A stretch of DNA of 64,000 nucleotides, taken from positions 62,001-126,000 of the forward strand of contig NZ_WPZY01000006.1 of assembly GCF_013031405.1 (NCBI RefSeq), given 5' to 3'. This document shows, in pieces, positions 1-64,000 of the stretch. The DNA comes from Ruegeria sp. HKCCD8929 (GTDB lineage: Bacteria > Pseudomonadota > Alphaproteobacteria > Rhodobacterales > Rhodobacteraceae). The number at the start of each line of letters is the position of its first letter. The stretch's first letter is position 1. The notes below the pieces were generated by a model that was not told where the DNA came from, ran no database searches, and was given only the letters and a program-made list of their open reading frames with translations. The position numbers and the translations under genes were made by a program.

Positions 1-1
1 G

Positions 2-163
2 GTGTTCGAAGAGGCGCCGGATGGCGGCTGCAACGTGTCCTTCCATGTGGATTTCGAGTTCAAGAACGCTGTCCTGCAAGGCATCATCGGCATGGTCTTC
101 AACGAGGCCATGCACCGCATCGTGCGCGCCTTCGAGGCGCGCGCCGCCGAGCTCTACGGCTGA
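2..163 (+). CDS. C-terminal end of a RatA/COQ10-type START-domain protein (partial)
   Basis: Only the last 53 codons are in the window; the gene begins to the left. The visible protein (FHVDFEFKN, then GMVFNEAMHRIVRAFEARA, ending in ELYG) matches the C-terminal beta strand and long closing helix of the SRPBCC fold found in the ubiquinone-binding COQ10/RatA family, which helps coenzyme Q function in the respiratory membrane. The reading frame is open from base 2 to TGA at 161-163. The family call rests on this tail only, so the exact role is inferred. A 37-bp gap separates it from the next gene on the same strand. Confidence 0.7.
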   Translation: MFEEAPDGGCNVSFHVDFEFKNAVLQGIIGMVFNEAMHRIVRAFEARAAELYG

Positions 164-200
164 GGCTTTACCCGCCCCGATCCGGCGCTAGACTGCGCCC

Positions 201-1505
201 ATGACCGATCTGACAACCACACTGGCGGCCTTCGCCACCGGCCCGCTTTCCACCACGCAACAGGCACGGCTCGTCGCTTCTCTGTCGGCGCTCGACTGGC
301 TCGCCGTCGGGCGCGCGGGAGCGCAGGAGCCGGTGTCGCGCGTCCTGCGCGACATGGTGCTGGAGGAGGGGGGGCACCCTCACGCCCGTCTCTTCGGCTA
401 TGGCGCAGCACCCTTGCGGGCAGCAGCGCTGGTCAATGGCACCGTGTCCCACGCGCTGGACTATGACGACACTCATTTCGCCCATATCGGCCACCCCTCG
501 GTGGCGGTTTTCCCGGCGGCTTTGGCGATGGCCGAGTGGCACGAACACCCTCTTGTCGATCTGCTGGAGGCGGCGCTGGTCGGGATGGAGCTGTCGATCC
601 GCGTCGGCCTCTGGCTGGGGCGCGGGCATTACCAGATCGGGTTTCACCAGACCGCCACCGCAGGCGCCTTTGGCGCGGCAGCAGCGGCGGGGCGGCTGGC
701 GGGGCTGAGCGCGGAGCAAATGCATATGGCTCTGGGGCTGACGGCGACACAGGCCACCGGGCTCAAGACGCAGTTCGGCACGATGGGCAAGCCCTACAAT
801 GCCGGTATCGCTGCCGCAGCCGGGGTCGAGGCGGTGCAACTGATCCAGCGCGGTTTCGTCGCCAATCCGGACGCGCTGGAAGGGCCGTTCGGGTTTGGCG
901 CCACGCATCACGGCGCGCAGGATGCCTCCGCCGCCTTGGATGGGCTGGGCGATGAATGGCTGTTCGAGACCGTCAGTCACAAGTTCCACGCCTGCTGCCA
1001 CGGCCTGCATGCGGCGCTCGAAGCCGCGCGGTCGCTGGACATTGCCGAGCCGGAAGTGGCCGAGCTCAAGGTCAGGACCCACCCCCGTTGGATGAGCGTG
1101 TGCAACCAGCCTGCGCCCGAAACCGGACTGGGCGCCAAATTCTCGTACCGCACCGTGCTCGCCATGTCGGCGCTGGGGCACGATACCGCGCGGCTCGACA
1201 GCTATACCGACGCGATCTGTGCCGATCCACGGCTGAACTCCCTGCGGGGCCGGATCACTGTGGAAGCGGATGACGGCTTGTCGGAAACGCAGGCTCATTT
1301 GTCGTTGCTCAGGCGCGACGGGGCCCGGCGCGAGGCCGAGTATGACCTGCAAGCGCCCATGTCGCTGAGCACGCGGGAAGAGCGGGTCCGGGCCAAGGCG
1401 GCCAAGCTGATCGGGCATCAGATGGCGGATGAGGTCTGGTCGATGCTCCGCACTGGCGGGCAGGCGGCGGATTTCGCGGCGCGGTTGCACACCGGGGAAG
1501 AGTGA
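201..1505 (+). CDS. MmgE/PrpD family protein (first of two tandem paralogues)
   Basis: A 434-residue protein of the MmgE/PrpD family, whose best-known members are 2-methylcitrate dehydratase and cis-aconitate decarboxylase. The N-terminal all-helical domain carries the family signature around LDYDDTHFAHIGHPSVAVFPAALA (residues ~88-112), and the later KFHACCHGLHAALEA stretch (~260) is the usual lid-domain His/Cys segment. Start ATG 201 fits the family N-terminus (TTTLAAFATG). The last bases overlap the GTG start of the next gene by 4, so the two are translationally coupled. No prpB or prpC is adjacent, so 2-methylcitrate is not implied as substrate; a hydroxy- or isomerisable dicarboxylate is possible. 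The family is sure, the substrate unknown. Confidence 0.85.
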   Translation: MTDLTTTLAAFATGPLSTTQQARLVASLSALDWLAVGRAGAQEPVSRVLRDMVLEEGGHPHARLFGYGAAPLRAAALVNGTVSHALDYDDTHFAHIGHPSVAVFPAALAMAEWHEHPLVDLLEAALVGMELSIRVGLWLGRGHYQIGFHQTATAGAFGAAAAAGRLAGLSAEQMHMALGLTATQATGLKTQFGTMGKPYNAGIAAAAGVEAVQLIQRGFVANPDALEGPFGFGATHHGAQDASAALDGLGDEWLFETVSHKFHACCHGLHAALEAARSLDIAEPEVAELKVRTHPRWMSVCNQPAPETGLGAKFSYRTVLAMSALGHDTARLDSYTDAICADPRLNSLRGRITVEADDGLSETQAHLSLLRRDGARREAEYDLQAPMSLSTREERVRAKAAKLIGHQMADEVWSMLRTGGQAADFAARLHTGEE

Positions 1506-2869
1506 GGGCGCAGGTGACAGTTTCATTCGACAGGTTCGCGGCAGAGCTTCGGTACGAGGATCTGCCGGAGGCGGTTCTTTGGACCCTGCGACGTAGCTTC
1601 ACCGACACGATGGGCGTGGCGGCGGTGGGCTCGACCACGCCGCTTTCGGCTATCGTGCGCCGCACTGCGCCGATGATCTTCGGCGCCGGAGAGGCGGGTG
1701 CCGCACGCATCCTGATGGACGGGCGCCCGGTCAGTCCGGTGGGCGCTGCTATGGCCGGGGCCTTCACGGTGGACAGCATCGACGCCCATGACGGCACCAC
1801 GCCCTGCAAGGGGCACGGCGGCTCAGCCCTGTTTCCGGCTCTGATCGCGATGGCGCAAGCCTCTGAGCAACCGCTGGACGGCAAGCGCTTTGCCGAGGTT
1901 TCGGCGACAGGTTATGAGGTCGCGTACCGCGCCGGGCTGGCCCAGCACGCCACCTGTGCCGACTATCATACCTCGGGCGCGTGGACCGCCGTGGGCGTCG
2001 CCGCTGCCGGGGCCAAGCTGCTGGGCGGTGATGCCGAACAGATCAGGCAGGCAGCGGGTATCGGCGAGTATCACGGCCCCCGCAGCCAGATGATGCGCTG
2101 CATCGACCACCCGTCGATGGTGCGTGACGGAGTGGGTTGGGGCGCGCCATCGGGCGTAACGGCGGCCTATCTGGCGATGGAGGGCTTCACCGGCGCCCCG
2201 GCGCTGACCTGCGAGGGGGAGGAGAGCGCCGAATTCTGGGCCGATCTGGGCACCGGTTGGCGGCTGGTCGATCACACCCATTACAAGGCCTATCCCTGCT
2301 GCCGCTGGGCACATCCGTCGCTGGATGCCGTCCACGACATGATGCGCGACAACGCGCTGCATCACGAACAGATCGACAGCGTGGAAATCCGCACTTTCCA
2401 CTACGCCACCCGGCTGGCGGGGCAGGAGCCGCAGACGCAGGACGAGTTTGCCTATGCCATCGCCTTTCCGGTCGCAGCGATGATCGCGCGCGGGCAGGTG
2501 GGCGTTGAGGAACTGACCGATGCGGCGTTGCGTGATCCGGACATCCTGCGCCTCAGCCGCGCTACGACACTGATCGACGATCCCGAGATGACCCGCATCA
2601 GCATCGACAAACGCTGGGCGCAGGTGACGCTGGTGCTGAAAGATGGCCGCCGGATCGAGGACGCGCCCCGCACCCCGCGCGGCGATGCCGACATGCCGCT
2701 GAGCGATGCGCAGATCTCGGACAAGTTCCACATGCTGGCGGACCCGGTTATCGGGCAGGCGCGCGCCGATGAGATTGAGGCGCTGTCCGGCAGCTTCGAC
2801 AGCCTGTCCGCCCCGGACCTTTCACGACTGCTGACCTTGTGTAGCGATCCCGCAGATCGGGCGTCCTAA
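1502..2869 (+). CDS. MmgE/PrpD family protein (second tandem paralogue)
   Basis: A 455-residue second MmgE/PrpD protein starting with GTG inside the stop of the first (GTGA overlap). Family landmarks are DSIDAHDGTTPCKGHGGSALFPALIAMA (~80-107), the GIGEYHGPRSQMMR segment and the HYKAYPCCRWAHPSLDA segment (~260), equivalent to the His/Cys-rich lid of its neighbour. The two proteins are clearly different in sequence, so this is an old duplication or acquisition of two subunits or isozymes, not a recent copy. A GTG 12 bases further on is an alternative start. A hairpin terminator follows the stop by 5 bp. Confidence 0.85.
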   Translation: MRAQVTVSFDRFAAELRYEDLPEAVLWTLRRSFTDTMGVAAVGSTTPLSAIVRRTAPMIFGAGEAGAARILMDGRPVSPVGAAMAGAFTVDSIDAHDGTTPCKGHGGSALFPALIAMAQASEQPLDGKRFAEVSATGYEVAYRAGLAQHATCADYHTSGAWTAVGVAAAGAKLLGGDAEQIRQAAGIGEYHGPRSQMMRCIDHPSMVRDGVGWGAPSGVTAAYLAMEGFTGAPALTCEGEESAEFWADLGTGWRLVDHTHYKAYPCCRWAHPSLDAVHDMMRDNALHHEQIDSVEIRTFHYATRLAGQEPQTQDEFAYAIAFPVAAMIARGQVGVEELTDAALRDPDILRLSRATTLIDDPEMTRISIDKRWAQVTLVLKDGRRIEDAPRTPRGDADMPLSDAQISDKFHMLADPVIGQARADEIEALSGSFDSLSAPDLSRLLTLCSDPADRAS

Positions 2870-2874
2870 TGAAG

Positions 2875-2901
2875 AAAGCGGACCCCCAAGAGGTCCGCTT
2901 T
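2875..2901. terminator. Hairpin terminator between convergent prpD-like and amt genes
   Basis: A perfect 10-bp inverted repeat, AAAGCGGACC / GGTCCGCTTT, with a 7-base loop. It begins 5 bp after the plus-strand stop and sits 40 bp from the minus-strand amt stop. The A-rich and T-rich ends of the stem give short U-runs in both directions, so it can serve both converging genes. Confidence 0.8.
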
Positions 2902-2941
2902 CGGGTTGCCCTTGCGGGCGGCAGAGCAGTCCAAGGTGGGC

Positions 2942-4123
2942 TCAGCTGCTCATGTCATAGGCCCGCTCGCCATGGGTGGAGAGGTCGAGCCCGTTTGTCT
3001 CGGTCTCGGCATCTACCCGCAGCGGCGTGACAAGCGCAACCACCTTGACCAACACAATCGTGACAACTGCCGTAAAGACACCCACGATGATCAACCCGCC
3101 TGCCTGCGCGGCCCAGCTGCCCAGGCCGAAGAGGGCGATCATAAGCGTGCCGAAGACACCGCCAACACCATGCACGGCGAAGACGTCCAGCGTGTCGTCG
3201 ATCTTGGCGACGTTGCGCACCACATTCACCGCCTCCTGACACAGGATGCCCGCCACTCCGCCGATGATCAGAGCCTGCACCGGACCGACAAAACCGCTCG
3301 CCGGAGTGATCGAGGCCAGACCCGCAATCGTGCCGGTCACCAGACCCACCAGTGAGGCCTTGCCATATTTGACCTTCTCCCACAGCGCCCAGCTGAGCGA
3401 AGCGGTGGCGGCCGAGATATGAGTCACCGTCAGCGCCATCGCGGCACCGCCATCGGCTGCCAGCTGCGAGCCGCCGTTGAAGCCGAACCAGCCCACCCAC
3501 AGCATCGCCGCGCCGATCATCACGAAGCCCGGATTGTGCGGCGGCGTGGTGCGGTTGCGGCGGGGGCCGAGGAAGATCGCAATGATCAGGGCTGCCAGAC
3601 CGGCGGTCTCATGCACCACGATGCCACCGGCGAAGTCCTTCACTCCGGTCTCACCGAAGATGCCGCCGTCGGCCAGAAAGCCACCGCCCCAGATCCAGTG
3701 CACCACCGGCGCATAGCAGATCAGCATCCAGAGACCCGAGAAGGTCAGAACAAAGCCGAAGCCCACGCGTTCCACGTATGCGCCGACGATCAGGGCAGGG
3801 GTGATGATGGCGAACGTCATCTGGAAGGCAAAGAACAGGATCTCGGGCAGGGTGCCCGACAGGCTGTCCACAGTGACCCCGTTCAGGAACAGCTTGTCGA
3901 GCCCGCCCCAGACGCCCGAGCCACCGCTGCCGAAGGCAATCGAATACCCCGCGACCAGCCACAGGATGCTCATCAGACAGGCAATCGCAAAGCAGTGCAT
4001 GAACACGCTGAGTACATTTCGGGCGCGCACGAGCCCGCCATAGAACAGGGCAAGACCCGGCAGGGTCATGAATAGGACCAGGGCCGTGGCCACGATGATC
4101 CAGGCTGTATCGGCTCCGTTCAT
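2942..4123 (-). CDS. amt: Ammonium transporter (Amt family)
   Basis: A 393-residue polytopic inner-membrane protein that conducts ammonium/ammonia. Visible hallmarks are GLALFYGGLVRARNVLS in helix 1, the conserved Asp in VKDFAGGIVVHETAG, and the two pore histidines, in VVHETAG (helix 5) and FAVHGVGG (helix 10). It has no cleaved signal peptide; translation starts at ATG 4123 behind AAAGGAGAG. No PII gene (glnK) is next to it, unlike many amtB loci. It probably responds to nitrogen status through the Ntr systems encoded 3 kb away, but I see no -24/-12 promoter upstream; this fits an NtrC that does not use sigma-54. Confidence 0.93.
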   Translation of the reverse strand: MNGADTAWIIVATALVLFMTLPGLALFYGGLVRARNVLSVFMHCFAIACLMSILWLVAGYSIAFGSGGSGVWGGLDKLFLNGVTVDSLSGTLPEILFFAFQMTFAIITPALIVGAYVERVGFGFVLTFSGLWMLICYAPVVHWIWGGGFLADGGIFGETGVKDFAGGIVVHETAGLAALIIAIFLGPRRNRTTPPHNPGFVMIGAAMLWVGWFGFNGGSQLAADGGAAMALTVTHISAATASLSWALWEKVKYGKASLVGLVTGTIAGLASITPASGFVGPVQALIIGGVAGILCQEAVNVVRNVAKIDDTLDVFAVHGVGGVFGTLMIALFGLGSWAAQAGGLIIVGVFTAVVTIVLVKVVALVTPLRVDAETETNGLDLSTHGERAYDMSS

Positions 4124-4194
4124 GGGCCGCTCTCCTTTCGATTAGCTGATGAAATCCCCTTGTGTGAGAGCGGTTGAACCGATGTGGCATGAGG

Positions 4195-4215
4195 AAAAAA
4201 GAGGCAACCTGCCTC
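4195..4215 (-). terminator. Intrinsic terminator after ispDF-pgpA-cinA
   Basis: Read on the minus strand, a 6-bp stem (GAGGCA / TGCCTC, 3-base loop, 4201-4215) is followed by six U residues (4200-4195). It lies 68 bases after the cinA stop and 72 bases before the amt start codon, so it should separate the two minus-strand units. It could alternatively act in an amt leader if amt transcription starts upstream. Confidence 0.7.
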
Positions 4216-4283
4216 AAACACGCCTGTTTTTGACGCTTTTTGCTCAGTGCTGAATTATTGGGCGGGTTGACGCGGCGGACGCC

Positions 4284-4766
4284 TTAATTCTGGCCGATGC
4301 GCGAAAGGCCGGTGGCGAGCAGGTCAAGTGCGTGATCCCGGGCGGCCAGCCGCACCTTGTCGCGGCCAAGGGCGCCGAACTCGACGGTTTCGGTAAGCGT
4401 GATCAGGCCGTCTCCGGCCAGACCGAAACACACCCGCCCCTCGGGCTTGAACTCCGATCCGCCGGGCCCCGCGATGCCGGTGATCGAGACCGTAAGCTGC
4501 GCGCCGGAGTGCCGCAGCGCACCCTCGGCCATTTCTTTTGCCACCTCTTCCGACACGGCGCCAACCGCTGCCAGCGTCTCGGCCCGCACGCCCAGCATCT
4601 GTTCCTTGGCGGCGTTTGTGTAAGTGACAAAGCCCCGGTCCACGACCGCCGAACTGCCGGGGATATCGGTCAACGCGGCGGCGACCATGCCGCCGGTGCA
4701 GCTTTCGGCGGTGGCCACCATAACGTTTAGCGCCTTCGCGCGGTCCAGCAACTCGGTGACACTCAT
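4284..4766 (-). CDS. CinA-family nicotinamide-nucleotide amidohydrolase (PncC-like)
   Basis: A 160-residue stand-alone CinA C-terminal domain, which deamidates NMN to NaMN in pyridine-nucleotide recycling. Family motifs are VATAESCTGGMVAAALTDIPG (~16-36), GFVTYTNAAKEQMLGV and the SITGIAGPGG loop (~92-101). The open frame extends further upstream, but that part is a shadow of pgpA. ATG 4766 is preferred because it overlaps the pgpA stop by ATGA and matches the E. coli PncC length. It is the last gene of the ispDF-pgpA-cinA operon. Confidence 0.9.
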   Translation of the reverse strand: MSVTELLDRAKALNVMVATAESCTGGMVAAALTDIPGSSAVVDRGFVTYTNAAKEQMLGVRAETLAAVGAVSEEVAKEMAEGALRHSGAQLTVSITGIAGPGGSEFKPEGRVCFGLAGDGLITLTETVEFGALGRDKVRLAARDHALDLLATGLSRIGQN

Positions 4767-5260
4767 AGGCCTAGCACCCCGTGCGAAATGCCGGCCAGGA
4801 TCAGGACGCCGATGGCGGCGAAGACCCCGGCGATCACGTCGTCCAGCATCACGCCCAGTGCGTCGCCGCGCCGGTCGGCCCAGCCGACGGGACCGGGTTT
4901 GAAGATGTCGAACAGCCGGAACAGCACGAACCCTGCCACCCAGCCGGGCCACAGCGCGGTAACCTCGATCCCGTGCGCCCAGGCAGGGTAGGAAACGGCC
5001 CAGATCGCAATGAACTGTCCGGCCACCTCGTCAATGACGATCTCCGACGGGTCGTGATCCTCTTGCCCGGCGGTCATGACTTTGGTGGCCCAGAGCCCGC
5101 CGAAAAATACGGCTAGTGTTGCCAAGGCCAGCAGAGGAAACCCTCCTAGCACGTGCAAGCCCCAGGCCAGCGGCAGCGCCGCCGCCGAACCCCAAGTGCC
5201 GGGGCCAGGGCGCAGGTATCCCACGCCGCAGACGGTCCCGATCAGCTGCGCGGCCCTCAT
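4763..5260 (-). CDS. pgpA: Phosphatidylglycerophosphatase A
   Basis: A 165-residue membrane enzyme removing the phosphate from phosphatidylglycerol phosphate. PgpA landmarks are [19 protein letters not shown] (~12-30), [16 protein letters not shown] (~70-85) with its acidic metal-binding residues, and the [18 protein letters not shown] segment (~115-132). There are several hydrophobic helices between these motifs. The start is ATG 5260, overlapping the ispDF stop by 4 bp; a longer upstream frame is rejected because it would run through ispDF. It is coupled at both ends to its neighbours. Confidence 0.93.
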
Positions 5261-6390
5261 GCGCGCACCAGACAGGCGGTTGCGAGCGAGGCGATGCCCT
5301 CGCCGCGCCCGGTAAAGCCCAGCTTCTCGGAAGTGGTCGCCTTGACCGAGACCTGATCTGCATTCAATCCCATGATCTGCGCCATCTGCCGCCCCATGGC
5401 GGCGGCGTGTGGGCCGATCTTGGGATACTCGCAAACCAGCGTGCAGTCGATGTTCGAGATGCGGTATCCCATCTCAGCGGCCAGATCGACGGCATGGCTC
5501 AGGAAGATCTCGCTGGCCGCGCCCTTCCACTGCGGGTCCGAGGGCGGGAAATGCTGGCCGATATCGCCCTGCGCCAGCGCGCCATAGATCGCGTCGGTCA
5601 CTGCGTGCATGCCCACATCCGCGTCGGAATGGCCCTGTAGTCCCCGCTCGTAAGGCACTGACACGCCGCATAAAACCACGTGATCTCCCGGCCCAAACCG
5701 GTGCACGTCATAGCCGTTGCCCAGCCTGATATCCATCGCTGTTCCCAATATAATTTCGGCCCGGGCGAAATCCTCGGGCCGTGTTATCTTCAGATTGTCG
5801 GCGTCTCCGGGCACGATGGCCACGTCGATCCCGGCTGCCCTTGCCACCTCGACATCATCGGCTGCGGCGCCGGGATGGGCGGCATGGGCGGCCACTATGG
5901 CGTTATAGAGAAACCCCTGCGGCGTCTGCGCCGCATAGAGGCCACTGCGGTCGCTGGTGCCGGTGACCTTGCCGCCTTCCCCAGACCAGAGCGCGTCCGT
6001 AACCGCCAGACCCGGTGCGGCAGCTTGGTGATCGTCCAGCGCGGCCAGCACGTCCGCGATGATCTGGGCGCTGACACAAGGGCGGGCCACGTCATGGATC
6101 AGAACCTTGTCGATGCCAAGATTACCCAGCGCCCTCAATCCATTGCGAACCGAAGTTGCGCGATCCGCGCCGCCTTCGGCAAGGATCAGGCCCGAGGTTT
6201 CGAACTCCGCCCACGCCGCGCGGTCCTCCCCACTCAGCACCAGCACGATATGGTCGATCTGTGCCGCATGGAACCGCTCCAACGTCCAGTCCGCCACCCG
6301 TCGCCCGGCCAGCGGGCGCCATTGTTTCGGCACACCACCCCCGGCGCGCAAGCCACGCCCGGCGGCGACGATGATGGCGGCTGTGGTCAT
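5257..6390 (-). CDS. ispDF: Bifunctional IspD/IspF isoprenoid enzyme
   Basis: A 377-residue fusion of two MEP-pathway enzymes. Residues 1-~215 are IspD (2-C-methyl-D-erythritol 4-phosphate cytidylyltransferase), with the nucleotide-binding loop [19 protein letters not shown] and HDVARPCVS. From ~220 it is IspF (MECDP synthase), with the metal-site GYDVHRF, the [19 protein letters not shown] motif, [10 protein letters not shown] and the C-terminal [18 protein letters not shown]. IspDF fusions are usual in alphaproteobacteria. It is the first gene of the minus operon with pgpA and cinA, divergent from dusB across a 186-bp palindrome-rich region. Confidence 0.96.
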
Positions 6391-6464
6391 GAAGGCGAAA
6401 CTCCGGATTGCTGCGCCCGATGTTTATGGTCTGGCGCAATCGGAGGCAATCGCCTGTGGGGCTC

Positions 6465-6481
6465 TGCCTAAAAATTAGGCA
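6465..6481. promoter_or_regulatory. Palindrome TGCCTAA-AAA-TTAGGCA in the ispDF/dusB intergenic region
   Basis: A perfect 7-3-7 inverted repeat 96 bp before the dusB start. The half-site (T/G)AGGCA recurs in the same orientation at 6443-6448, 6550-6554 and 6568-6573, the last just ahead of the dusB GTG. Spacing and repetition look like a multi-site operator. The binding protein is unknown; NtrC or NtrX autoregulation is a guess. Confidence 0.5.
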
Positions 6482-6501
6482 AATACCCGTGACTGTCCCC
6501 T

Positions 6502-6518
6502 TGAAACGCCACGTTTCA
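6502..6518. promoter_or_regulatory. Palindrome TGAAACG-CCA-CGTTTCA upstream of dusB
   Basis: A second perfect 7-3-7 inverted repeat, with its centre 37 bp from that of the first. TTGAAA at 6501-6506 could double as a -35 element for dusB, but I see no convincing -10 at the right distance. Candidate operator. Confidence 0.45.
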
Positions 6519-6563
6519 TTGTGCAAATCCGGGCCTCTCGCTAGGAATGAGGCAATTGCACAA
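6519..6563. promoter_or_regulatory. Spaced inverted repeat TTGTGCAA...TTGCACAA before dusB
   Basis: Perfect 8-bp arms at 6519-6526 and 6556-6563, separated by 29 bp and ending 13 bp before the dusB GTG. They could be two operator half-sites or the base of an RNA stem in the dusB leader. No assignment is possible from sequence alone. Confidence 0.4.
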
Positions 6564-6576
6564 GGATTAGGCAGAC

Positions 6577-7560
6577 GTGACCTTACGTCTTGGAAATAAA
6601 ACACTGACCCCGCCCGTGGTTCTGGCCCCCATGGCCGGAATCACCGACCGCCCGTTCCGCGATCTGGTGGCGCGTTTCGGTGCCGGGCTGGTGGTGAGCG
6701 AGATGGTGGCCAGTCAGGAGATGGTGCAGGCCAAGCCCGGCGTGCGCGAACGGGCCGAGCTGTCGGCGGATGTGGAAAACACCGCCGTGCAACTCGCCGG
6801 GCGTGAAGCGCATTGGATGGCCGAAGCCGCCCGTCGGGTGGCCGACCGTGGCGCCCGGATCATCGACATCAACATGGGCTGCCCGGCGAAGAAGGTGACC
6901 AATGGCTATTCCGGCTCGGCTTTGCTTAAGACCCCGGATCACGCGCTGAAACTGATCGACGCGGTGGTGGCCGCCGTCGATGTGCCGGTAACGCTGAAAA
7001 CCCGGCTGGGTTGGGATGACACGCTGCTCAACGCCGCCGACGTGGCGCGCCGGGCCGAGAGGGCGGGGGTGCAGATGGTCACCATCCACGGGCGCACCCG
7101 CTGTCAGTTCTACAAGGGTCGCGCCGACTGGCAGGCGATCCGGGCGGTGAAGGAAACTGTCGGCATTCCTGTCATTGCCAATGGCGATATCGTCAGTCTG
7201 GACACGGCCCGGACTGCATTGGAATACTCGGGCGCGGATGGCGTGATGGTTGGGCGCGGCGCGCAGGGGCGGCCCTGGCTGCTGGCCGAAATCGCGCATG
7301 CGCTGCACTGCTCACCCGCGCCGGAGATTCCCGAAGGGCAAGCGCTGATCGACATGGTGATCGGGCATTATCAGTCCATGCTGGGCTTTTACGGCGCCGA
7401 TCTGGGACTTCGCGTCGCCCGCAAGCATCTGGGTTGGTACATGGACGCGGCGGGCACGCCCGCACCGCTGCGGCGCGCCGTTCTGACCTCGCGCGATCCG
7501 GCGGAGGTCATCCGTCTGCTGGCGGATGCGCTGACACCAAGAAAAGAACAGGCTGCATGA
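6577..7560 (+). CDS. dusB: tRNA-dihydrouridine synthase B (NifR3 family)
   Basis: A 327-residue flavoprotein that reduces uridine to dihydrouridine in tRNA. It shows the TIM-barrel opening VVLAPMAGITDRPFR, the catalytic-cysteine loop DINMGCPAKKVTNGYSGSALL (Cys102), TRLGWDD, and VTIHGRTRCQFYKG. Translation starts at GTG 6577, in keeping with the family N-terminus. Its stop overlaps the ntrB start (ATGA). In Rhodobacter this gene was named nifR3 because it heads the ntrBC operon, the same arrangement as here. Confidence 0.95.
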   Translation: MTLRLGNKTLTPPVVLAPMAGITDRPFRDLVARFGAGLVVSEMVASQEMVQAKPGVRERAELSADVENTAVQLAGREAHWMAEAARRVADRGARIIDINMGCPAKKVTNGYSGSALLKTPDHALKLIDAVVAAVDVPVTLKTRLGWDDTLLNAADVARRAERAGVQMVTIHGRTRCQFYKGRADWQAIRAVKETVGIPVIANGDIVSLDTARTALEYSGADGVMVGRGAQGRPWLLAEIAHALHCSPAPEIPEGQALIDMVIGHYQSMLGFYGADLGLRVARKHLGWYMDAAGTPAPLRRAVLTSRDPAEVIRLLADALTPRKEQAA

Positions 7561-8639
7561 CCCCGGATCAGGCCATATGGGCATCGCTGCCGGTTCCTGC
7601 CTTCATCATCGACCCGCAGGACCGGATCGCGGATGTGAACTCGGCGGGCGAGGGGTTTCTAAACGCCTCGCGCAAGGCGGTGCTGGGCCATCCGGTCTGG
7701 GATCAGATCGCCGCCGATGCGCCTATCGAAGAAGCCTTTGAGCGCGCGCGTAGCAATGGCACGCCGCTCTTTGTCAACGACGTTGACGTGGGCTCGGGCC
7801 AGCGCGCGCCGCTGCAATGTGCGCTGCAGATCGCGCCCTTGCTGGGGCAGCCCGGGTCGATGATCATGATCATCTCGCCACGCGAGTTGGCCGGTCGGAT
7901 GACCCAGAGCCACACGGTGAAATCGGCGGCGCAATCGGCCATCGGCATGGCCGAGATGCTGGCGCATGAGATCAAGAACCCGCTGGCGGGTATCACCGGA
8001 GCAGCGCAGCTTCTGAGTATGAATATCGCGCCGCAAGACATTGAACTTACCGATCTTATCGTCGAGGAGAGCCGCCGGATCGTGAAGTTGCTGGAGCAGG
8101 TTGAGCAGTTCGGAAACCTCTCCTTGCCCGACTTCAGACCCGTCAATATCCATGATGTGCTGGATCGTGCCCGGCGCTCGGCGCTGTTGGGCTTTGGCGC
8201 ACATATGACGATCATCGAGGATTATGACCCGTCGCTGCCGCTGGCCTTTGGTGACCCGGATCAGCTGTTGCAGGTGGTTCTGAACCTGCTCAGAAACGCG
8301 TCCGAGGCGGCGGGCGGCGATGGCGGAACCATCCACCTGCGCACCTATTTCGAACATTCCTTCCGCCTGCGCCGCAGCGACGGATCGGGCCATTCGCTGC
8401 CGCTGCAGATCGAGATCATCGATGACGGTCCGGGCCTGCCCGAAGACATTAGCGCCGATATCTTCGATCCGTTCGTTTCGGGGCGGGAGAATGGTACCGG
8501 GCTGGGGCTGGCGTTGGTCAGCAAGATCGTCTCGGACCATGACGGCTGGATTTCGGTGGACTCGGTGCCGGGCCGCACCGTGTTCCGCCTGTCGCTGCGG
8601 CGGGTGCCGCGCGATTACGAGCAAGAGGAGACCACCTGA
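7557..8639 (+). CDS. ntrB: Nitrogen-regulation sensor kinase NtrB
   Basis: A 360-residue soluble histidine kinase that phosphorylates or dephosphorylates NtrC under PII control. An N-terminal PAS-like region (~10-110) has no membrane segment. The H-box is [11 protein letters not shown] with phospho-acceptor His137. The N-box [13 protein letters not shown]1 box IIDDGPGLP and G2 box GTGLGLALV complete the catalytic domain. The start is ATG 7557 within the dusB stop; a longer frame from 7434 overlaps dusB and is rejected. Its stop overlaps the ntrC start (TGATG). Confidence 0.95.
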
Positions 8640-10006
8640 TGGATGGCACTGTTCTGGTTGCCGATGATGACCGCACGATCCGCACTGTGCTGACGCAGGC
8701 GCTGACGCGGGCGGGTTGCAAAGTGCATGCCACCAGTTCGCTGACCACGCTGATGCGCTGGGTGGGCGAAGGCAAGGGGGATGTAGTGATCTCGGACGTG
8801 GTCATGCCCGACGGCAACGGGCTGGAAATGCTGCCCAAGATCGCCGAGGACCGGCCCGGCCTGCCGGTGATCGTGATTTCTGCCCAGAACACCATCATGA
8901 CCGCCATTCAGGCCGCCGAGGCCGAGGCCTATGATTACCTACCCAAACCCTTCGATCTGCCGGATCTGATGAAGCGCACCGCGCGGGCGCTGGAACAAAA
9001 ACGCCGCGCGCCTTCCGATCCCCGCGCCGACGGCGGTGAACGGCCCGATGAGCTGCCTCTGGTGGGGCGGACCCCAGCGATGCAGGCGCTTTATCGGCTT
9101 GTGGCGCGGGTGATGAACACCGATCTGCCGGTGATGATCTCGGGCGAAAGCGGTACTGGCAAGTCGCTGATCGCGCGCGCCATCCACGATTTCTCGGACA
9201 GGCGTACCTTGCCCTTCGTCACGGTGACGGCGGCGGATTTGCAAGATCTTGAGGGACCGGTTCGAGTGCTGGCCCGGGTCAGGGGCGGCACGCTGCTGAT
9301 CGATGAGATCGCCAATGTCGAAGATGAGATTCAGGCGCGCATCGTGCGGATGATGGACGCGCCGGGCGATCACGTGCCGCGGTTCATGGCCACCAGCCAG
9401 ACCGACCTGGCGGCGGCGATGGAGAAAGGGAAGGTGCGGCAGGACCTCTACTACCGTCTCAGTGGCGCCGTCGTGCAGGTGCCCGCGCTGCGGGAACGGG
9501 TGGACGACATCCCGCTGCTGGCCGATCACTTCCTGGCGCGGGCCGAGCATGACGGGGCGCCGAAGCGCTGGCTGAGCGCCGAGGCGGTCGAACTCATTCG
9601 CCGCTATTCCTGGCCCGGCAATGTGCGGCAACTGGAAAACGCGGTGCGCCGCCTCGGCCTGACCAGCCGCGCGGATGAGATCACCCGGGCCGAGGTCGAA
9701 ACCGTGCTGGGCAGCCAGCCCGAGGTCGAGCCGGTTTTGGGCGGGGGCGATACCGAAAAGCTCTCGGCCTCGGTCGAACGGCATTTACGGCGCTATTTTG
9801 ACCTTCACGGCAACATGCTGCCTCCACCGGGCCTGTATCAACGCATCCTGCGCGAAGTCGAGGCGCCGTTGATCGAAATCGCGCTCGATGCGACCGGTGG
9901 CAATCAGGCGAAATGTGCCGATTTGCTGGGGATCAACCGGAATACGCTGCGTAAAAAAATCACCGATCTCGATATTCAGGTGACACGCCGCCGAAAACTG
10001 ATGTAA
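8639..10006 (+). CDS. ntrC: Response regulator NtrC lacking the GAFTGA loop
   Basis: A 455-residue regulator. The receiver domain has Asp53 in ISDVVMP and KPF at ~103-105. The AAA+ domain has Walker A GESGTGKS (169-176) and Walker B LLIDEI (219-224). The C-terminal Fis-type helix-turn-helix is [22 protein letters not shown]. Between Walker A and B the sigma-54 contact motif GAFTGA and about 20 surrounding residues are missing: the chain goes from [12 protein letters not shown] almost directly to GGTLLIDE. The Rhodobacter capsulatus NtrC is known to lack this motif and to activate the sigma-70 polymerase, so this protein probably does the same. Confidence 0.95.
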
Positions 10007-10105
10007 TATCGCCACACAAACCGTGGCATCCGGGTGCCATCCCGGCAAGGACCACGACATATGGCGGTAAGTCGCTTCGGCGGCACATCAGAATGAGGGC
10101 AGCAG

Positions 10106-12394
10106 GTGGCAACCCGGTCACAGCACGGGCCGATCGCGATGGTCAGCCGGTGGCGCAAAACCCGAAAAGCCCGTAATATCGGGACTTTGGGACTGGTTCT
10201 TCTGGGGCCTGTTCTGGCGCTGGCCACTTATCTTGTCATTGGTCCTTTCGATCTGGGCACTTCGGCCCCGACCCTTCGCCTTGTATTGCTGGCCGACCTT
10301 GTCTATGTGCTGGTGCTTGCCGCTTTGGTGCTGGCCCAAATGGGCCGCCTGATTGCAGCGAGGCGGGCCAAATCAGCGGGTTCCCGCCTGCATTTGCGCC
10401 TGATCGGCGTATTTACCTTCCTCGCTCTGGTGCCGACCGTCACGGTGGCGATCTTCGCTGGCCTGACGGTGAATATCGGGCTTGAAGGCTGGTTCTCGGA
10501 CCGGGTGCGGCAGGTGGTTGGCTCGTCGCTCTCGGCGGCCGAGGCATATGAGCGCGAACACCGGCAGGGGCTGGGGCAGGATGCCACCGTTCTGGGGCGG
10601 TTCCTCGACAAGGCCCGGTCGCTGAATTTCTACGTCACCGATGCGGAACTGCGCGAGATTCTGGCGCAGGGACAGGCACAGATCCAGCGCGGCCTGCGCG
10701 AGGCTTATGTGATCGACGGCACCGGTGAGATCCGTGCGCGGGGCGACCGCTCGTACCTGTTCGACTTCGAACAACCAGAGATCGAACAGATTGCCGAGGC
10801 CGAAGACAAGGGCCTGCTGATCATCGAGGATTGGAGCAACAACGAGTTTCGCGCGATCGTGCCGCTGCAGGCCTATCTGGACCGCTACCTGTATGTCAGC
10901 CGCGAGGTGGACGGCAATATCCTGAACCTGCTCGACGATACCAAGGAGACCGCGCGGTTCTACCAGCAATTGGAGAGCGAGCGGGGCCGGGTCCTGTTCG
11001 AGTTTGGTCTGCTTTACCTGGGCTTTGCCGTGATCATGATCCTGGCGGCGGTGTCGCTGGGCATGTGGTTTGCCGAACGGCTGTCGCGCCCCGTGGGCCG
11101 TCTGACCACGGCGGCGCAGCGCGTCGGTGGCGGCGATCTGAGCGTGCAGGTAGTGGAAGAGGACAGCGACGACGAGATCGCCATGCTGGGCCGCTATTTC
11201 AACCAGATGACCCGGCAGCTCAAAGGGCAGCGCGACGCTCTGCTGGTGAACACCCGGCATATTGAGCGCCGCCGCAGACTGTTCGATTCCGTGCTGAGTT
11301 CGGTAACCTCGGGTGTTGTGGGTCTGGATCCCGAGGGACGGGTGACCTTCGTCAACCGCTCGGCGCAACGTCTGCTGGGCTGGACCGGAGAGGAGCAGCA
11401 CAACCTGGCGCTGGCTATCGCGGTGCCCGAGTTCCAGCCCCTCTTCAAGGAACTCAAGGATGGTGCGCAGGAAACCGTGCAGGGCGCGCTCAAGGTCACC
11501 CGCAAGGGCCAATTGGAAAACCTGCTGGTACGCATGGCCACACGGCGAGGCGAAGATGGCGGGCTTGAGGGGTATGTGGTGGCCTTTGACGATGTCACCG
11601 ATCTGGTCAGTGCCCAGCGGATGGCGGCCTGGGGCGACGTGGCCCGCCGCATCGCGCATGAGATCAAGAACCCGCTCACCCCCATTCAACTCAGTGCCGA
11701 ACGGATCAAGCGCAAGTTCTCTCGCAAGTTGGACGAGGCTGATTGCGACAGCCTGGAATCGATGACCGATGTGATCGTGCGCCAAACCAATGACCTGAGG
11801 CGGATCGTGGACGAGTTCTCGAAATTTGCCCGCATGCCAGAACCCGAGCGGCGTCAGGAAGACATTGTCGAACTGGTACGCGAGGCGGTGCTGTTGCAGC
11901 AGTCCGGTCAGCCAGATGTGCGGATTGAAGCGGAGTTGCCCGAGGATCCGGCACTGGCCGATGTTGACGCCACGATGCTGAGCCAGGCGCTTACCAACCT
12001 GATCAAGAACGCAGGTGAAGCCATTGAGACGCTGAAGAAAAAAGGCGCACCCGACAATCTCTCGCCACAGATTTACGTCCGGCTGTCACATGAGGCGAAC
12101 GGCACCTGTATTACCATTGCCGACAATGGCATCGGCCTGCCCGAAGACCGGGCACGGCTGTTCGAGCCATATGTCACCACCCGCGACGAGGGCACCGGCC
12201 TTGGCCTGCCCATCGTCAAGAAAATCATCGAGGAACATGGCGGCACTCTCACGCTTGAGGACGCGCCGGTATTCGACGGACAGGACCATTTCGGCGCGAT
12301 GGCCGTGATCCGTTTGCCGGGGGCTGAAACCGCCCCTGCGGAAGCGCCGCCAAAGCAGGCGATTACAACCAAAGTGAAAGCAGGCCAATCATGA
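10106..12394 (+). CDS. ntrY: Membrane sensor kinase NtrY
   Basis: A 762-residue transmembrane histidine kinase, partner of NtrX in nitrogen, redox and cell-envelope responses of alphaproteobacteria. There are N-terminal hydrophobic helices (~25-100), a periplasmic stretch, a second membrane segment near LLYLGFAVIMILAAVSLGMWF (~307-327), then HAMP, PAS (~385-490) and the kinase H-box [19 protein letters not shown] with His518. ATP-binding boxes are LTNLIKNAGEAI, IADNGIGLP and GTGLGLPIV. The start is taken as GTG 10106 after GAGGGCAGCAG; the in-frame ATG at 10139 is an alternative. A 99-bp gap after ntrC may hold its own promoter. The stop overlaps ntrX by ATGA. Confidence 0.94.
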   Translation: MATRSQHGPIAMVSRWRKTRKARNIGTLGLVLLGPVLALATYLVIGPFDLGTSAPTLRLVLLADLVYVLVLAALVLAQMGRLIAARRAKSAGSRLHLRLIGVFTFLALVPTVTVAIFAGLTVNIGLEGWFSDRVRQVVGSSLSAAEAYEREHRQGLGQDATVLGRFLDKARSLNFYVTDAELREILAQGQAQIQRGLREAYVIDGTGEIRARGDRSYLFDFEQPEIEQIAEAEDKGLLIIEDWSNNEFRAIVPLQAYLDRYLYVSREVDGNILNLLDDTKETARFYQQLESERGRVLFEFGLLYLGFAVIMILAAVSLGMWFAERLSRPVGRLTTAAQRVGGGDLSVQVVEEDSDDEIAMLGRYFNQMTRQLKGQRDALLVNTRHIERRRRLFDSVLSSVTSGVVGLDPEGRVTFVNRSAQRLLGWTGEEQHNLALAIAVPEFQPLFKELKDGAQETVQGALKVTRKGQLENLLVRMATRRGEDGGLEGYVVAFDDVTDLVSAQRMAAWGDVARRIAHEIKNPLTPIQLSAERIKRKFSRKLDEADCDSLESMTDVIVRQTNDLRRIVDEFSKFARMPEPERRQEDIVELVREAVLLQQSGQPDVRIEAELPEDPALADVDATMLSQALTNLIKNAGEAIETLKKKGAPDNLSPQIYVRLSHEANGTCITIADNGIGLPEDRARLFEPYVTTRDEGTGLGLPIVKKIIEEHGGTLTLEDAPVFDGQDHFGAMAVIRLPGAETAPAEAPPKQAITTKVKAGQS

Positions 12395-13800
12395 GTGACA
12401 TTCTGATCGTAGATGACGAACGCGATATTCGCGAACTGGTTTCCGATATTCTGGAGGATGAAGGCTATTCCACCCGGCTGGCGGGCAATTCCGACGATTG
12501 CATGGCCGAGATCAATTCCGAGGCGCCGGGGCTGCTGATCCTCGATATCTGGCTCAAGGACAGCCGGATGGACGGCATCGATATCCTCAAGGCCGTCAAA
12601 CGCGACAACCCGGATGTGCCGGTGGTGATCATTTCCGGCCACGGCAATATCGAGATCGCGGTGGCTGCGATCAAGCAGGGGGCCTATGACTTCATCGAAA
12701 AGCCCTTCAACATCGACCAGCTTATGGTGGTGATCCGCCGCGCCATGGAAACCTCGCGCCTGCGCCGCGAGAACGCCGCGCTGAAACGGCGCGAAGTGAG
12801 TTGTTCAGACATGATCGGAAAATCGGCGGCGTTCCGGTCAATGCTGGGCCAGCTTGACAAGGTCACAAAGTCGAACGGTCGGGTGATGCTGCGCGGACCC
12901 GCTGGGTCGGGCAAAGAGATTGCCGCGCGCTATATCCATGCCCATTCGAACCGCGCCAACGGCCCCTTTGTCACCGTGAACTGCGCGGGGATGGAACCGG
13001 AGCGGATGGAAGAGGTGCTGTTTGGTCGTGAGACGCCGGAACGCGGCATCGAATCCGGCCTGCTGGAAGAGGCCCATGGCGGCGTGATCTATTTCGACGA
13101 GGTCGCGGATATGCCGCTGGGTACCCAGTCCAAGATCCTGCGCGTGCTGGTCGATCAGCAGTTCCAACGGGTCGGTGGGTCTGACAAGGTGCGTGTCGAT
13201 TTGCGGGTGATCTCGTCCACCAACAAGGATCTCGAGGCCGAGATTCAGGCGGACCGGTTCCGCGAGGAACTTTATCACCGGTTGAACGTGGTGCCGATTG
13301 CGGTGCCTTCGCTGGAGGAGCGGCGCGAGGATATTCCGGTGCTGGCCCAGCATTTCATCGAGATGTGCAACGAGAGTCAGGGCCTGCCGGTGCGTGAGCT
13401 GAGCGATGAGGCGGTGGCGCTGATGCAGACCATGGTCTGGCCGGGCAATGTGCGTCAGCTCAAGAACCTGGTCGAGCGGGTGCTGATCCTGGGCGACAGC
13501 GCGGGTCCCATCGAGGCGAAAGAACTGCCCAACGACGAGGACAAGGCCGAGGAAGAGGGCCGGGTGGTTCTGTCCGGAGCGCTGGCGACGTTGCCGTTGC
13601 GCGAGGCGCGTGAGGCGTTTGAGCGGGAATATTTGCTGACCCAGATCAACCGGTTCGGCGGCAATATCAGCCGAACGGCCAGCTTTGTTGGCATGGAGCG
13701 CAGCGCGCTGCACCGCAAGCTAAAATCGCTGGGGGTCGTGACCTCGAACAAATCCGGTGCCCGGGTGGCGCATGTGGACGAGCCGGAACCGGCGGAATAG
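12391..13800 (+). CDS. ntrX: Response regulator NtrX
   Basis: A 469-residue regulator: receiver with Asp52 in LILDIWL and KPF near 105; AAA+ domain with Walker A GPAGSGKE and VIYFDEVADMP as Walker B; and a C-terminal Fis-type helix-turn-helix (FGGNISRTASFVGMERSALHRKLKSLG). Where a sigma-54 activator has GAFTGA, this protein reads GLLEEAHGG, so classical sigma-54 activation is unlikely; this is usual for alphaproteobacterial NtrX. It is the last gene of the Ntr block and translationally coupled to ntrY. Confidence 0.95.
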   Translation: MSDILIVDDERDIRELVSDILEDEGYSTRLAGNSDDCMAEINSEAPGLLILDIWLKDSRMDGIDILKAVKRDNPDVPVVIISGHGNIEIAVAAIKQGAYDFIEKPFNIDQLMVVIRRAMETSRLRRENAALKRREVSCSDMIGKSAAFRSMLGQLDKVTKSNGRVMLRGPAGSGKEIAARYIHAHSNRANGPFVTVNCAGMEPERMEEVLFGRETPERGIESGLLEEAHGGVIYFDEVADMPLGTQSKILRVLVDQQFQRVGGSDKVRVDLRVISSTNKDLEAEIQADRFREELYHRLNVVPIAVPSLEERREDIPVLAQHFIEMCNESQGLPVRELSDEAVALMQTMVWPGNVRQLKNLVERVLILGDSAGPIEAKELPNDEDKAEEEGRVVLSGALATLPLREAREAFEREYLLTQINRFGGNISRTASFVGMERSALHRKLKSLGVVTSNKSGARVAHVDEPEPAE

Positions 13801-13893
13801 CTCCTTGTGACGCTTCGCCGAAATGACCTGCCGGGCATGCCGGGAACGGCGGATATTGTGCATGTTCCCATTGCGATGTGGTAGAGTTGCGGC

Positions 13894-14460
13894 ATGGAAC
13901 TGAAACAGGTTCACGGCTATCCGGCGTTTGGCAAACGGCTTCGGCGGTTGCGCCGGTCCGTCGGCCTCAAGCAGTCGGCTTTGGCCGATCTTCTGGGTGT
14001 CGATCAGACAACGGTCTCCAGATGGGAAAACGGCGTTCAAAGGCCCGCCCCCGATCTTCAGAGATCGGTTTTCAAGACCCTTGCCCCTGTTAGTCCAAAC
14101 GATTCCGCGCTCAAGCGTCTGGTTGTGAACTCCACCGAGTGCATTCATCTGGTCGAGGAGGCCAGTCATATCTGCCTTGCTTATTCGGCCAGCCGCGCAA
14201 GGGATTGGAACACAAGCCAAAATGCATTGCTCGGCGTGTCCCTCTGGCAATTTGCAACGGACGAAATCCGCCAGGCGGAGGCGGAGTTGAAGGATGAGGG
14301 TTGGTGGGATCAGCAAATGCCCAGGCCAAAGGCGTTCCTGACCTCCGAGGCGGTTCACGACCGAATTCGGATCAGCGCGGGTGAGATCATCTGGGAGCGG
14401 CTGTACCTTGCGGACGGCACACCTGTGCGACTGGTTAGCGGTACCCGGGTCAGCGCATAA
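13894..14460 (+). CDS. XRE-type DNA-binding protein with a PAS-like C-terminal region
   Basis: A 188-residue protein. Residues ~12-62 form an XRE/Cro helix-turn-helix (FGKRLRRLRRSVGLKQSALA, then VDQTTVSRWENG). The C-terminal ~125 residues (VVNSTECIHLVEEASHICLAYS ... LLGVSLWQFATDEIRQAE ... GEIIWERLYLADGTPVRLVSG) have the rhythm of a PAS-type sensor domain, but I do not recognise a named family. No clear Shine-Dalgarno sequence precedes ATG 13894. It lies 93 bp after ntrX and 43 bp before an MFS gene, which it may regulate and share a transcript with. Confidence 0.75.
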   Translation: MELKQVHGYPAFGKRLRRLRRSVGLKQSALADLLGVDQTTVSRWENGVQRPAPDLQRSVFKTLAPVSPNDSALKRLVVNSTECIHLVEEASHICLAYSASRARDWNTSQNALLGVSLWQFATDEIRQAEAELKDEGWWDQQMPRPKAFLTSEAVHDRIRISAGEIIWERLYLADGTPVRLVSGTRVSA

Positions 14461-14503
14461 TTTATGCGTTCTTGAGCCGCCTCCGCCAGGCTAATCTGGG
14501 CTT

Positions 14504-15679
14504 ATGTCCCAACCCGTTCGCACCGTTTTCCTGGTCTTGCTGCTTTGGTTCGCAGGTCTCGGCGCCGCAACCCAGTTCGCGAAGATCGCCGTTCCGTTTG
14601 CCGAGGTCGGGTGGCTTTACCCCGGCAATGCGGACGCGCTTGGCTGGCTACTGTCGATCATCAGTCTGACCGGCGCGATTTTGGGAACCCTCTCGGGCGC
14701 GATTGCAAGCCGGGTGGGGCCGGTGAGGCTTCTGCTGACTGGTCTTGTTCTTGGAGGGGCCATTTCTCTTTGGCAGGCGACCCTTCCCGGTTTTCCCATG
14801 ATGCTGGTGAGCCGCGTGATTGAAGGCCTATCCCATCTTGCCATTGTTGTGGCCGCTCCGACCTTGATGTCACAGATTACCCAGGGCAGGGGCCGTAACA
14901 TCGCGATGGTACTCTGGAGCACGTTCTTTGGCGTGGCGTTCGCCCTGAACGCCTGGTTCGGATTGCCCGTCATCGGGGCGCTGGGATTGCCGGCCTATTT
15001 TGCGCTCCATGGCGTCTTGATGCTGCTGATCGCAGGCGTGCTGGCCGCGTGCCGGCTCAACATCTCTTTCGATACCTCGGCCGCGCGCGTGTTCGGACTG
15101 GACGTGTTCATCGACGTCCATCGCCGGACCTACAGATCTCCGTTCATTGCGGCCCCGGCCATCGGGTGGCTGTTTTACACGCTGACTTTTGTCTCATTGC
15201 TGGCGATCCTGCCCGACAGGCTGCCCGAGGACATACGCGGCCTCATCGCGGGCATCATGCCGTTGGCGGGCATCATTGTGTCGTGGCTGGCCGTGCCGCT
15301 GTTGTTGAGCGTCACCACGGGTATCACCATCGTCAGTCTTGGATTTGGCATGAGCATAGTGACGATCGGATTGCTCCCGTTGGGCATGCCGTTACCCATT
15401 GTGTGTGTCGCCCTTTTCTCGGCTTTGGGACTGGTGCAGGGGGGAAGTTTTGCGGCGGTTCCCGAGCTTAACCCCACGCCCGAGGCGCAGGCGTTGAGCT
15501 ATGGCGCGATGGCCCAGATGGGCAACACCGGCAACCTTCTTGGAACACCGATCCTGCTGGCGGTATTGTGGCGCACTGGCGAGGCCGGAATGTTTGGTTT
15601 CGTGGTTTTGGTCTATCTCGCCGCCATTGCAGCGCATGTTTGGTTAGGCCGCAGGCGGAGGTTCGAAACCGCGCAGTAG
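14504..15679 (+). CDS. Major facilitator superfamily transporter
   Basis: A 391-residue membrane protein with about twelve hydrophobic segments and an MFS loop 2-3 region (SGAIASRVGPVRLLLTGLVL). The first helix starts right at the N-terminus (VRTVFLVLLLWFAGLG). It loosely resembles the CynX/NimT-type uptake or efflux carriers. Substrate unknown. The adjoining XRE protein upstream on the same strand suggests local control. The start ATG 14504 gives the full family length. Confidence 0.8.
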   Translation: MSQPVRTVFLVLLLWFAGLGAATQFAKIAVPFAEVGWLYPGNADALGWLLSIISLTGAILGTLSGAIASRVGPVRLLLTGLVLGGAISLWQATLPGFPMMLVSRVIEGLSHLAIVVAAPTLMSQITQGRGRNIAMVLWSTFFGVAFALNAWFGLPVIGALGLPAYFALHGVLMLLIAGVLAACRLNISFDTSAARVFGLDVFIDVHRRTYRSPFIAAPAIGWLFYTLTFVSLLAILPDRLPEDIRGLIAGIMPLAGIIVSWLAVPLLLSVTTGITIVSLGFGMSIVTIGLLPLGMPLPIVCVALFSALGLVQGGSFAAVPELNPTPEAQALSYGAMAQMGNTGNLLGTPILLAVLWRTGEAGMFGFVVLVYLAAIAAHVWLGRRRRFETAQ

Positions 15680-15727
15680 CGGTCAAAAGTGCCCTCAGAA
15701 ACCTTGGATGCTTGTAACCCCTGATCG

Positions 15728-16207
15728 CTAACCAGCCTGCGCCGGTGTGATGATCTGAAACGACCCATCGTCGAATTTGACGAAACACGAGTTGCCTGCA
15801 AGCGCTGGCAGCCGGGTGGTGCGTCGGGCCGTGACCTGTGATTTCACGTTCTGACGGCAGGGCGGCAGGCTGACCGGGCGAAAGCCCTTTTGGGCCATGC
15901 ACTGTGCCTCGACCCGCTTTCGCAACCCGGCGTTTGCATCGACCGAATAAACTCGGCCCGGTTCCCACCAACCCGGTCTCGTGTAACACTGACCGGGTCC
16001 GTGGCAGTAGGTGCGTGGGGGATAATAAATCGGCGGGCTCTGGCGTATCTGAGTGGCCACCGGCGCATCCTTCAGCGCCTTCACCTGACATTGAGTGGTT
16101 TCGGTTTGCATGCGCGACACCGACTCTCCCTCGCGATAGTAAATTGAGAGGGGCGCGCAGGCGGACAGGCAGAACGCCAAGGCACTCATACGTAATGCGG
16201 TTTTCAT
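15728..16207 (-). CDS. Small lipoprotein of unknown function
   Basis: A 159-residue protein whose N-terminus MKTALRMSALAFCLSACAP is a lipoprotein signal with lipobox LSAC (lipidated Cys17). The mature part is rich in Pro, Tyr and Cys (SPPIYYPPRTYCHGPGQCYT) and has about six further cysteines, hinting at disulfides in the periplasm. ATG 16207 is chosen because it begins the signal peptide; an in-frame extension to 16273 would bury it and overlap the trkA promoter region. Divergent from trkA. No family recognised. Confidence 0.7.
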   Translation of the reverse strand: MKTALRMSALAFCLSACAPLSIYYREGESVSRMQTETTQCQVKALKDAPVATQIRQSPPIYYPPRTYCHGPGQCYTRPGWWEPGRVYSVDANAGLRKRVEAQCMAQKGFRPVSLPPCRQNVKSQVTARRTTRLPALAGNSCFVKFDDGSFQIITPAQAG

Positions 16208-16304
16208 TCTGCCAGCTTGCCTCAGCGATGTCCGGTTGACAATTGAATTGACCGGCTGGGGGGCATCTGTCATTCAAAACCCTCAGGGCAGAAAGGCCAG
16301 AGGC

Positions 16305-17681
16305 ATGAAGGTCATCATTTGCGGCGCCGGGCAGGTGGGTTGGCAGATCGCGCGGCACCTGTCGGGCGAGTTGAACGATGTGACGGTGGTGGACAACAAC
16401 CCGGACCTGGTCCGGCGCGCGACCGAGACGCTGGACGTGCAGGGGATCGCGGGTTTTGCCAGCTACCCGGACGTGCTGGAACGGGCCGGTGCAAACGACG
16501 CGGACATGATCATCGCCGCCACCCATTCTGACGAGGTGAACATGGTCACCTGTCAGATGGCGCATTCGGTGTTCTCGATCCAGCGCAAGATCGCGCGGCT
16601 GCGCGCAAAATCCTACCTGGAAGCGATCCATTCCGACCTCTACCGCCGCGACCACCTGCCCATCGACGTAGTGATCAGCCCCGAGCGCGAGGTTGCCGCC
16701 GCCGCCATGCGCCGCCTGTCGGCGCCTGCCGCCTTTGACACCGAAGTGTTCATGGAAGGCCGGGCGCAGCTGCTGGGTATCCGCGTGCAGGAGGATTGCC
16801 CGATCGTGAACACGCCCCTGCGGCAGCTCACCGATCTGTTCTCGACCCTCAGCTCCATCGTGGTGGGAGTCCGGCGCGAGGGGACGCTGTTTGCGCCCGA
16901 GCCGGGGGATCAGCTGTTTGTCGGCGACGAATGCTATGTCTTTGCCAATGTCGAAGATGTGGACCGCACGATGGAGGTCTTCGGCAAAACCCAGAAAAAG
17001 CAGGACCGCGTGGTCGTCGTGGGCGGCGGTAATGTGGGGCTTGAGGTCGCAAAGACGCTGGAAGAGCGAGAAGGGCGTATTCGCGCCAAGATCATCGAAC
17101 GGGACCGGCGCTGTGCCGAACGCGCTGCCGAGGCGCTGGAGCGGACCATCGTGCTGAACGGCGACGGGCTGGATTCCTCGCTGCTGAACGAGGCCGGGAT
17201 CGACCGCGCGGATGCGATGCTGGCGGTGACCGATGACGACAAGACCAACATGCTCGCCGCCGTGCGCGCCAAATCCGAGGGCTGTCCGCTGGCCATTGCC
17301 CTGATCAACGATCCCACCATGGTACCGCTGATGGGGCCGCTGGGCATCGACGCCTATATCAACCCGCGCGCCACCACCGTCAGCTCGATCCTGCGCCATA
17401 TCCGTCACGGGCGGGTTCGGCAGGTCTACTCCATCGGCGATGCCGAGGCCGAGGTGATCGAGGCCGAGGTACTGTCGACCTCGCCGATGGCCGGGCAGAA
17501 ACTGCGCGACATCGATTTTCCCGAAGGCGTACTGGTCGGTGCCGTGCGCAAGGGCGATGAGGTGCTGCGCCCAACGGGCAGCTTGCGGATCGAGGAAAAG
17601 GACGTGGTGGCGATCTTTGCCATGGCCGATGACGTGCCCGAGGTCGAGCGGCTCATGCAGGTTTCGATCGACTTCTTCTGA
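16305..17681 (+). CDS. trkA: Trk potassium-uptake regulatory subunit TrkA
   Basis: A 458-residue cytoplasmic NAD(H)-binding gate of the Trk potassium uptake system. It has two RCK repeats, each with a Rossmann motif: MKVIICGAGQVGWQIA at the N-terminus and RVVVVGGGNVGLEVA near 235, each followed by a TrkA-C domain. Length equals the E. coli protein. ATG 16305 is preferred over the open frame from 16236 because it starts exactly at the Rossmann strand. Its stop overlaps the trkH start (TGATG). Confidence 0.95.
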   Translation: MKVIICGAGQVGWQIARHLSGELNDVTVVDNNPDLVRRATETLDVQGIAGFASYPDVLERAGANDADMIIAATHSDEVNMVTCQMAHSVFSIQRKIARLRAKSYLEAIHSDLYRRDHLPIDVVISPEREVAAAAMRRLSAPAAFDTEVFMEGRAQLLGIRVQEDCPIVNTPLRQLTDLFSTLSSIVVGVRREGTLFAPEPGDQLFVGDECYVFANVEDVDRTMEVFGKTQKKQDRVVVVGGGNVGLEVAKTLEEREGRIRAKIIERDRRCAERAAEALERTIVLNGDGLDSSLLNEAGIDRADAMLAVTDDDKTNMLAAVRAKSEGCPLAIALINDPTMVPLMGPLGIDAYINPRATTVSSILRHIRHGRVRQVYSIGDAEAEVIEAEVLSTSPMAGQKLRDIDFPEGVLVGAVRKGDEVLRPTGSLRIEEKDVVAIFAMADDVPEVERLMQVSIDFF

Positions 17682-19219
17682 TGGCGCGGCAGGCTGGACA
17701 GCAGATCGGACCGTTGCGGCGCCTGCCGCTGTTTCTGCTGCTCTGGGGGATCGCGTCCATCGTTATGTGGGTGCCTGCGGGCTATGCGCTGGCGCTGGAC
17801 GATCATGCGACCTCGCGGTCGTTCTTCTATTCCGGCATCGTCGGGCTGACCATCGTCACCATGATCGCGCTGGCGATGCAGAACCGGTTTCCGAAACGCG
17901 GCACATTGGGGCAACTGGCGGCGCTGATGGCAGCCTATTCGGTCTTGCCGGCCTTTCTGGCGATCCCGTTTCACGATGCGCTGGGAACCACCAGTTTTCT
18001 CAACGCCTATTTTGACATGGTCAGCGCCATCACCACCACCGGCGCCGACATGTTCCCGGACCCCGAGCGCCTGTCGGCGCCGCTGCATCTGTGGCGCGCG
18101 CAGGTGGGCTGGATGGGCGGTCTGCTGATGTGGATTGCAGCCTCGGCGATTCTGGCGCCGCTATCGCTGGGCGGGTTCGAAGTGACCGCGAAGGGCGAGC
18201 CGGGCCGGGCGGTCTCGGGCGCCGCGCAGAGTGAAAAAGCCGACCCGCGCGGACGGCTTTTGCGCATCACCCGCACTCTGGCCCCGATCTATGCGGCTCT
18301 GACCGGGGTGATCTGGATACTCCTGCTGATGGCGGGTGAGCAGGGCCTGACCGCCATCTGCCACGCGATGTCGGTGATGGCGACCTCGGGCATCTCTCCG
18401 GTGGGAGGAATGGAGGGGTCGACCGCCGGGGCCACCGGCGAGGCGATCTTGTTCCTGTTCCTGTTCTTTGCGCTCTCGCGCCTGACCTTCTCCTCGGACA
18501 CGGTCACCAGCGGCTATGCGCGGCTCGACCGGGACCCCGAGTTTCGCATCGGCCTGATGATCGTTTTCGCCCTGCCGCTGATGCTGCTTTTGCGCAACTG
18601 GGGTGCTGCGCTGGATGTCGGGTCGGATGTGACGGCTGAGCAGGGGCTGCGCTCGCTTTGGGGCGGTATCTTTACGGTTCTGTCCTTTCTGACCACCACC
18701 GGGTTCGAAAGCGCCAATTGGGGCGAGGCGCGGCAATGGTCTGGGCTGGGCACGCCGGGTCTGATCCTGATGGGATTGGCGGTGATTGGAGGCGGCGTGG
18801 CGACCACCGCTGGGGGGGTTAAGCTGTTGCGGGTCTTTGCGCTCTACCTCAATGGCCTGCGCGAGATGGAGCGGCTGATCCACCCCTCGTCGATCAGCGG
18901 TCAGGGCGTTGGCAACCGCCGCATCCAGCGTGACGGGGCGTTTATTGCCTGGGTGTTCTTCATGCTCTTTGCCTTGTCGCTGGCCGCCATCAGCGTGACC
19001 CTCGCCGCGCTCGGTTCGGGCTTTGAACAGGCGCTGGTTCTCAGCATCGCGACGCTCACCACCACCGGTCCGCTCATTGACAGTGCAACCGATCTTTCTA
19101 TCCGGTTGACCGATCTGGATGGCGGGGCGAAGGCGGTGTTGTGTGCGGCAATGGTGATCGGTCGGCTGGAAACGCTTGCCATCATCGCGCTGATCACTCC
19201 GACCCTGTGGCGCGGTTGA
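17681..19219 (+). CDS. trkH: Potassium uptake transmembrane subunit TrkH
   Basis: A 512-residue inner-membrane channel subunit with the repeated pore loops typical of Trk/Ktr proteins: AITTTGADM (~112-120), SVMATSGISPVGG, SFLTTTGFESANW and ATLTTTGPLIDSA, the four selectivity-filter-like segments. It is coupled to trkA, the subunit it needs. The gene continues the block conserved with hfq and hflX. Confidence 0.94.
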   Translation: MARQAGQQIGPLRRLPLFLLLWGIASIVMWVPAGYALALDDHATSRSFFYSGIVGLTIVTMIALAMQNRFPKRGTLGQLAALMAAYSVLPAFLAIPFHDALGTTSFLNAYFDMVSAITTTGADMFPDPERLSAPLHLWRAQVGWMGGLLMWIAASAILAPLSLGGFEVTAKGEPGRAVSGAAQSEKADPRGRLLRITRTLAPIYAALTGVIWILLLMAGEQGLTAICHAMSVMATSGISPVGGMEGSTAGATGEAILFLFLFFALSRLTFSSDTVTSGYARLDRDPEFRIGLMIVFALPLMLLLRNWGAALDVGSDVTAEQGLRSLWGGIFTVLSFLTTTGFESANWGEARQWSGLGTPGLILMGLAVIGGGVATTAGGVKLLRVFALYLNGLREMERLIHPSSISGQGVGNRRIQRDGAFIAWVFFMLFALSLAAISVTLAALGSGFEQALVLSIATLTTTGPLIDSATDLSIRLTDLDGGAKAVLCAAMVIGRLETLAIIALITPTLWRG

Positions 19220-19236
19220 CCCACTCTGGTTAACGT

Positions 19237-19258
19237 AGCGTCAGCGTAACGCTTTTTT
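19237..19258 (+). terminator. Weak intrinsic terminator after trkH
   Basis: A 5-bp stem AGCGT / ACGCT with a 7-base loop followed directly by six T residues, 17 bp after the trkH stop. The U-tract is good and the stem short, so termination is probably partial. The hfq promoter would then lie between 19259 and 19353. Confidence 0.5.
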
Positions 19259-19353
19259 CGTCTGGCATATCCGTTCGCGCCACTCCATACTCCACCGGAG
19301 GGAGCGCGTTGGTCCGCAGCGCGTAGCAAGAACAACGGCGAGATTATAACAAT

Positions 19354-19593
19354 ATGGCTTCGGACAGACAGAATCTTCAGGACGCGTTCCTGAATCATGT
19401 ACGGAAGACTAAGGTTCCGGTAACGATTTTCCTGATCAACGGCGTGAAGTTGCAAGGTGTGATCACCTGGTTCGACAATTTCTGTGTGCTCCTGCGCCGC
19501 GACGGACAGTCGCAGCTGGTGTATAAGCACGCGATCTCGACCATCATGCCGGCTCAGCCGATCAGCCTATATGAGGGCGAAGACGCCACTTGA
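19354..19593 (+). CDS. hfq: RNA chaperone Hfq
   Basis: A 79-residue Sm-like hexameric RNA chaperone that helps small RNAs pair with mRNAs. It shows Sm1 ([20 protein letters not shown]) and Sm2 ([15 protein letters not shown]) motifs and the conserved Gln8/Phe42/Tyr-Lys-His RNA-binding residues. The C-terminus is short, as usual in alphaproteobacteria. Its stop overlaps the hflX start (TGATG). Its presence is relevant to the small-RNA candidate at 41944-42018. Confidence 0.98.
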
Positions 19594-20864
19594 TGGAACA
19601 TGACAGGGTGCGCACCCGGGCCTGGGTGCTGCATCCCGAGATAAGATCAGATGACGAGCGCCGCGTTCCCGGACCGGCGCTCGAAGAAGCCGTGGCATTG
19701 GCTGCGGCGCTACCCGATCTTGAGGTGACTGGGTCGGAAATTGTGCGCTTGCAACGGGCGCAGCCGGGACTTTTGTTCGGCAGCGGCAAGATCGAGGAAT
19801 TGGGCGCGCGGTTCCGCGAAGCCGATGTCGAACTGGTGCTGATCGACGGGCCGGTGACCCCGGTGCAGCAGCGCAATCTGGAAAAGGCGTGGAAGGTCAA
19901 GATTCTCGACCGAACCGGGTTGATCCTCGAGATCTTCTCGGACCGTGCCCGCACCCGCGAGGGTGTGTTGCAGGTCGAGATGGCCGCGCTGAGTTATCAG
20001 CGCACGAGGCTTGTCCGCGCCTGGACCCATCTGGAACGTCAGCGCGGCGGGTTGGGGTTTGTCGGCGGTCCGGGCGAAACCCAGATCGAGGCCGACCGCC
20101 GCGCCATCGATGACCAACTCGTCCGCCTGCGCCGTCAGTTGCAGAAGGTGATCAAGACGCGCGAGCTGCACCGCAAGGCGCGTGCAAAGGTGCCTTATCC
20201 GATCGTGGCGCTGGTGGGCTATACGAACGCTGGCAAATCGACCTTGTTCAATCGGCTGACCGGAGCCGAGGTGATGGCCAAGGACATGCTCTTTGCCACG
20301 CTCGATCCGACCATGCGGCGGGTGGAGCTACCGGACGGCCCCAAAGTAATTCTGTCCGACACGGTGGGCTTCATCTCGAACCTGCCGACCGAATTGGTGG
20401 CCGCGTTCCGCGCCACGCTGGAAGAGGTTCTGGGCGCCGATCTGATCGTACATGTGCGTGATATCAGCCATGAGGAAACCGAGGCACAGGCGCAGGATGT
20501 TGAGACGATCCTCACTTCGCTGGGGGTCGATGAGGATCGCGCCCGGCTTGAGGTCTGGAACAAGATCGACCAACTTGACAGTGACGAGCGCGCCGCCATC
20601 GACGCCCGCGCCGGGCGCGATCCGGCGATCCATGCAATTTCGGCAGTGACGGGCGAAGGCCTGGACGCGCTATTGGCGGCGATTGCCGAGAAATTGCAGG
20701 GCGTGCGGCACCAGAGCGTGCTGCAACTCGGGTTTTCCGACGGCCGCCGCCGCGCGTGGCTGTTCCGTCAGGATGTTGTGAAGAGCGAAGAGCAGACCGA
20801 GCAAGGGTTCGAAATCACCGTTCTGTGGACCGCAAGGCAAGAGGCGAAATTCGCGGCGCTTTAA
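19593..20864 (+). CDS. hflX: Ribosome-associated GTPase HflX
   Basis: A 423-residue GTPase that splits stalled ribosomes under stress. An N-terminal HflX domain with LFGSGKIEEL and the Gly-rich loop GGPGETQIE (~154-162) precedes the G domain: G1 GYTNAGKST, G3 DTVGFI, G4 NKID, G5 region ISAVTGEG. ATG 19593 overlaps the hfq stop; a TTG one codon earlier is possible. The stop overlaps the convergent SnoaL-like gene by 4 bp. Confidence 0.95.
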   Translation: MEHDRVRTRAWVLHPEIRSDDERRVPGPALEEAVALAAALPDLEVTGSEIVRLQRAQPGLLFGSGKIEELGARFREADVELVLIDGPVTPVQQRNLEKAWKVKILDRTGLILEIFSDRARTREGVLQVEMAALSYQRTRLVRAWTHLERQRGGLGFVGGPGETQIEADRRAIDDQLVRLRRQLQKVIKTRELHRKARAKVPYPIVALVGYTNAGKSTLFNRLTGAEVMAKDMLFATLDPTMRRVELPDGPKVILSDTVGFISNLPTELVAAFRATLEEVLGADLIVHVRDISHEETEAQAQDVETILTSLGVDEDRARLEVWNKIDQLDSDERAAIDARAGRDPAIHAISAVTGEGLDALLAAIAEKLQGVRHQSVLQLGFSDGRRRAWLFRQDVVKSEEQTEQGFEITVLWTARQEAKFAAL

Positions 20865-21262
20865 CCTGCGGGCCGGTCAATCTGGCGCTGATACTCCGCC
20901 GGGTCGAACCAGATCCGGGATGACAGCACCTTGTAGTCGGGGCCCAGTTCCCACTCTTCCCACCCCCGCATGACCACGTGATTTTTGGTTTCGCTGTGGT
21001 GACCCTCGAAGGTCCAGACAAAGATCGCATGATCTCCGGCCTTGCGCATCATGTCACAGCTCATGTCGAGATCGGGAAAGGTGGCATGAAGGTCGCGCGC
21101 AAGTTCGGCAACCGCGGCGTGGCCGGTCTGCGCCTCACCGTGATTGACGGCAATCTGGCCGTCGCGGGTGTAAAAACCGGCAACCTCTTGCGGGTTGCCG
21201 GAACACCAGGCCAAGGCATAGTCGCGGGCCAGATTGTGCAGAATGTCTTGATCGCTGGCCAT
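20861..21262 (-). CDS. SnoaL/NTF2-like small protein
   Basis: A 133-residue protein with the NTF2-like cone fold expected from DYALAWCSGNPQEVAGFYT (helices), GHAAVAELARDLHATFPDLDM and the closing strands HAIFVWTFEGHH and VVMRGWEEWEL. The family includes polyketide cyclases and many stand-alone proteins without known substrate. ATG 21262 is chosen as the family start; a longer in-frame extension is GC-rich shadow. It converges with hflX. No function assigned. Confidence 0.7.
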   Translation of the reverse strand: MASDQDILHNLARDYALAWCSGNPQEVAGFYTRDGQIAVNHGEAQTGHAAVAELARDLHATFPDLDMSCDMMRKAGDHAIFVWTFEGHHSETKNHVVMRGWEEWELGPDYKVLSSRIWFDPAEYQRQIDRPAG

Positions 21263-21389
21263 GAGGCCCCCTCCGTGCGGTGTGTCGGCACATGCCAAGA
21301 ATATGCCACATCGGGGCGCAGCGTCCACAATCGCGCGGCGCGTGCGCGGTAACACGCGCGTCGCGCGAGGTGTGTCGGAGGAGTGAGGT

Positions 21390-23852
21390 CTAGCGGGGAA
21401 CGAGTTGTGTAACGCCGACCGCCGCCGCCCGGGCCAGTTCCATGTCCAGCGACATCGGGATGTACTCGCCGCGCCGCCAGAGCTGGGCCATATCGTCATA
21501 GTAGCGCGACAGAAAATGCCCCGATTGACCGGTCGACGTGATGAACAGTGAACTGTCCGGGTCGGCGAAATCATACACCCCACGATAGCCTGCGCCGTGC
21601 ACGTTCTGGAACGGGTCCGGGGCCTCACCAGAGGTGCGGCCGCGCAGCAGGGTGTTGTCGCCGCCGCTTGTCGACTGGCGGATGTTCACGAAAAAGCGCA
21701 GCACCGGCACCTCGCCCAGAACCGGGTGATCGTGGGTCGCCTGATGTGCATCCCCCCAGCGCAGCGATTCCAGCGCGGTGCCGTAACGCTCGGCGATCCA
21801 GATCAGCGCGTCGTCCAGCGCCAGCCGGGCCATGTCGGTGCAGGTCTCGGCAGGCGCGCTCTGACGCACGTCGCACCAGACCGAGGCGCCGTCGATGTCG
21901 CGATAGACCCGCTCGATGAACAAAGGCTCGACATGTTTGAATTCGCTGGCCAGCGGCCCCAACTCATCCGCGATCAGCCGCTTTTGCAGGGCGCGCAACC
22001 AGGCGGCGTAGAGTAGCGGTTCGGGCAGATGTTCGTTCATCTCGCCGTTCCACTCGGCCAACAGGCTTAGTGCGATCTGACGCTGGCGCTCGGGCGTGCC
22101 CTCGGGCGCGGCCTCGCCGGTGAACCACAGATCCGCGCCGATCAGCGGCAGCAGCGAGCGGGCGGTGAAACTCACCGGGTCGAGCTGCGCCTCGATGAAA
22201 CTGTCGCGGGTATGCACCTCGCGCGACTGCATCAGTTTCTCCCACCGCTGCACCCGCTGGGTGTCGCCCCAGGCGTATGAGACATGGTTGGGGAAAGGAC
22301 GGTCGACGGTCTTGTTGTTGGTATTTCCCAACAACCCACCAACCGGAGAGACGAAGGCCGGGTTGGCCGCATAAGACGCGCGACCTTGCCATCGGTTCTC
22401 GGCCCGCCAGCCCTGACTGGGCAGGCGTCCCTTGCTCTGATGCCGGGGATCGCGTTTGGGCATGGCGCCGATGGTTTTCATCGCGATGGTCTCGCGGTCG
22501 GCCAACGACAGGTTTTGCGATGGTCCGATGTAGTCCTCGGCGGCCCGGATCGCGCTGCGCACGTCATCGGCCCTCATCAGCGCCATCGACGCGGTCATCG
22601 AGGTGTCGCGCGGGCTGAGCATGGTCCAGGACAGCGCGACCACATGGCCCGGTGGGGTGATGGTGTCGAGGCTGTAGTGACTGCCGGGCAGCACCGGCCC
22701 GTTCTCGGTCCAGCGTAGGGTCAGAGTGATCGGCGGGGCGTCGTTGATCTCAATGATCGAAGGGCGGGTTTCGAACCGCTTGTAGCCGTCCGGGGTCAGG
22801 TATTCCTCGGGGTTTTCAGGGTTGAGCCGCTCGATATAGAGGTCCTGATCGTCCATGTAAGATGAGGTCAGGCCCCAGCCCAGCCGGTCGCTGCGCCCGA
22901 CCATGATGGCGGGCACACCGGGGATCGAGCCGCCGATGACGCCACCCTTGGCCAACTCCAGCCGTGCCAGATACCAGATTGCCGGGGCGGTAAAGCCCAG
23001 ATGCGGGTCGTTGGCCAAGAGCGTACCGCCACTGGCCGAGCGCGAGGGCGCAGCGCTCCAGGCGTTCGAAGCCCCGGCCAGTCCGCGCCGGGGAAGGGGC
23101 GAGAGGGGCGTGTCGGGCCTCGGCTGGCTGGCGGCATAGCGCGGCAGGTCCGGGAACAGCACGGCATATTCCGGCAGCGCGGCGGTGCCCGCGCCGGGCA
23201 CATCGGGCAGGATGTCCATCAGCCGTTCCGGATCGTCGAGCATCAGCGAGGTTCGGGCGCGCAGAACCTCTTCCTCAAGATGGCCCGACAGTTGCAAACC
23301 CATCAGTTTGATGATGGCCAGACTGTCGCCGGGTTGCCAGGGCGCGACGGGAGTGTTGAACAGGAACATCTCGGGCGCGCCGCGACCCAGTGCCTTTTCG
23401 TTGATCTCGGCAAGCCGGGCATTGACGCCGGCGGCGTAGGCCTTGAGCGCGGCCTTGGTGTAGTCGTCCTGCACCTCGACCGATTGCAGGGCAAGGCGAT
23501 AGAGGTCGAGCCGCCGCAGCAGCTTGTCGATCCGCACGGTGCGCTCACCAAAGATCTCGGACAGGCGGCCCTGCACGGTGCGGCGCAGCATGTTCATCTG
23601 CCATAGCCGGTCCTGCGCATGGGCATAGCCCAGACCAAAGAATACGTCCGGGTCACTTTCGCCGAAGATATGGGGGACGTTGGCATTGTCGCGCACGATT
23701 TCGACCGGAGTAGTGAGGCCGCGAACTTCGACCCGCTGATTGTAGTCGGGCAGCGACTGGCTGGCGAGGAAATAGACCAGCAGCACACCCGCAACAACAA
23801 GCATCACGAGGCCGACGGCAATGCGCATTAGCCAGCGAAAAAGAAGACCCAT
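21390..23852 (-). CDS. Penicillin/AHL acylase-family Ntn hydrolase
   Basis: An 820-residue N-terminal-nucleophile amidase of the penicillin acylase family. It has a signal anchor (residues ~10-30), an alpha chain and a beta chain that would begin at the autocatalytic Ser262 (GA|SNAW). The family VEIVRDNANVPHIFGESD (~50-67) and GYAHAQDRLWQM motifs and the downstream ANDPHL and GVPAIMVGRSDRLGWGLT segments are clear. Members cleave beta-lactam side chains or N-acyl-homoserine lactones; the substrate here cannot be read. ATG 23852 follows GGGGCG; a TTG one codon upstream is less likely. Periplasmic by its anchor. Confidence 0.9.
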   Translation of the reverse strand: MGLLFRWLMRIAVGLVMLVVAGVLLVYFLASQSLPDYNQRVEVRGLTTPVEIVRDNANVPHIFGESDPDVFFGLGYAHAQDRLWQMNMLRRTVQGRLSEIFGERTVRIDKLLRRLDLYRLALQSVEVQDDYTKAALKAYAAGVNARLAEINEKALGRGAPEMFLFNTPVAPWQPGDSLAIIKLMGLQLSGHLEEEVLRARTSLMLDDPERLMDILPDVPGAGTAALPEYAVLFPDLPRYAASQPRPDTPLSPLPRRGLAGASNAWSAAPSRSASGGTLLANDPHLGFTAPAIWYLARLELAKGGVIGGSIPGVPAIMVGRSDRLGWGLTSSYMDDQDLYIERLNPENPEEYLTPDGYKRFETRPSIIEINDAPPITLTLRWTENGPVLPGSHYSLDTITPPGHVVALSWTMLSPRDTSMTASMALMRADDVRSAIRAAEDYIGPSQNLSLADRETIAMKTIGAMPKRDPRHQSKGRLPSQGWRAENRWQGRASYAANPAFVSPVGGLLGNTNNKTVDRPFPNHVSYAWGDTQRVQRWEKLMQSREVHTRDSFIEAQLDPVSFTARSLLPLIGADLWFTGEAAPEGTPERQRQIALSLLAEWNGEMNEHLPEPLLYAAWLRALQKRLIADELGPLASEFKHVEPLFIERVYRDIDGASVWCDVRQSAPAETCTDMARLALDDALIWIAERYGTALESLRWGDAHQATHDHPVLGEVPVLRFFVNIRQSTSGGDNTLLRGRTSGEAPDPFQNVHGAGYRGVYDFADPDSSLFITSTGQSGHFLSRYYDDMAQLWRRGEYIPMSLDMELARAAAVGVTQLVPR

Positions 23853-23976
23853 CAACGCCCCGTTTTGTTCTTATGGCTGAAAGATGTGCGCAATTTAGTT
23901 GAAGCAGTCGGGATGCGAAAGAGGCACCGTGGCGTGATCTTTGCGCAAGGCGCTTGAACCGCGCCTACGGCGCCGT

Positions 23977-24013
23977 GCCTCCGGCGGGGATATTTGGGGC
24001 AAGAGGAAGGGGG
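23977..24013 (+). repeat. Dispersed intergenic repeat, copy 1
   Basis: GCCTCCGGCGGGGATATTTGG followed by a GGCAAGAGGAAG-type purine tail. It matches copy 2 (48570-48606) at 36 of 37 positions by eye; copy 3 at 42959-43010 is a divergent relative. It is placed in the gap between the penicillin acylase start and the SYLF gene stop. Such elements are common in intergenic regions of Rhodobacteraceae genomes. Confidence 0.75.
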
Positions 24014-24043
24014 CGGCGCGGTGTAGCGACCGCCCGAGGATCT

Positions 24044-24616
24044 TCAGGGGATGATGCGCGTGTACTTGATGCCTTCCAGCGTGGCGCCGACGCGCAGTCC
24101 GGCGCGTCCGAACACAGCGGCCAGAACCGGTGATCGCAGCGTGTTGGTATCGGCTGTCAACGAGTCGCCCTGATCGCTGACCACGTATTCCAGATCCGCG
24201 CCTGCGGTCCAGCCGCTGGAGCGGCGGAAGTTGTTCAGTGCGTCCTGCGTCATGAAAAACAACACATGCGCGTATTGCTGCGCGCCGATCTGCAGACCTG
24301 CGCTGCCGCTGACGGCCGAGTAGTAGTCCACGGTCACGCCGTTGATGCGCAGGGCGCCACGGCCATAGCTGCCGCCGAACACGAACCCTGCCTCGGTGAC
24401 CAGCGGCATGACCAGCATGCCCGAGGCTTTCTCGGCGATCTCGATCGTGTTGGGATATTTGGAATACATCTCATTCAGCGTCGCATCGACACGGGCGTCG
24501 ATGGTGGCTGCGTTGGAGTTGCCGACGCCGTTGCCGCAGGCGGCTGTAAAGCTCAGCCCGGCCATGCCCAAGGCAAAGCCGCGACGGGTCAGTCGGGGTG
24601 TTTGGGAACTGCTCAT
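24044..24616 (-). CDS. SYLF/Ysc84-domain lipoprotein
   Basis: A 190-residue exported protein. The N-terminus has twin arginines (LTRRGFALGMAGLSFTAACG) and a lipobox TAAC, suggesting Tat-type or Sec export and lipidation. The SYLF (Ysc84) lipid-binding domain covers ~60-190, with KASGMLVMPLVTEAGFVFGGSYGRG and the glycine-rich end GRAGLRVGATLEG. The family binds phosphoinositides in eukaryotes; its bacterial role is unclear. 143 bp separate it from the hemB stop. Confidence 0.85.
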   Translation of the reverse strand: MSSSQTPRLTRRGFALGMAGLSFTAACGNGVGNSNAATIDARVDATLNEMYSKYPNTIEIAEKASGMLVMPLVTEAGFVFGGSYGRGALRINGVTVDYYSAVSGSAGLQIGAQQYAHVLFFMTQDALNNFRRSSGWTAGADLEYVVSDQGDSLTADTNTLRSPVLAAVFGRAGLRVGATLEGIKYTRIIP

Positions 24617-24759
24617 GTATCTTTTCTCTGTATATGTGCCTGATTGTGCCGGATTTGCCCGGTCTTGGTTGCAAGAATACGCCGAATGCGGCGGCCTGTC
24701 ACGGGGAAGCTGCCTCTTTTCAGTCAGATATCAGCGGAAACTCGCGAGGATTTGAGGGC

Positions 24760-25758
24760 TCAGCCCTGCAGGATTCGCGCCACTGCGGGCGCAAAATATG
24801 TGAGCACCCCGTCGCAGCCCGCACGCCTGAAGGCCATCAGGCTCTCCAGCATCACTTTTTCACCGTCGATCCAACCATTCTGCGCCGCCGCTTGGATCAT
24901 CGCGTATTCGCCCGAGACCTGATAGGCATAGGTCGGCGCACCGAACGTGTCTTTGGCCCGGAGGCAGATGTCGAGATAGGGCATCCCCGGCTTGATCATC
25001 ACCATATCGGCACCCTCGGTCAGGTCGCGTTCGATCAGGCGAAGGGCCTCGTTCGTGTTGGCCGGGTCCATCTGATAGGTCTTCTTGTCGCCCGTCAGCG
25101 CGCCCGAGGCCCCAACCGCATCGCGGAACGGCCCATAAAAGGCGCTGGCATATTTGGCGGCGTAGCTGAGGATCATCACGTTGTGGTGCCCGGCGGCCTC
25201 CAGCGCTTGCCGCATGGCGCCGATACGTCCGTCCATCATGTCGCTGGGCCCGATGATATCCGCCCCGGCCTCGGCCTGGGCCAGCGTCATCTTCACCAGA
25301 GCCTCGACGGTGGCGTCGTTGACGATCTCTCCATCCACGACATAGCCGTCATGGCCGTTGATGTTGTAGGGATCGAGCGCCACGTCGGTCATCACCGCGA
25401 TATCCGGTGCCGCTTCCTTGATCGCGCGGATGGCACGGTTGGAGAGGTTCTCGGGGTTCCAGGCCTCGGCGCAATCCTCGGTTTTCAAACTGGCGTCGAT
25501 ATAGGGAAAGATACAGATCGCCGGGATGCCGAGCGCCTGCGCCTCAACGGCTGCCTTGGCGATGAGGTCAACCGACCGGCGCACCACCCCGGGCATCGAT
25601 GGCACGGGTTCCTCGATCCCCTCGCCATCACGCACGAAGATGGGCCAGATCAGGTCGTTCACGCTCAGCTCGTTTTCCCGCACAAGCGCCCGGATCGCCC
25701 CTGACTGCCGGGCGCGGCGAAAGCGGGCCTTGGGATAGGGGGCGATGGTCGGTTTCAT
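24760..25758 (-). CDS. hemB: Delta-aminolevulinic acid dehydratase (porphobilinogen synthase)
   Basis: A 332-residue TIM-barrel enzyme joining two 5-aminolevulinate molecules in heme and bacteriochlorophyll synthesis. Schiff-base lysines lie in AAKYASAFYGPFRDA and MIKPGMPYLD. Where zinc enzymes have a cysteine triad, this one reads DVALDPYNINGHDG, the magnesium-type (zinc-free) variant known from Rhodobacter and Bradyrhizobium. ATG 25758 gives the normal length. The much longer open frame on this strand upstream is antisense to mfd and not a gene. Confidence 0.96.
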   Translation of the reverse strand: MKPTIAPYPKARFRRARQSGAIRALVRENELSVNDLIWPIFVRDGEGIEEPVPSMPGVVRRSVDLIAKAAVEAQALGIPAICIFPYIDASLKTEDCAEAWNPENLSNRAIRAIKEAAPDIAVMTDVALDPYNINGHDGYVVDGEIVNDATVEALVKMTLAQAEAGADIIGPSDMMDGRIGAMRQALEAAGHHNVMILSYAAKYASAFYGPFRDAVGASGALTGDKKTYQMDPANTNEALRLIERDLTEGADMVMIKPGMPYLDICLRAKDTFGAPTYAYQVSGEYAMIQAAAQNGWIDGEKVMLESLMAFRRAGCDGVLTYFAPAVARILQG

Positions 25759-25881
25759 GGCGCGCTCTCCTTGCACATTCGCGCATTGGGTGGCATGGAT
25801 TGCGTTCGGCCTCAAGGGTACCAATAGCCGCGCGCGATGGGTAGAACGCAAAAGAGACCGTAAGACACAGGGGCAGGGTGC

Positions 25882-26406
25882 TTGGACTGGTATTCCTCGA
25901 TTTTCGAACTGATCGACATGCGGAGCTTTTCCAACCTCTGGTATTGGATCGCTCTGGCCGTGGTCTGGTCGTCGGCCAGTCACTGGGTGCTCGGGGTTCC
26001 TTACGACATGATCCAGCGCGCCCGCAGGGTCGGCGGACAGGCCGAGGCCGATCTGTTGGATATCGTGCGCATCAACACCAACCGGCTGCTCTATATCGTC
26101 GAGGTGTCGGGAACGTGGTTGCTGGCGATTTCCTGTTTTCTGCTTTCGGGGCTTGCGATGCTGGGGTTCTACTACGGTATCGAGTTTGCCCAGGCGGTGT
26201 TTCTTCTTGCGTTTCCGATGTCCATTGTGGGGCTGTTGAATCTGTCTCTGGCCCGCAAACTCCGGGCAGCGGATGCGGAGCTTGATCCGATCGCAAAACT
26301 GCTGCTGCGCTGCCGGGTCTACACGCAATTGATCGGCATGGTGTCGATCTTTGTGACGTCGCTTTGGGGGATGTACCAGAATCTGGTGATTGGTCCGCTC
26401 GGCTAG
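25882..26406 (+). CDS. Small membrane protein of unknown function
   Basis: A 174-residue protein with about four hydrophobic helices (LWYWIALAVVWSSASHWVLG; TWLLAISCFLLSGLAMLGFY; AVFLLAFPMSIVGLLN; TQLIGMVSIFVTSLWGMY). The likely start is TTG 25882 after GGGGCAGGGTG; no ATG precedes Met13. It is divergent from hemB and 15 bp ahead of mfd, so it is probably cotranscribed with mfd. I recall relatives in Roseobacters labelled as a component of the SufBCD complex, but nothing in the sequence supports an iron-sulfur role. Confidence 0.7.
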   Translation: MDWYSSIFELIDMRSFSNLWYWIALAVVWSSASHWVLGVPYDMIQRARRVGGQAEADLLDIVRINTNRLLYIVEVSGTWLLAISCFLLSGLAMLGFYYGIEFAQAVFLLAFPMSIVGLLNLSLARKLRAADAELDPIAKLLLRCRVYTQLIGMVSIFVTSLWGMYQNLVIGPLG

Positions 26407-26421
26407 GATTGAACTGAGGGC

Positions 26422-29886
<3,465 letters not shown>

Positions 29887-29912
29887 CCGCATGTCGGTTT
29901 TGACGAAATTGA

Positions 29913-29954
29913 GCCCGCGCGCCGCGGGCCTCGTCTTGGCGCGGCGGTGCGCCA
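29913..29954 (+). other. Two GC-rich hairpins downstream of mfd
   Basis: GCCCGCG-CGC-CGCGGGC (29913-29929) and TGGCGC-GGCGGT-GCGCCA (29937-29954) lie 27 and 51 bp after the mfd stop. No U-tract follows, so they are at best pause or Rho-assisted termination signals. TATGAT at 29970-29975 could be a -10 for the next gene. Confidence 0.35.
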
Positions 29955-30013
29955 GACCCGAGATCATGCTATGATTGGCAAATCCCTCGCTCAATGGATC
30001 GAAGGAAATTCTA

Positions 30014-31021
30014 ATGCGCGTATTGCTTGTAAGCCTATTATTGGTCTCCTTTTCCGTCTTCGCAGAGCCGCCCACTGCGCTGAAAACAATCGGGATTTTC
30101 GAAGAGTATGATGAGAAAGACGGCGAGGTTGTTCTGGGCGCTTCGGTCAATGTCAGCGGTGCGGTGTGCATGGAGACCGGGCCGTGCTTTGCCGTGGCCG
30201 ACGAAGGAAGATTTGCGCAGGTCTTCGCGCTGGAGAATGACCGCATCACCATCGGGCAGCGGCTCTATCTGGCCGAGACCAAGGACAAGCCCAAAAGGGA
30301 ACTCAGGGATTTCGATCTCGAAGGTCTGACGGCGACGGGCAACACTCTTATCGCCGTGGGCTCACACTCGCGCGGTCGCAAAAGCTGCAAATCGCCGGAT
30401 CGCAGCCTAAGGATTTTCTGGGGCGAGGTAACAGGAGATCTGATCGGCACTCGGCAACCGCTGACAGATCGGCCTCAGTCTCTGGAGCCATTGTTCGAGC
30501 AGTTTGAGACACTGGAGCAATCGTTCGATCAACCTCTTCAGAAAAATGGCTTGAATATAGAAGGGATTGCAGCGCGAGGTTCAACCATATTAGTCGGTTT
30601 CAGGGCACCATTTACCAGCGAGAGCAGCGCAAGCGTTCTGGTTGCCGAGTTCACTTTGGATGCGCTGGAAAACGGTGATTTTTCGGGTGCGCAGTTGCAT
30701 CATGTGGCCGTTGATGGGCCGCCGGGGCGCGGAATTCGCGGGATGGAAGCTGTGGGTGACGAGATGATCCTTTTGATCGGAGATTCGGGTGTGGGAGCAG
30801 GCAACAAAGCCATTTGCGACCAACCCAGCCCGCATCGGGTTGGAGAGTTTTCAGTTCATCGCTGGACACCAGGACAACTGACCGCCGAGGCAGTCATGAC
30901 GTTGGATTTGCCGGACGAAGATTGGAAGGCCGAAGGCATTCTGCCGATGGGCGACGAGGGCGTTCTGATCTTCTTTGACGGCCCGCCAAATGGCGCGCCG
31001 CATTTCTACGAATTCCCCTAG
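30014..31021 (+). CDS. Exported DUF3616-like protein
   Basis: A 335-residue protein with a clear Sec signal peptide (MRVLLVSLLLVSFSVFA, cut before EPP). The mature part reads like a repeated beta structure with motifs CFAVADEGRFAQVFAL, FDLEGLTATGNTLIAVGSHSR, LNIEGIAARGSTILVGFRAP and RGIRGMEAVGDEMILLIGDSG, the pattern of the DUF3616 beta-propeller family. ATG 30014 follows GAAGGAAA. Function unknown. It converges with the SH3 gene, overlapping by 4 bp. Confidence 0.75.
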   Translation: MRVLLVSLLLVSFSVFAEPPTALKTIGIFEEYDEKDGEVVLGASVNVSGAVCMETGPCFAVADEGRFAQVFALENDRITIGQRLYLAETKDKPKRELRDFDLEGLTATGNTLIAVGSHSRGRKSCKSPDRSLRIFWGEVTGDLIGTRQPLTDRPQSLEPLFEQFETLEQSFDQPLQKNGLNIEGIAARGSTILVGFRAPFTSESSASVLVAEFTLDALENGDFSGAQLHHVAVDGPPGRGIRGMEAVGDEMILLIGDSGVGAGNKAICDQPSPHRVGEFSVHRWTPGQLTAEAVMTLDLPDEDWKAEGILPMGDEGVLIFFDGPPNGAPHFYEFP

Positions 31022-31695
31022 TCGCCGGTGACAAAGGTGCAAAGCTGCCACTTACCGTCCGGCGATTTGGCCAGAGCGGCGCGATAGCCCACCATCGACC
31101 AAAGAAAGTCGCGATGCATGTAGCCGTTGGTGCCATCGGTCAGCTTGACTTTCTGGTATTCGGCATCCGGGTTATACGCGTCGATCAGCACCACCTCATG
31201 GCTGATCAAGTCCAGAATTCGGGCATCGGCACTGGGGTCGGCGCGCAGGGTCACACGGGTGCCGGTCACAAAATAGGCGGTGAAGGGATCGACCGAGGCG
31301 GGCAGGCGGATTTGCCATTGGAACGGCATCCAGAACTCGCCCTGATCGTCGAAATAGCCCGGGGCCGACAGGGTATCTTGCAGGGCGGTCCAGTAGGCGT
31401 CGCGCATCTCGTCGGCCTGATCGCGGAATTCATCGGCCAGCGTTTCAGGAGGCAGGGTCAGGTTGTGGCGCAACTCGTCCGGGCCGCCATCGCCACCATG
31501 GCTCAGGTAGATATCGGGGCAGGCGGCGGCAACAACTGCGTCGATATCCCGCGCGGCGACGCCCGCGAGAAGCCCCCTGCGGAACTCCACCAGTGACGGG
31601 TCGCGGTCGCCCTGATCCACCGGCCTCAGGGAGAGGCGTTCTGCCTGCGCGGGCAGGGCGGCGAAGGTGAGGGCCAGTAAGGCAATAAGTCTCAT
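31018..31695 (-). CDS. Exported SH3-domain protein
   Basis: A 225-residue periplasmic protein. It has a signal peptide (MRLIALLALTFAALPAQA), a middle helical region, and a C-terminal bacterial SH3-like domain (~142-200: FVTGTRVTLRADPSADARILDLISHEVVLIDAY ... YQKVKLTDGTNGYMHRDFL). Such domains bind cell-wall peptides or stabilise envelope proteins. Its start overlaps the stop of the TPR gene by ATGA, so both are made from one transcript. Confidence 0.75.
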   Translation of the reverse strand: MRLIALLALTFAALPAQAERLSLRPVDQGDRDPSLVEFRRGLLAGVAARDIDAVVAAACPDIYLSHGGDGGPDELRHNLTLPPETLADEFRDQADEMRDAYWTALQDTLSAPGYFDDQGEFWMPFQWQIRLPASVDPFTAYFVTGTRVTLRADPSADARILDLISHEVVLIDAYNPDAEYQKVKLTDGTNGYMHRDFLWSMVGYRAALAKSPDGKWQLCTFVTGD

Positions 31696-33356
31696 TCAGC
31701 AGCCTTCATCGCGGCCTGAGCGCAGAAGCATGAGGCACCGACGGCGCGGTCGGCCCGGGCCAGTGCAAGATCCAGCCGCTGTTTGATCTGGACGATTTCG
31801 ACCGTATCATTGCGGGCCTTCAGGCAATCGTGCAAGCCTTTGAGAGACCAGACATTATCCGGGTGAACCGTGGCGCGGCCGAGCTGACCGCCAAGGCCCA
31901 GATCCTCGCGATAGACCGCTTCGGCCTCGGCCACGTGACCCTGTTCGAAGAGTAACGCCCCCAGCGCGTGACGGGCGGGCTGCATCCAGCCCCAGGGCTC
32001 GTCATAAGGCAGCGTGTCGTCCAGTTCGACAGAGCGGCGCAGATGGGCAAAGGCGGTGTCGTAGTTGCCCTTGCGGTACTCGATTTCGCCTCGCAGCATT
32101 TCCTGGCCGATGGCCAGCAGGTCGACCACCCGGTTGTTATGCAGCAGCCGTGTGTCGGGCACGCGCTCCTTGGCGGCGAGAAAGTGCTGCTCTTCAGCTT
32201 CGGCCTCCTCCACCCGTCCTGTCGCGGCAAATCCGATGGCACGGGCATAGTGCGTCGTGGCGGTAACCGTGCGGTAGAGGTCGGGGTCCTCGGGCAATTC
32301 CAGCGCCATCGCCTCGTCCCAGCGTCCGAAGCGGATCAGGATATGCGGGCCCATCGCCATGTAGCTTTCGAAGAAATCGGCCATGGGTGGGCTTTCGATG
32401 CGCAGCATGTCCTCGGGCGTGGTGTCCCAGATGCCCTGATTGGCGTGCAGGGCCGGTTCCATCTGACCCAGAAACAGCGCGCCATAGATGACGAAGTGAT
32501 AATCGTGTTGGCGGTAGCCGGTATAGATGTTGAACGCGCCCTCGCGCTCGTAATATTTCAGATCCGCCTCGATGGCTTTCTGGTTCCAGTGCACCACGTT
32601 CTGGTATTGACCACACAGCACGTCGATATGGGTCGGCATATGCACCAGATGCCCGGCATCAGCCACCAAAGTGCGCAGCACATCCCCCGCTTTCAGTGCC
32701 TTTTCGGGGGTGGGCGACATCTCCATCAGGTGGACATAGAGATGCAGCAGGCCCGGATGCGACATGGCCGCTGGGTCGTTTTGCATTGCGGTTTCAAGCA
32801 CTTCCTGCGTCTCAAGCGTGGCTGCGCCCTCGGCTGGTTTGCCCGCAGCCAGATCCCACATCTTCCACGGTGTCAGATTCAGCAGGCTTTCGGCATAGAC
32901 GCTGCGCAGATCCAGATGCCGGGGCTGCTCGGCAAAGGCGGCGCGCATGGCGTCGGCGAAGTCATAGTCCCAGGCGTGCATGCCTTCGGCCAGATCACGC
33001 TGCGGGTAGCGGGCAGGTAGGGCACGGATCAGGGCCTGTTCCACCGGAGTGCAGAACTCGACCAACGCCAGCGCCTCTTGCGTGGCGTCATAGGCCCGGG
33101 CCAGCGCCTTGGCGCGGCCCGAGGCATCGAACAGCGCCCATGGCATGTTGTAATTGGGGCCCATCGCATAAGCGATGCCCCAATGGGCCATGGCGCAGCC
33201 GGGATCGTGTTCCAGCGCCCGTTCAAAACAGCGCACTGCTTCGTCATGGTTGTAGCCATAGGTCCAGATCAGGCCGCGGTCGAACCACATCTGCGCGGTA
33301 TCGGACCGGGTGGTGACGGGGCAGGTATGGCTGCCGAGATCGTAGTAATCGCCCAT
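31692..33356 (-). CDS. Tetratricopeptide-repeat protein
   Basis: A 554-residue protein without signal peptide. It opens with a TPR pair (AQMWFDRGLIWTYGYNHDEAVRCFERALEHDPGCAMAHWGIA, ~22-63) and has more TPR-like helices towards the C-terminus (GEIEYRKGNYDTAFAHLRRSVELD; EQGHVAEAEAVYREDLG). Histidine-rich central motifs (DAGHLVHMPTHIDV, QHDYHF) recur in this bacterial family and may bind metal, which is inference. Operon with the downstream SH3 protein. Function unknown. Confidence 0.75.
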   Translation of the reverse strand: MGDYYDLGSHTCPVTTRSDTAQMWFDRGLIWTYGYNHDEAVRCFERALEHDPGCAMAHWGIAYAMGPNYNMPWALFDASGRAKALARAYDATQEALALVEFCTPVEQALIRALPARYPQRDLAEGMHAWDYDFADAMRAAFAEQPRHLDLRSVYAESLLNLTPWKMWDLAAGKPAEGAATLETQEVLETAMQNDPAAMSHPGLLHLYVHLMEMSPTPEKALKAGDVLRTLVADAGHLVHMPTHIDVLCGQYQNVVHWNQKAIEADLKYYEREGAFNIYTGYRQHDYHFVIYGALFLGQMEPALHANQGIWDTTPEDMLRIESPPMADFFESYMAMGPHILIRFGRWDEAMALELPEDPDLYRTVTATTHYARAIGFAATGRVEEAEAEEQHFLAAKERVPDTRLLHNNRVVDLLAIGQEMLRGEIEYRKGNYDTAFAHLRRSVELDDTLPYDEPWGWMQPARHALGALLFEQGHVAEAEAVYREDLGLGGQLGRATVHPDNVWSLKGLHDCLKARNDTVEIVQIKQRLDLALARADRAVGASCFCAQAAMKAAE

Positions 33357-33409
33357 GGAATCTCTCCCCTCTCGCGGGAGAGTAGGCGATTCCGGGCCGC
33401 CGGGACAGG

Positions 33410-34618
33410 TCAGGCGGGCAAGCGCGCCTCAATCCGGCCCATATGCAGCATCAGCGCAAAAGCCAGCACGCACATGGTCAGCACGCCCGACGTCAAAGGC
33501 GTCAGCGAGCCGTCGAAGAGCAACCCGACGGGGGCTGCGATGGCAGCAGCCAGCACGGTCGAGATCGCGCCGATGACCGAGGCGGCCATGCCGGCGATAT
33601 GGCCCATCGGTTCCATCGCCATGGCGTTGAGGTTGCCTAGCGTGGTGCCCGCCATGAAAAAGATCGAGGTCTGCCAGGCCACGAACACGGCAAAGGACGC
33701 AGCCGCCGACAGCTCCAGCCCGTTGAGCGTGATCACGGTCGAGGTGATCAGGATCTGCGCGCCCAACGTCCATGTTACCATCCGGCGCATGCCCACGCGC
33801 ACGACGACGGCAGCATTCAGCAGGCTGGCGGAACCCGATATCAGCGCCACGAAACCGAACCAGAACGGAAAACTGCCGGCTCGGTCGTAGATCACGTCAT
33901 AGACCGGCTGCACCATGGTCAGCATGGTGAACAGCGTGCCCATGCAGAGCGTCTGCACCATGATCGACAGGCGCACGGTGGGATGGCTGAACATCTCATG
34001 CACCGCGCCCAGCATCAGCGGCAGCCGGATCGGGCGCCGGTTTTCGCGCGCAAGGGATTCGGGCAGGCGCAGGCCCATCCAAATGACCGAGATCAGAGAG
34101 AACAGCATGAACGAGACGAAGATAGCCCGCCATCCCGCAAAAGCGATCACACCCGCCCCCAGCATTGGAGCCGCGGCGGGAACGAGGGTGAAAATCATCA
34201 TCGCAATCGAGATGATCCGCGCCATTTCCCGCCCCGCATAAAGGTCGCGCACGATGGCCATCGCCACCACGCGCGGACCCGCCGCGCCCAGACCCTGAGC
34301 GATCCGCGCTGCCAATACCAGTTCCAGTGAGGAACTGGCCCAGGCCACGGCCGAGGCCAGGATATAAAGGCTCGCGCCCGCATAGATAACCGGCTTGCGC
34401 CCGAAGGCGTCCGACAACGGTCCGGTGAAGAAGGTGCCAATCCCCATGCCCAGCACGAACGACGTCAGAATCAGCTGTGCCCGGTTCACGTCATCGGGGC
34501 TAAGCTGCGCGCCAATCTCGGGCAGCGCAGGCAGCATCGAGTCGATCGAAAAGGCAATCGTGGCGAACATCATTGCGATGAGCGCAATGAATTCGCCCTT
34601 GGACATGCGGTTTGCCAT
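33410..34618 (-). CDS. Bcr/CflA-type multidrug efflux MFS transporter
   Basis: A 402-residue drug:proton antiporter of the DHA1 group with 12 predicted helices. Signature FFTGPLSDAFGRKPVIYAGASLY lies in loop 2-3 and ARIAQGLGAAGPRVVAMAIVRDLY in helix 4, both typical for Bcr/CflA. ATG 34618 was chosen over an in-frame start at 34738, which lies inside the next gene's 3' end and adds a non-hydrophobic tail. Substrate unknown. Confidence 0.85.
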   Translation of the reverse strand: MANRMSKGEFIALIAMMFATIAFSIDSMLPALPEIGAQLSPDDVNRAQLILTSFVLGMGIGTFFTGPLSDAFGRKPVIYAGASLYILASAVAWASSSLELVLAARIAQGLGAAGPRVVAMAIVRDLYAGREMARIISIAMMIFTLVPAAAPMLGAGVIAFAGWRAIFVSFMLFSLISVIWMGLRLPESLARENRRPIRLPLMLGAVHEMFSHPTVRLSIMVQTLCMGTLFTMLTMVQPVYDVIYDRAGSFPFWFGFVALISGSASLLNAAVVVRVGMRRMVTWTLGAQILITSTVITLNGLELSAAASFAVFVAWQTSIFFMAGTTLGNLNAMAMEPMGHIAGMAASVIGAISTVLAAAIAAPVGLLFDGSLTPLTSGVLTMCVLAFALMLHMGRIEARLPA

Positions 34619-34694
34619 TGGGGTCTCCTTACCCGCTCGCGCTATCACGCACAGAAGGGTGGGGCCAGACGGAATTTCCGCACAGAACTCTGTG

Positions 34695-35354
34695 CTAATC
34701 TGCAGATGAAGTCTCGACATGAGACATGATTTCGCCAATCACCTTTTGCCAAAGCTCCGGCGGTTGCGCGCCCGGAACAGCGTGCTGATTGGCGACGATA
34801 TAGGTGGGGACCGAGTTCACGCCCATCTGCCGGGAATGGGCATCGCGGTTGCGGATGTCCTCGCGGTCGGCATCGGATTTGAGCAGTTTCAGCACCACGG
34901 CAGCGTCCATGCCGATGCCGTCGGCGATATCGGCCAGAACCTCGTGATCGCCGATATCGCGCGCCTCGACGAAATAGGCTTGGAACAGGGCGTCGACGGC
35001 TTCGTCCTGCTTGCTTTCGATCCCGGCCCAATGGATCAGCCGGTGGGCGTCCAGCGTGTTGGGCGTGCGCTTCATGCCTTCGAAGTCGATGCTCAGGCCA
35101 GCGTTTTCGGCATGCTCGACCACCGGTGCATAAGCCTTCACCGCGCCGTCCTTGCCGCCGAACTTGCGTTCGAGATACTCACGCCGGTCCATGCCCTCGG
35201 CGGCCATATCCGGGTTCAGCTGAAACGGATGCCATTCAATGACGAAGGGATGGTTTGGCACCGCCGCCAGCGCCTTGTCCAGATGGGTCTTGCCGATATA
35301 GCACCAGGGGCAGATCGGGTCGGACAGGATATCGAGTTTGACGGAATGGGTCAT
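34695..35354 (-). CDS. FrnE-like DsbA-family oxidoreductase
   Basis: A 219-residue cytoplasmic thioredoxin-fold protein of the FrnE/2-hydroxychromene-2-carboxylate isomerase branch. The active site CPWC lies at residues ~14-17 (DPICPWCYIG), and GVNSVPTYIV provides the cis-proline loop. There is no signal peptide, so it is not a periplasmic DsbA. It is translationally coupled (ATGA) to the acyl-CoA ligase upstream, hinting at a shared metabolic task rather than protein folding. This is inference. Confidence 0.85.
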   Translation of the reverse strand: MTHSVKLDILSDPICPWCYIGKTHLDKALAAVPNHPFVIEWHPFQLNPDMAAEGMDRREYLERKFGGKDGAVKAYAPVVEHAENAGLSIDFEGMKRTPNTLDAHRLIHWAGIESKQDEAVDALFQAYFVEARDIGDHEVLADIADGIGMDAAVVLKLLKSDADREDIRNRDAHSRQMGVNSVPTYIVANQHAVPGAQPPELWQKVIGEIMSHVETSSAD

Positions 35355-36868
35355 TCGGACAGTGCCTTGAAACAGGCCGGCAGGGCCCGGCGCAGGAGTT
35401 TTCCGTTGCCGCCCATGGGAAGCGCGGGCAGGTGGATGAAGGCGCGCGGCTGTTTGTAACGCGCCAGGTTGGCCTCCACATAGGTCCGCAGCGCGGCCTC
35501 GTCCAGTTTTTCCGGTCCGGTGTAAAAGGCGGCGATGATCTGAGTGTCCTGTTTCACCTCAATCGCCGCCGTGCCCACCTGCGTGACGCCGGGATAACGG
35601 GCCAGCACAGCCTCGACCTCGACAGGCGAGACGCGGTAGCCGCCCGCGTTCATCATGTCGTCATCGCGGCCCAGATAGGTGATCTGCCCGTCGACTGCCA
35701 TCGCGCCCTGATCGCCGGTCAGGAACCAGTCGCCTTGCATCCGTGCCTCGGCCTCGTCGGGCGCGTTGAGATAGGTGAGCATCAGCCCGGGATCGTTGCG
35801 GTGGATGGCGATGGTGCCCTCGGCACCCTGCGGGACCGGGCCATCAGGGCCGAGAATGGCCACCTTGCGGCCCGGTTGCGGCTGTCCCAGCGCCTCGCCG
35901 CGCGCCGGATGCGCGGGGCTCGACGATATGAAGGTCGAGCATTCCGACATGCCATAGGCCTCGTACAGCTCGGTTCCGGTGCCTGCGGTCCAGGCCTCGT
36001 GCAGGTGGCGTGAGAGCTTTTCTCCGGCGCAGAGCCCGTGGCGCAGGTCGGGCAAGTCCAGCCGTTCATGATCCTGCAACATCTTGCGGTAAACCCCCGG
36101 AGCGGCTGCGAAAATCGTGGCGCGGTGTTGGCGCAGCAGGTCGGGCAGGGCGGCGATATCGGTACCGGGTTCGGGGATCAGGGCGGTGGCGCCGATGGTC
36201 CAGGGGTCCATCAGCCCGGTGCCCAGCGTGTAGGTCCAGTTGAACGCGCCCGCATGGCACAGCCGGTCCTGTTCGGTCAGCCCGTACCAGCCATCTACCA
36301 TCATCTGCCGCGCCCAGATCGCGCGATGGGCGTGGGCCACGGCGCGCGGCTTGCCCGACGTGCCGGACGTATAGACCACATATCCCATCCGGTCCGGATC
36401 ACCCATGTTGTAGTCGGCGGGTGGCAGCGCCCGCATTGCGTGCAGCTCCTCCAGCCCGATCTGGCGCGGGTGATCGGCACAGGCCACCGCAGGGTCGCGC
36501 AGGATGGCAGCGGGGGCCAGATCGGCGATCATTTTGGCGGTCTCAGGTTCGGTCAGCTGCGATGAGGTCGGCACGGGCACGATCCCAGCGGTGATCGCGC
36601 CCAGATAGGCGATGGGGAACTCGACCGTATTCCCGAGCCGCATCAGCACAAGGTCTCCGGTGAGCAAGCCTGCCTGAAGGAGACCGGTGGCGGTGCCCCG
36701 GATGGCCGCTTCGAGCCGCGCATAGCTCCAATCGTCCGAGCCGCCAGGGCTAAGCACCGACAGCGCCACCTTGTCGGGCAGCGCGGCGGCGTGGCGCATC
36801 ACATGAGCGGCCAGGTTGAATGGCGCGGGGCAGCGCGGCGGCGGGCCTTGGTCAAAGATCGACAGCAT
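35351..36868 (-). CDS. AMP-forming acyl-CoA synthetase
   Basis: A 505-residue member of the ANL adenylation superfamily, close to the benzoate/medium-chain ligase branch. The P-loop is YTSGTSGKPRAV (~166-177). The A5 motif is EAYGMSE, the A7/A8 region GDWFLTGDQG ... YLGRDDDMMNAGGYRVSPVEVE, and the catalytic A10 lysine lies in GNGKLLR near the C-terminus. Substrate not readable. Operon with the DsbA-family gene; divergent from an XRE-cupin regulator 65 bp away that may control both. Confidence 0.87.
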   Translation of the reverse strand: MLSIFDQGPPPRCPAPFNLAAHVMRHAAALPDKVALSVLSPGGSDDWSYARLEAAIRGTATGLLQAGLLTGDLVLMRLGNTVEFPIAYLGAITAGIVPVPTSSQLTEPETAKMIADLAPAAILRDPAVACADHPRQIGLEELHAMRALPPADYNMGDPDRMGYVVYTSGTSGKPRAVAHAHRAIWARQMMVDGWYGLTEQDRLCHAGAFNWTYTLGTGLMDPWTIGATALIPEPGTDIAALPDLLRQHRATIFAAAPGVYRKMLQDHERLDLPDLRHGLCAGEKLSRHLHEAWTAGTGTELYEAYGMSECSTFISSSPAHPARGEALGQPQPGRKVAILGPDGPVPQGAEGTIAIHRNDPGLMLTYLNAPDEAEARMQGDWFLTGDQGAMAVDGQITYLGRDDDMMNAGGYRVSPVEVEAVLARYPGVTQVGTAAIEVKQDTQIIAAFYTGPEKLDEAALRTYVEANLARYKQPRAFIHLPALPMGGNGKLLRRALPACFKALSE

Positions 36869-36933
36869 GCGCTTTGGCTAGCGCGGCGGCCAGTGCGTTG
36901 CAAGCGGGGTCCTGCGGCCCTATAGAAAGGTGC

Positions 36934-37557
36934 ATGAATAACAGCGACGCGAAATCCCTGATCCATATCGCCCGTAACAACGGGACCGAGACCGAAGTTG
37001 AACCGCTGGATCTGGGTATGCGCGTTCGCGAACTGCGCAAGGCGCGCAACTGGACGTTGGAACAGGCCGCGACACAGGCGGGACTGGCCCGCTCGACATT
37101 GTCCAAGATCGAAAACGGGCAGATGTCACCCACCTACGATGCGCTGAAGAAGCTGGCGGTCGGGCTGCAGATCTCGGTGCCGCAGCTCTTCACGCCGCCG
37201 CAGCGCGATCAGGTCATCGGCCGCATGTCGGTGACCAAATCGGGTGCCGGTACCGCCCACGCCACCGCCACCTACGAACATGAGTTGCTGGCGGAAACCC
37301 TGACCAAAAAACAGATGCTGCCGTATCGGGCCCGGGTGCGGGCCCGTTCGATGGATGAGTTCGACGGCTGGGTACGCCATGATGGCGAGGAATTTCTGTA
37401 TGTCCTGACCGGGGTGGTTCGGCTTTTCACGGAATTTTATGAGCCGGTCGAAATGCGCCGGGGCGACAGCGCTTATTACGATGGCTCGATGGGCCACAAC
37501 GTCATCTCGGTCAGTGACGAGGACGCAACGATCCTGTGGGTGACGTCTCTGACGTGA
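36934..37557 (+). CDS. XRE-cupin transcriptional regulator
   Basis: A 207-residue regulator. The XRE helix-turn-helix is at ~27-85 (GMRVRELRKARNWTLEQAAT ... ARSTLSKIENGQMSPTYDAL), followed by a C-terminal cupin sensor domain (~130-205: DGEEFLYVLTGVVRLFTEFYEPVEMRRGDSAYYDGSMGHNVIS). ATG 36934 follows GAAAGG; the longer frame to the left overlaps the ligase promoter. Regulators of this build often respond to a metabolite of the divergent operon. Target inferred from position only. Confidence 0.88.
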   Translation: MNNSDAKSLIHIARNNGTETEVEPLDLGMRVRELRKARNWTLEQAATQAGLARSTLSKIENGQMSPTYDALKKLAVGLQISVPQLFTPPQRDQVIGRMSVTKSGAGTAHATATYEHELLAETLTKKQMLPYRARVRARSMDEFDGWVRHDGEEFLYVLTGVVRLFTEFYEPVEMRRGDSAYYDGSMGHNVISVSDEDATILWVTSLT

Positions 37558-37567
37558 AGTAAAGGGC

Positions 37568-37789
37568 TTAGCTGTCCAACTCGCGGCTGAGCGATTCAGT
37601 GAACAGAAAATCCTCAAGCTCTTCGCGGGCTTCGGTGACGGTCAGGTGATGGCGCTCGGCCAGATAAGCCTCGAACCGCTGGCGGTTCTGCTTGACGAAG
37701 GGCATGTCACTGTCGCGGAGATTCGGAAATCTCATCTTGGCCCGCGCGTATGACGTGGACCAATCCTGAGTCAGATCTGACCAGTTCAT
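37568..37789 (-). CDS. Small CsbD-like protein
   Basis: A 73-residue protein beginning MNWSDLTQDWSTSYARAKMRF and continuing with LRDSDMPFVKQNRQRFEAYLAERHHLTVTEAREELEDF. The layout of two tryptophans, L-x-D-x-D and a charged helix ending in a T-x-x-EA pattern is that of CsbD stress proteins, though divergent. The start ATG 37789 is preferred over GTG two codons upstream. It converges with the XRE-cupin gene, 10 bp apart. Family call by pattern only. Confidence 0.55.
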   Translation of the reverse strand: MNWSDLTQDWSTSYARAKMRFPNLRDSDMPFVKQNRQRFEAYLAERHHLTVTEAREELEDFLFTESLSRELDS

Positions 37790-37921
37790 TATCACTGAGC
37801 TTTCCCTCGAGTGGCCTTCGGAAACGCTCCCCCTCCAAACTTAGGTTAAGAAATATGGCGCTTTCATGATGACTGGACATAATGTCGCAGGCTCAAAAGA
37901 TGAGTTTTCGGGGGTCGAATC

Positions 37922-37948
37922 GCCCGTTGCGGGTGTTTCGCAACGGGC
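37922..37948. other. Strong hairpin between the ars operon and the CsbD-like gene
   Basis: A perfect 10-bp inverted repeat GCCCGTTGCG / CGCAACGGGC with a 7-base loop, 38 bp beyond the aqpS stop. No U-tract follows on either strand. It is the only plausible end signal for the minus-strand ars operon, but a canonical intrinsic terminator is not supported. Confidence 0.5.
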
Positions 37949-37985
37949 TTGCGGACCTGACTGTGAGTGAGTGGTCGTCGGTCCG

Positions 37986-38645
37986 TTATTCCTGATGTGT
38001 GAACAGCCAGTTCAACACGATGTGCCCGATGAACACGGCGATAATCTGCATCGCGATGAACATCAGGATATGAGCAGGGTTAATGCCTGCGAACGTATCC
38101 GTAAAGCCTCTTGCGATGGTTACCGCCGGATTCGCGAAACTTGTGGAGGACGTGTACCAGTAGGCGCCGGTGATATAGAGGCCTACAAGAGGTGGTACAG
38201 CGTCCGGTTTGTGCCGAATTCCGCCGAAAATCACGAAAAGCAGGCCAAGTGTGGCGATAATCTCGGAAAACCACTGATGGGCGCCGGTGCGGTGCATGGT
38301 GGTAGAGCTTTGCAGAATCGGCAGGTCGAACATGAAGTGCGAAGCCCAGACGCCGATGATGCCGCCTGCGATCTGGCACAGCATGTAAGGCGGCACCGCT
38401 GACCACGCATGCTCGCCCCGCAGAGCGAAGGCCAGCGTGACGGCGGGGTTGAAATGCGCGCCCGAGACCGGGCCCAGCGTGGTGATGATCGCATAGAGCA
38501 TGCAGCCGGTGGCGATTGCGTTGGCCAGAAGCGCCAGCGCGACGTTTCCGTCCGACAGCGTGTCGGCCATGATGCCCGAGCCCACAACCCCGATCAGCAG
38601 GAAGGCGGTGCCGAGGAACTCGGCGAAGTATTTGCGGGGGCTCAT
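37986..38645 (-). CDS. aqpS: Aquaglyceroporin of the arsenic operon (AqpS-like)
   Basis: A 219-residue MIP channel with six hydrophobic helices and two NPA pore motifs (HFNPAVTLAF ~65 and FANPAVTIAR ~174, with the pore arginine in place). ATG 38645 overlaps the arsC stop by ATGA. Sinorhizobium AqpS, encoded between arsR and arsC, lets arsenite formed by ArsC leave the cell down its gradient; position and fold match that role here. No arsB, acr3 or arsH is near. Substrate inferred from context. Confidence 0.85.
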   Translation of the reverse strand: MSPRKYFAEFLGTAFLLIGVVGSGIMADTLSDGNVALALLANAIATGCMLYAIITTLGPVSGAHFNPAVTLAFALRGEHAWSAVPPYMLCQIAGGIIGVWASHFMFDLPILQSSTTMHRTGAHQWFSEIIATLGLLFVIFGGIRHKPDAVPPLVGLYITGAYWYTSSTSFANPAVTIARGFTDTFAGINPAHILMFIAMQIIAVFIGHIVLNWLFTHQE

Positions 38646-39118
38646 GCAAGATCTCCGATGCGCTTGAGATGGGCCGCAAGTTCGGCGGGCGGCATGGTTT
38701 CGATGGGCAGCTCCAGCAGGGCGCTGGCGCGGCGGTGCAGGATGTCGTGGGCGGTGCGGAAGGTGGCCTCCCACTCGGATTCGGCAGCGGCCGCAGGGTC
38801 TTCGACGCCCCAATGGGCGCGCATCGGCGTGCCGGGCCAGACCGGGCAGGTCTCTTCGGCGGCCGAGCCGCAGACGGTGATCACCATGTCCATTTCCGGC
38901 GCATCCTCGGCTGCGAACTCATCCCAGCTTTTGGACCGGGCCGCGCTGGTGTCGTGCTCTTCCTCCGCCAGCAGCTTCAGCGATTGCGGATGCACCTTGC
39001 CGGTGGGGTTGGAGCCTGCGGAAAAGGCTCGGACGCGGCCTGCGCCCTCATGGTTGAAGATCGATTCCAGCAGGATCGACCGCGCCGAGTTCCCGGTGCA
39101 GAGAACGAGGATGTTCAT
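38642..39118 (-). CDS. arsC: Low-molecular-weight phosphatase-type arsenate reductase ArsC
   Basis: A 158-residue enzyme with the P-loop LCTGNSARS and nucleophile Cys7. Further redox cysteines are Cys83 and Cys91 in ITVCGSAAEETCPVWPG, then MRAHWGVEDPA. This matches thioredoxin- or glutaredoxin-linked arsenate reductases of the LMW-PTPase fold. It is the second ArsC domain in the operon and clearly diverged from the fused one. Coupled to aqpS, and 39 bp downstream of the fused gene. Confidence 0.92.
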   Translation of the reverse strand: MNILVLCTGNSARSILLESIFNHEGAGRVRAFSAGSNPTGKVHPQSLKLLAEEEHDTSAARSKSWDEFAAEDAPEMDMVITVCGSAAEETCPVWPGTPMRAHWGVEDPAAAAESEWEATFRTAHDILHRRASALLELPIETMPPAELAAHLKRIGDLA

Positions 39119-39157
39119 TTCAGTGTCCCTTGATGTGTTTTTTGCTGTTCGGTCCGA

Positions 39158-39982
39158 TCACTCGGCAATCCGGCCGATGTTATCCACCTTGTGCTGCAGC
39201 GAAATGCGGTCGAGCGTCTCGAACGGCAGGCTGACAAAGGCGGCGATGCGGTTGCGTAGAAGGCCATAGGCCTGCTGAAAGGCGAGGTGTTTCTGGGCCT
39301 CGGTTCCTGTCGCCTTGACCGGGTCCGGCAGGCCCCAATGGGCGCTCATCGGCTGGCCGGGCCAGGCCGGGCATTCCTCGTTCGCGGCATGGTCGCAGAC
39401 GGTAAAGACAAAATCCATTTTCGGCGCGTCGTCGCCCGAGAATGCATCCACCGATTTCGATTTCAGTTCGGAAATGTCGTGGTCCTTGGAGGCCAGCAGC
39501 TCCAGCACCTCCGGGTGAGGGCCAGCCGAGGGCGCGGTGCCGGCGGAATAGGCGTTGAACAATCCGGCGCCTTCCTTGCGCAGGATGGCCTCGGCCATGA
39601 TCGAGCGGGCGGAATTGCCGGTGCAGATGAATAGCGCGTTCAGGGTGCGGTCCTTGGCAGTCATAACGGGGTCTCCGGACGTGGTCTGGCAAAGGTCGGG
39701 GCGGTTCTGGCAGCACTCGCCCAACAGCCCGCCAAACAGGTCACGGACCTCGGGCAGGTTGGCGGTGTAGTGCAGCGAGGTGCCCAGGCGGGTCTGCGCG
39801 ATCAACCCCGCCTGTTTCAGCGTGTTGAGGTAGGTGGAGGTCGTGTTGGGCTTCAGCGCCAGCGCCTCGGCGATGTGCCCGGCGGGCACCGAATCCGGAT
39901 AGCGCCGCATCAGTAAGCGGAACAGATCCAGCCGCTTGGGGTGCGCAAGGGCGCCGAGTTTGTCATGCAGTTCTATTTCCAT
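39158..39982 (-). CDS. ArsR-ArsC fusion: arsenic repressor joined to arsenate reductase
   Basis: A 274-residue single frame. Residues 1-~85 are an ArsR/SmtB winged helix (LGALAHPKRLDLFRLLM; IAEALALKPNTTSTYLNTLKQAGLI). Cys90, Cys91 and Cys98 form a possible arsenite site like the CC...C site of Acidithiobacillus ArsR. From ~113 a complete ArsC follows: P-loop FICTGNSARS with Cys120, and TVCDHAANEECPAWPG with Cys196 and Cys204. No stop, frameshift or internal start separates the halves. ATG 39982 lies inside the operator palindrome and lacks a Shine-Dalgarno sequence, so translation is probably leaderless. Confidence 0.92.
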   Translation of the reverse strand: MEIELHDKLGALAHPKRLDLFRLLMRRYPDSVPAGHIAEALALKPNTTSTYLNTLKQAGLIAQTRLGTSLHYTANLPEVRDLFGGLLGECCQNRPDLCQTTSGDPVMTAKDRTLNALFICTGNSARSIMAEAILRKEGAGLFNAYSAGTAPSAGPHPEVLELLASKDHDISELKSKSVDAFSGDDAPKMDFVFTVCDHAANEECPAWPGQPMSAHWGLPDPVKATGTEAQKHLAFQQAYGLLRNRIAAFVSLPFETLDRISLQHKVDNIGRIAE

Positions 39983-40003
39983 ATTTCGTGAAATATGGAA
40001 ATA
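39974..40003. promoter_or_regulatory. Perfect 30-bp palindrome: probable ArsR operator
   Basis: Arms TATTTCCATATTTC and GAAATATGGAAATA (14 bp each) around a GT centre. It covers the predicted -10 box and the start codon of the arsR-arsC fusion, which is ideal for repression by the encoded ArsR domain and release by arsenite. Assignment to ArsR is inference from position. Confidence 0.75.
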
Positions 40004-40018
40004 TCACGTAGCCGTCAA
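39990..40018 (-). promoter_or_regulatory. Sigma-70 promoter of the ars operon
   Basis: On the minus strand, TTGACG (40018-40013), a 17-bp spacer, then TATTTC (39995-39990). The expected start of transcription is about 39983, one base before the ATG of the fusion gene, predicting a leaderless mRNA. The -35 box includes the stop codon of the upstream peptide-binding-protein gene. Confidence 0.65.
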
Positions 40019-41829
40019 TCCTGATACCACCAGACATCGGGCATGTATTGCGGCCCGTCACCATAGATCGGCAGGTAGTCGGGGAATTTCAGCTCCTTGG
40101 CATGGGCGATGCGGCCCACATCGAAGCTCCAGATCGGGATCACGTAGCGGCCCGAGGTCAGCACCCGGTCCAGCGCCCGTGTGGCGGCCTGAAACTCTTC
40201 GGGCGTCTCCGAGGCCAGCATGGCGTCGATCATCGCATCGGCAGCGGGCGAGGCCACGCCCATCAGATTGCGCGTGCCCGGTGTTTCGGCCACGTCGCTG
40301 CCCCAATATAGCCGCTGTTCGTTGCCCGGAGACAGCGATAACGCGCGGCGGAACGGGGTCAGGTCGAAATCCAGCTCGCTCACTCGGCCCGTATACTGGG
40401 CGTCATCGACTTTGTCGGTGGTGACACCAATACCCAGACGCTCCAACGCGCGGGCATAGATCTCAACCACCGTTTCCATCTCGGCATCGCCTTGGCGGAG
40501 CAGGAAGGTCACGTTGAGCGTCTGACCATCTGCGTTCGTGAGGTGGTCGTTCTGGATGGTCCAGCCGGCACCAGCCAACACCTTTGCCGCCTTGCGCAGG
40601 TTCTTCCGGTTGCGGGCCGAGCCATCGCCTTCGGGCAGGGCATAGCCCTCAAGCGCGCCCGGCAGAAGCTGATCCGAGAACGGCTCAAGCAGCGCGCGCA
40701 CCGCGCCCTCGGCTGGGCCGGGGCGCATGGCCAGGTCCGAGCCCGAGTAGTACGAAGTGATCCGGGGTTGCGCCCCACCAGTGACCGTGTCGTTGATGAA
40801 CTCGAAGTTGAAGGCCAGCATCAGCGCCTCGCGCACGTGCCAGTCGTCAAACGGGGCCTTGCGGGTGTTCATGACAAACCCGGTCATGCCCGAAGGTTTG
40901 CCGTGCGGAATCTCGGTCCTGATCACATCGCCGCGCGTCGCGGCGGGAAAATCGTACTGCTTCTGCCACTTCTCGGCGTTGAACTCACGCACTGCCGTCA
41001 GTTCGCCTGCCTTGAACGCTTCGAACAACACGGTCTGGTCGCCGTAGAACTCGATCCGCATCTCGTCGAAATTCATCGTGCCCCGGCGAAACGGGACATC
41101 GGCGCCCCAATAGTCCGGGTTGCGGGTCAAGGTGACGAACCGGCCCGCCTCGTAATCGGTGACCACGTATGGCCCCGAGCCGACCGGCACGTCCTGCAGC
41201 GGGGCATTGGCAAAATCCTTGCCCTCCCACTGCGACTTTTTTAAGATCGGGCGCATTCCGGCGATTAGCGCCAACTCACGATCGGCCTCAGAAAAGGTGA
41301 TGCGGACTTTGCGCGGGCCGGTCTGTTCGATACTGCCGATCTTGGACCAGAGCCCGCGATAACGGATATGGCCCTGCGTCCCCAGCGTCTCATAGGACCA
41401 GATCACATCGTCGACCGTGACCGGGCTGCCATCAGAGAATCGGGCCTCTTCCCGCAGGGTGAACTCGACCCATGAGCGGTCCTCTGCCGTCTCGACCGAT
41501 TCGGCCAGCAGACCATAAAGCGTGAAGGGTTCGTCCCAGGACCGGCCCATCAGGCTTTCATGCGGCCAAAAGCGCAACTGCCAGGGAACCGTGCCTTTCT
41601 GCACGAAGGGATTGAGGCTGTCGAAGCCGCCCGTGTTGCCGAACACAACCCGTCCGCCTTTTGGCGCGTCAGGGTTGGCGTAAGGCAGAGACACAAAATC
41701 CGGTGGCAGGGCGGGCTGGCCATACATAGCTATGCCATGCGCCGATTCTGCCTGCGCATTTGTGACGCACAAAACTGCGGTGATTCCCGCAAACACTAGA
41801 CGAATGGGGTGGAAAAGATCCGCTCGCAT
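40015..41829 (-). CDS. Family 5 extracellular solute-binding protein (oligopeptide type), orphan
   Basis: A 604-residue periplasmic binding protein of the peptide/nickel ABC class, close to the YejA type. It has a signal peptide (LVFAGITAVLCVTNAQA), then HGIAMYGQPALPPDF and the family stretch PKGGRVVFGNTGGFDSLNPF. Core SBP_bac_5 motifs are EEARFSDGSPVTVDDVIWSYETL and YVVTDYEAGRFVTLTRNPDYWG. No permease or ATPase gene is adjacent, so it must work with a transporter encoded elsewhere. A consensus promoter lies 42 bp before its ATG. Confidence 0.9.
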   Translation of the reverse strand: MRADLFHPIRLVFAGITAVLCVTNAQAESAHGIAMYGQPALPPDFVSLPYANPDAPKGGRVVFGNTGGFDSLNPFVQKGTVPWQLRFWPHESLMGRSWDEPFTLYGLLAESVETAEDRSWVEFTLREEARFSDGSPVTVDDVIWSYETLGTQGHIRYRGLWSKIGSIEQTGPRKVRITFSEADRELALIAGMRPILKKSQWEGKDFANAPLQDVPVGSGPYVVTDYEAGRFVTLTRNPDYWGADVPFRRGTMNFDEMRIEFYGDQTVLFEAFKAGELTAVREFNAEKWQKQYDFPAATRGDVIRTEIPHGKPSGMTGFVMNTRKAPFDDWHVREALMLAFNFEFINDTVTGGAQPRITSYYSGSDLAMRPGPAEGAVRALLEPFSDQLLPGALEGYALPEGDGSARNRKNLRKAAKVLAGAGWTIQNDHLTNADGQTLNVTFLLRQGDAEMETVVEIYARALERLGIGVTTDKVDDAQYTGRVSELDFDLTPFRRALSLSPGNEQRLYWGSDVAETPGTRNLMGVASPAADAMIDAMLASETPEEFQAATRALDRVLTSGRYVIPIWSFDVGRIAHAKELKFPDYLPIYGDGPQYMPDVWWYQD

Positions 41830-41870
41830 TTTGGCACCAATTCTGCTCAGGCCTTATTTTGTTGAGGATC

Positions 41871-41899
41871 ATCGTAGCGATGGTTTTCCGTATTTTCAA
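41871..41899 (-). promoter_or_regulatory. Consensus promoter of the solute-binding-protein gene
   Basis: On the minus strand TTGAAA (41899-41894), a 17-bp spacer, TACGAT (41876-41871). The expected transcript start is near 41864, giving a leader of about 35 nt before ATG 41829. Confidence 0.65.
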
Positions 41900-41908
41900 A
41901 CTTTTAGC

Positions 41909-41937
41909 TTGGATGCCGCAGCGGAATTGCGTATAAA
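41909..41937 (+). promoter_or_regulatory. Consensus promoter for a short plus-strand transcript
   Basis: TTGGAT (41909-41914), a 17-bp spacer, TATAAA (41932-41937). The predicted start is near A41944. Its -35 box is 9 bp from that of the divergent solute-binding-protein promoter. Confidence 0.65.
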
Positions 41938-41943
41938 GGGTGC

Positions 41944-42018
41944 ACTGCTCGATAGGTTTCTTGCCTGTATGAAACCTGCCTCAATAACTTAACGCCCGCT
42001 TCGTGCGGGCGTTTTTTT
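41944..42018 (+). ncRNA. Candidate small RNA of about 75 nt
   Basis: From the predicted start at 41944, the RNA would carry a stem-loop AGGTTTC / GAAACCT (arms 41954-41960 and 41971-41977, 10-nt loop), then a single-stranded GCCUCAAUAACUUA segment. It ends in a strong intrinsic terminator, ACGCCCGC / GCGGGCGT (41992-42012, 5-nt UUCGU loop), with seven U residues. No ORF of note starts in it and no plus-strand gene lies upstream, so the terminator has no other client. The build (seed hairpin, open A/U segment, terminator with U-tail) is that of an Hfq-dependent regulatory RNA. No known RNA family recognised; an attenuated bdhA leader is the alternative. Confidence 0.6.
41992..42018 (+). terminator. 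Strong intrinsic terminator without an upstream plus-strand gene
   Basis: An 8-bp GC-rich stem ACGCCCGC / GCGGGCGT with loop TTCGT and T-tract 42012-42018. It is directional: the minus strand shows no U-run. It sits between the divergent solute-binding-protein and bdhA genes, inside the 342-bp gene-free interval 41830-42171. The rest of that interval holds the two promoters described and, after the terminator, the bdhA upstream region. Confidence 0.85.
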
Positions 42019-42134
42019 GTCCACAGGTCCGGCCGGCCGAAAGCAGCGGGCGGCACCGGTTCCAGGGCAGATGTGCGCGGTGAGCCACCCGCCCGGCGTT
42101 TCCCCGTTTCCTTTGCAGGTGCAGCATGGCACTG

Positions 42135-42144
42135 TTTGCGCAAA
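42135..42144. promoter_or_regulatory. Palindrome TTTGCGCAAA upstream of bdhA
   Basis: A perfect 10-bp palindrome 28 bp before the bdhA ATG, in a region rich in TGC/GCA triplets (TTTGCAGGTGCAGC at 42111-42124). PHB-linked repressors such as PhaR and fatty-acid regulators of this bacterial group bind TGC/GCA-type palindromes. The link is tentative. Confidence 0.3.
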
Positions 42145-42171
42145 TCGGAAAATCACTTTGGGAGAGCCTCC

Positions 42172-42945
42172 ATGTCCTTGTCGGGAAAAACTGCAATCGT
42201 CACCGGATCGAATTCGGGTATCGGTCTGGGCATCGCCTGGGAAATGGCCCGGGCGGGTGCCGATGTGGTGCTGAACTCGTTCACCGACCGGGACGAGGAT
42301 CATGCGCTGGCTGCGCAGATCGCGGACGAGACCGGAGTGGCCGCGCGCTATATCAAGGCGGACATGTCAAAGGGCGAGGAATGCCGGGCGCTGATCGAAC
42401 AGGCCGGTGCCTGCGATATCCTGATCAACAATGCCGGTATTCAGCATGTCTCGCCCATAGACAGTTTCCCGGTCGACAAATGGGATGCAATCATCGCGAT
42501 TAACATGAACTCGGCCTTCCACACCATGGCCGCCGCGCTGCCGATGATGCGTGCGGCCGGGTGGGGGCGGGTGGTCAACATCGCCTCGGCCCATGGCCTG
42601 ACCGCCTCGCCCTATAAGGCGGCCTATGTGGCGGCCAAGCACGGTGTGGTCGGCATGACAAAGACCGTCGCGCTGGAGACCGCGCAGGAGCCAATCACCT
42701 GCAACGCGATCTGCCCCGGCTACGTGCTGACCCCGCTGGTCGAGGCGCAGATCCCCGACACCATGAAGGAATACGGCATGAGCCGCGAGGACGTGATCAA
42801 GAACGTCATGCTTGAGCGGCAGCCGTCCACGGATTTCGCCACTGTCGAGCAGCTGGGCGGCACTGCGGTGTTTTTGTGCTCGGATGCGGCGGCGCAGATC
42901 ACCGGAACGACGATTTCTGTCGATGGTGGCTGGACGGCGCTTTGA
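42172..42945 (+). CDS. bdhA: D-3-hydroxybutyrate dehydrogenase
   Basis: A 257-residue short-chain dehydrogenase that oxidises 3-hydroxybutyrate to acetoacetate with NAD in polyhydroxybutyrate use. It has the cofactor loop TGSNSGIGLGIA (~10-21), NNAG at ~90, and catalytic Ser-Tyr-Lys (NIASAHGLTASPYKAAYVAAKHG). The family tail is QPSTDFATVEQLGGTAVFLCSD ... ITGTTISVDGGW. ATG 42172 follows GGGAGAG; the frame open to 42073 is too long for the family. A patatin-like lipase gene follows. Confidence 0.93.
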   Translation: MSLSGKTAIVTGSNSGIGLGIAWEMARAGADVVLNSFTDRDEDHALAAQIADETGVAARYIKADMSKGEECRALIEQAGACDILINNAGIQHVSPIDSFPVDKWDAIIAINMNSAFHTMAAALPMMRAAGWGRVVNIASAHGLTASPYKAAYVAAKHGVVGMTKTVALETAQEPITCNAICPGYVLTPLVEAQIPDTMKEYGMSREDVIKNVMLERQPSTDFATVEQLGGTAVFLCSDAAAQITGTTISVDGGWTAL

Positions 42946-42958
42946 GGTGAAGGTTGTC

Positions 42959-43010
42959 GTGGGGGCGCTGCCCCCACACCCCCGGGATATTTGAAAACAG
43001 AAGAAGGGGT
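42959..43010 (+). repeat. Dispersed intergenic repeat, copy 3, with hairpin
   Basis: An 8-bp stem GTGGGGGC-GCT-GCCCCCAC (42959-42977) is followed by CCCCCGGGATATTTGAAAAC and AGAAGAAGGGG. It shares the CCGG...GATATTTG core and purine tail with copies 1 and 2 but is divergent. The tail AAGAAGGGG lies where the Shine-Dalgarno sequence of the patatin gene is needed. Confidence 0.6.
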
Positions 43011-43016
43011 GGGGTC

Positions 43017-44042
43017 GTGAAAAGCATCAATCTTGCACTTCAAGGGGGTGGCGCACACGGGGCGTTTACGTGGGGGGTGCTGGACCGGCTTCTGGATGAA
43101 GACGATGTCGAGGTGGCCGCGATCTCCGGCACTTCGGCGGGGGCGCTGAACGGGGCCGCGTTCAAGGTAGGTATGGTCAAGGGCGGGCGTGAGGGCGCGC
43201 GTGAGAACCTGCGCCGGCTTTGGGAGCGTATGGGCGCCATCGGTGACATGCGCATCGCCAACTGGATGCGCGGGTTGGAACCGGCGCAGATCGCGCAGGC
43301 GATCGAGTATTCGCTGCCGTTTTCCATGGCCGACGCCTGGTCGCGGATGGTGTCGCCTTATGCCTATGGCCCGTTCTACAGCAACCCGCTGGAATCGGTG
43401 GTCGAGCGGTTCGATTACGAGGGGGTCTGCGCCGACGCGGGGCCGCGGCTCTTCGTCTGCGCCACCTGTGTGCGCACCGGCAAGATCCGCATCTTTACCC
43501 GCGACGAAATCACGACGGATGCGATTCTGGCCTCGGCCTGTTTGCCGACACTGTTTCAGGCGGTCGAGATCCACGATCCGAAATCTGGGCGGACCGAGGC
43601 CTATTGGGATGGCGGCTACACCGGCAATCCGGCGCTGTTTCCCTTGTTCAATGAGGGGCTGCCGGACGATGTGGTGATCGTCAACATCAACCCGTTGGAA
43701 CGCGATGAGATCCCGCGCACGCCGCAGCAAATTCAGAACCGGATCAACGAGATCGGCTTCAACTCCTCGCTGCTGCGCGAACTGAGGGCGATCAGCTTCG
43801 TGCAGCGGCTGCTAGACTCGGGCAAGTTGCAGAAAGGTGAGATGAGTCGGGTGCTGGTGCACATGATCGCCGATGACGATCTGATGAATTCCCTGTCGGT
43901 GGCGACCAAGCTGGTGCCGACGCCGGTGGTTTTGACCCGGCTGAAAGAGGCCGGGCGCGCGGCGGCCCACGGTTTCCTACGCGATCACAAATCCGATCTG
44001 GGGGAACGTGGCACCGTCGATCTGGCGGCGATGTTCAACTGA
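43017..44042 (+). CDS. Patatin-like phospholipase
   Basis: A 341-residue serine hydrolase of the patatin fold. It has the oxyanion loop QGGGAHGAF (9-17), nucleophile elbow GTSAG with Ser40, and catalytic Asp198 in WDGGYTGNPA. It likely acts on acyl esters such as phospholipids, or on short polyhydroxybutyrate; the neighbouring 3-hydroxybutyrate dehydrogenase makes the latter thinkable but unproven. Start GTG 43017 after AAGAAGGGG; the frame continues left only through the repeat. Confidence 0.88.
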   Translation: MKSINLALQGGGAHGAFTWGVLDRLLDEDDVEVAAISGTSAGALNGAAFKVGMVKGGREGARENLRRLWERMGAIGDMRIANWMRGLEPAQIAQAIEYSLPFSMADAWSRMVSPYAYGPFYSNPLESVVERFDYEGVCADAGPRLFVCATCVRTGKIRIFTRDEITTDAILASACLPTLFQAVEIHDPKSGRTEAYWDGGYTGNPALFPLFNEGLPDDVVIVNINPLERDEIPRTPQQIQNRINEIGFNSSLLRELRAISFVQRLLDSGKLQKGEMSRVLVHMIADDDLMNSLSVATKLVPTPVVLTRLKEAGRAAAHGFLRDHKSDLGERGTVDLAAMFN

Positions 44043-44050
44043 CGCCTGGG

Positions 44051-44728
44051 TTACTCGGGCGGCTGGGTCGGGTCTTTTTCGTTCGGGTAGACCAGCCCGG
44101 CCGATATCACCAGTTTGGCCGCATCTTCAATGGACATGTCCAGCAGGATGATATCCTCGGCCGGAAAGAACAGCAGGAAGCCAGAGGTCGGGTTTGGAGT
44201 CGTGGGGACAAACACGCTCATCAACTCGCCACTGGTCTCCGCACGCTCGCTAACCTCGCCCTTGGCGGTGGTCGAGATAAACCCAATGGCCCAGATGCCC
44301 CGGCGCGGGTACTGGATCAGGCAGGCCTTTTCGAACGAGCGTTCGGTTTGCGCGAACACTGTCTCGGAAATCTGCTTGATGCCGGAATAGACCGAGCGAA
44401 CTACCGGCATTCGGTCCACCAGACCTTCAGCAAAATGGATCAGTGAGCGTCCGATGATGCCCTTGGCGATCCAGCCGACAATGACGGTGAAGACCAGGAA
44501 GAAGACAACACCAACGCCACGCAGGTTGATGCCGATATACTGCTCGAGCCGGAACTGATGCGGCACCAACGGCAGCACCACGCCGTCGATCCAGCCGACG
44601 ACGGACCAGATCAGCCACACGGTCAAACCCACCGGAGCAATGACGACGATCCCCGTCAGGAATGACGCGCGCAGGCCGGCAAAAAGGCCCGGGCGGCGGT
44701 GGGGTTCTTCGTCGAACGGCGTGTTCAT
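44051..44728 (-). CDS. DUF502 membrane protein
   Basis: A 225-residue protein with two N-terminal membrane helices (FLTGIVVIAPVGLTVWLIWSVVGWI; GVGVVFFLVFTVIVGWIAKGIIG) and a soluble C-terminal part. The DUF502 pattern is PVVRSVYSGIKQISETVF, then PTTPNPTSGFLLFFPAEDIILLDMSIEDA. Role unknown; plant relatives (COV1/LCV) act in membrane trafficking or auxin-related development, which says little here. ATG 44728. Confidence 0.88.
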   Translation of the reverse strand: MNTPFDEEPHRRPGLFAGLRASFLTGIVVIAPVGLTVWLIWSVVGWIDGVVLPLVPHQFRLEQYIGINLRGVGVVFFLVFTVIVGWIAKGIIGRSLIHFAEGLVDRMPVVRSVYSGIKQISETVFAQTERSFEKACLIQYPRRGIWAIGFISTTAKGEVSERAETSGELMSVFVPTTPNPTSGFLLFFPAEDIILLDMSIEDAAKLVISAGLVYPNEKDPTQPPE

Positions 44729-44802
44729 GGCAGGTCCGTGTGGTTTGCTGAACTAGTTAGGCAGTTTGGGGCGCCGGTACAATAGGCGCGGCGCCCGTCC
44801 TG

Positions 44803-45720
44803 TCACGCCCCGCGCCGCGTGCACAAGGCTTGGGCAATCCGGGCCGCCAGCCGCGCGTTGTTTCGCACTAGCGCGATATTGGCGGTCAGCGAGCGGCCTT
44901 CGGTGCGTTCGAAGATTCGTTGCAGCAGGTAGGGGGTGACCGCCTTGCCGGTGATGCAATGGGTGGCCGCATCCCGCTGTGCCTCAGCAATGATCGGCGC
45001 CAATTCGGTGGCCGGAATCTGGTCGGCCTCGGGGATCGGGTTGGCGACCAGCTGACCGCCCGGCAGGCCCAATTCGCGGCGCATGGCGTGGGCGCGGGCG
45101 ATGTCTTCGGCACTGTCCATTCGCAGAGGCGCCTTCAGCGGCGATTGTGCCGACCAGAAGGCGGGGAAGGCGTCCTGGCCATGGGCGATGACGGGAACGC
45201 CGAGCGTTTCCAGCACCTCCAGCGTCTTGGCCAGGTCGAGGATCGCCTTGGCGCCCGCAGCCACCACAGTCACCGGGGTCTGTGCTAGTTCGTGTAGATC
45301 GGCGGAGATGTCGAACGAGGTTTCGGCCCCCTGATGCACCCCGCCAATGCCGCCGGTGGCAAACACCTCGATCCCGGCATGGCGCGCGGCGATCATGGTG
45401 GCGGCGACGGTGGTGGCGCCGGTGCCGCCGGTGGCAAGGCAGGCAGCCATGTCGGCGCGCGACAGTTTGGAAACGCCATGGGCCTGTCCCAGTTGCGCCA
45501 ACTCCTCGGGTTCCAGCCCGACATGCAGGCGCCCCTCGATCACGGCGATGGTGGCCGGGGTCGCGCCCGCATCGCGGATGTCCTGCTCGACCTGTGCGGC
45601 TACCTCGACATTCTGGGGATGCGGCATCCCGTGGGTGATGATTGTGCTTTCCAGCGCGACGATGGGCTGGCCCGCGTCCCTGGCGGCGCGGACTTCGGTC
45701 GAGAATTGCAGGTCGATCAC
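44803..45720 (-). CDS. psuG: Pseudouridine-5'-phosphate glycosidase
   Basis: A 305-residue enzyme splitting pseudouridine 5'-phosphate into uracil and ribose 5-phosphate. Strong motifs are IVALESTIITHGMPHPQNVE (~20-39), VSKLSRADMAACLATGGTGATTVAATM with the active-site Lys, and EVFATGGIGGVHQGAE. GTG 45720 overlaps the psuK stop (GTGA). The longer in-frame extension runs through psuK and is rejected. Acts after PsuK in RNA-modified-base salvage. Confidence 0.94.
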   Translation of the reverse strand: MIDLQFSTEVRAARDAGQPIVALESTIITHGMPHPQNVEVAAQVEQDIRDAGATPATIAVIEGRLHVGLEPEELAQLGQAHGVSKLSRADMAACLATGGTGATTVAATMIAARHAGIEVFATGGIGGVHQGAETSFDISADLHELAQTPVTVVAAGAKAILDLAKTLEVLETLGVPVIAHGQDAFPAFWSAQSPLKAPLRMDSAEDIARAHAMRRELGLPGGQLVANPIPEADQIPATELAPIIAEAQRDAATHCITGKAVTPYLLQRIFERTEGRSLTANIALVRNNARLAARIAQALCTRRGA

Positions 45721-46607
45721 AGTGGGGTCTCTCCGGAAACATAAGTGGCGGCGGCGTGGAGGGCGCGGGTCAGCGCCTCGTCCCTGTCGGCGCCGCGAGC
45801 TTCGGCGGCGATATGGGCCGCCATGAAAGTGTCGCCTGCGCCGGTCACCCGTGTGACCAGAACGGAGGGCGGGGTTTGGGTCAACAGGCCTTCGGCACTG
45901 GCCTCGGTGGCGGATTTGCCGCCATCGGTGACCAGCACCCGCAGCGCGCCGCGATCTAGCAAGCCCCGCGCGGCACTCGCGGAATCGTCGAATTCGCATT
46001 GGTAGAGCAGCCCGGCCTCTTCGAGGTTGACATAAAGCGTGGCGCGCCTGTGCTTGAGAAAGGGCAGCAGGCGTTCCGCCTTGCCGGGCGAGGCCGGGGC
46101 GACCCGCAGATCGGCCCGGGCAAAGGCTGGGCTTTGCGCGATCTCTTCCAGCAACGACAGGGTCAGGTTGCCGTCGAGCGCGATGGGGCCATCGAACGGC
46201 GTGTTTTTCGAGCCAAGCGGCCCTTCAACCAGCGGTCGCAGGATCTTGGCGCCCGCAGCCTCGAGCGAATGCGCATCCGCGATGGCGGCAATCAGGCCGT
46301 TGGCGCCCTCGACTGCCATGTAGCGGTCGGTGGGCAGGTCTTCCGAGCGGTAGATATGGCTGATCTCCATGCCCAGTTGCTCGCAGGCATGGACCAACTC
46401 GTCCCCTTCGGCGTCACGGCCAATGGCGGTCAGCAGGGTCGGCGTCATGCCGAATCGAACCAGCGTCATGGCGATGTTCATGGCAACGCCGCCGGGCAGG
46501 CGGGTGATGCGGCCCGGCACGTCCGAGCCCTGCCGCATATGGCTGGCGGACCGGCCGATCACGTCCCAGAGGACCGAACCGATGCAGAGGATGTCCGTGG
46601 TACTCAT
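45717..46607 (-). CDS. psuK: Pseudouridine kinase (PfkB family)
   Basis: A 296-residue ribokinase-type sugar kinase. The N-terminal substrate loop is ILCIGSVLWDVIGR, followed by RLPGGVAMNIAMTLVRFG, and the C-terminal PfkB signature is VTRVTGAGDTFMAAHIA with the catalytic Asp. The assignment to pseudouridine rests on coupling with psuG. ATG 46607 is chosen over an upstream in-frame start, which would reach into the divergent promoter region. No nucleoside transporter gene is adjacent. Confidence 0.9.
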   Translation of the reverse strand: MSTTDILCIGSVLWDVIGRSASHMRQGSDVPGRITRLPGGVAMNIAMTLVRFGMTPTLLTAIGRDAEGDELVHACEQLGMEISHIYRSEDLPTDRYMAVEGANGLIAAIADAHSLEAAGAKILRPLVEGPLGSKNTPFDGPIALDGNLTLSLLEEIAQSPAFARADLRVAPASPGKAERLLPFLKHRRATLYVNLEEAGLLYQCEFDDSASAARGLLDRGALRVLVTDGGKSATEASAEGLLTQTPPSVLVTRVTGAGDTFMAAHIAAEARGADRDEALTRALHAAATYVSGETPL

Positions 46608-46739
46608 GGCTTTCTCTTGCCCCAGCTTCGCGGGCGGCGCAAGCGCGCGGTGGCCGATACCGCCAATGGGCGTCTTTCGACTTGATACCAACGCCCATCG
46701 CACCGAAACTTGCGCCACAGGCAGGACAGGAGCAGGCGG

Positions 46740-47879
46740 ATGTTGGGCAGGTCAGACCGTGCCGGGATCATGCGGCGGCTGGTGCTGTTTGTCGATTTAT
46801 GGCTGCTGGCAGGTGCGGTGGCTGCGCATGAGGTGACACCGACCGTTGCTGATCTGAGCGTTAAGGACGGTCAGGTGCGGCTGGAACTGCGGATGAATGC
46901 CGAGGCCTTTCTGGTCGGGATCGATCTGGACCGGACACAAGACACCGCCAACTCGGAGCAGGCCGGAGAATATGGTGCTTTGCGTGCTACGGCTGCGCCC
47001 GAGATGGAAACTCGCCTGCGTGACTTCGCCGTGGACTGGGTGGATAAGCTGAGTCTTGAAGCCGAAGGTCCGGTGTCGCTGTCCTATGAGGGCGCGCGCA
47101 TCCCTGTCGTGGGTGATATCGGCGTGGCACGAGTGACGCAGATGCTGCTGACCGGCAACTTGCCCGACGGCGCGCGCAGCCTGACCCTGACATGGCCTGC
47201 CGGCGCCGGGGTTCTGATCCTGCGCCAGCAGGGGGTCGAGGCGCCCTATACCGGCTATCTGCAAGGGGGCGACACCAGCCCGGCGATCCCGATTGATGGC
47301 GGTGCTTCCCTGCCGCCGCGTGAATTGTTCCTGACCCATTTCCGCGACGGGCTGGCGCATGCTTTCGCGGGCGGGGGGAAACACGTCCTGTTCGTGCTGG
47401 CGCTGTTCTTCCTGAGCGCCCGGGCGCGGCCGCTGATCATGCAATTCGGCGCGTTTCTCGTCGCCGATTTCGCCGCCATCTTTCTGAGCGTGGGTGGTGG
47501 GGCGAAGGTTGCTCCAATGTTGGCCACTCAGGTGTTTTGGGGCGCTGTCGTGCTGCTGGCGGCGGAGAACCTGGTGACCCGAAACGTCAGCCTTTGGCGG
47601 GTGCTGGTCATTCTGCTGGCGGGCGGTCTGCATGGTCTCGGTGCTGCGGGGCTCTTGTCCGAGGCGGGAATGGCGCCCTCGCAATTGCTTCCGGCGCTCG
47701 CCGGATTCAGTTCGGGTATCGAAGCCGCGCAGTTGATAGTGCTCGGCGTGATGCTCAGCACTATCGGGCTATGGCTTCGCGACACACACTGGTACCGGGG
47801 CCGGATCGCGGTTCCGGCCTCATTGGTGATTGCGATTGTTGCCGGGTACCAGTTGGCTGGGCTGCTGGAGTTGATCTGA
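46740..47879 (+). CDS. HupE/UreJ-like membrane protein
   Basis: A 379-residue protein with an N-terminal signal (LVLFVDLWLLAGAVAAHE), a periplasmic domain (~30-200) and six or so C-terminal helices starting near FAGGGKHVLFVLALFFLSARAR. The HupE/UreJ_2 hallmarks are the His-rich first helix (GLAHAFAGGGKHVLFV) and the GGLHGLGAAGLL motif. Relatives transport nickel or cobalt or are of unknown use; no hydrogenase or urease genes are here. Start ATG 46740 after GGAG; ATG 46770 is an alternative. Confidence 0.75.
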   Translation: MLGRSDRAGIMRRLVLFVDLWLLAGAVAAHEVTPTVADLSVKDGQVRLELRMNAEAFLVGIDLDRTQDTANSEQAGEYGALRATAAPEMETRLRDFAVDWVDKLSLEAEGPVSLSYEGARIPVVGDIGVARVTQMLLTGNLPDGARSLTLTWPAGAGVLILRQQGVEAPYTGYLQGGDTSPAIPIDGGASLPPRELFLTHFRDGLAHAFAGGGKHVLFVLALFFLSARARPLIMQFGAFLVADFAAIFLSVGGGAKVAPMLATQVFWGAVVLLAAENLVTRNVSLWRVLVILLAGGLHGLGAAGLLSEAGMAPSQLLPALAGFSSGIEAAQLIVLGVMLSTIGLWLRDTHWYRGRIAVPASLVIAIVAGYQLAGLLELI

Positions 47880-47883
47880 GCGT

Positions 47884-48504
47884 TCAGGTCATTGCCGCAC
47901 GCAGTTTTGTCAGAGTGGTCAGCGGATCTTCGGTCGACCAGATCTCATCCCCGATGCCGAAGAAATCGGTATGCGGCGTCAGGCTGCGCACCAGATCCTG
48001 GGTTAACCCGCCTTCGGCTACCACCGGCACCTCGATCATCTCGGACCACCATTGGAACAAGCCCGCCCCGGCGGTGGTGCCGTCGCCCAGCGCGGTGCTG
48101 CCGACCGGGCCGAAAGCGACATAATCGGCCCCGGCCTCGCCTGCGGTCATGCCATCATGACTGGAAGCGCCGCAGAAGCTGCCGACGATGGCATCCGCGC
48201 CCAGTTCCTTGCGGGCGGCGCGGACCGAGCGGGCGGCGTCGTCCAGATGCACGCCATCCAGCCCCAGACGCTGCGCCATCAGCACGTGGTTTGCGATCAC
48301 CAACGCCACGTCGCGGGCATGGGCCACCTCGCGGCAGGCATCGGCCATACGGGCGATGTGATCCTCGTCACTGCTGGCCAGCGCCAGCCGGATGCAGGCG
48401 ATTTCAGCCCCGTCGAGGACGCGGGCGAGCTGATCGGGAAATGCCTCGGGCTCGATGGCCGGAGGGGTGATGAGATAGATCTGCGGCTGCTCGGGGGTGT
48501 CCAT
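47884..48504 (-). CDS. ThiE/TenI-like protein with degenerate active-site motifs
   Basis: A 206-residue TIM-barrel protein of the thiamine-phosphate-synthase superfamily (IYLITPPAI at the N-terminus; GLDGVHLDD; AGADYVAFGPVGST; VVAEGGLTQDLV). The canonical ThiE signatures are altered: GVHLGQ is GVHLDD, and the diphosphate-binding GPVFPTxTK is GPVGSTALG. No other thi gene or TPP riboswitch is nearby. Databases would probably call it thiamine phosphate synthase; real activity is doubtful. ATG 48504. It converges closely with the HupE-like gene. Confidence 0.75.
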   Translation of the reverse strand: MDTPEQPQIYLITPPAIEPEAFPDQLARVLDGAEIACIRLALASSDEDHIARMADACREVAHARDVALVIANHVLMAQRLGLDGVHLDDAARSVRAARKELGADAIVGSFCGASSHDGMTAGEAGADYVAFGPVGSTALGDGTTAGAGLFQWWSEMIEVPVVAEGGLTQDLVRSLTPHTDFFGIGDEIWSTEDPLTTLTKLRAAMT

Positions 48505-48569
48505 CTGCGGGTCCTTGGCGTTGGTCTTTGGCGCGGTTTAGCGGATTGCGCGGGGAATGGAAACTTTTT

Positions 48570-48606
48570 GCCTCCGGCGGAGATATTTGGGGCAAGAGGA
48601 AGGGGG
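48570..48606 (+). repeat. Dispersed intergenic repeat, copy 2
   Basis: GCCTCCGGCGGAGATATTTGG followed by GGCAAGAGGAAGGGGG; one mismatch against copy 1. Located between the divergent thiE-like and SpoU methyltransferase genes. Confidence 0.75.
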
Positions 48607-48666
48607 CTGTGGGTTGCCCAATGCGCATGTGGCGATTAGAGCAGGCGGGATTTTCGGAGTTAAAAC

Positions 48667-49410
48667 ATGCCCAGAGACAGAGCTCAGCCCTCATTCGTCC
48701 TTGTGCGCCCGCAGATGGGCGAGAATATCGGTGCCGCCGCCCGGGCGATGTGGAATTTCGGGCTGGACCGGATGCGGATCGTGGCGCCTCGCGACGGCTG
48801 GCCAAACCCCAAGGCGGTGGCGATGTCGAGCGGGGCGGGGCGGCTGTTGGACGAGGCGCAGTTGTATGACGATCTGGCCGGGGCATTGTCGGACCGCACC
48901 TATGTCTTTGCCACCACGGCGCGGCAGCGGGGGCTGACCAAGCCGGTTTATAGCCCGGAACGCGCGATGCAGATCGCGGCTGAGAAAGTGGCGGCGGGGG
49001 AGCAGGTGGCAGTGCTCTTTGGCCCCGAGCGGGCCGGGCTGGAAAACGAGGATATCGCCAAGGCCAATGCCATTATCTCGGTACCGGTGAACCCGGAATA
49101 CGCGTCGCTAAACCTCGGGCAATGCGTGTTGCTGACGGCCTATGAGTGGATGCGGCGGTCCGGCGACGTGGTGCATGAGGCGACTGATCTGGGCCGGGGC
49201 GACTGGGCCACGGGCGTCGAGGTAGAGAAGCTGGTGGAGCATTATGAGGACCGGCTGGAGGAGGCCGGGTTCTTCTACCCGCCGGAAAAGGCCGAGGGGA
49301 TGAAGCTGAACCTGCGCAACCTTTGGTCGCGGATGCGGATGACACGCGCGGACGTGCAGATGCTGCACGGGATCATGCGGCAGATGGTCCGTTGGAAGGA
49401 CAAAGGCTGA
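48667..49410 (+). CDS. trmJ: SpoU-family RNA methyltransferase (TrmJ-like)
   Basis: A 247-residue SPOUT methyltransferase that 2'-O-methylates tRNA, most like TrmJ (position 32). Knot motifs are LVRPQMGENIGAAARAMWNFG (~12-32), LFGPERAGLENEDI (~117-130) and VNPEYASLNLGQCVLLTAYEW (~142-162). A C-terminal helical tail (DVQMLHGIMRQMV) is typical of the TrmJ/LasT branch. Exact tRNA target is by family only. ATG 48667. Confidence 0.88.
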   Translation: MPRDRAQPSFVLVRPQMGENIGAAARAMWNFGLDRMRIVAPRDGWPNPKAVAMSSGAGRLLDEAQLYDDLAGALSDRTYVFATTARQRGLTKPVYSPERAMQIAAEKVAAGEQVAVLFGPERAGLENEDIAKANAIISVPVNPEYASLNLGQCVLLTAYEWMRRSGDVVHEATDLGRGDWATGVEVEKLVEHYEDRLEEAGFFYPPEKAEGMKLNLRNLWSRMRMTRADVQMLHGIMRQMVRWKDKG

Positions 49411-49471
49411 CGCTCTGGACGTTGGGGCGTGTCGGCCCTAGCTTGCGGGGAAACCAAGAAATGAGGATGGC

Positions 49472-50620
49472 ATGAGCGGTAAGCGCAGCATCTTTGAAGA
49501 GGTGCCCGAAGAGGCCCGGACCGAACAGTCTGTACAGCCCGGCATGATTGACCGGGGCCGCGGCGGTGGGCGGCGCGGCATCCGGGCGTGGCTGATCCTG
49601 CTCTTTGCGCTGGTGGTGGCGATGATCGTGGTGGGAGGCCTCACGCGCCTGACCGATAGCGGCCTGTCGATCACCGAATGGCGCCCGGTCACCGGGGCCA
49701 TCCCGCCGATGAGCGAGGCCGATTGGCAGGCCGAGTTCGACAAATACAAGCAGATCGACCAGTGGCGCATTCAGAACCAGTGGATGCAGTTGGAGGATTT
49801 CAAGTCCATCTATTGGTGGGAATGGGGCCACCGGCAGCTGGGCCGGGTCGTCGGTCTGGTCTGGGCGTTCGGGTTCCTGGGTTTTTTGCTGGCCCGCAAG
49901 GTCCCTGCCGGATGGACCGGGCGACTGATCCTGCCCGGTGTTTTGGGCGGAGTGCAGGGCGCCATTGGCTGGTGGATGGTGGCCTCGGGCGTGACGCAGG
50001 GCGAGGGGATGACCTCGGTCGCCAGCTATCGTCTGGCGGTTCATCTGGGGCTGGCCTTTGTCATCCTGGGCGTTCTGGCCTGGTACATCTTCATGCTGGG
50101 GCGGGCCGAGCGCGACCTGATGCAGGCGCGGCGGGCGAAAGAGGCGCGGCTGTTCTCGCTGTCCACCGGGCTGATGCATTTTGCTTTCCTGCAGATCGTC
50201 ATCGGCGCTTTCGTGGCCGGGATCGATGCCGGTCGCTCGTTCACCGACTGGCCGCTGATCGGAGGGCAAATCCTGCCGCCGGATGCCACCGTGCTGGAGC
50301 CGATGTGGCGCAATTTCTTCGAAAGCCCGGGGCTGGTGCAGTTCATCCATCGTTGTGCGGGGTACCTGTTGCTGGCCTTTGGGGTCTTCGTCTGGCTGCG
50401 CGGGCGCGGCAGTGCGCATCCGCAGACCCGGTTCGCCTTCAACGTGGTCCTTGCTGGCCTGTCGCTGCAGGTGGTGCTGGGCATCGTCACTGTTATCTAC
50501 GCCGCACCGTGGCAAGTCGCCATCCTACACCAACTGCTCGCCGTTGGCGTCTGGACCCTGATCCTACGCGCCCGCTTCCTGACCGCTTATCCCATTGCAA
50601 CCTCACTTCGCGGAGTTTGA
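49472..50620 (+). CDS. ctaA: Heme A synthase
   Basis: A 382-residue inner-membrane enzyme that oxidises the C8 methyl of heme O to give heme A for aa3-type oxidase. It shows eight helices in two repeats, with VGGLTRLTDSGLSITEWRPVTGAIPP and WWEWGHRQLGR in the first and VAGIDAGRSFTDWPLIGGQILPP and VQFIHRCAGYLLL in the second; the heme-ligand histidines lie in these segments. It has an N-terminal cytoplasmic extension of ~35 residues, as in other alphaproteobacteria. No ctaB or cox genes are in the window. It ends 4 bp before the next gene. Confidence 0.94.
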   Translation: MSGKRSIFEEVPEEARTEQSVQPGMIDRGRGGGRRGIRAWLILLFALVVAMIVVGGLTRLTDSGLSITEWRPVTGAIPPMSEADWQAEFDKYKQIDQWRIQNQWMQLEDFKSIYWWEWGHRQLGRVVGLVWAFGFLGFLLARKVPAGWTGRLILPGVLGGVQGAIGWWMVASGVTQGEGMTSVASYRLAVHLGLAFVILGVLAWYIFMLGRAERDLMQARRAKEARLFSLSTGLMHFAFLQIVIGAFVAGIDAGRSFTDWPLIGGQILPPDATVLEPMWRNFFESPGLVQFIHRCAGYLLLAFGVFVWLRGRGSAHPQTRFAFNVVLAGLSLQVVLGIVTVIYAAPWQVAILHQLLAVGVWTLILRARFLTAYPIATSLRGV

Positions 50621-50624
50621 CTTC

Positions 50625-52094
50625 ATGACTGCATTCGACGACCTGATGGCCTTCCAGCGGGAAACCTCGGCCTTGGGGCAGATCTCAGGACGGCTGGGCT
50701 GGGATCAGGAAACGGTGATGCCCCGCGGTGCCGCGCAGCAGCGGGGCGAGGAGATGGCGGCGATCGAGGCGGTGCTGCATGCCCGCCGCTCCGACCCGCG
50801 CGTCGGTGACTGGCTGAAGCGGGCCGAGGCGCCCTGCGAGGTCGGCGCAGCGCAACTGCGCGAGATCCGCCGCGCGTTCGAGCGGACCAGCAAAGTGCCC
50901 GCCGATCTGGCCAAGGCAATCGCGCGGGTGACCTCTCAGGCGCAGGGCAAGTGGGCCCAGGCCCGCGCGGATGAGGATGTGGCCGCCTTCCTGCCGGTGC
51001 TGGAAGAGGTGGTCGCGCTGAAACGCGAAGAGGGCGCGGCGCTGGCGCAGGGCGGCGATATCTACGACGCCATGGTCGAGGACTATGAGCCCTACACCAC
51101 GGGCGGCCAGATCGCCGCGATCTTCGACGCGATGCGTCCGCGCCTGGTGGCCTTGCGTGCCGCGGTGCTGGACAAACCGATGCCCAAGGGCGTCTCGGGC
51201 ACCTTTGACGAGCAGTCGCAGATGCAGCTGTCGCGGAAACTGGCCGTCACTTTCGGGTATGACCTGAACCGGGGCCGGGTGGACAAGGCGGTGCATCCGT
51301 TCAGCTCGGGCAGCGGCTTGGACGTGCGGATCACCACCCGCACCAGCAATGTGGACCCGTTCAACTGTTTCTACTCGACCATCCACGAGGTCGGCCATGC
51401 CGCCTACGAGCAGGGGATCAATCCGGCCTATGCGCTGACGCCGCTAGGGCAAGGCGTATCGATGGGCGTGCATGAAAGCCAGAGCCGGATTTACGAAAAC
51501 CAGCTTGGCCGGGGCCGCGCCTTCACCGGCTGGCTGTTCGGGCAGATGACCGACCTGTTCGGCGATTTCGGCATTTCGGATGCGGATGAGTTCTACTCCG
51601 CCGTGAACCGGGTCCATAACGGCTATATCCGCACCGAGGCGGATGAGGTGCAGTACAACCTGCACATCATGCTGCGCTTCGATCTGGAGCGCGCGCTGAT
51701 GGCGGGCGATCTGCAGGTGGCCGATCTGGAGGCGGCGTGGAACGACCGGTTCGAGGCCGATTTCGGCTATGCGGTGGACAAGCCCTCGAACGGGTGTTTG
51801 CAGGATGTGCACTGGTCGGTGGGACTTTTCGGCTATTTCCCGACTTATTCGCTGGGCAATGTCTATGCTGGGTGTCTTTACGAGGCGCTGCAGGCGGCGG
51901 TGCCGGACCTTGGGGCACAACTGGGCCAAGGCGATACCTCGGGCGCGACCGGCTGGCTGCACGAGAACCTGCAGCGGCACGGCGGCCTCTATGCCCCGCG
52001 CGAGGTGATCGAGCGGGCCAGTGGCATGGAGCCGGGACCGGAGCCGCTGCTGCGGTATCTCGAAGGTAAGTTCGGTGCGCTTTACAGGCTGTAA
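50625..52094 (+). CDS. M32-family metallocarboxypeptidase
   Basis: A 489-residue cytoplasmic zinc carboxypeptidase (thermostable carboxypeptidase Taq-like). The zinc motif HEVGH lies at 254-258 (STIHEVGHAAYEQG), followed by GVHESQSRIYENQLGR with the third ligand, the M32 DVRITTR motif before, and YFPTYSLGNVYAG near the end. ATG 50625, 4 bp after ctaA, is preferred to a start 30 bp upstream inside ctaA. A strong terminator follows 17 bp after the stop. Confidence 0.92.
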   Translation: MTAFDDLMAFQRETSALGQISGRLGWDQETVMPRGAAQQRGEEMAAIEAVLHARRSDPRVGDWLKRAEAPCEVGAAQLREIRRAFERTSKVPADLAKAIARVTSQAQGKWAQARADEDVAAFLPVLEEVVALKREEGAALAQGGDIYDAMVEDYEPYTTGGQIAAIFDAMRPRLVALRAAVLDKPMPKGVSGTFDEQSQMQLSRKLAVTFGYDLNRGRVDKAVHPFSSGSGLDVRITTRTSNVDPFNCFYSTIHEVGHAAYEQGINPAYALTPLGQGVSMGVHESQSRIYENQLGRGRAFTGWLFGQMTDLFGDFGISDADEFYSAVNRVHNGYIRTEADEVQYNLHIMLRFDLERALMAGDLQVADLEAAWNDRFEADFGYAVDKPSNGCLQDVHWSVGLFGYFPTYSLGNVYAGCLYEALQAAVPDLGAQLGQGDTSGATGWLHENLQRHGGLYAPREVIERASGMEPGPEPLLRYLEGKFGALYRL

Positions 52095-52111
52095 CCTTTA
52101 ACATGACCCGG

Positions 52112-52138
52112 AATGGCCGCCGTGGGGCGGCCATTTTC
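52112..52138 (+). terminator. Intrinsic terminator after ctaA-carboxypeptidase
   Basis: A 10-bp stem AATGGCCGCC / GGCGGCCATT with loop GTGG (52112-52135), then TTCGTTT. The U-tract is short, but the stem is strong and correctly placed. Confidence 0.75.
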
Positions 52139-52265
52139 GTTTCTGCGAGGCAGGGGCCGCGACGTCATCGCGGGTTCGGGGCGGAACTTCTGGCATCCGG
52201 TCGCACTCGGACTAAAGTGGTCCGACACGGATCGTACGGAAATAGTCTTGTTCTTTGACAGCATT

Positions 52266-53507
52266 GTGAAATCACGGATCGCATCGGTTCCGACCAGCGA
52301 GGAGCTCTTGCGGGTGCGACGGCGGGCGCGGGAGTTACGACGAAAAGCGCGCGGGGCGCCTCATACGGTGTCCTATTTTCACGATGTCTCGGATCCCTAC
52401 AGCTTTCTGACTTCTCAGGTGCTTAGGGAGTTTTGTGATCGCTATTCGGTCGAGTTACGCTCTTATCTGATCTCCGGGCCTCCGGACGCGGCTCTGCCGG
52501 ACCCGGCGGCGCATCAGAGGAACGCGCTTGCGGATGCCGCGCGTCTGGCTCGCAAGCAGGGGCTGGTTGTGCCGAGGAGTACTCCGCCTGACCGGGCGGC
52601 GATTGCTTCAGCTGAGGCGCGCTTGGCAGCGGAATTGCAGAGCCCGGATTTTGCTGGGATTGCCCGCAAGGTCGGCGCGGTTTTGTGGGCGGGGCAGGAT
52701 ATCCCGAAGGGACCGACAATAGACCCCGGCGAGTTCAAACAGGCTGGGGACCAGCAGCTTGCCGATTGGGGGCACTATCTGGGTGGAACGTTTCATTATG
52801 CCGGCGAATGGTATTGGGGCATCGACCGGCTGCACTATCTGGAAACCCGCCTGCAGGAGCTGGGTCTGGGCGAAAGGCACCCACCCATCGCACCGCCATC
52901 TGAGCCGCGTGCGGAAGGGGCCGCGAAGCAGGGCAGCGAGGTTGAATTCTTCTTCTCTTTTCGCAGTCCCTACTCCTATCTCGCTTTTAACCGCGTTTGC
53001 GATCTGGCCCACCGGCACAACGCCCAGCTGATACTGCGTCCGGTCCTGCCTATGCTGATGCGCGGCCTGCCGGTTCCGCCCGCTAAATCCTCGTACATTC
53101 TGTACGACTGCGCCTGCGAAGCGCGTCGTATGGGCATTCCCTTCGGACGCATCTGCGACCCGCTGGGGTGGGCGGTCGAGCGGGGATATGCGCTGCTTGA
53201 TCATGCCGAGGCGCAGGGGCGGTTGGCGGAGTTCTGTGCCGCGTTCATGTCCGGAGTTTGGTCACAGGGGATCGACGCGGCGACGGATCGAGGGATTGCC
53301 CGGATCGTTGAGGCGGCAGGGTTGAACTGGGATGCCGCAAAGCCCAAATTGCAGGCAAACAATTGGCGGAAGCGCATCGAAGCCAATCAGGCCCGGTTGC
53401 AGGAGATCGGCCTGTGGGGTGTGCCGAGCTTTCATGTGGCCGGGCAGAGCATCTGGGGGCAGGATCGGCTTTGGGCCGTCGACGAGTTGCTGACAGTGCA
53501 AGACTGA
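52266..53507 (+). CDS. Double DsbA-fold protein (2-hydroxychromene-2-carboxylate isomerase type)
   Basis: A 413-residue protein made of two thioredoxin-fold (DSBA/HCCA isomerase) halves. The first half opens HTVSYFHDVSDPYSFLTSQVL, the second VEFFFSFRSPYSYLAFNRVC. Both have serine (DPYS, SPYS) where DsbA has CxxC, as in kappa-class GST-like isomerases, so thiol oxidation is unlikely. WGVPSFHVAGQSIWGQDRLW near the end is the usual HCCA cis-Pro/substrate motif. The open frame begins at 52113 inside the terminator hairpin, so a later start is needed: GTG 52266 is my choice, with TTG 52248 also possible. Confidence 0.75.
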   Translation: MKSRIASVPTSEELLRVRRRARELRRKARGAPHTVSYFHDVSDPYSFLTSQVLREFCDRYSVELRSYLISGPPDAALPDPAAHQRNALADAARLARKQGLVVPRSTPPDRAAIASAEARLAAELQSPDFAGIARKVGAVLWAGQDIPKGPTIDPGEFKQAGDQQLADWGHYLGGTFHYAGEWYWGIDRLHYLETRLQELGLGERHPPIAPPSEPRAEGAAKQGSEVEFFFSFRSPYSYLAFNRVCDLAHRHNAQLILRPVLPMLMRGLPVPPAKSSYILYDCACEARRMGIPFGRICDPLGWAVERGYALLDHAEAQGRLAEFCAAFMSGVWSQGIDAATDRGIARIVEAAGLNWDAAKPKLQANNWRKRIEANQARLQEIGLWGVPSFHVAGQSIWGQDRLWAVDELLTVQD

Positions 53508-53509
53508 TC

Positions 53510-53541
53510 AAAAAAGGCACCGCAGCAATTGCCACGGTGCC
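53510..53541 (-). terminator. Intrinsic terminator of gyrA
   Basis: On the minus strand, a 7-bp stem GGCACCG / CGGTGCC (12-base loop, 53516-53541) is followed by six U residues (53515-53510). It begins 24 bp after the gyrA stop and just beyond the convergent double-DsbA gene. Confidence 0.8.
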
Positions 53542-53564
53542 CGTCATCTCAAGTGTGAAGCGGC

Positions 53565-56291
<2,727 letters not shown>

Positions 56292-56483
56292 GTAAACTGC
56301 CCGATCTTTATGCAGGGTCTATATCTTGTGGATGCATCTTATCAGACTGCGTACATAAGGTGCAAGCAAGCAGCATCGTGGCGCGAAAATTACCGTTCAC
56401 GGATCGGTAACACATTGTTTTCGTAAGTGTTTAACCATTTTCGTGGTATCGTGAAGAGACCGAACCAGAAATGGAGGTCTTGT

Positions 56484-56753
56484 ATGGAGCAAAGCGAAAC
56501 CGAGCTAATGCTCAAAGGCTACGGCCTGACCACGGCCGAATTTTACTATCACATGCCGGATTACATCCACGTTTTAAACACGTTCATCTGGCAGGAATAC
56601 GACCTGGCGCCCGACCATCCCAGATTGTTCAAGTTCGTCGAATTCTGGCAGCGCGAGATCGAGGGGCCGCTGCATTCTGTGCGGTTCACCCATCGCAAGA
56701 TGATTTCGCCGGGGGAATGGCGGAATGTGACCGGAGAGTTTTACCTGAACTGA
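56484..56753 (+). CDS. usg: Usg family protein
   Basis: An 89-residue protein matching the alphaproteobacterial Usg family almost end to end (LMLKGYGLTTAEFYYHMPDY, WQEYDLAPDHP, FWQREIEGPLHSVRFTHRKM, EWRNVTGEFYL). The family is annotated as a possible accessory of phosphoribosylanthranilate isomerase because it precedes trpF in some genomes; no trp gene is near here. ATG 56484 has a strong GGAGG site. Divergent from gyrA; converges with the caspase-like gene, 5 bp apart. Confidence 0.88.
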   Translation: MEQSETELMLKGYGLTTAEFYYHMPDYIHVLNTFIWQEYDLAPDHPRLFKFVEFWQREIEGPLHSVRFTHRKMISPGEWRNVTGEFYLN

Positions 56754-56758
56754 CGGAC

Positions 56759-58336
56759 TCAGCCCGCGCGCCAGGCATAGACGGAGCAGCCGGTGGATGT
56801 AGTTGCGGTATAACTTTTCCCGTCGGCGGCCATGCGACCACGCCATGTCACGGTGATACCCGGGAAATAGTCGGTGCCATTGATCTGCTGATCGTTCAGA
56901 TAGACCTCGGAATGGGCCTTTTGCCCCAGCGAGTCGCTGATGTTGCCGGTGTATTTGTTGCCGCCCGCATGATTAAAACGAACGCGCCCGGTAACCTTCA
57001 GAACCAGCACGCAGTTGGCCTTGTAGCTCCATGCCCCGGCCAATGTCAGAGCCGATGATTTGGGGCTGGGAGAGGGGCTGGTCTTGGGCGCAACAGCGGC
57101 CTTGCAGATCGTCCCGCTTTTGCCCTGCAATTCTTCCAAAGCATGTGCGGTGCCCAGATCGTCAGAGCCCAGAGACGAACCGCTGGCGGCCAGATAGGTT
57201 TGGAAAGCCCGCTTGGTGCGTGGCCCTGCTATTCCGTCGGCGCCACCCGCCGAACACCCAAGAGTATTCAACGCCCGTTGGGTTGCGCGCATAACCTCGC
57301 GGTTGTCGTCCACAACGGGTGCGGCTGCCACTTCCACCGGTTCACTGTCAGCGTGCCGCGCAACCGGTTCGGTATCGGGCTGCTTGAGGCTCTCGCGTAG
57401 CTGCAGGGCGACCGTATAGCTGTAGTCCTGTGATTGGTCTTTGTAGCGGTCCAGAAAACTGTCCAGCGCGCTCACCGTGCCGATCGACCGGGCCAGTTCC
57501 AGATCGGCCCGCATGTCGTCCGCCGGGGCGGGCAGGGCATCCGCTACCGGAGCTGCCGCAGCGGCGGGCGTGAAATAGAACTCACCCAGTAACTCGTCAT
57601 AATAAGCCGGGAACTGGTTGTGCTGGACAGATCTGGCCAGATCGCTCACCTCGACACGCAGGTCCGAGACCAGCGCCCGCAGCTCCAGCCCGGGCTGCGA
57701 CAGGCGCGGCAGCAAGGCGCGGGTAAAGACCGAGTTCTCGGCGGCATCCGTGTCGTTCAGCTTGTCCAGCGCCAACTGACCCGCCCCCGCGGAAAAGATC
57801 ACGAAGGTCCCTTGCGGCGCGGTGATCCGCCCCAGCCCCCGCGTTCGCCCGATGCTGCGGCCCGCAACCGTCTCAAACGGGTTGTTGCGGCAGGCGTCAA
57901 TGATGGCGATCGAGGTGCGTGCCCCGGTGGCGCGCACCCGGTCGAGCAGGTCCGACAGCGCAATGGATTCGGATTTCACGAAATCGCTTTCACCAGCATT
58001 CGGGGCCACGATATCGGTCGGCAGCAGATAATTCTCGCCGTCGATTTCAACTCCGTGCCCGGCGAAGAACACAAAAGCCGTATCGCCGGGTTCCAGCCGT
58101 GCGGTGAATTCCGAGACGCGTCGGTTCATGGCACGACGATCAAGGTCGATGCCCTCGACCGTTTCAAAGCCCAGACCCTTCAGCCGGGCTGAGACCGCGC
58201 GGGCGTCCGCCCCGGCCTTGGCCAGCGCCGGAACGGCGTCATAAGCGTCATTCCCGATGACCAGCGCCAGCCGTTGTTCGGCCCAGGCGGGCAGGGTTGC
58301 GAGAAAGAAAAACAGAATAAAATACCAGCCTGTCAA
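56759..58336 (-). CDS. Secreted caspase-like (C14) protein with peptidoglycan-binding-like domain
   Basis: A 525-residue protein. Sec signal MTGWYFILFFFLATLPAWA; caspase-like domain ~22-260 with opening strand RLALVIGNDAYDAVPAL, catalytic His94 (FFAGHGVE) and Cys149 (IIDACRNNPF). A linker follows, then a region (~355-410: MRATQRALNTLGCSAGGADGIAGPRTKRAFQTYL) of the peptidoglycan-binding type, and a C-terminal beta domain (~440-525) with Cys pairs. The start is TTG 58336 after GAGG; the frame continues further left but without a signal peptide start. Both catalytic residues are present, so it is a likely active protease in the periplasm. Targets unknown. Confidence 0.85.
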   Translation of the reverse strand: MTGWYFILFFFLATLPAWAEQRLALVIGNDAYDAVPALAKAGADARAVSARLKGLGFETVEGIDLDRRAMNRRVSEFTARLEPGDTAFVFFAGHGVEIDGENYLLPTDIVAPNAGESDFVKSESIALSDLLDRVRATGARTSIAIIDACRNNPFETVAGRSIGRTRGLGRITAPQGTFVIFSAGAGQLALDKLNDTDAAENSVFTRALLPRLSQPGLELRALVSDLRVEVSDLARSVQHNQFPAYYDELLGEFYFTPAAAAAPVADALPAPADDMRADLELARSIGTVSALDSFLDRYKDQSQDYSYTVALQLRESLKQPDTEPVARHADSEPVEVAAAPVVDDNREVMRATQRALNTLGCSAGGADGIAGPRTKRAFQTYLAASGSSLGSDDLGTAHALEELQGKSGTICKAAVAPKTSPSPSPKSSALTLAGAWSYKANCVLVLKVTGRVRFNHAGGNKYTGNISDSLGQKAHSEVYLNDQQINGTDYFPGITVTWRGRMAADGKSYTATTSTGCSVYAWRAG

Positions 58337-58681
58337 AATGACCTCACATTGAATTCGCAGTTGCGCCTTCAGTATAGCCCCCGAACTCAAATGAACGGAG
58401 AAAGTGAGCCGCACTTTAACCGGACAGACAGCCAAAATAAGTGAATTCGATCACAAGAGGCCAGTTTCGTGCGTGTTCCGGTTTCTGCCGATTGCAGCGC
58501 GACGCTCGAGAATGTCTTTTCAATTCCTGTGCAGCAGGATTAACTGACTGAGATAACTGACCTATTGCGTGGGTACGGGTGGCCCAGCCAATACGGCTGG
58601 AATTCAAGCTGTCAGCAGAATATACCGAAAATGATTGCGCTAACATTGGACATGGCAGGGCATCGGAGTTAAGGACGGGGC
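58337..58681. other. 345-bp gene-free interval upstream of caspase-like gene and zwf
   Basis: A divergent promoter region of lower GC than its surroundings. It contains no ORF I would support. TGATTGCGCTAACA at 58632-58645, 36 bp before zwf, is an imperfect LacI/GntR-type palindrome (5 of 7 pairs match). No terminator or conserved RNA was seen. AAGGACGGGGC before ATG 58682 provides the zwf ribosome-binding site. Confidence 0.5.
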
Positions 58682-60136
58682 ATGGTTTCACGCGTCATAC
58701 CGGTTGATCCTTTCGATCTGGTCATCTTCGGCGGCACAGGCGATCTGGCCCGGCGCAAGATCCTGCCTGCGCTGTTTCGCAGGTATTGCGCCGGTCAATG
58801 GCCCGAGGATGTCCGCATCATCGGGGCTGCCCGGTCCGAACACGATGATTCCGCCTATCGCGCACTTGTCGCTGATGCGCTGCGCGAGTTCGCCCCGGAG
58901 CGTGCCAAGGATTCGCCGTCAGTTGACGGGTTTCTTGCCCGTGTCAGCTATGTCCGGATCGACGCCGAGGAGCAGGCGGGATGGGCCGAACTGGCCGGGC
59001 AACTGACCGAGGATCGGGTGCGCGCATTCTACTTTTCGGTCGGTCCGCGTCTGTTCGGTGCGCTTGCTGGGCAGATCGAGGCGCATGGCATGGTCACCGA
59101 CCGGACCCGGATCGTGGTGGAGAAACCCTTTGGTCACGACTTGCAAAGCGCCCGCGATCTCAACGCCACATTGGCGGGGCATTTCGACGAAGGCCAGATC
59201 TATCGGATCGACCATTATCTGGGCAAGGAGACGGTCCAGAACCTGATGGCGGTGCGCTTTGGCAACATGCTATTCGAGCCGCTGTGGAACAGCCAGTATG
59301 TCGATCACATTCAGATCACCGTGGCCGAGACGGTGGGGATCGCCGGGCGCGAGGGGTATTATGACCGCGCGGGCGCGATGCGCGACATGATGCAGAATCA
59401 CCTGATGCAGCTTCTGTGCCTGATCGCCATGGAGCCGCCCGCGAAATTCGACCCCGATGCGGTGCGGGATGAAAAACTCAAGGTGATTCGCGCGCTCGAT
59501 CAGGTGCAGCCGCATCACATCGTGCGCGGTCAGTACGGGCCCAGCGACGGTGAACCGGACTATCGCGGCGCGGTGGGCAATCCGCGCTCGGCAACCGAGA
59601 GCTATATCGCCTTGCGCGCCCATATCAGCAACTGGCGGTGGGCGGGCACGCCGTTCTATCTGCGTACCGGTAAGCGGCTGGTGGCGCGGTCCTCGGTGAT
59701 CAACGTGATGTTCAAGGACGCGCCGCATTCGATCTTTGGCGCTGATGCCGGGCGGCATGCAAATGTACTGTCGATCCGGTTGCAGCCCAACGAGGGCATC
59801 ACGCTGAAGGTGACGATCAAGGAACCGGGGCCGGGCGGTATGCGTCTGATCGACGTGCCTCTGGACATGAGCTTTGCCGAAGCGTTGGGGCCGGAAAACC
59901 AGGACCCGCCGGATGCTTACGAGCGGCTGATCATGGACGTGATCCGCGGCAACCAAACGCTGTTCATGCGCGGCGACGAGGTTGAGGCCGCCTGGGCCTG
60001 GACCGATCCGATCATCGCCGGATGGCAGGCCCGCGGCGATGTGCCGAAACCATACGACAGCGGCAGCACCGGCCCGGGCGACGCCGAGCTGCTGATGAAA
60101 CGGGACGGTCGCCATTGGCAGGGGATCAAGCCATGA
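58682..60136 (+). CDS. zwf: Glucose-6-phosphate 1-dehydrogenase
   Basis: A 484-residue enzyme oxidising glucose 6-phosphate to 6-phosphogluconolactone with NADP(NAD). The cofactor motif is IFGGTGDLARRKILPAL (~13-29), the catalytic segment RIDHYLGKETVQN (~178-190) with the active-site His/Lys, and KPFGHD precedes it. In this bacterial group it feeds the Entner-Doudoroff pathway. ATG 58682; the stop overlaps pgl by ATGA. First gene of zwf-pgl-pgi. Confidence 0.97.
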   Translation: MVSRVIPVDPFDLVIFGGTGDLARRKILPALFRRYCAGQWPEDVRIIGAARSEHDDSAYRALVADALREFAPERAKDSPSVDGFLARVSYVRIDAEEQAGWAELAGQLTEDRVRAFYFSVGPRLFGALAGQIEAHGMVTDRTRIVVEKPFGHDLQSARDLNATLAGHFDEGQIYRIDHYLGKETVQNLMAVRFGNMLFEPLWNSQYVDHIQITVAETVGIAGREGYYDRAGAMRDMMQNHLMQLLCLIAMEPPAKFDPDAVRDEKLKVIRALDQVQPHHIVRGQYGPSDGEPDYRGAVGNPRSATESYIALRAHISNWRWAGTPFYLRTGKRLVARSSVINVMFKDAPHSIFGADAGRHANVLSIRLQPNEGITLKVTIKEPGPGGMRLIDVPLDMSFAEALGPENQDPPDAYERLIMDVIRGNQTLFMRGDEVEAAWAWTDPIIAGWQARGDVPKPYDSGSTGPGDAELLMKRDGRHWQGIKP

Positions 60137-60804
60137 ACATCCAGGAATACGCCGATCGCGACATGCTGGCCATCGACGTGGCCAACCAACTGGCCGGAGA
60201 TCTGGAAACGGCGCTGCTGCATCACGACACAGCCGCGCTGGCAGTGGCAGGGGGAACGACGCCCGGCCCGGTCTTTGACAGCCTCTGCGCCGCCGATCTG
60301 GAATGGGATCGGGTGCATGTCCTGCCGACCGACGAACGCTGCGTGCCGCAAGACCATGACCGCTCGAACGCGCGCCTGATACAGGAGCGTTTACTGGTCA
60401 ACCGCGCCGCCACCGCGCGGTTCCTGCCGCTTTACGTCCCCGCGACCGAGCCCGAGGACGTCCTGCCCGAGATCGAGGCGATGCTGGCCCCGGAACTGCC
60501 GATTTCGGTGCTGGTGCTGGGCATGGGTGAGGATATGCACACAGCCTCGCTCTTTCCCGGCATGCCGGGTCTGATGGCCGCGCTTGATCACGACGCTCCG
60601 CCACTGGCGGTTGCCCGGCCCGAAACCCAGCCCGAGGCGCGGATCACCCTGACGGCGCCGGTGCTGGACGGGGCGGTGTCGAAACATCTGGTGATCTACG
60701 GGGCCGCCAAGCGCAACGCGCTTGAGCGGGCCATGTCCCTGCCGCCCGAAGACGCCCCGATCGCGGCGGTTCTGGGTGGCACCACGGTGCATTGGGCGGA
60801 ATGA
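60133..60804 (+). CDS. pgl: 6-phosphogluconolactonase
   Basis: A 223-residue DevB-type lactonase hydrolysing the product of Zwf. It has ALAVAGGTTPGPVFDSL (~36-52), HVLPTDERCVPQDHDRSN (~62-79), LGMGEDMHTASLFPG and RITLTAPVLDGA. ATG 60133 overlaps the zwf stop; the longer frame to 60022 is zwf shadow. The pgi start follows 9 bp after its stop. Confidence 0.95.
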   Translation: MNIQEYADRDMLAIDVANQLAGDLETALLHHDTAALAVAGGTTPGPVFDSLCAADLEWDRVHVLPTDERCVPQDHDRSNARLIQERLLVNRAATARFLPLYVPATEPEDVLPEIEAMLAPELPISVLVLGMGEDMHTASLFPGMPGLMAALDHDAPPLAVARPETQPEARITLTAPVLDGAVSKHLVIYGAAKRNALERAMSLPPEDAPIAAVLGGTTVHWAE

Positions 60805-60813
60805 GGAGCAGAC

Positions 60814-62421
60814 ATGTTTGACCGATTGCAGGCACTGGCCACCGAGGCGCAAGGACGCCATATCCTTGATCTCTTTGCCGCCGACTCGGATCGCGCGGCG
60901 CGGTACTCGGCCGAGACCGGCGACATGCGGCTGGACTATTCCAAGACGCATATTGACGACGCGGTGCAGGAAGAACTGCTGGCGCTTTGCGACCGGACCG
61001 ATCTGGCGGCACGGCGCGAGGCGATGTTCAGCGGCGCGCCGATCAACGAGACCGAAGGGCGCGCGGTGCTGCACACGGCGTTGCGCAATCTCGACGGTGA
61101 TCCGGTCGAGGTGGACGGCCAGGATGTCATGCTCGGTGTGCTGGAAGTGCTGCAGCGGATGCGCGTCTTTGCCGAAGAGGTGCGCGGCGGCGCGATACAG
61201 GGGGCAGGGGGCAGCTTCACCGATGTGGTCAATATCGGCATCGGCGGTTCGGACCTTGGCCCGGTGATGGCGGCGCTGGCGCTGTCGCCCTATCACGACG
61301 GCCCGCGCGTGCACTACGTCTCGAACGTGGATGGGGCGCATATCGCGGATACGCTGCGCCCGCTCGATCCGAAACGGACGCTGGTGATCGTGGCCTCCAA
61401 GACCTTCACCACCATCGAGACGATGACCAATGCTCGCACCGCCCGCGCCTGGATGCAGGATGGCGGCGGCGATCCCACCCGGCAATTCGCTGCTGTGTCT
61501 ACGGCTTTGGATCTGACCGGCGACTTCGGCATCCCGCCCGAGCATGTGTTCGGGTTCGAAGACTGGGTTGGCGGGCGTTATTCGGTTTGGGGGCCCATCG
61601 GCCTGCCAGTGATGATTGCCGTCGGCGCCAATGCCTTCGATGCGTTTTTGCGTGGCGGACAGGCGATGGACCGGCATTTCCGGTCGGCGGATTGGGCCGA
61701 GAACATGCCCGTTATGCTGGCGCTGGTCGGGATCTGGCACCGTCAAGGCTGTGGCCATCCCAGCCGAGTGGTGCTGCCCTATGATCAGCGCCTGCTGCGC
61801 CTGCCAGCCTATCTGCAACAGCTTGAGATGGAATCGAACGGCAAATCAGTGGCGATGGACGGCTCGCCGCTGTCCGTGCCCTCGGGACCAGTTGTCTGGG
61901 GCGAGCCCGGCACCAATGGCCAGCACGCCTTTTATCAGCTGATCCATCAGGGCACCGACGTTGTGCCGTGCGAGTTCATGGTGGCCGCCGAGGGGCATGA
62001 GCCTGAACTGGCGCATCACCACCGCCTGCTGCTGGCCAACTGCCTTGCTCAATCAGAGGCGCTCATGCGCGGACGGTCTCTGGATGAGGCACGTCAGCGG
62101 ATGGCCGACAAGGGGCTGACCGGGGATGAGCTGGAACGGCAGGCCCGCCACAGGGTCTTTGCGGGCAACCGGCCATCGACCACACTGATTTACCCAAAGC
62201 TCACGCCATTTGTTCTGGGCCAGATCGTGGCGCTTTATGAACATCGCGTCTTCGTAGAGGGAGTGATCCTGGGGATCAATTCCTTCGACCAGTGGGGCGT
62301 GGAACTGGGTAAGGAGCTTGCAACGTCTTTGGACCCGATCGTGGATGGCGAAGCTGGGACCGAAGGCAAGGACGGCTCGACCGCAGCACTGGTTGCTTAC
62401 GCCCTGCGCCATCGCGATTGA
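60814..62421 (+). CDS. pgi: Glucose-6-phosphate isomerase
   Basis: A 535-residue enzyme interconverting glucose and fructose 6-phosphates. It shows the PGI signature [17 protein letters not shown] (~140-156), [30 protein letters not shown] and the C-terminal [16 protein letters not shown]. Grouped with zwf and pgl, it lets fructose 6-phosphate from gluconeogenesis re-enter the Entner-Doudoroff route. No intrinsic terminator is evident in the following 196 bp. Confidence 0.96.
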
Positions 62422-62617
62422 ACGTCCGGGTGTGCTTAGCCTGCCGTAACGGAAAGTTGCACGTGACTTGTTGTTTTTAACAGCGTCTCTTGGCAGGCTC
62501 CCCTTCGGGAGAAAATGACCCGAGGCTTCCGGCCCTATCAGCGTCGCCACAGGTCATCGACAAGAAAAAGCGGTTCCGGAGAATGATGCCCGGAACTCTG
62601 ACGGGAGGGACAGTTCC

Positions 62618-64000
62618 ATGCTGGGACAGATGATGACGCAGCCGCTGCTGATTTCGTCACTGATCGACCACGCCGAGCGGTATCACGGCCAGACCGAGAT
62701 CTGGTCCGTGGAAACCTCGGGTGGAGTGACGCAGACAAGCTGGGCCGAGGTCGCCCGCAATGCGCGCCGCATGGCCTCGGCGCTCACCAAGCTGGGCTTG
62801 GAGCCGCAGGCGCGTGTCGCCACACTGGCCTGGAACAATCGGCGGCATCTGGAGATCTACTATGCGGTTTCGGGGGCGGGCTTGGTCTGCCACACGATCA
62901 ACCCGCGCCTTTTTCCGGAACAGCTGATCTATATCATCAACCATGCCGAGGATCGGGTTCTGTTTCTTGACGCGACCTTCGTGCCGCTGGTTGCCGCGAT
63001 CCGGGACAAGCTGGAAGGTGTCGAGCAGTTCGTGTTGATGGGTGCTCGTGATGATGGTGCAGCAGAGCAGATCCCCGGCCTGACCTTCTATGACGACCTC
63101 ATCGAGACTGGGGACGCCGATTTCAACTGGCCGGTTTTCGACGAAAACACCGCTTCGAGCCTTTGCTACACGTCTGGCACCACGGGTCACCCCAAAGGCG
63201 TGCTTTATTCTCATCGATCCACCGTGCTTCACAGCTTTGCCTCGAACACCCGCGACGTCATCGGGTATTCGGCGCGGGATGTGGTGATGCCTGTGGTGCC
63301 GATGTTTCATGTCAACGCCTGGGGATCGCCCTATGGCTGCGCCATGTCCGGCGCGCGCATGGTGCTGCCAGGGCCGGATCTGAGCGGCGACGCGCTGGTG
63401 CGGCTGATCGACGGGTATGGCGTGACGCTGGCCATGGGTGTGCCGACCATCTGGCAGGGCCTGCTGGCCTCTGCCGCCAAGCTGGGAAGCAAGCTCGACA
63501 GCCTGACCCAGACCGTGATCGGCGGCGCGGCCTGTCCGCCGTCGATGATCGAGGCCTTCCGCGAGCAATATGGTGTCGATACCGTCCACGCCTGGGGCAT
63601 GTCCGAGATGAGCCCGCTGGGCACGACCAATATTCCGCTGGCGAAACATTTCGATCTGCCGCTTGAGGATCAGTACCGCCTGCGCGAAAGCCAGGGCCGT
63701 CCGCCTTATGGGGTCGAGCTGAAGATCGTGGATGACGAGGGCCGAGACCTGCCTAATGATGGGGTCACACAGGGCGACCTGATGGTGCGTGGCCACTGGG
63801 TGCTGACCAGCTATTTCCACATGGAGGATCAGGCACTGCTGCAGGATGGCTGGTTCGCCACCGGCGATGTGGCGACACTGGACACAGACGGCTACATGAC
63901 GATCCGCGACCGCTCCAAGGACATCATCAAATCCGGCGGCGAGTGGATCAGTTCGGTCGAGCTGGAAAACATCGCCGTCGCCCATCCCAAACTCGCCACC
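62618..64000 (+). CDS. dmdB: Acyl-CoA ligase, DmdB-like (methylmercaptopropionate-CoA ligase), 3' end cut
   Basis: The first 461 codons of an AMP-forming ligase; the frame is open to the window edge. It shows [11 protein letters not shown] (184-194), [68 protein letters not shown]; the C-terminal domain begins at the edge. The N-terminus [24 protein letters not shown] and overall sequence fit the DmdB group known from Ruegeria, which forms 3-methylmercaptopropionyl-CoA in DMSP demethylation. The enzymes also accept other short- and medium-chain acids, so the substrate is probable, not certain. It has its own 196-bp upstream region. Confidence 0.8.

Follow-up and report, generated by a model that had tools for sequence, protein, structure and literature searches.

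Published reports describe StsR (formerly RSs0827) of R. sphaeroides as a 72-nt, Hfq-binding small RNA (sRNA) that is controlled by RpoHI/RpoHII; by binding to the sRNA UpsM and to the dcw 5′ untranslated region (5′ UTR), StsR makes an RNase E site accessible and lowers the expression of division genes in stationary phase (PMC8307010, PMC8625941, PMC11354728). Work under its former name found that iron limitation and prolonged singlet-oxygen stress induce it (PMC3413700, PMC3688512), and rpoE is a further StsR target tested in R. sphaeroides (PMC8307010). UpsM itself originates from the mraZ (dcw) leader, and one study has suggested that only Rhodobacteraceae have this extended 5′ UTR (PMC5089854); cleavage of the 206-nt R. 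sphaeroides UpsM by RNase E leaves 130 nt (PMC6238624). Another relevant sRNA is Intergenic 134 of P. denitrificans, which is 84 nt long, abundant, confirmed by RT-PCR, and conserved in Rhodobacteraceae, including Ruegeria, and which has its genomic context in common with a putative sRNA of R. sphaeroides (PMC5107571).

The RNA considered here is predicted in a 64,000-nt stretch of the Ruegeria sp. HKCCD8929 genome (here called the window), and sequence comparison suggests a trans-acting stress/stationary-phase sRNA that is, in all probability, orthologous to R. sphaeroides StsR. Its predicted 75 nt, with their own promoter and strong terminator, are intergenic between divergent genes (Table 1). 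Upstream is a gene for a family-5 solute-binding protein (minus strand, 40015 to 41829; Pfam), and downstream is bdhA, encoding 3-hydroxybutyrate dehydrogenase (plus strand, 42172 to 42945; TIGR01963), which starts about 150 nt 3′ of the RNA terminator on the same strand. The first-pass annotation of this DNA had correctly described the divergent flanking genes and had placed the promoter, start, stem-loop, and T7-tailed terminator where we find them; hfq, which it had reported in this genome, lies within the window, and its product is expected to be the chaperone serving this RNA.

Table 1. Positions in the window of the predicted small RNA, its control elements, its candidate pairing segments, and hfq
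Feature	Position	Strand	Basis or remark
Small RNA, 75 nt, probable StsR ortholog	41944..42018	+	Ends predicted from sequence
Upstream promoter block AAACTTTTAG, −46 to −37	41898..41907	+	79 to 94% per position, 209 loci
−35 region CTTGGAT	41908..41914	+	CTTG at −36 (178/209 loci) or −37 (11/209)
−10 region TATAAA	41932..41937	+	TATAAA in 138/209 loci; T−12, A−11, T−10 in 95 to 98%
Frozen 5′ part, nt 1 to 40	41944..41983	+	Identical, 203/209 loci
Stem-loop 1, loop UUGCCUGUAU (nt 18 to 27) mostly unpaired	41953..41978	+	Fold
Perfect complement of the mraZ (dcw) leader, nt 19 to 35	41962..41978	+	Sequence matches
UGCCUC, complement of GAGGCA at the ftsB start region	41977..41982	+	Sequence matches
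22-nt segment, extended complementarity to the pre-ftsB region in part of Ruegeria	41967..41988	+	Sequence matches
Rho-independent terminator, 9-bp stem plus T7	41991..42018	+	Scan and fold; both-side changes in all 7 modelled pairs
hfq	19375..19563	+	Pfam PF17209, E 4.3e-33

The promoter reads TTGGAT (41909 to 41914), a 17-bp spacer, and TATAAA, with an expected start at A41944. Stem 1 is formed by AGGUUUC and GAAACCU (41954 to 41977; eight pairs when U41953-G41978 is counted), and the terminator is ACGCCCGC-UUCGU-GCGGGCGU from 41992, with T7 at 42012 to 42018. The fold energy of the whole RNA is −26.3 kcal/mol, compared with −14.4 kcal/mol (standard deviation, 2.8) for 200 dinucleotide shuffles, none of which was as good (z = −4.3). 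A promoter/terminator scan of positions 40000 to 44000 found the terminator and did not list the RNA promoter, whose TTGGAT matches TTGACA at three of six positions; the “consensus promoter” of the first-pass annotation was therefore too strong a term for sigma-70. Over the same interval, the scan counted two promoter-like elements (shuffled expectation, 0.9) and five terminator-like elements (shuffled expectation, 3.3). Single elements of either kind are no better than chance; their conservation is beyond chance. Such counts would suit the view that chance hairpins occupy an intergenic gap and that no functional RNA exists, to which we give next to no credence in the face of 40 nt frozen family-wide, covariation in the terminator, and a promoter whose elements are conserved while its spacer varies.

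With positions 41900 to 42025 of the window as the BLAST query, the segment reaching from the promoter through the terminator's final T (41900 to 42018) was matched in all 36 other Ruegeria genomes at 157 bits or more. Across the family, represented by about one genome per genus, the RNA was matched in 289 of 295 genomes and in 258 of the 260 with completeness of at least 90% and contamination of at most 5%. A second match was listed in 12 of the 295; in the two inspected (G143 and G254), it covers the terminator end only. One family genome that is 90% complete (G193) had no RNA match and contained one leader-type site with one mismatch (contig C250:2088-2104, L239), which reflects either an assembly gap or a true loss of the RNA. 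A class-wide model search of 289 genomes placed the four listed family members above 100 bits and two genomes from other families at 28 to 29 bits (E about 1e-3), which we took as chance matches; under strict filters, 283 of the 289 genomes gave no match, 263 of them being unlisted, with unreadable families. No match to the RNA was found among phage records.

The identity of nt 1 to 40 was recorded over 209 loci, some of which share a genome; L130, L137, and L188 were left out of this set as lying too near a contig end. At least 118 loci had been chosen through an exact 25-mer inside the RNA, and the 115 of these in the set were all identical over nt 1 to 40, as were 88 of the 94 loci picked otherwise, among them 22 of the 28 loci taken as the weakest matches. 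Beyond nt 41, the linker varies across loci, as does the terminator, with a T tract of six to nine over the 209 loci. Upstream of the RNA, CTTG at −36, TAT at −12, and an A/T block are conserved while the spacer drifts. CTTG and TAT elements fit an alphaproteobacterial RpoH promoter, and those of this gene are compatible with, and short of proof for, a promoter of that type.

Covariation was assessed in 43 sequences (37 distinct) that we chose and aligned to the model, a procedure that biases the set toward the structure. All seven modelled terminator pairs changed on both sides, and 98.8% of the cells were paired in the 37 distinct sequences; the covariation score of the whole structure was reached by none of 500 shuffles, and slid controls dropped to 26 to 52% paired. 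Helix 1, paired at 99.1%, is without covariation because seven of its nine pairs are invariant, so that covariation is neutral on it (neither for nor against) and the helix is predicted from folding. The terminator stem covaries among relatives, where the first-pass annotation had proposed a covariance search. Sequence conservation indicates that the RNA is almost certainly functional, that it is presumably transcribed, and that it is a free-standing, probably trans-acting RNA. The depth of this conservation is new, and the near-absolute freezing of 40 nt makes it a directly testable question which targets constrain the RNA.

The divergent solute-binding gene adjoins the RNA in 178 of the 188 loci whose upstream sequence exceeds 400 bases, and bdhA follows in 150 of the 183 whose downstream sequence exceeds 700 bases. 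The other 33 (for example, L141, L152, L178, and L209) keep the RNA and lack bdhA. Two of the three Neomegalonema loci and single-cell genomes have other neighbor genes, as named from their translations, and both usual neighbors are present in two Paracoccus records, where the RNA lies on a 1.5- to 1.7-Mb replicon filed as a plasmid. The possible link to bdhA in the first-pass annotation is thus not borne out, and the RNA is not a normal bdhA leader, since it persists in the 33 loci without that gene. Reading it as a 5′ leader or attenuator of bdhA would account for the placement of a terminator some 150 nt 5′ of bdhA in the same orientation and for the frequency with which bdhA follows, and there are matches to Leu_leader (27 bits; gathering threshold, 50; E 0.001) and to Trp_leader (22.5 bits; gathering threshold, 41), both below gathering. 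We regard this reading as very improbable: besides the loci without bdhA and those with different neighbors, the frame MKPASIT is without its stop where ACTTAA has become ACTCAA (2 of 66 loci).

Two further observations concern the neighborhood. At L116 and L166 (Neomegalonema) and at L100, the RNA stands beside genes reading as coaD or a glutaredoxin, so its context has changed there while the 5′ part has stayed frozen. In the window, CTTTGCAGGTGCAGCATGGCAC at 42111 to 42132, 5′ of bdhA and outside the bdhA frame, is well conserved in 20 aligned Ruegeria loci; it resembles a TGC-rich operator of the PhaR type and may be the control site of bdhA itself.

A second exact 17-nt match to the RNA is present in 34 of 37 Ruegeria genomes (own genome included), and the other three have a 16-nt match. 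The four second sites inspected (own genome, G017, G001, and G007) all lie in the mraZ leader (MraZ by Pfam) on the strand opposite mraZ; the sequence in the mRNA is accordingly CAGGUUUCAUACAGGCA, which is perfectly complementary to RNA nt 19 to 35. Allowing at most one mismatch, the 17-mer is present in 144 of 149 family genomes, with at least two sites in 94 (one of them being the RNA gene itself), one in 50, and none in 5; the reversed pattern, used as a control, was found in none of the 149. From the matches listed we chose 20 places and dropped 3 that were the RNA gene; 16 of the 17 true second sites lie 180 to 240 nt before the MraZ match, on the same strand. L299, a second site not near mraZ, was taken as a chance match.

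The duplex of the RNA with the mraZ leader of its own genome has an energy of −38.4 kcal/mol. When 2.4 Mb of one Ruegeria contig (G029) was scanned, the mraZ leader ranked third with a score of 42, behind the RNA gene itself (score, 116) and one further site (44), and it fell inside the range of the maxima for 10 shuffled RNAs (37 to 43). The pairing is thus not significant by score in one genome, and it is conservation of the site that argues for it. If the leader RNA starts near L021:272, its predicted start, the site occupies leader nt 52 to 68 and is partly accessible. The 130 nt left from the 206-nt UpsM place its cut near nt 76, just downstream of this site. Farther along the Ruegeria mraZ leader, a long GC hairpin whose loop measures 10 nt is followed by T5 (L021:437-477) and is likely the UpsM terminator; the terminator scan, which has a loop limit of 8, lists none at this position. 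The conserved complementarity to the division-cluster leader is new. As a separate observation, a site complementary to the RNA with a score of 44 (G029:C1:1399631-1399650, L457) lies 1.2 kb upstream of an rne-like gene and was set aside; 29 of 54 Ruegeria genomes match it at up to three mismatches, and the match is exact in G029 and G364 only.

The first-pass annotation had proposed an undescribed trans-acting RNA. That it is free-standing and probably trans-acting is upheld by the comparison, but “undescribed” is not, because the complementarity to the mraZ leader makes it a probable StsR ortholog. The two share the target leader (UpsM/dcw) and the family; they are similar in size (72 nt for StsR, 75 nt predicted here), both genes are free-standing, and the RpoH-like CTTG promoter and the presence of hfq are compatible with StsR. 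Like StsR, the Ruegeria RNA is a free-standing sRNA of about 72 nt with its own promoter and terminator, as judged from predicted ends, and its pairing with the UpsM/dcw leader is seen as complementarity, with a 17-nt perfect match in its own genome and, in other genera, 16 of the 17 true second sites lying before mraZ. Cleavage, Hfq binding, and RpoH control have been reported for StsR and are predicted for the Ruegeria RNA. Several points weigh against the assignment: 55 of 149 family genomes fall short of two sites when one mismatch is allowed, the mraZ leader is not significant by complementarity in one genome, the ftsB duplex is modest in the own genome, and nt 1 to 18 are frozen yet do not pair with the leader core. 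If the RNA is an StsR ortholog, then the StsR circuit, in which an sRNA induces the cut of another sRNA and of the division-cluster mRNA, extends to most Rhodobacteraceae, including marine Roseobacter relatives.

The assignment was made from the shared leader, the similar length, the common family, and a compatible promoter, which leaves some room for a different trans-acting Rhodobacteraceae sRNA that also pairs with the mraZ leader. Intergenic 134 could be this RNA (PMC5107571); its number would suggest a location on chromosome 2, and the Paracoccus copies of the window RNA are found on a large second replicon, again with the two usual neighbors. Nonetheless, we consider a different sRNA improbable, given that pairing with UpsM defines StsR, that the lengths are about equal, and that second matches, confined to the terminator end in the two inspected, occur in so few of the family genomes. 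Moreover, Intergenic 134 and StsR may be one RNA.

Known families offer no closer candidate at the thresholds applied: Rfam returned nothing at gathering for the whole window, and the weak scores of the RNA, all of which include the terminator, are all below gathering. MmgR/suhB (RF00519; 18.7 bits against a gathering threshold of 41), SorX (RF02784; 18.0 against 46.6), and BjrC1505 (RF02356; 26.8 against 50) were rejected, and the RNA is not a member of these families. The likeness to SorX and BjrC1505 is that of alphaproteobacterial sRNAs built from a hairpin, a linker, and a terminator. MmgR/suhB is likewise an alphaproteobacterial small RNA; MmgR has a role in polyhydroxybutyrate metabolism, which the position of bdhA beside the window RNA recalls. 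Letter strings of the RNA returned one match in the literature searched, a mouse paper, and the portion of the R. pomeroyi sRNA survey covered (PMC4809877) held no entry matched to the window RNA.

If the Ruegeria RNA works as an StsR ortholog, its RpoH-type promoter, suggested by the published control of StsR and by the CTTG and TAT elements, would turn it on under stress, and the 75-nt transcript would stop at its own terminator and be held by Hfq. The loop and the 3′ arm of the stem (nt 19 to 35) would pair with the mraZ leader through their 17-nt complementarity, and this pairing may expose the leader to RNase E immediately downstream, lowering the expression of division and cell wall genes, as reported for StsR. 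A new prediction is that the invariant UGCCUC would pair with the ribosome-binding region of ftsB and lower ftsB translation.

In some Ruegeria genomes, a weaker second match falls in the region preceding the ftsB start (DivIC by Pfam), which complements RNA nt 24 to 45 except for two to three mismatches or a single inserted base. Of 54 Ruegeria genomes, 24 have a second match with at most three mismatches; ftsB was confirmed as its location in G012 and G018 and, with an inserted base, in G001 and G026, and the match of the own genome lies elsewhere. Against 200 mononucleotide shuffles each, the ftsB duplex gave z-scores from −3.9 to −5.4 for five Ruegeria loci and −2.3 for the own genome; in 28 other genera, the values lay between +2.0 and −2.0. 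The short motif reaches further: GAGGCA is present near the start in 23 of 30 ftsB loci, compared with 5 of 454 loci of four control genes (bdhA, 3/156; solute-binding, 2/134; patatin, 0/104; DUF502, 0/60). Any GAGG occurs in 27 of 30 ftsB and 117 of 454 control regions, and, given GAGG, the motif is GAGGCA in 23 of 27 versus 5 of 117; of the 628 G029 genes that have a GAGG site, CA follows in 6.5%. These matches make ftsB a predicted further target, reached through pairing of GAGGCA with the invariant UGCCUC; a six-base seed is weak, and the GAGGCA site of ftsB could belong to another RNA. There were no occurrences of ftsB in the StsR literature searched, and ftsB is a concrete new candidate target.

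Tentatively, and as a possibility that we would not favor at even stakes, the RNA may act as the hub for a regulon of division and envelope genes that is frozen throughout Rhodobacteraceae, combining cleavage of the dcw leader with direct silencing of ftsB by masking of its ribosome site and perhaps also acting on ddl, anmK, and other genes with GAGGCA at the start. If true, such a hub would explain why 40 nt, including the stem, cannot change. It is also possible, though less likely than not, that the main conserved targets of an StsR-like RNA are not division genes (rpoE, tested for StsR in R. sphaeroides [PMC8307010], is an example) and that mraZ and ftsB are minor ones. RNA nt 1 to 18 are frozen, yet unpaired with the leader core, and 34 genes in 2.4 Mb of G029 have 8- to 11-nt matches to the RNA near possible starts, in keeping with other main targets; cross-genus conservation, on the other hand, was found for the mraZ leader and ftsB, the two sites for which it has been demonstrated. 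In G029:C1, at 2108306, 1758327, 674053, and 61578, there are also GAGGCA-type sites, complementary to the RNA, near the starts of genes whose translations suggest ddl, anmK, cpaC, and msrP.
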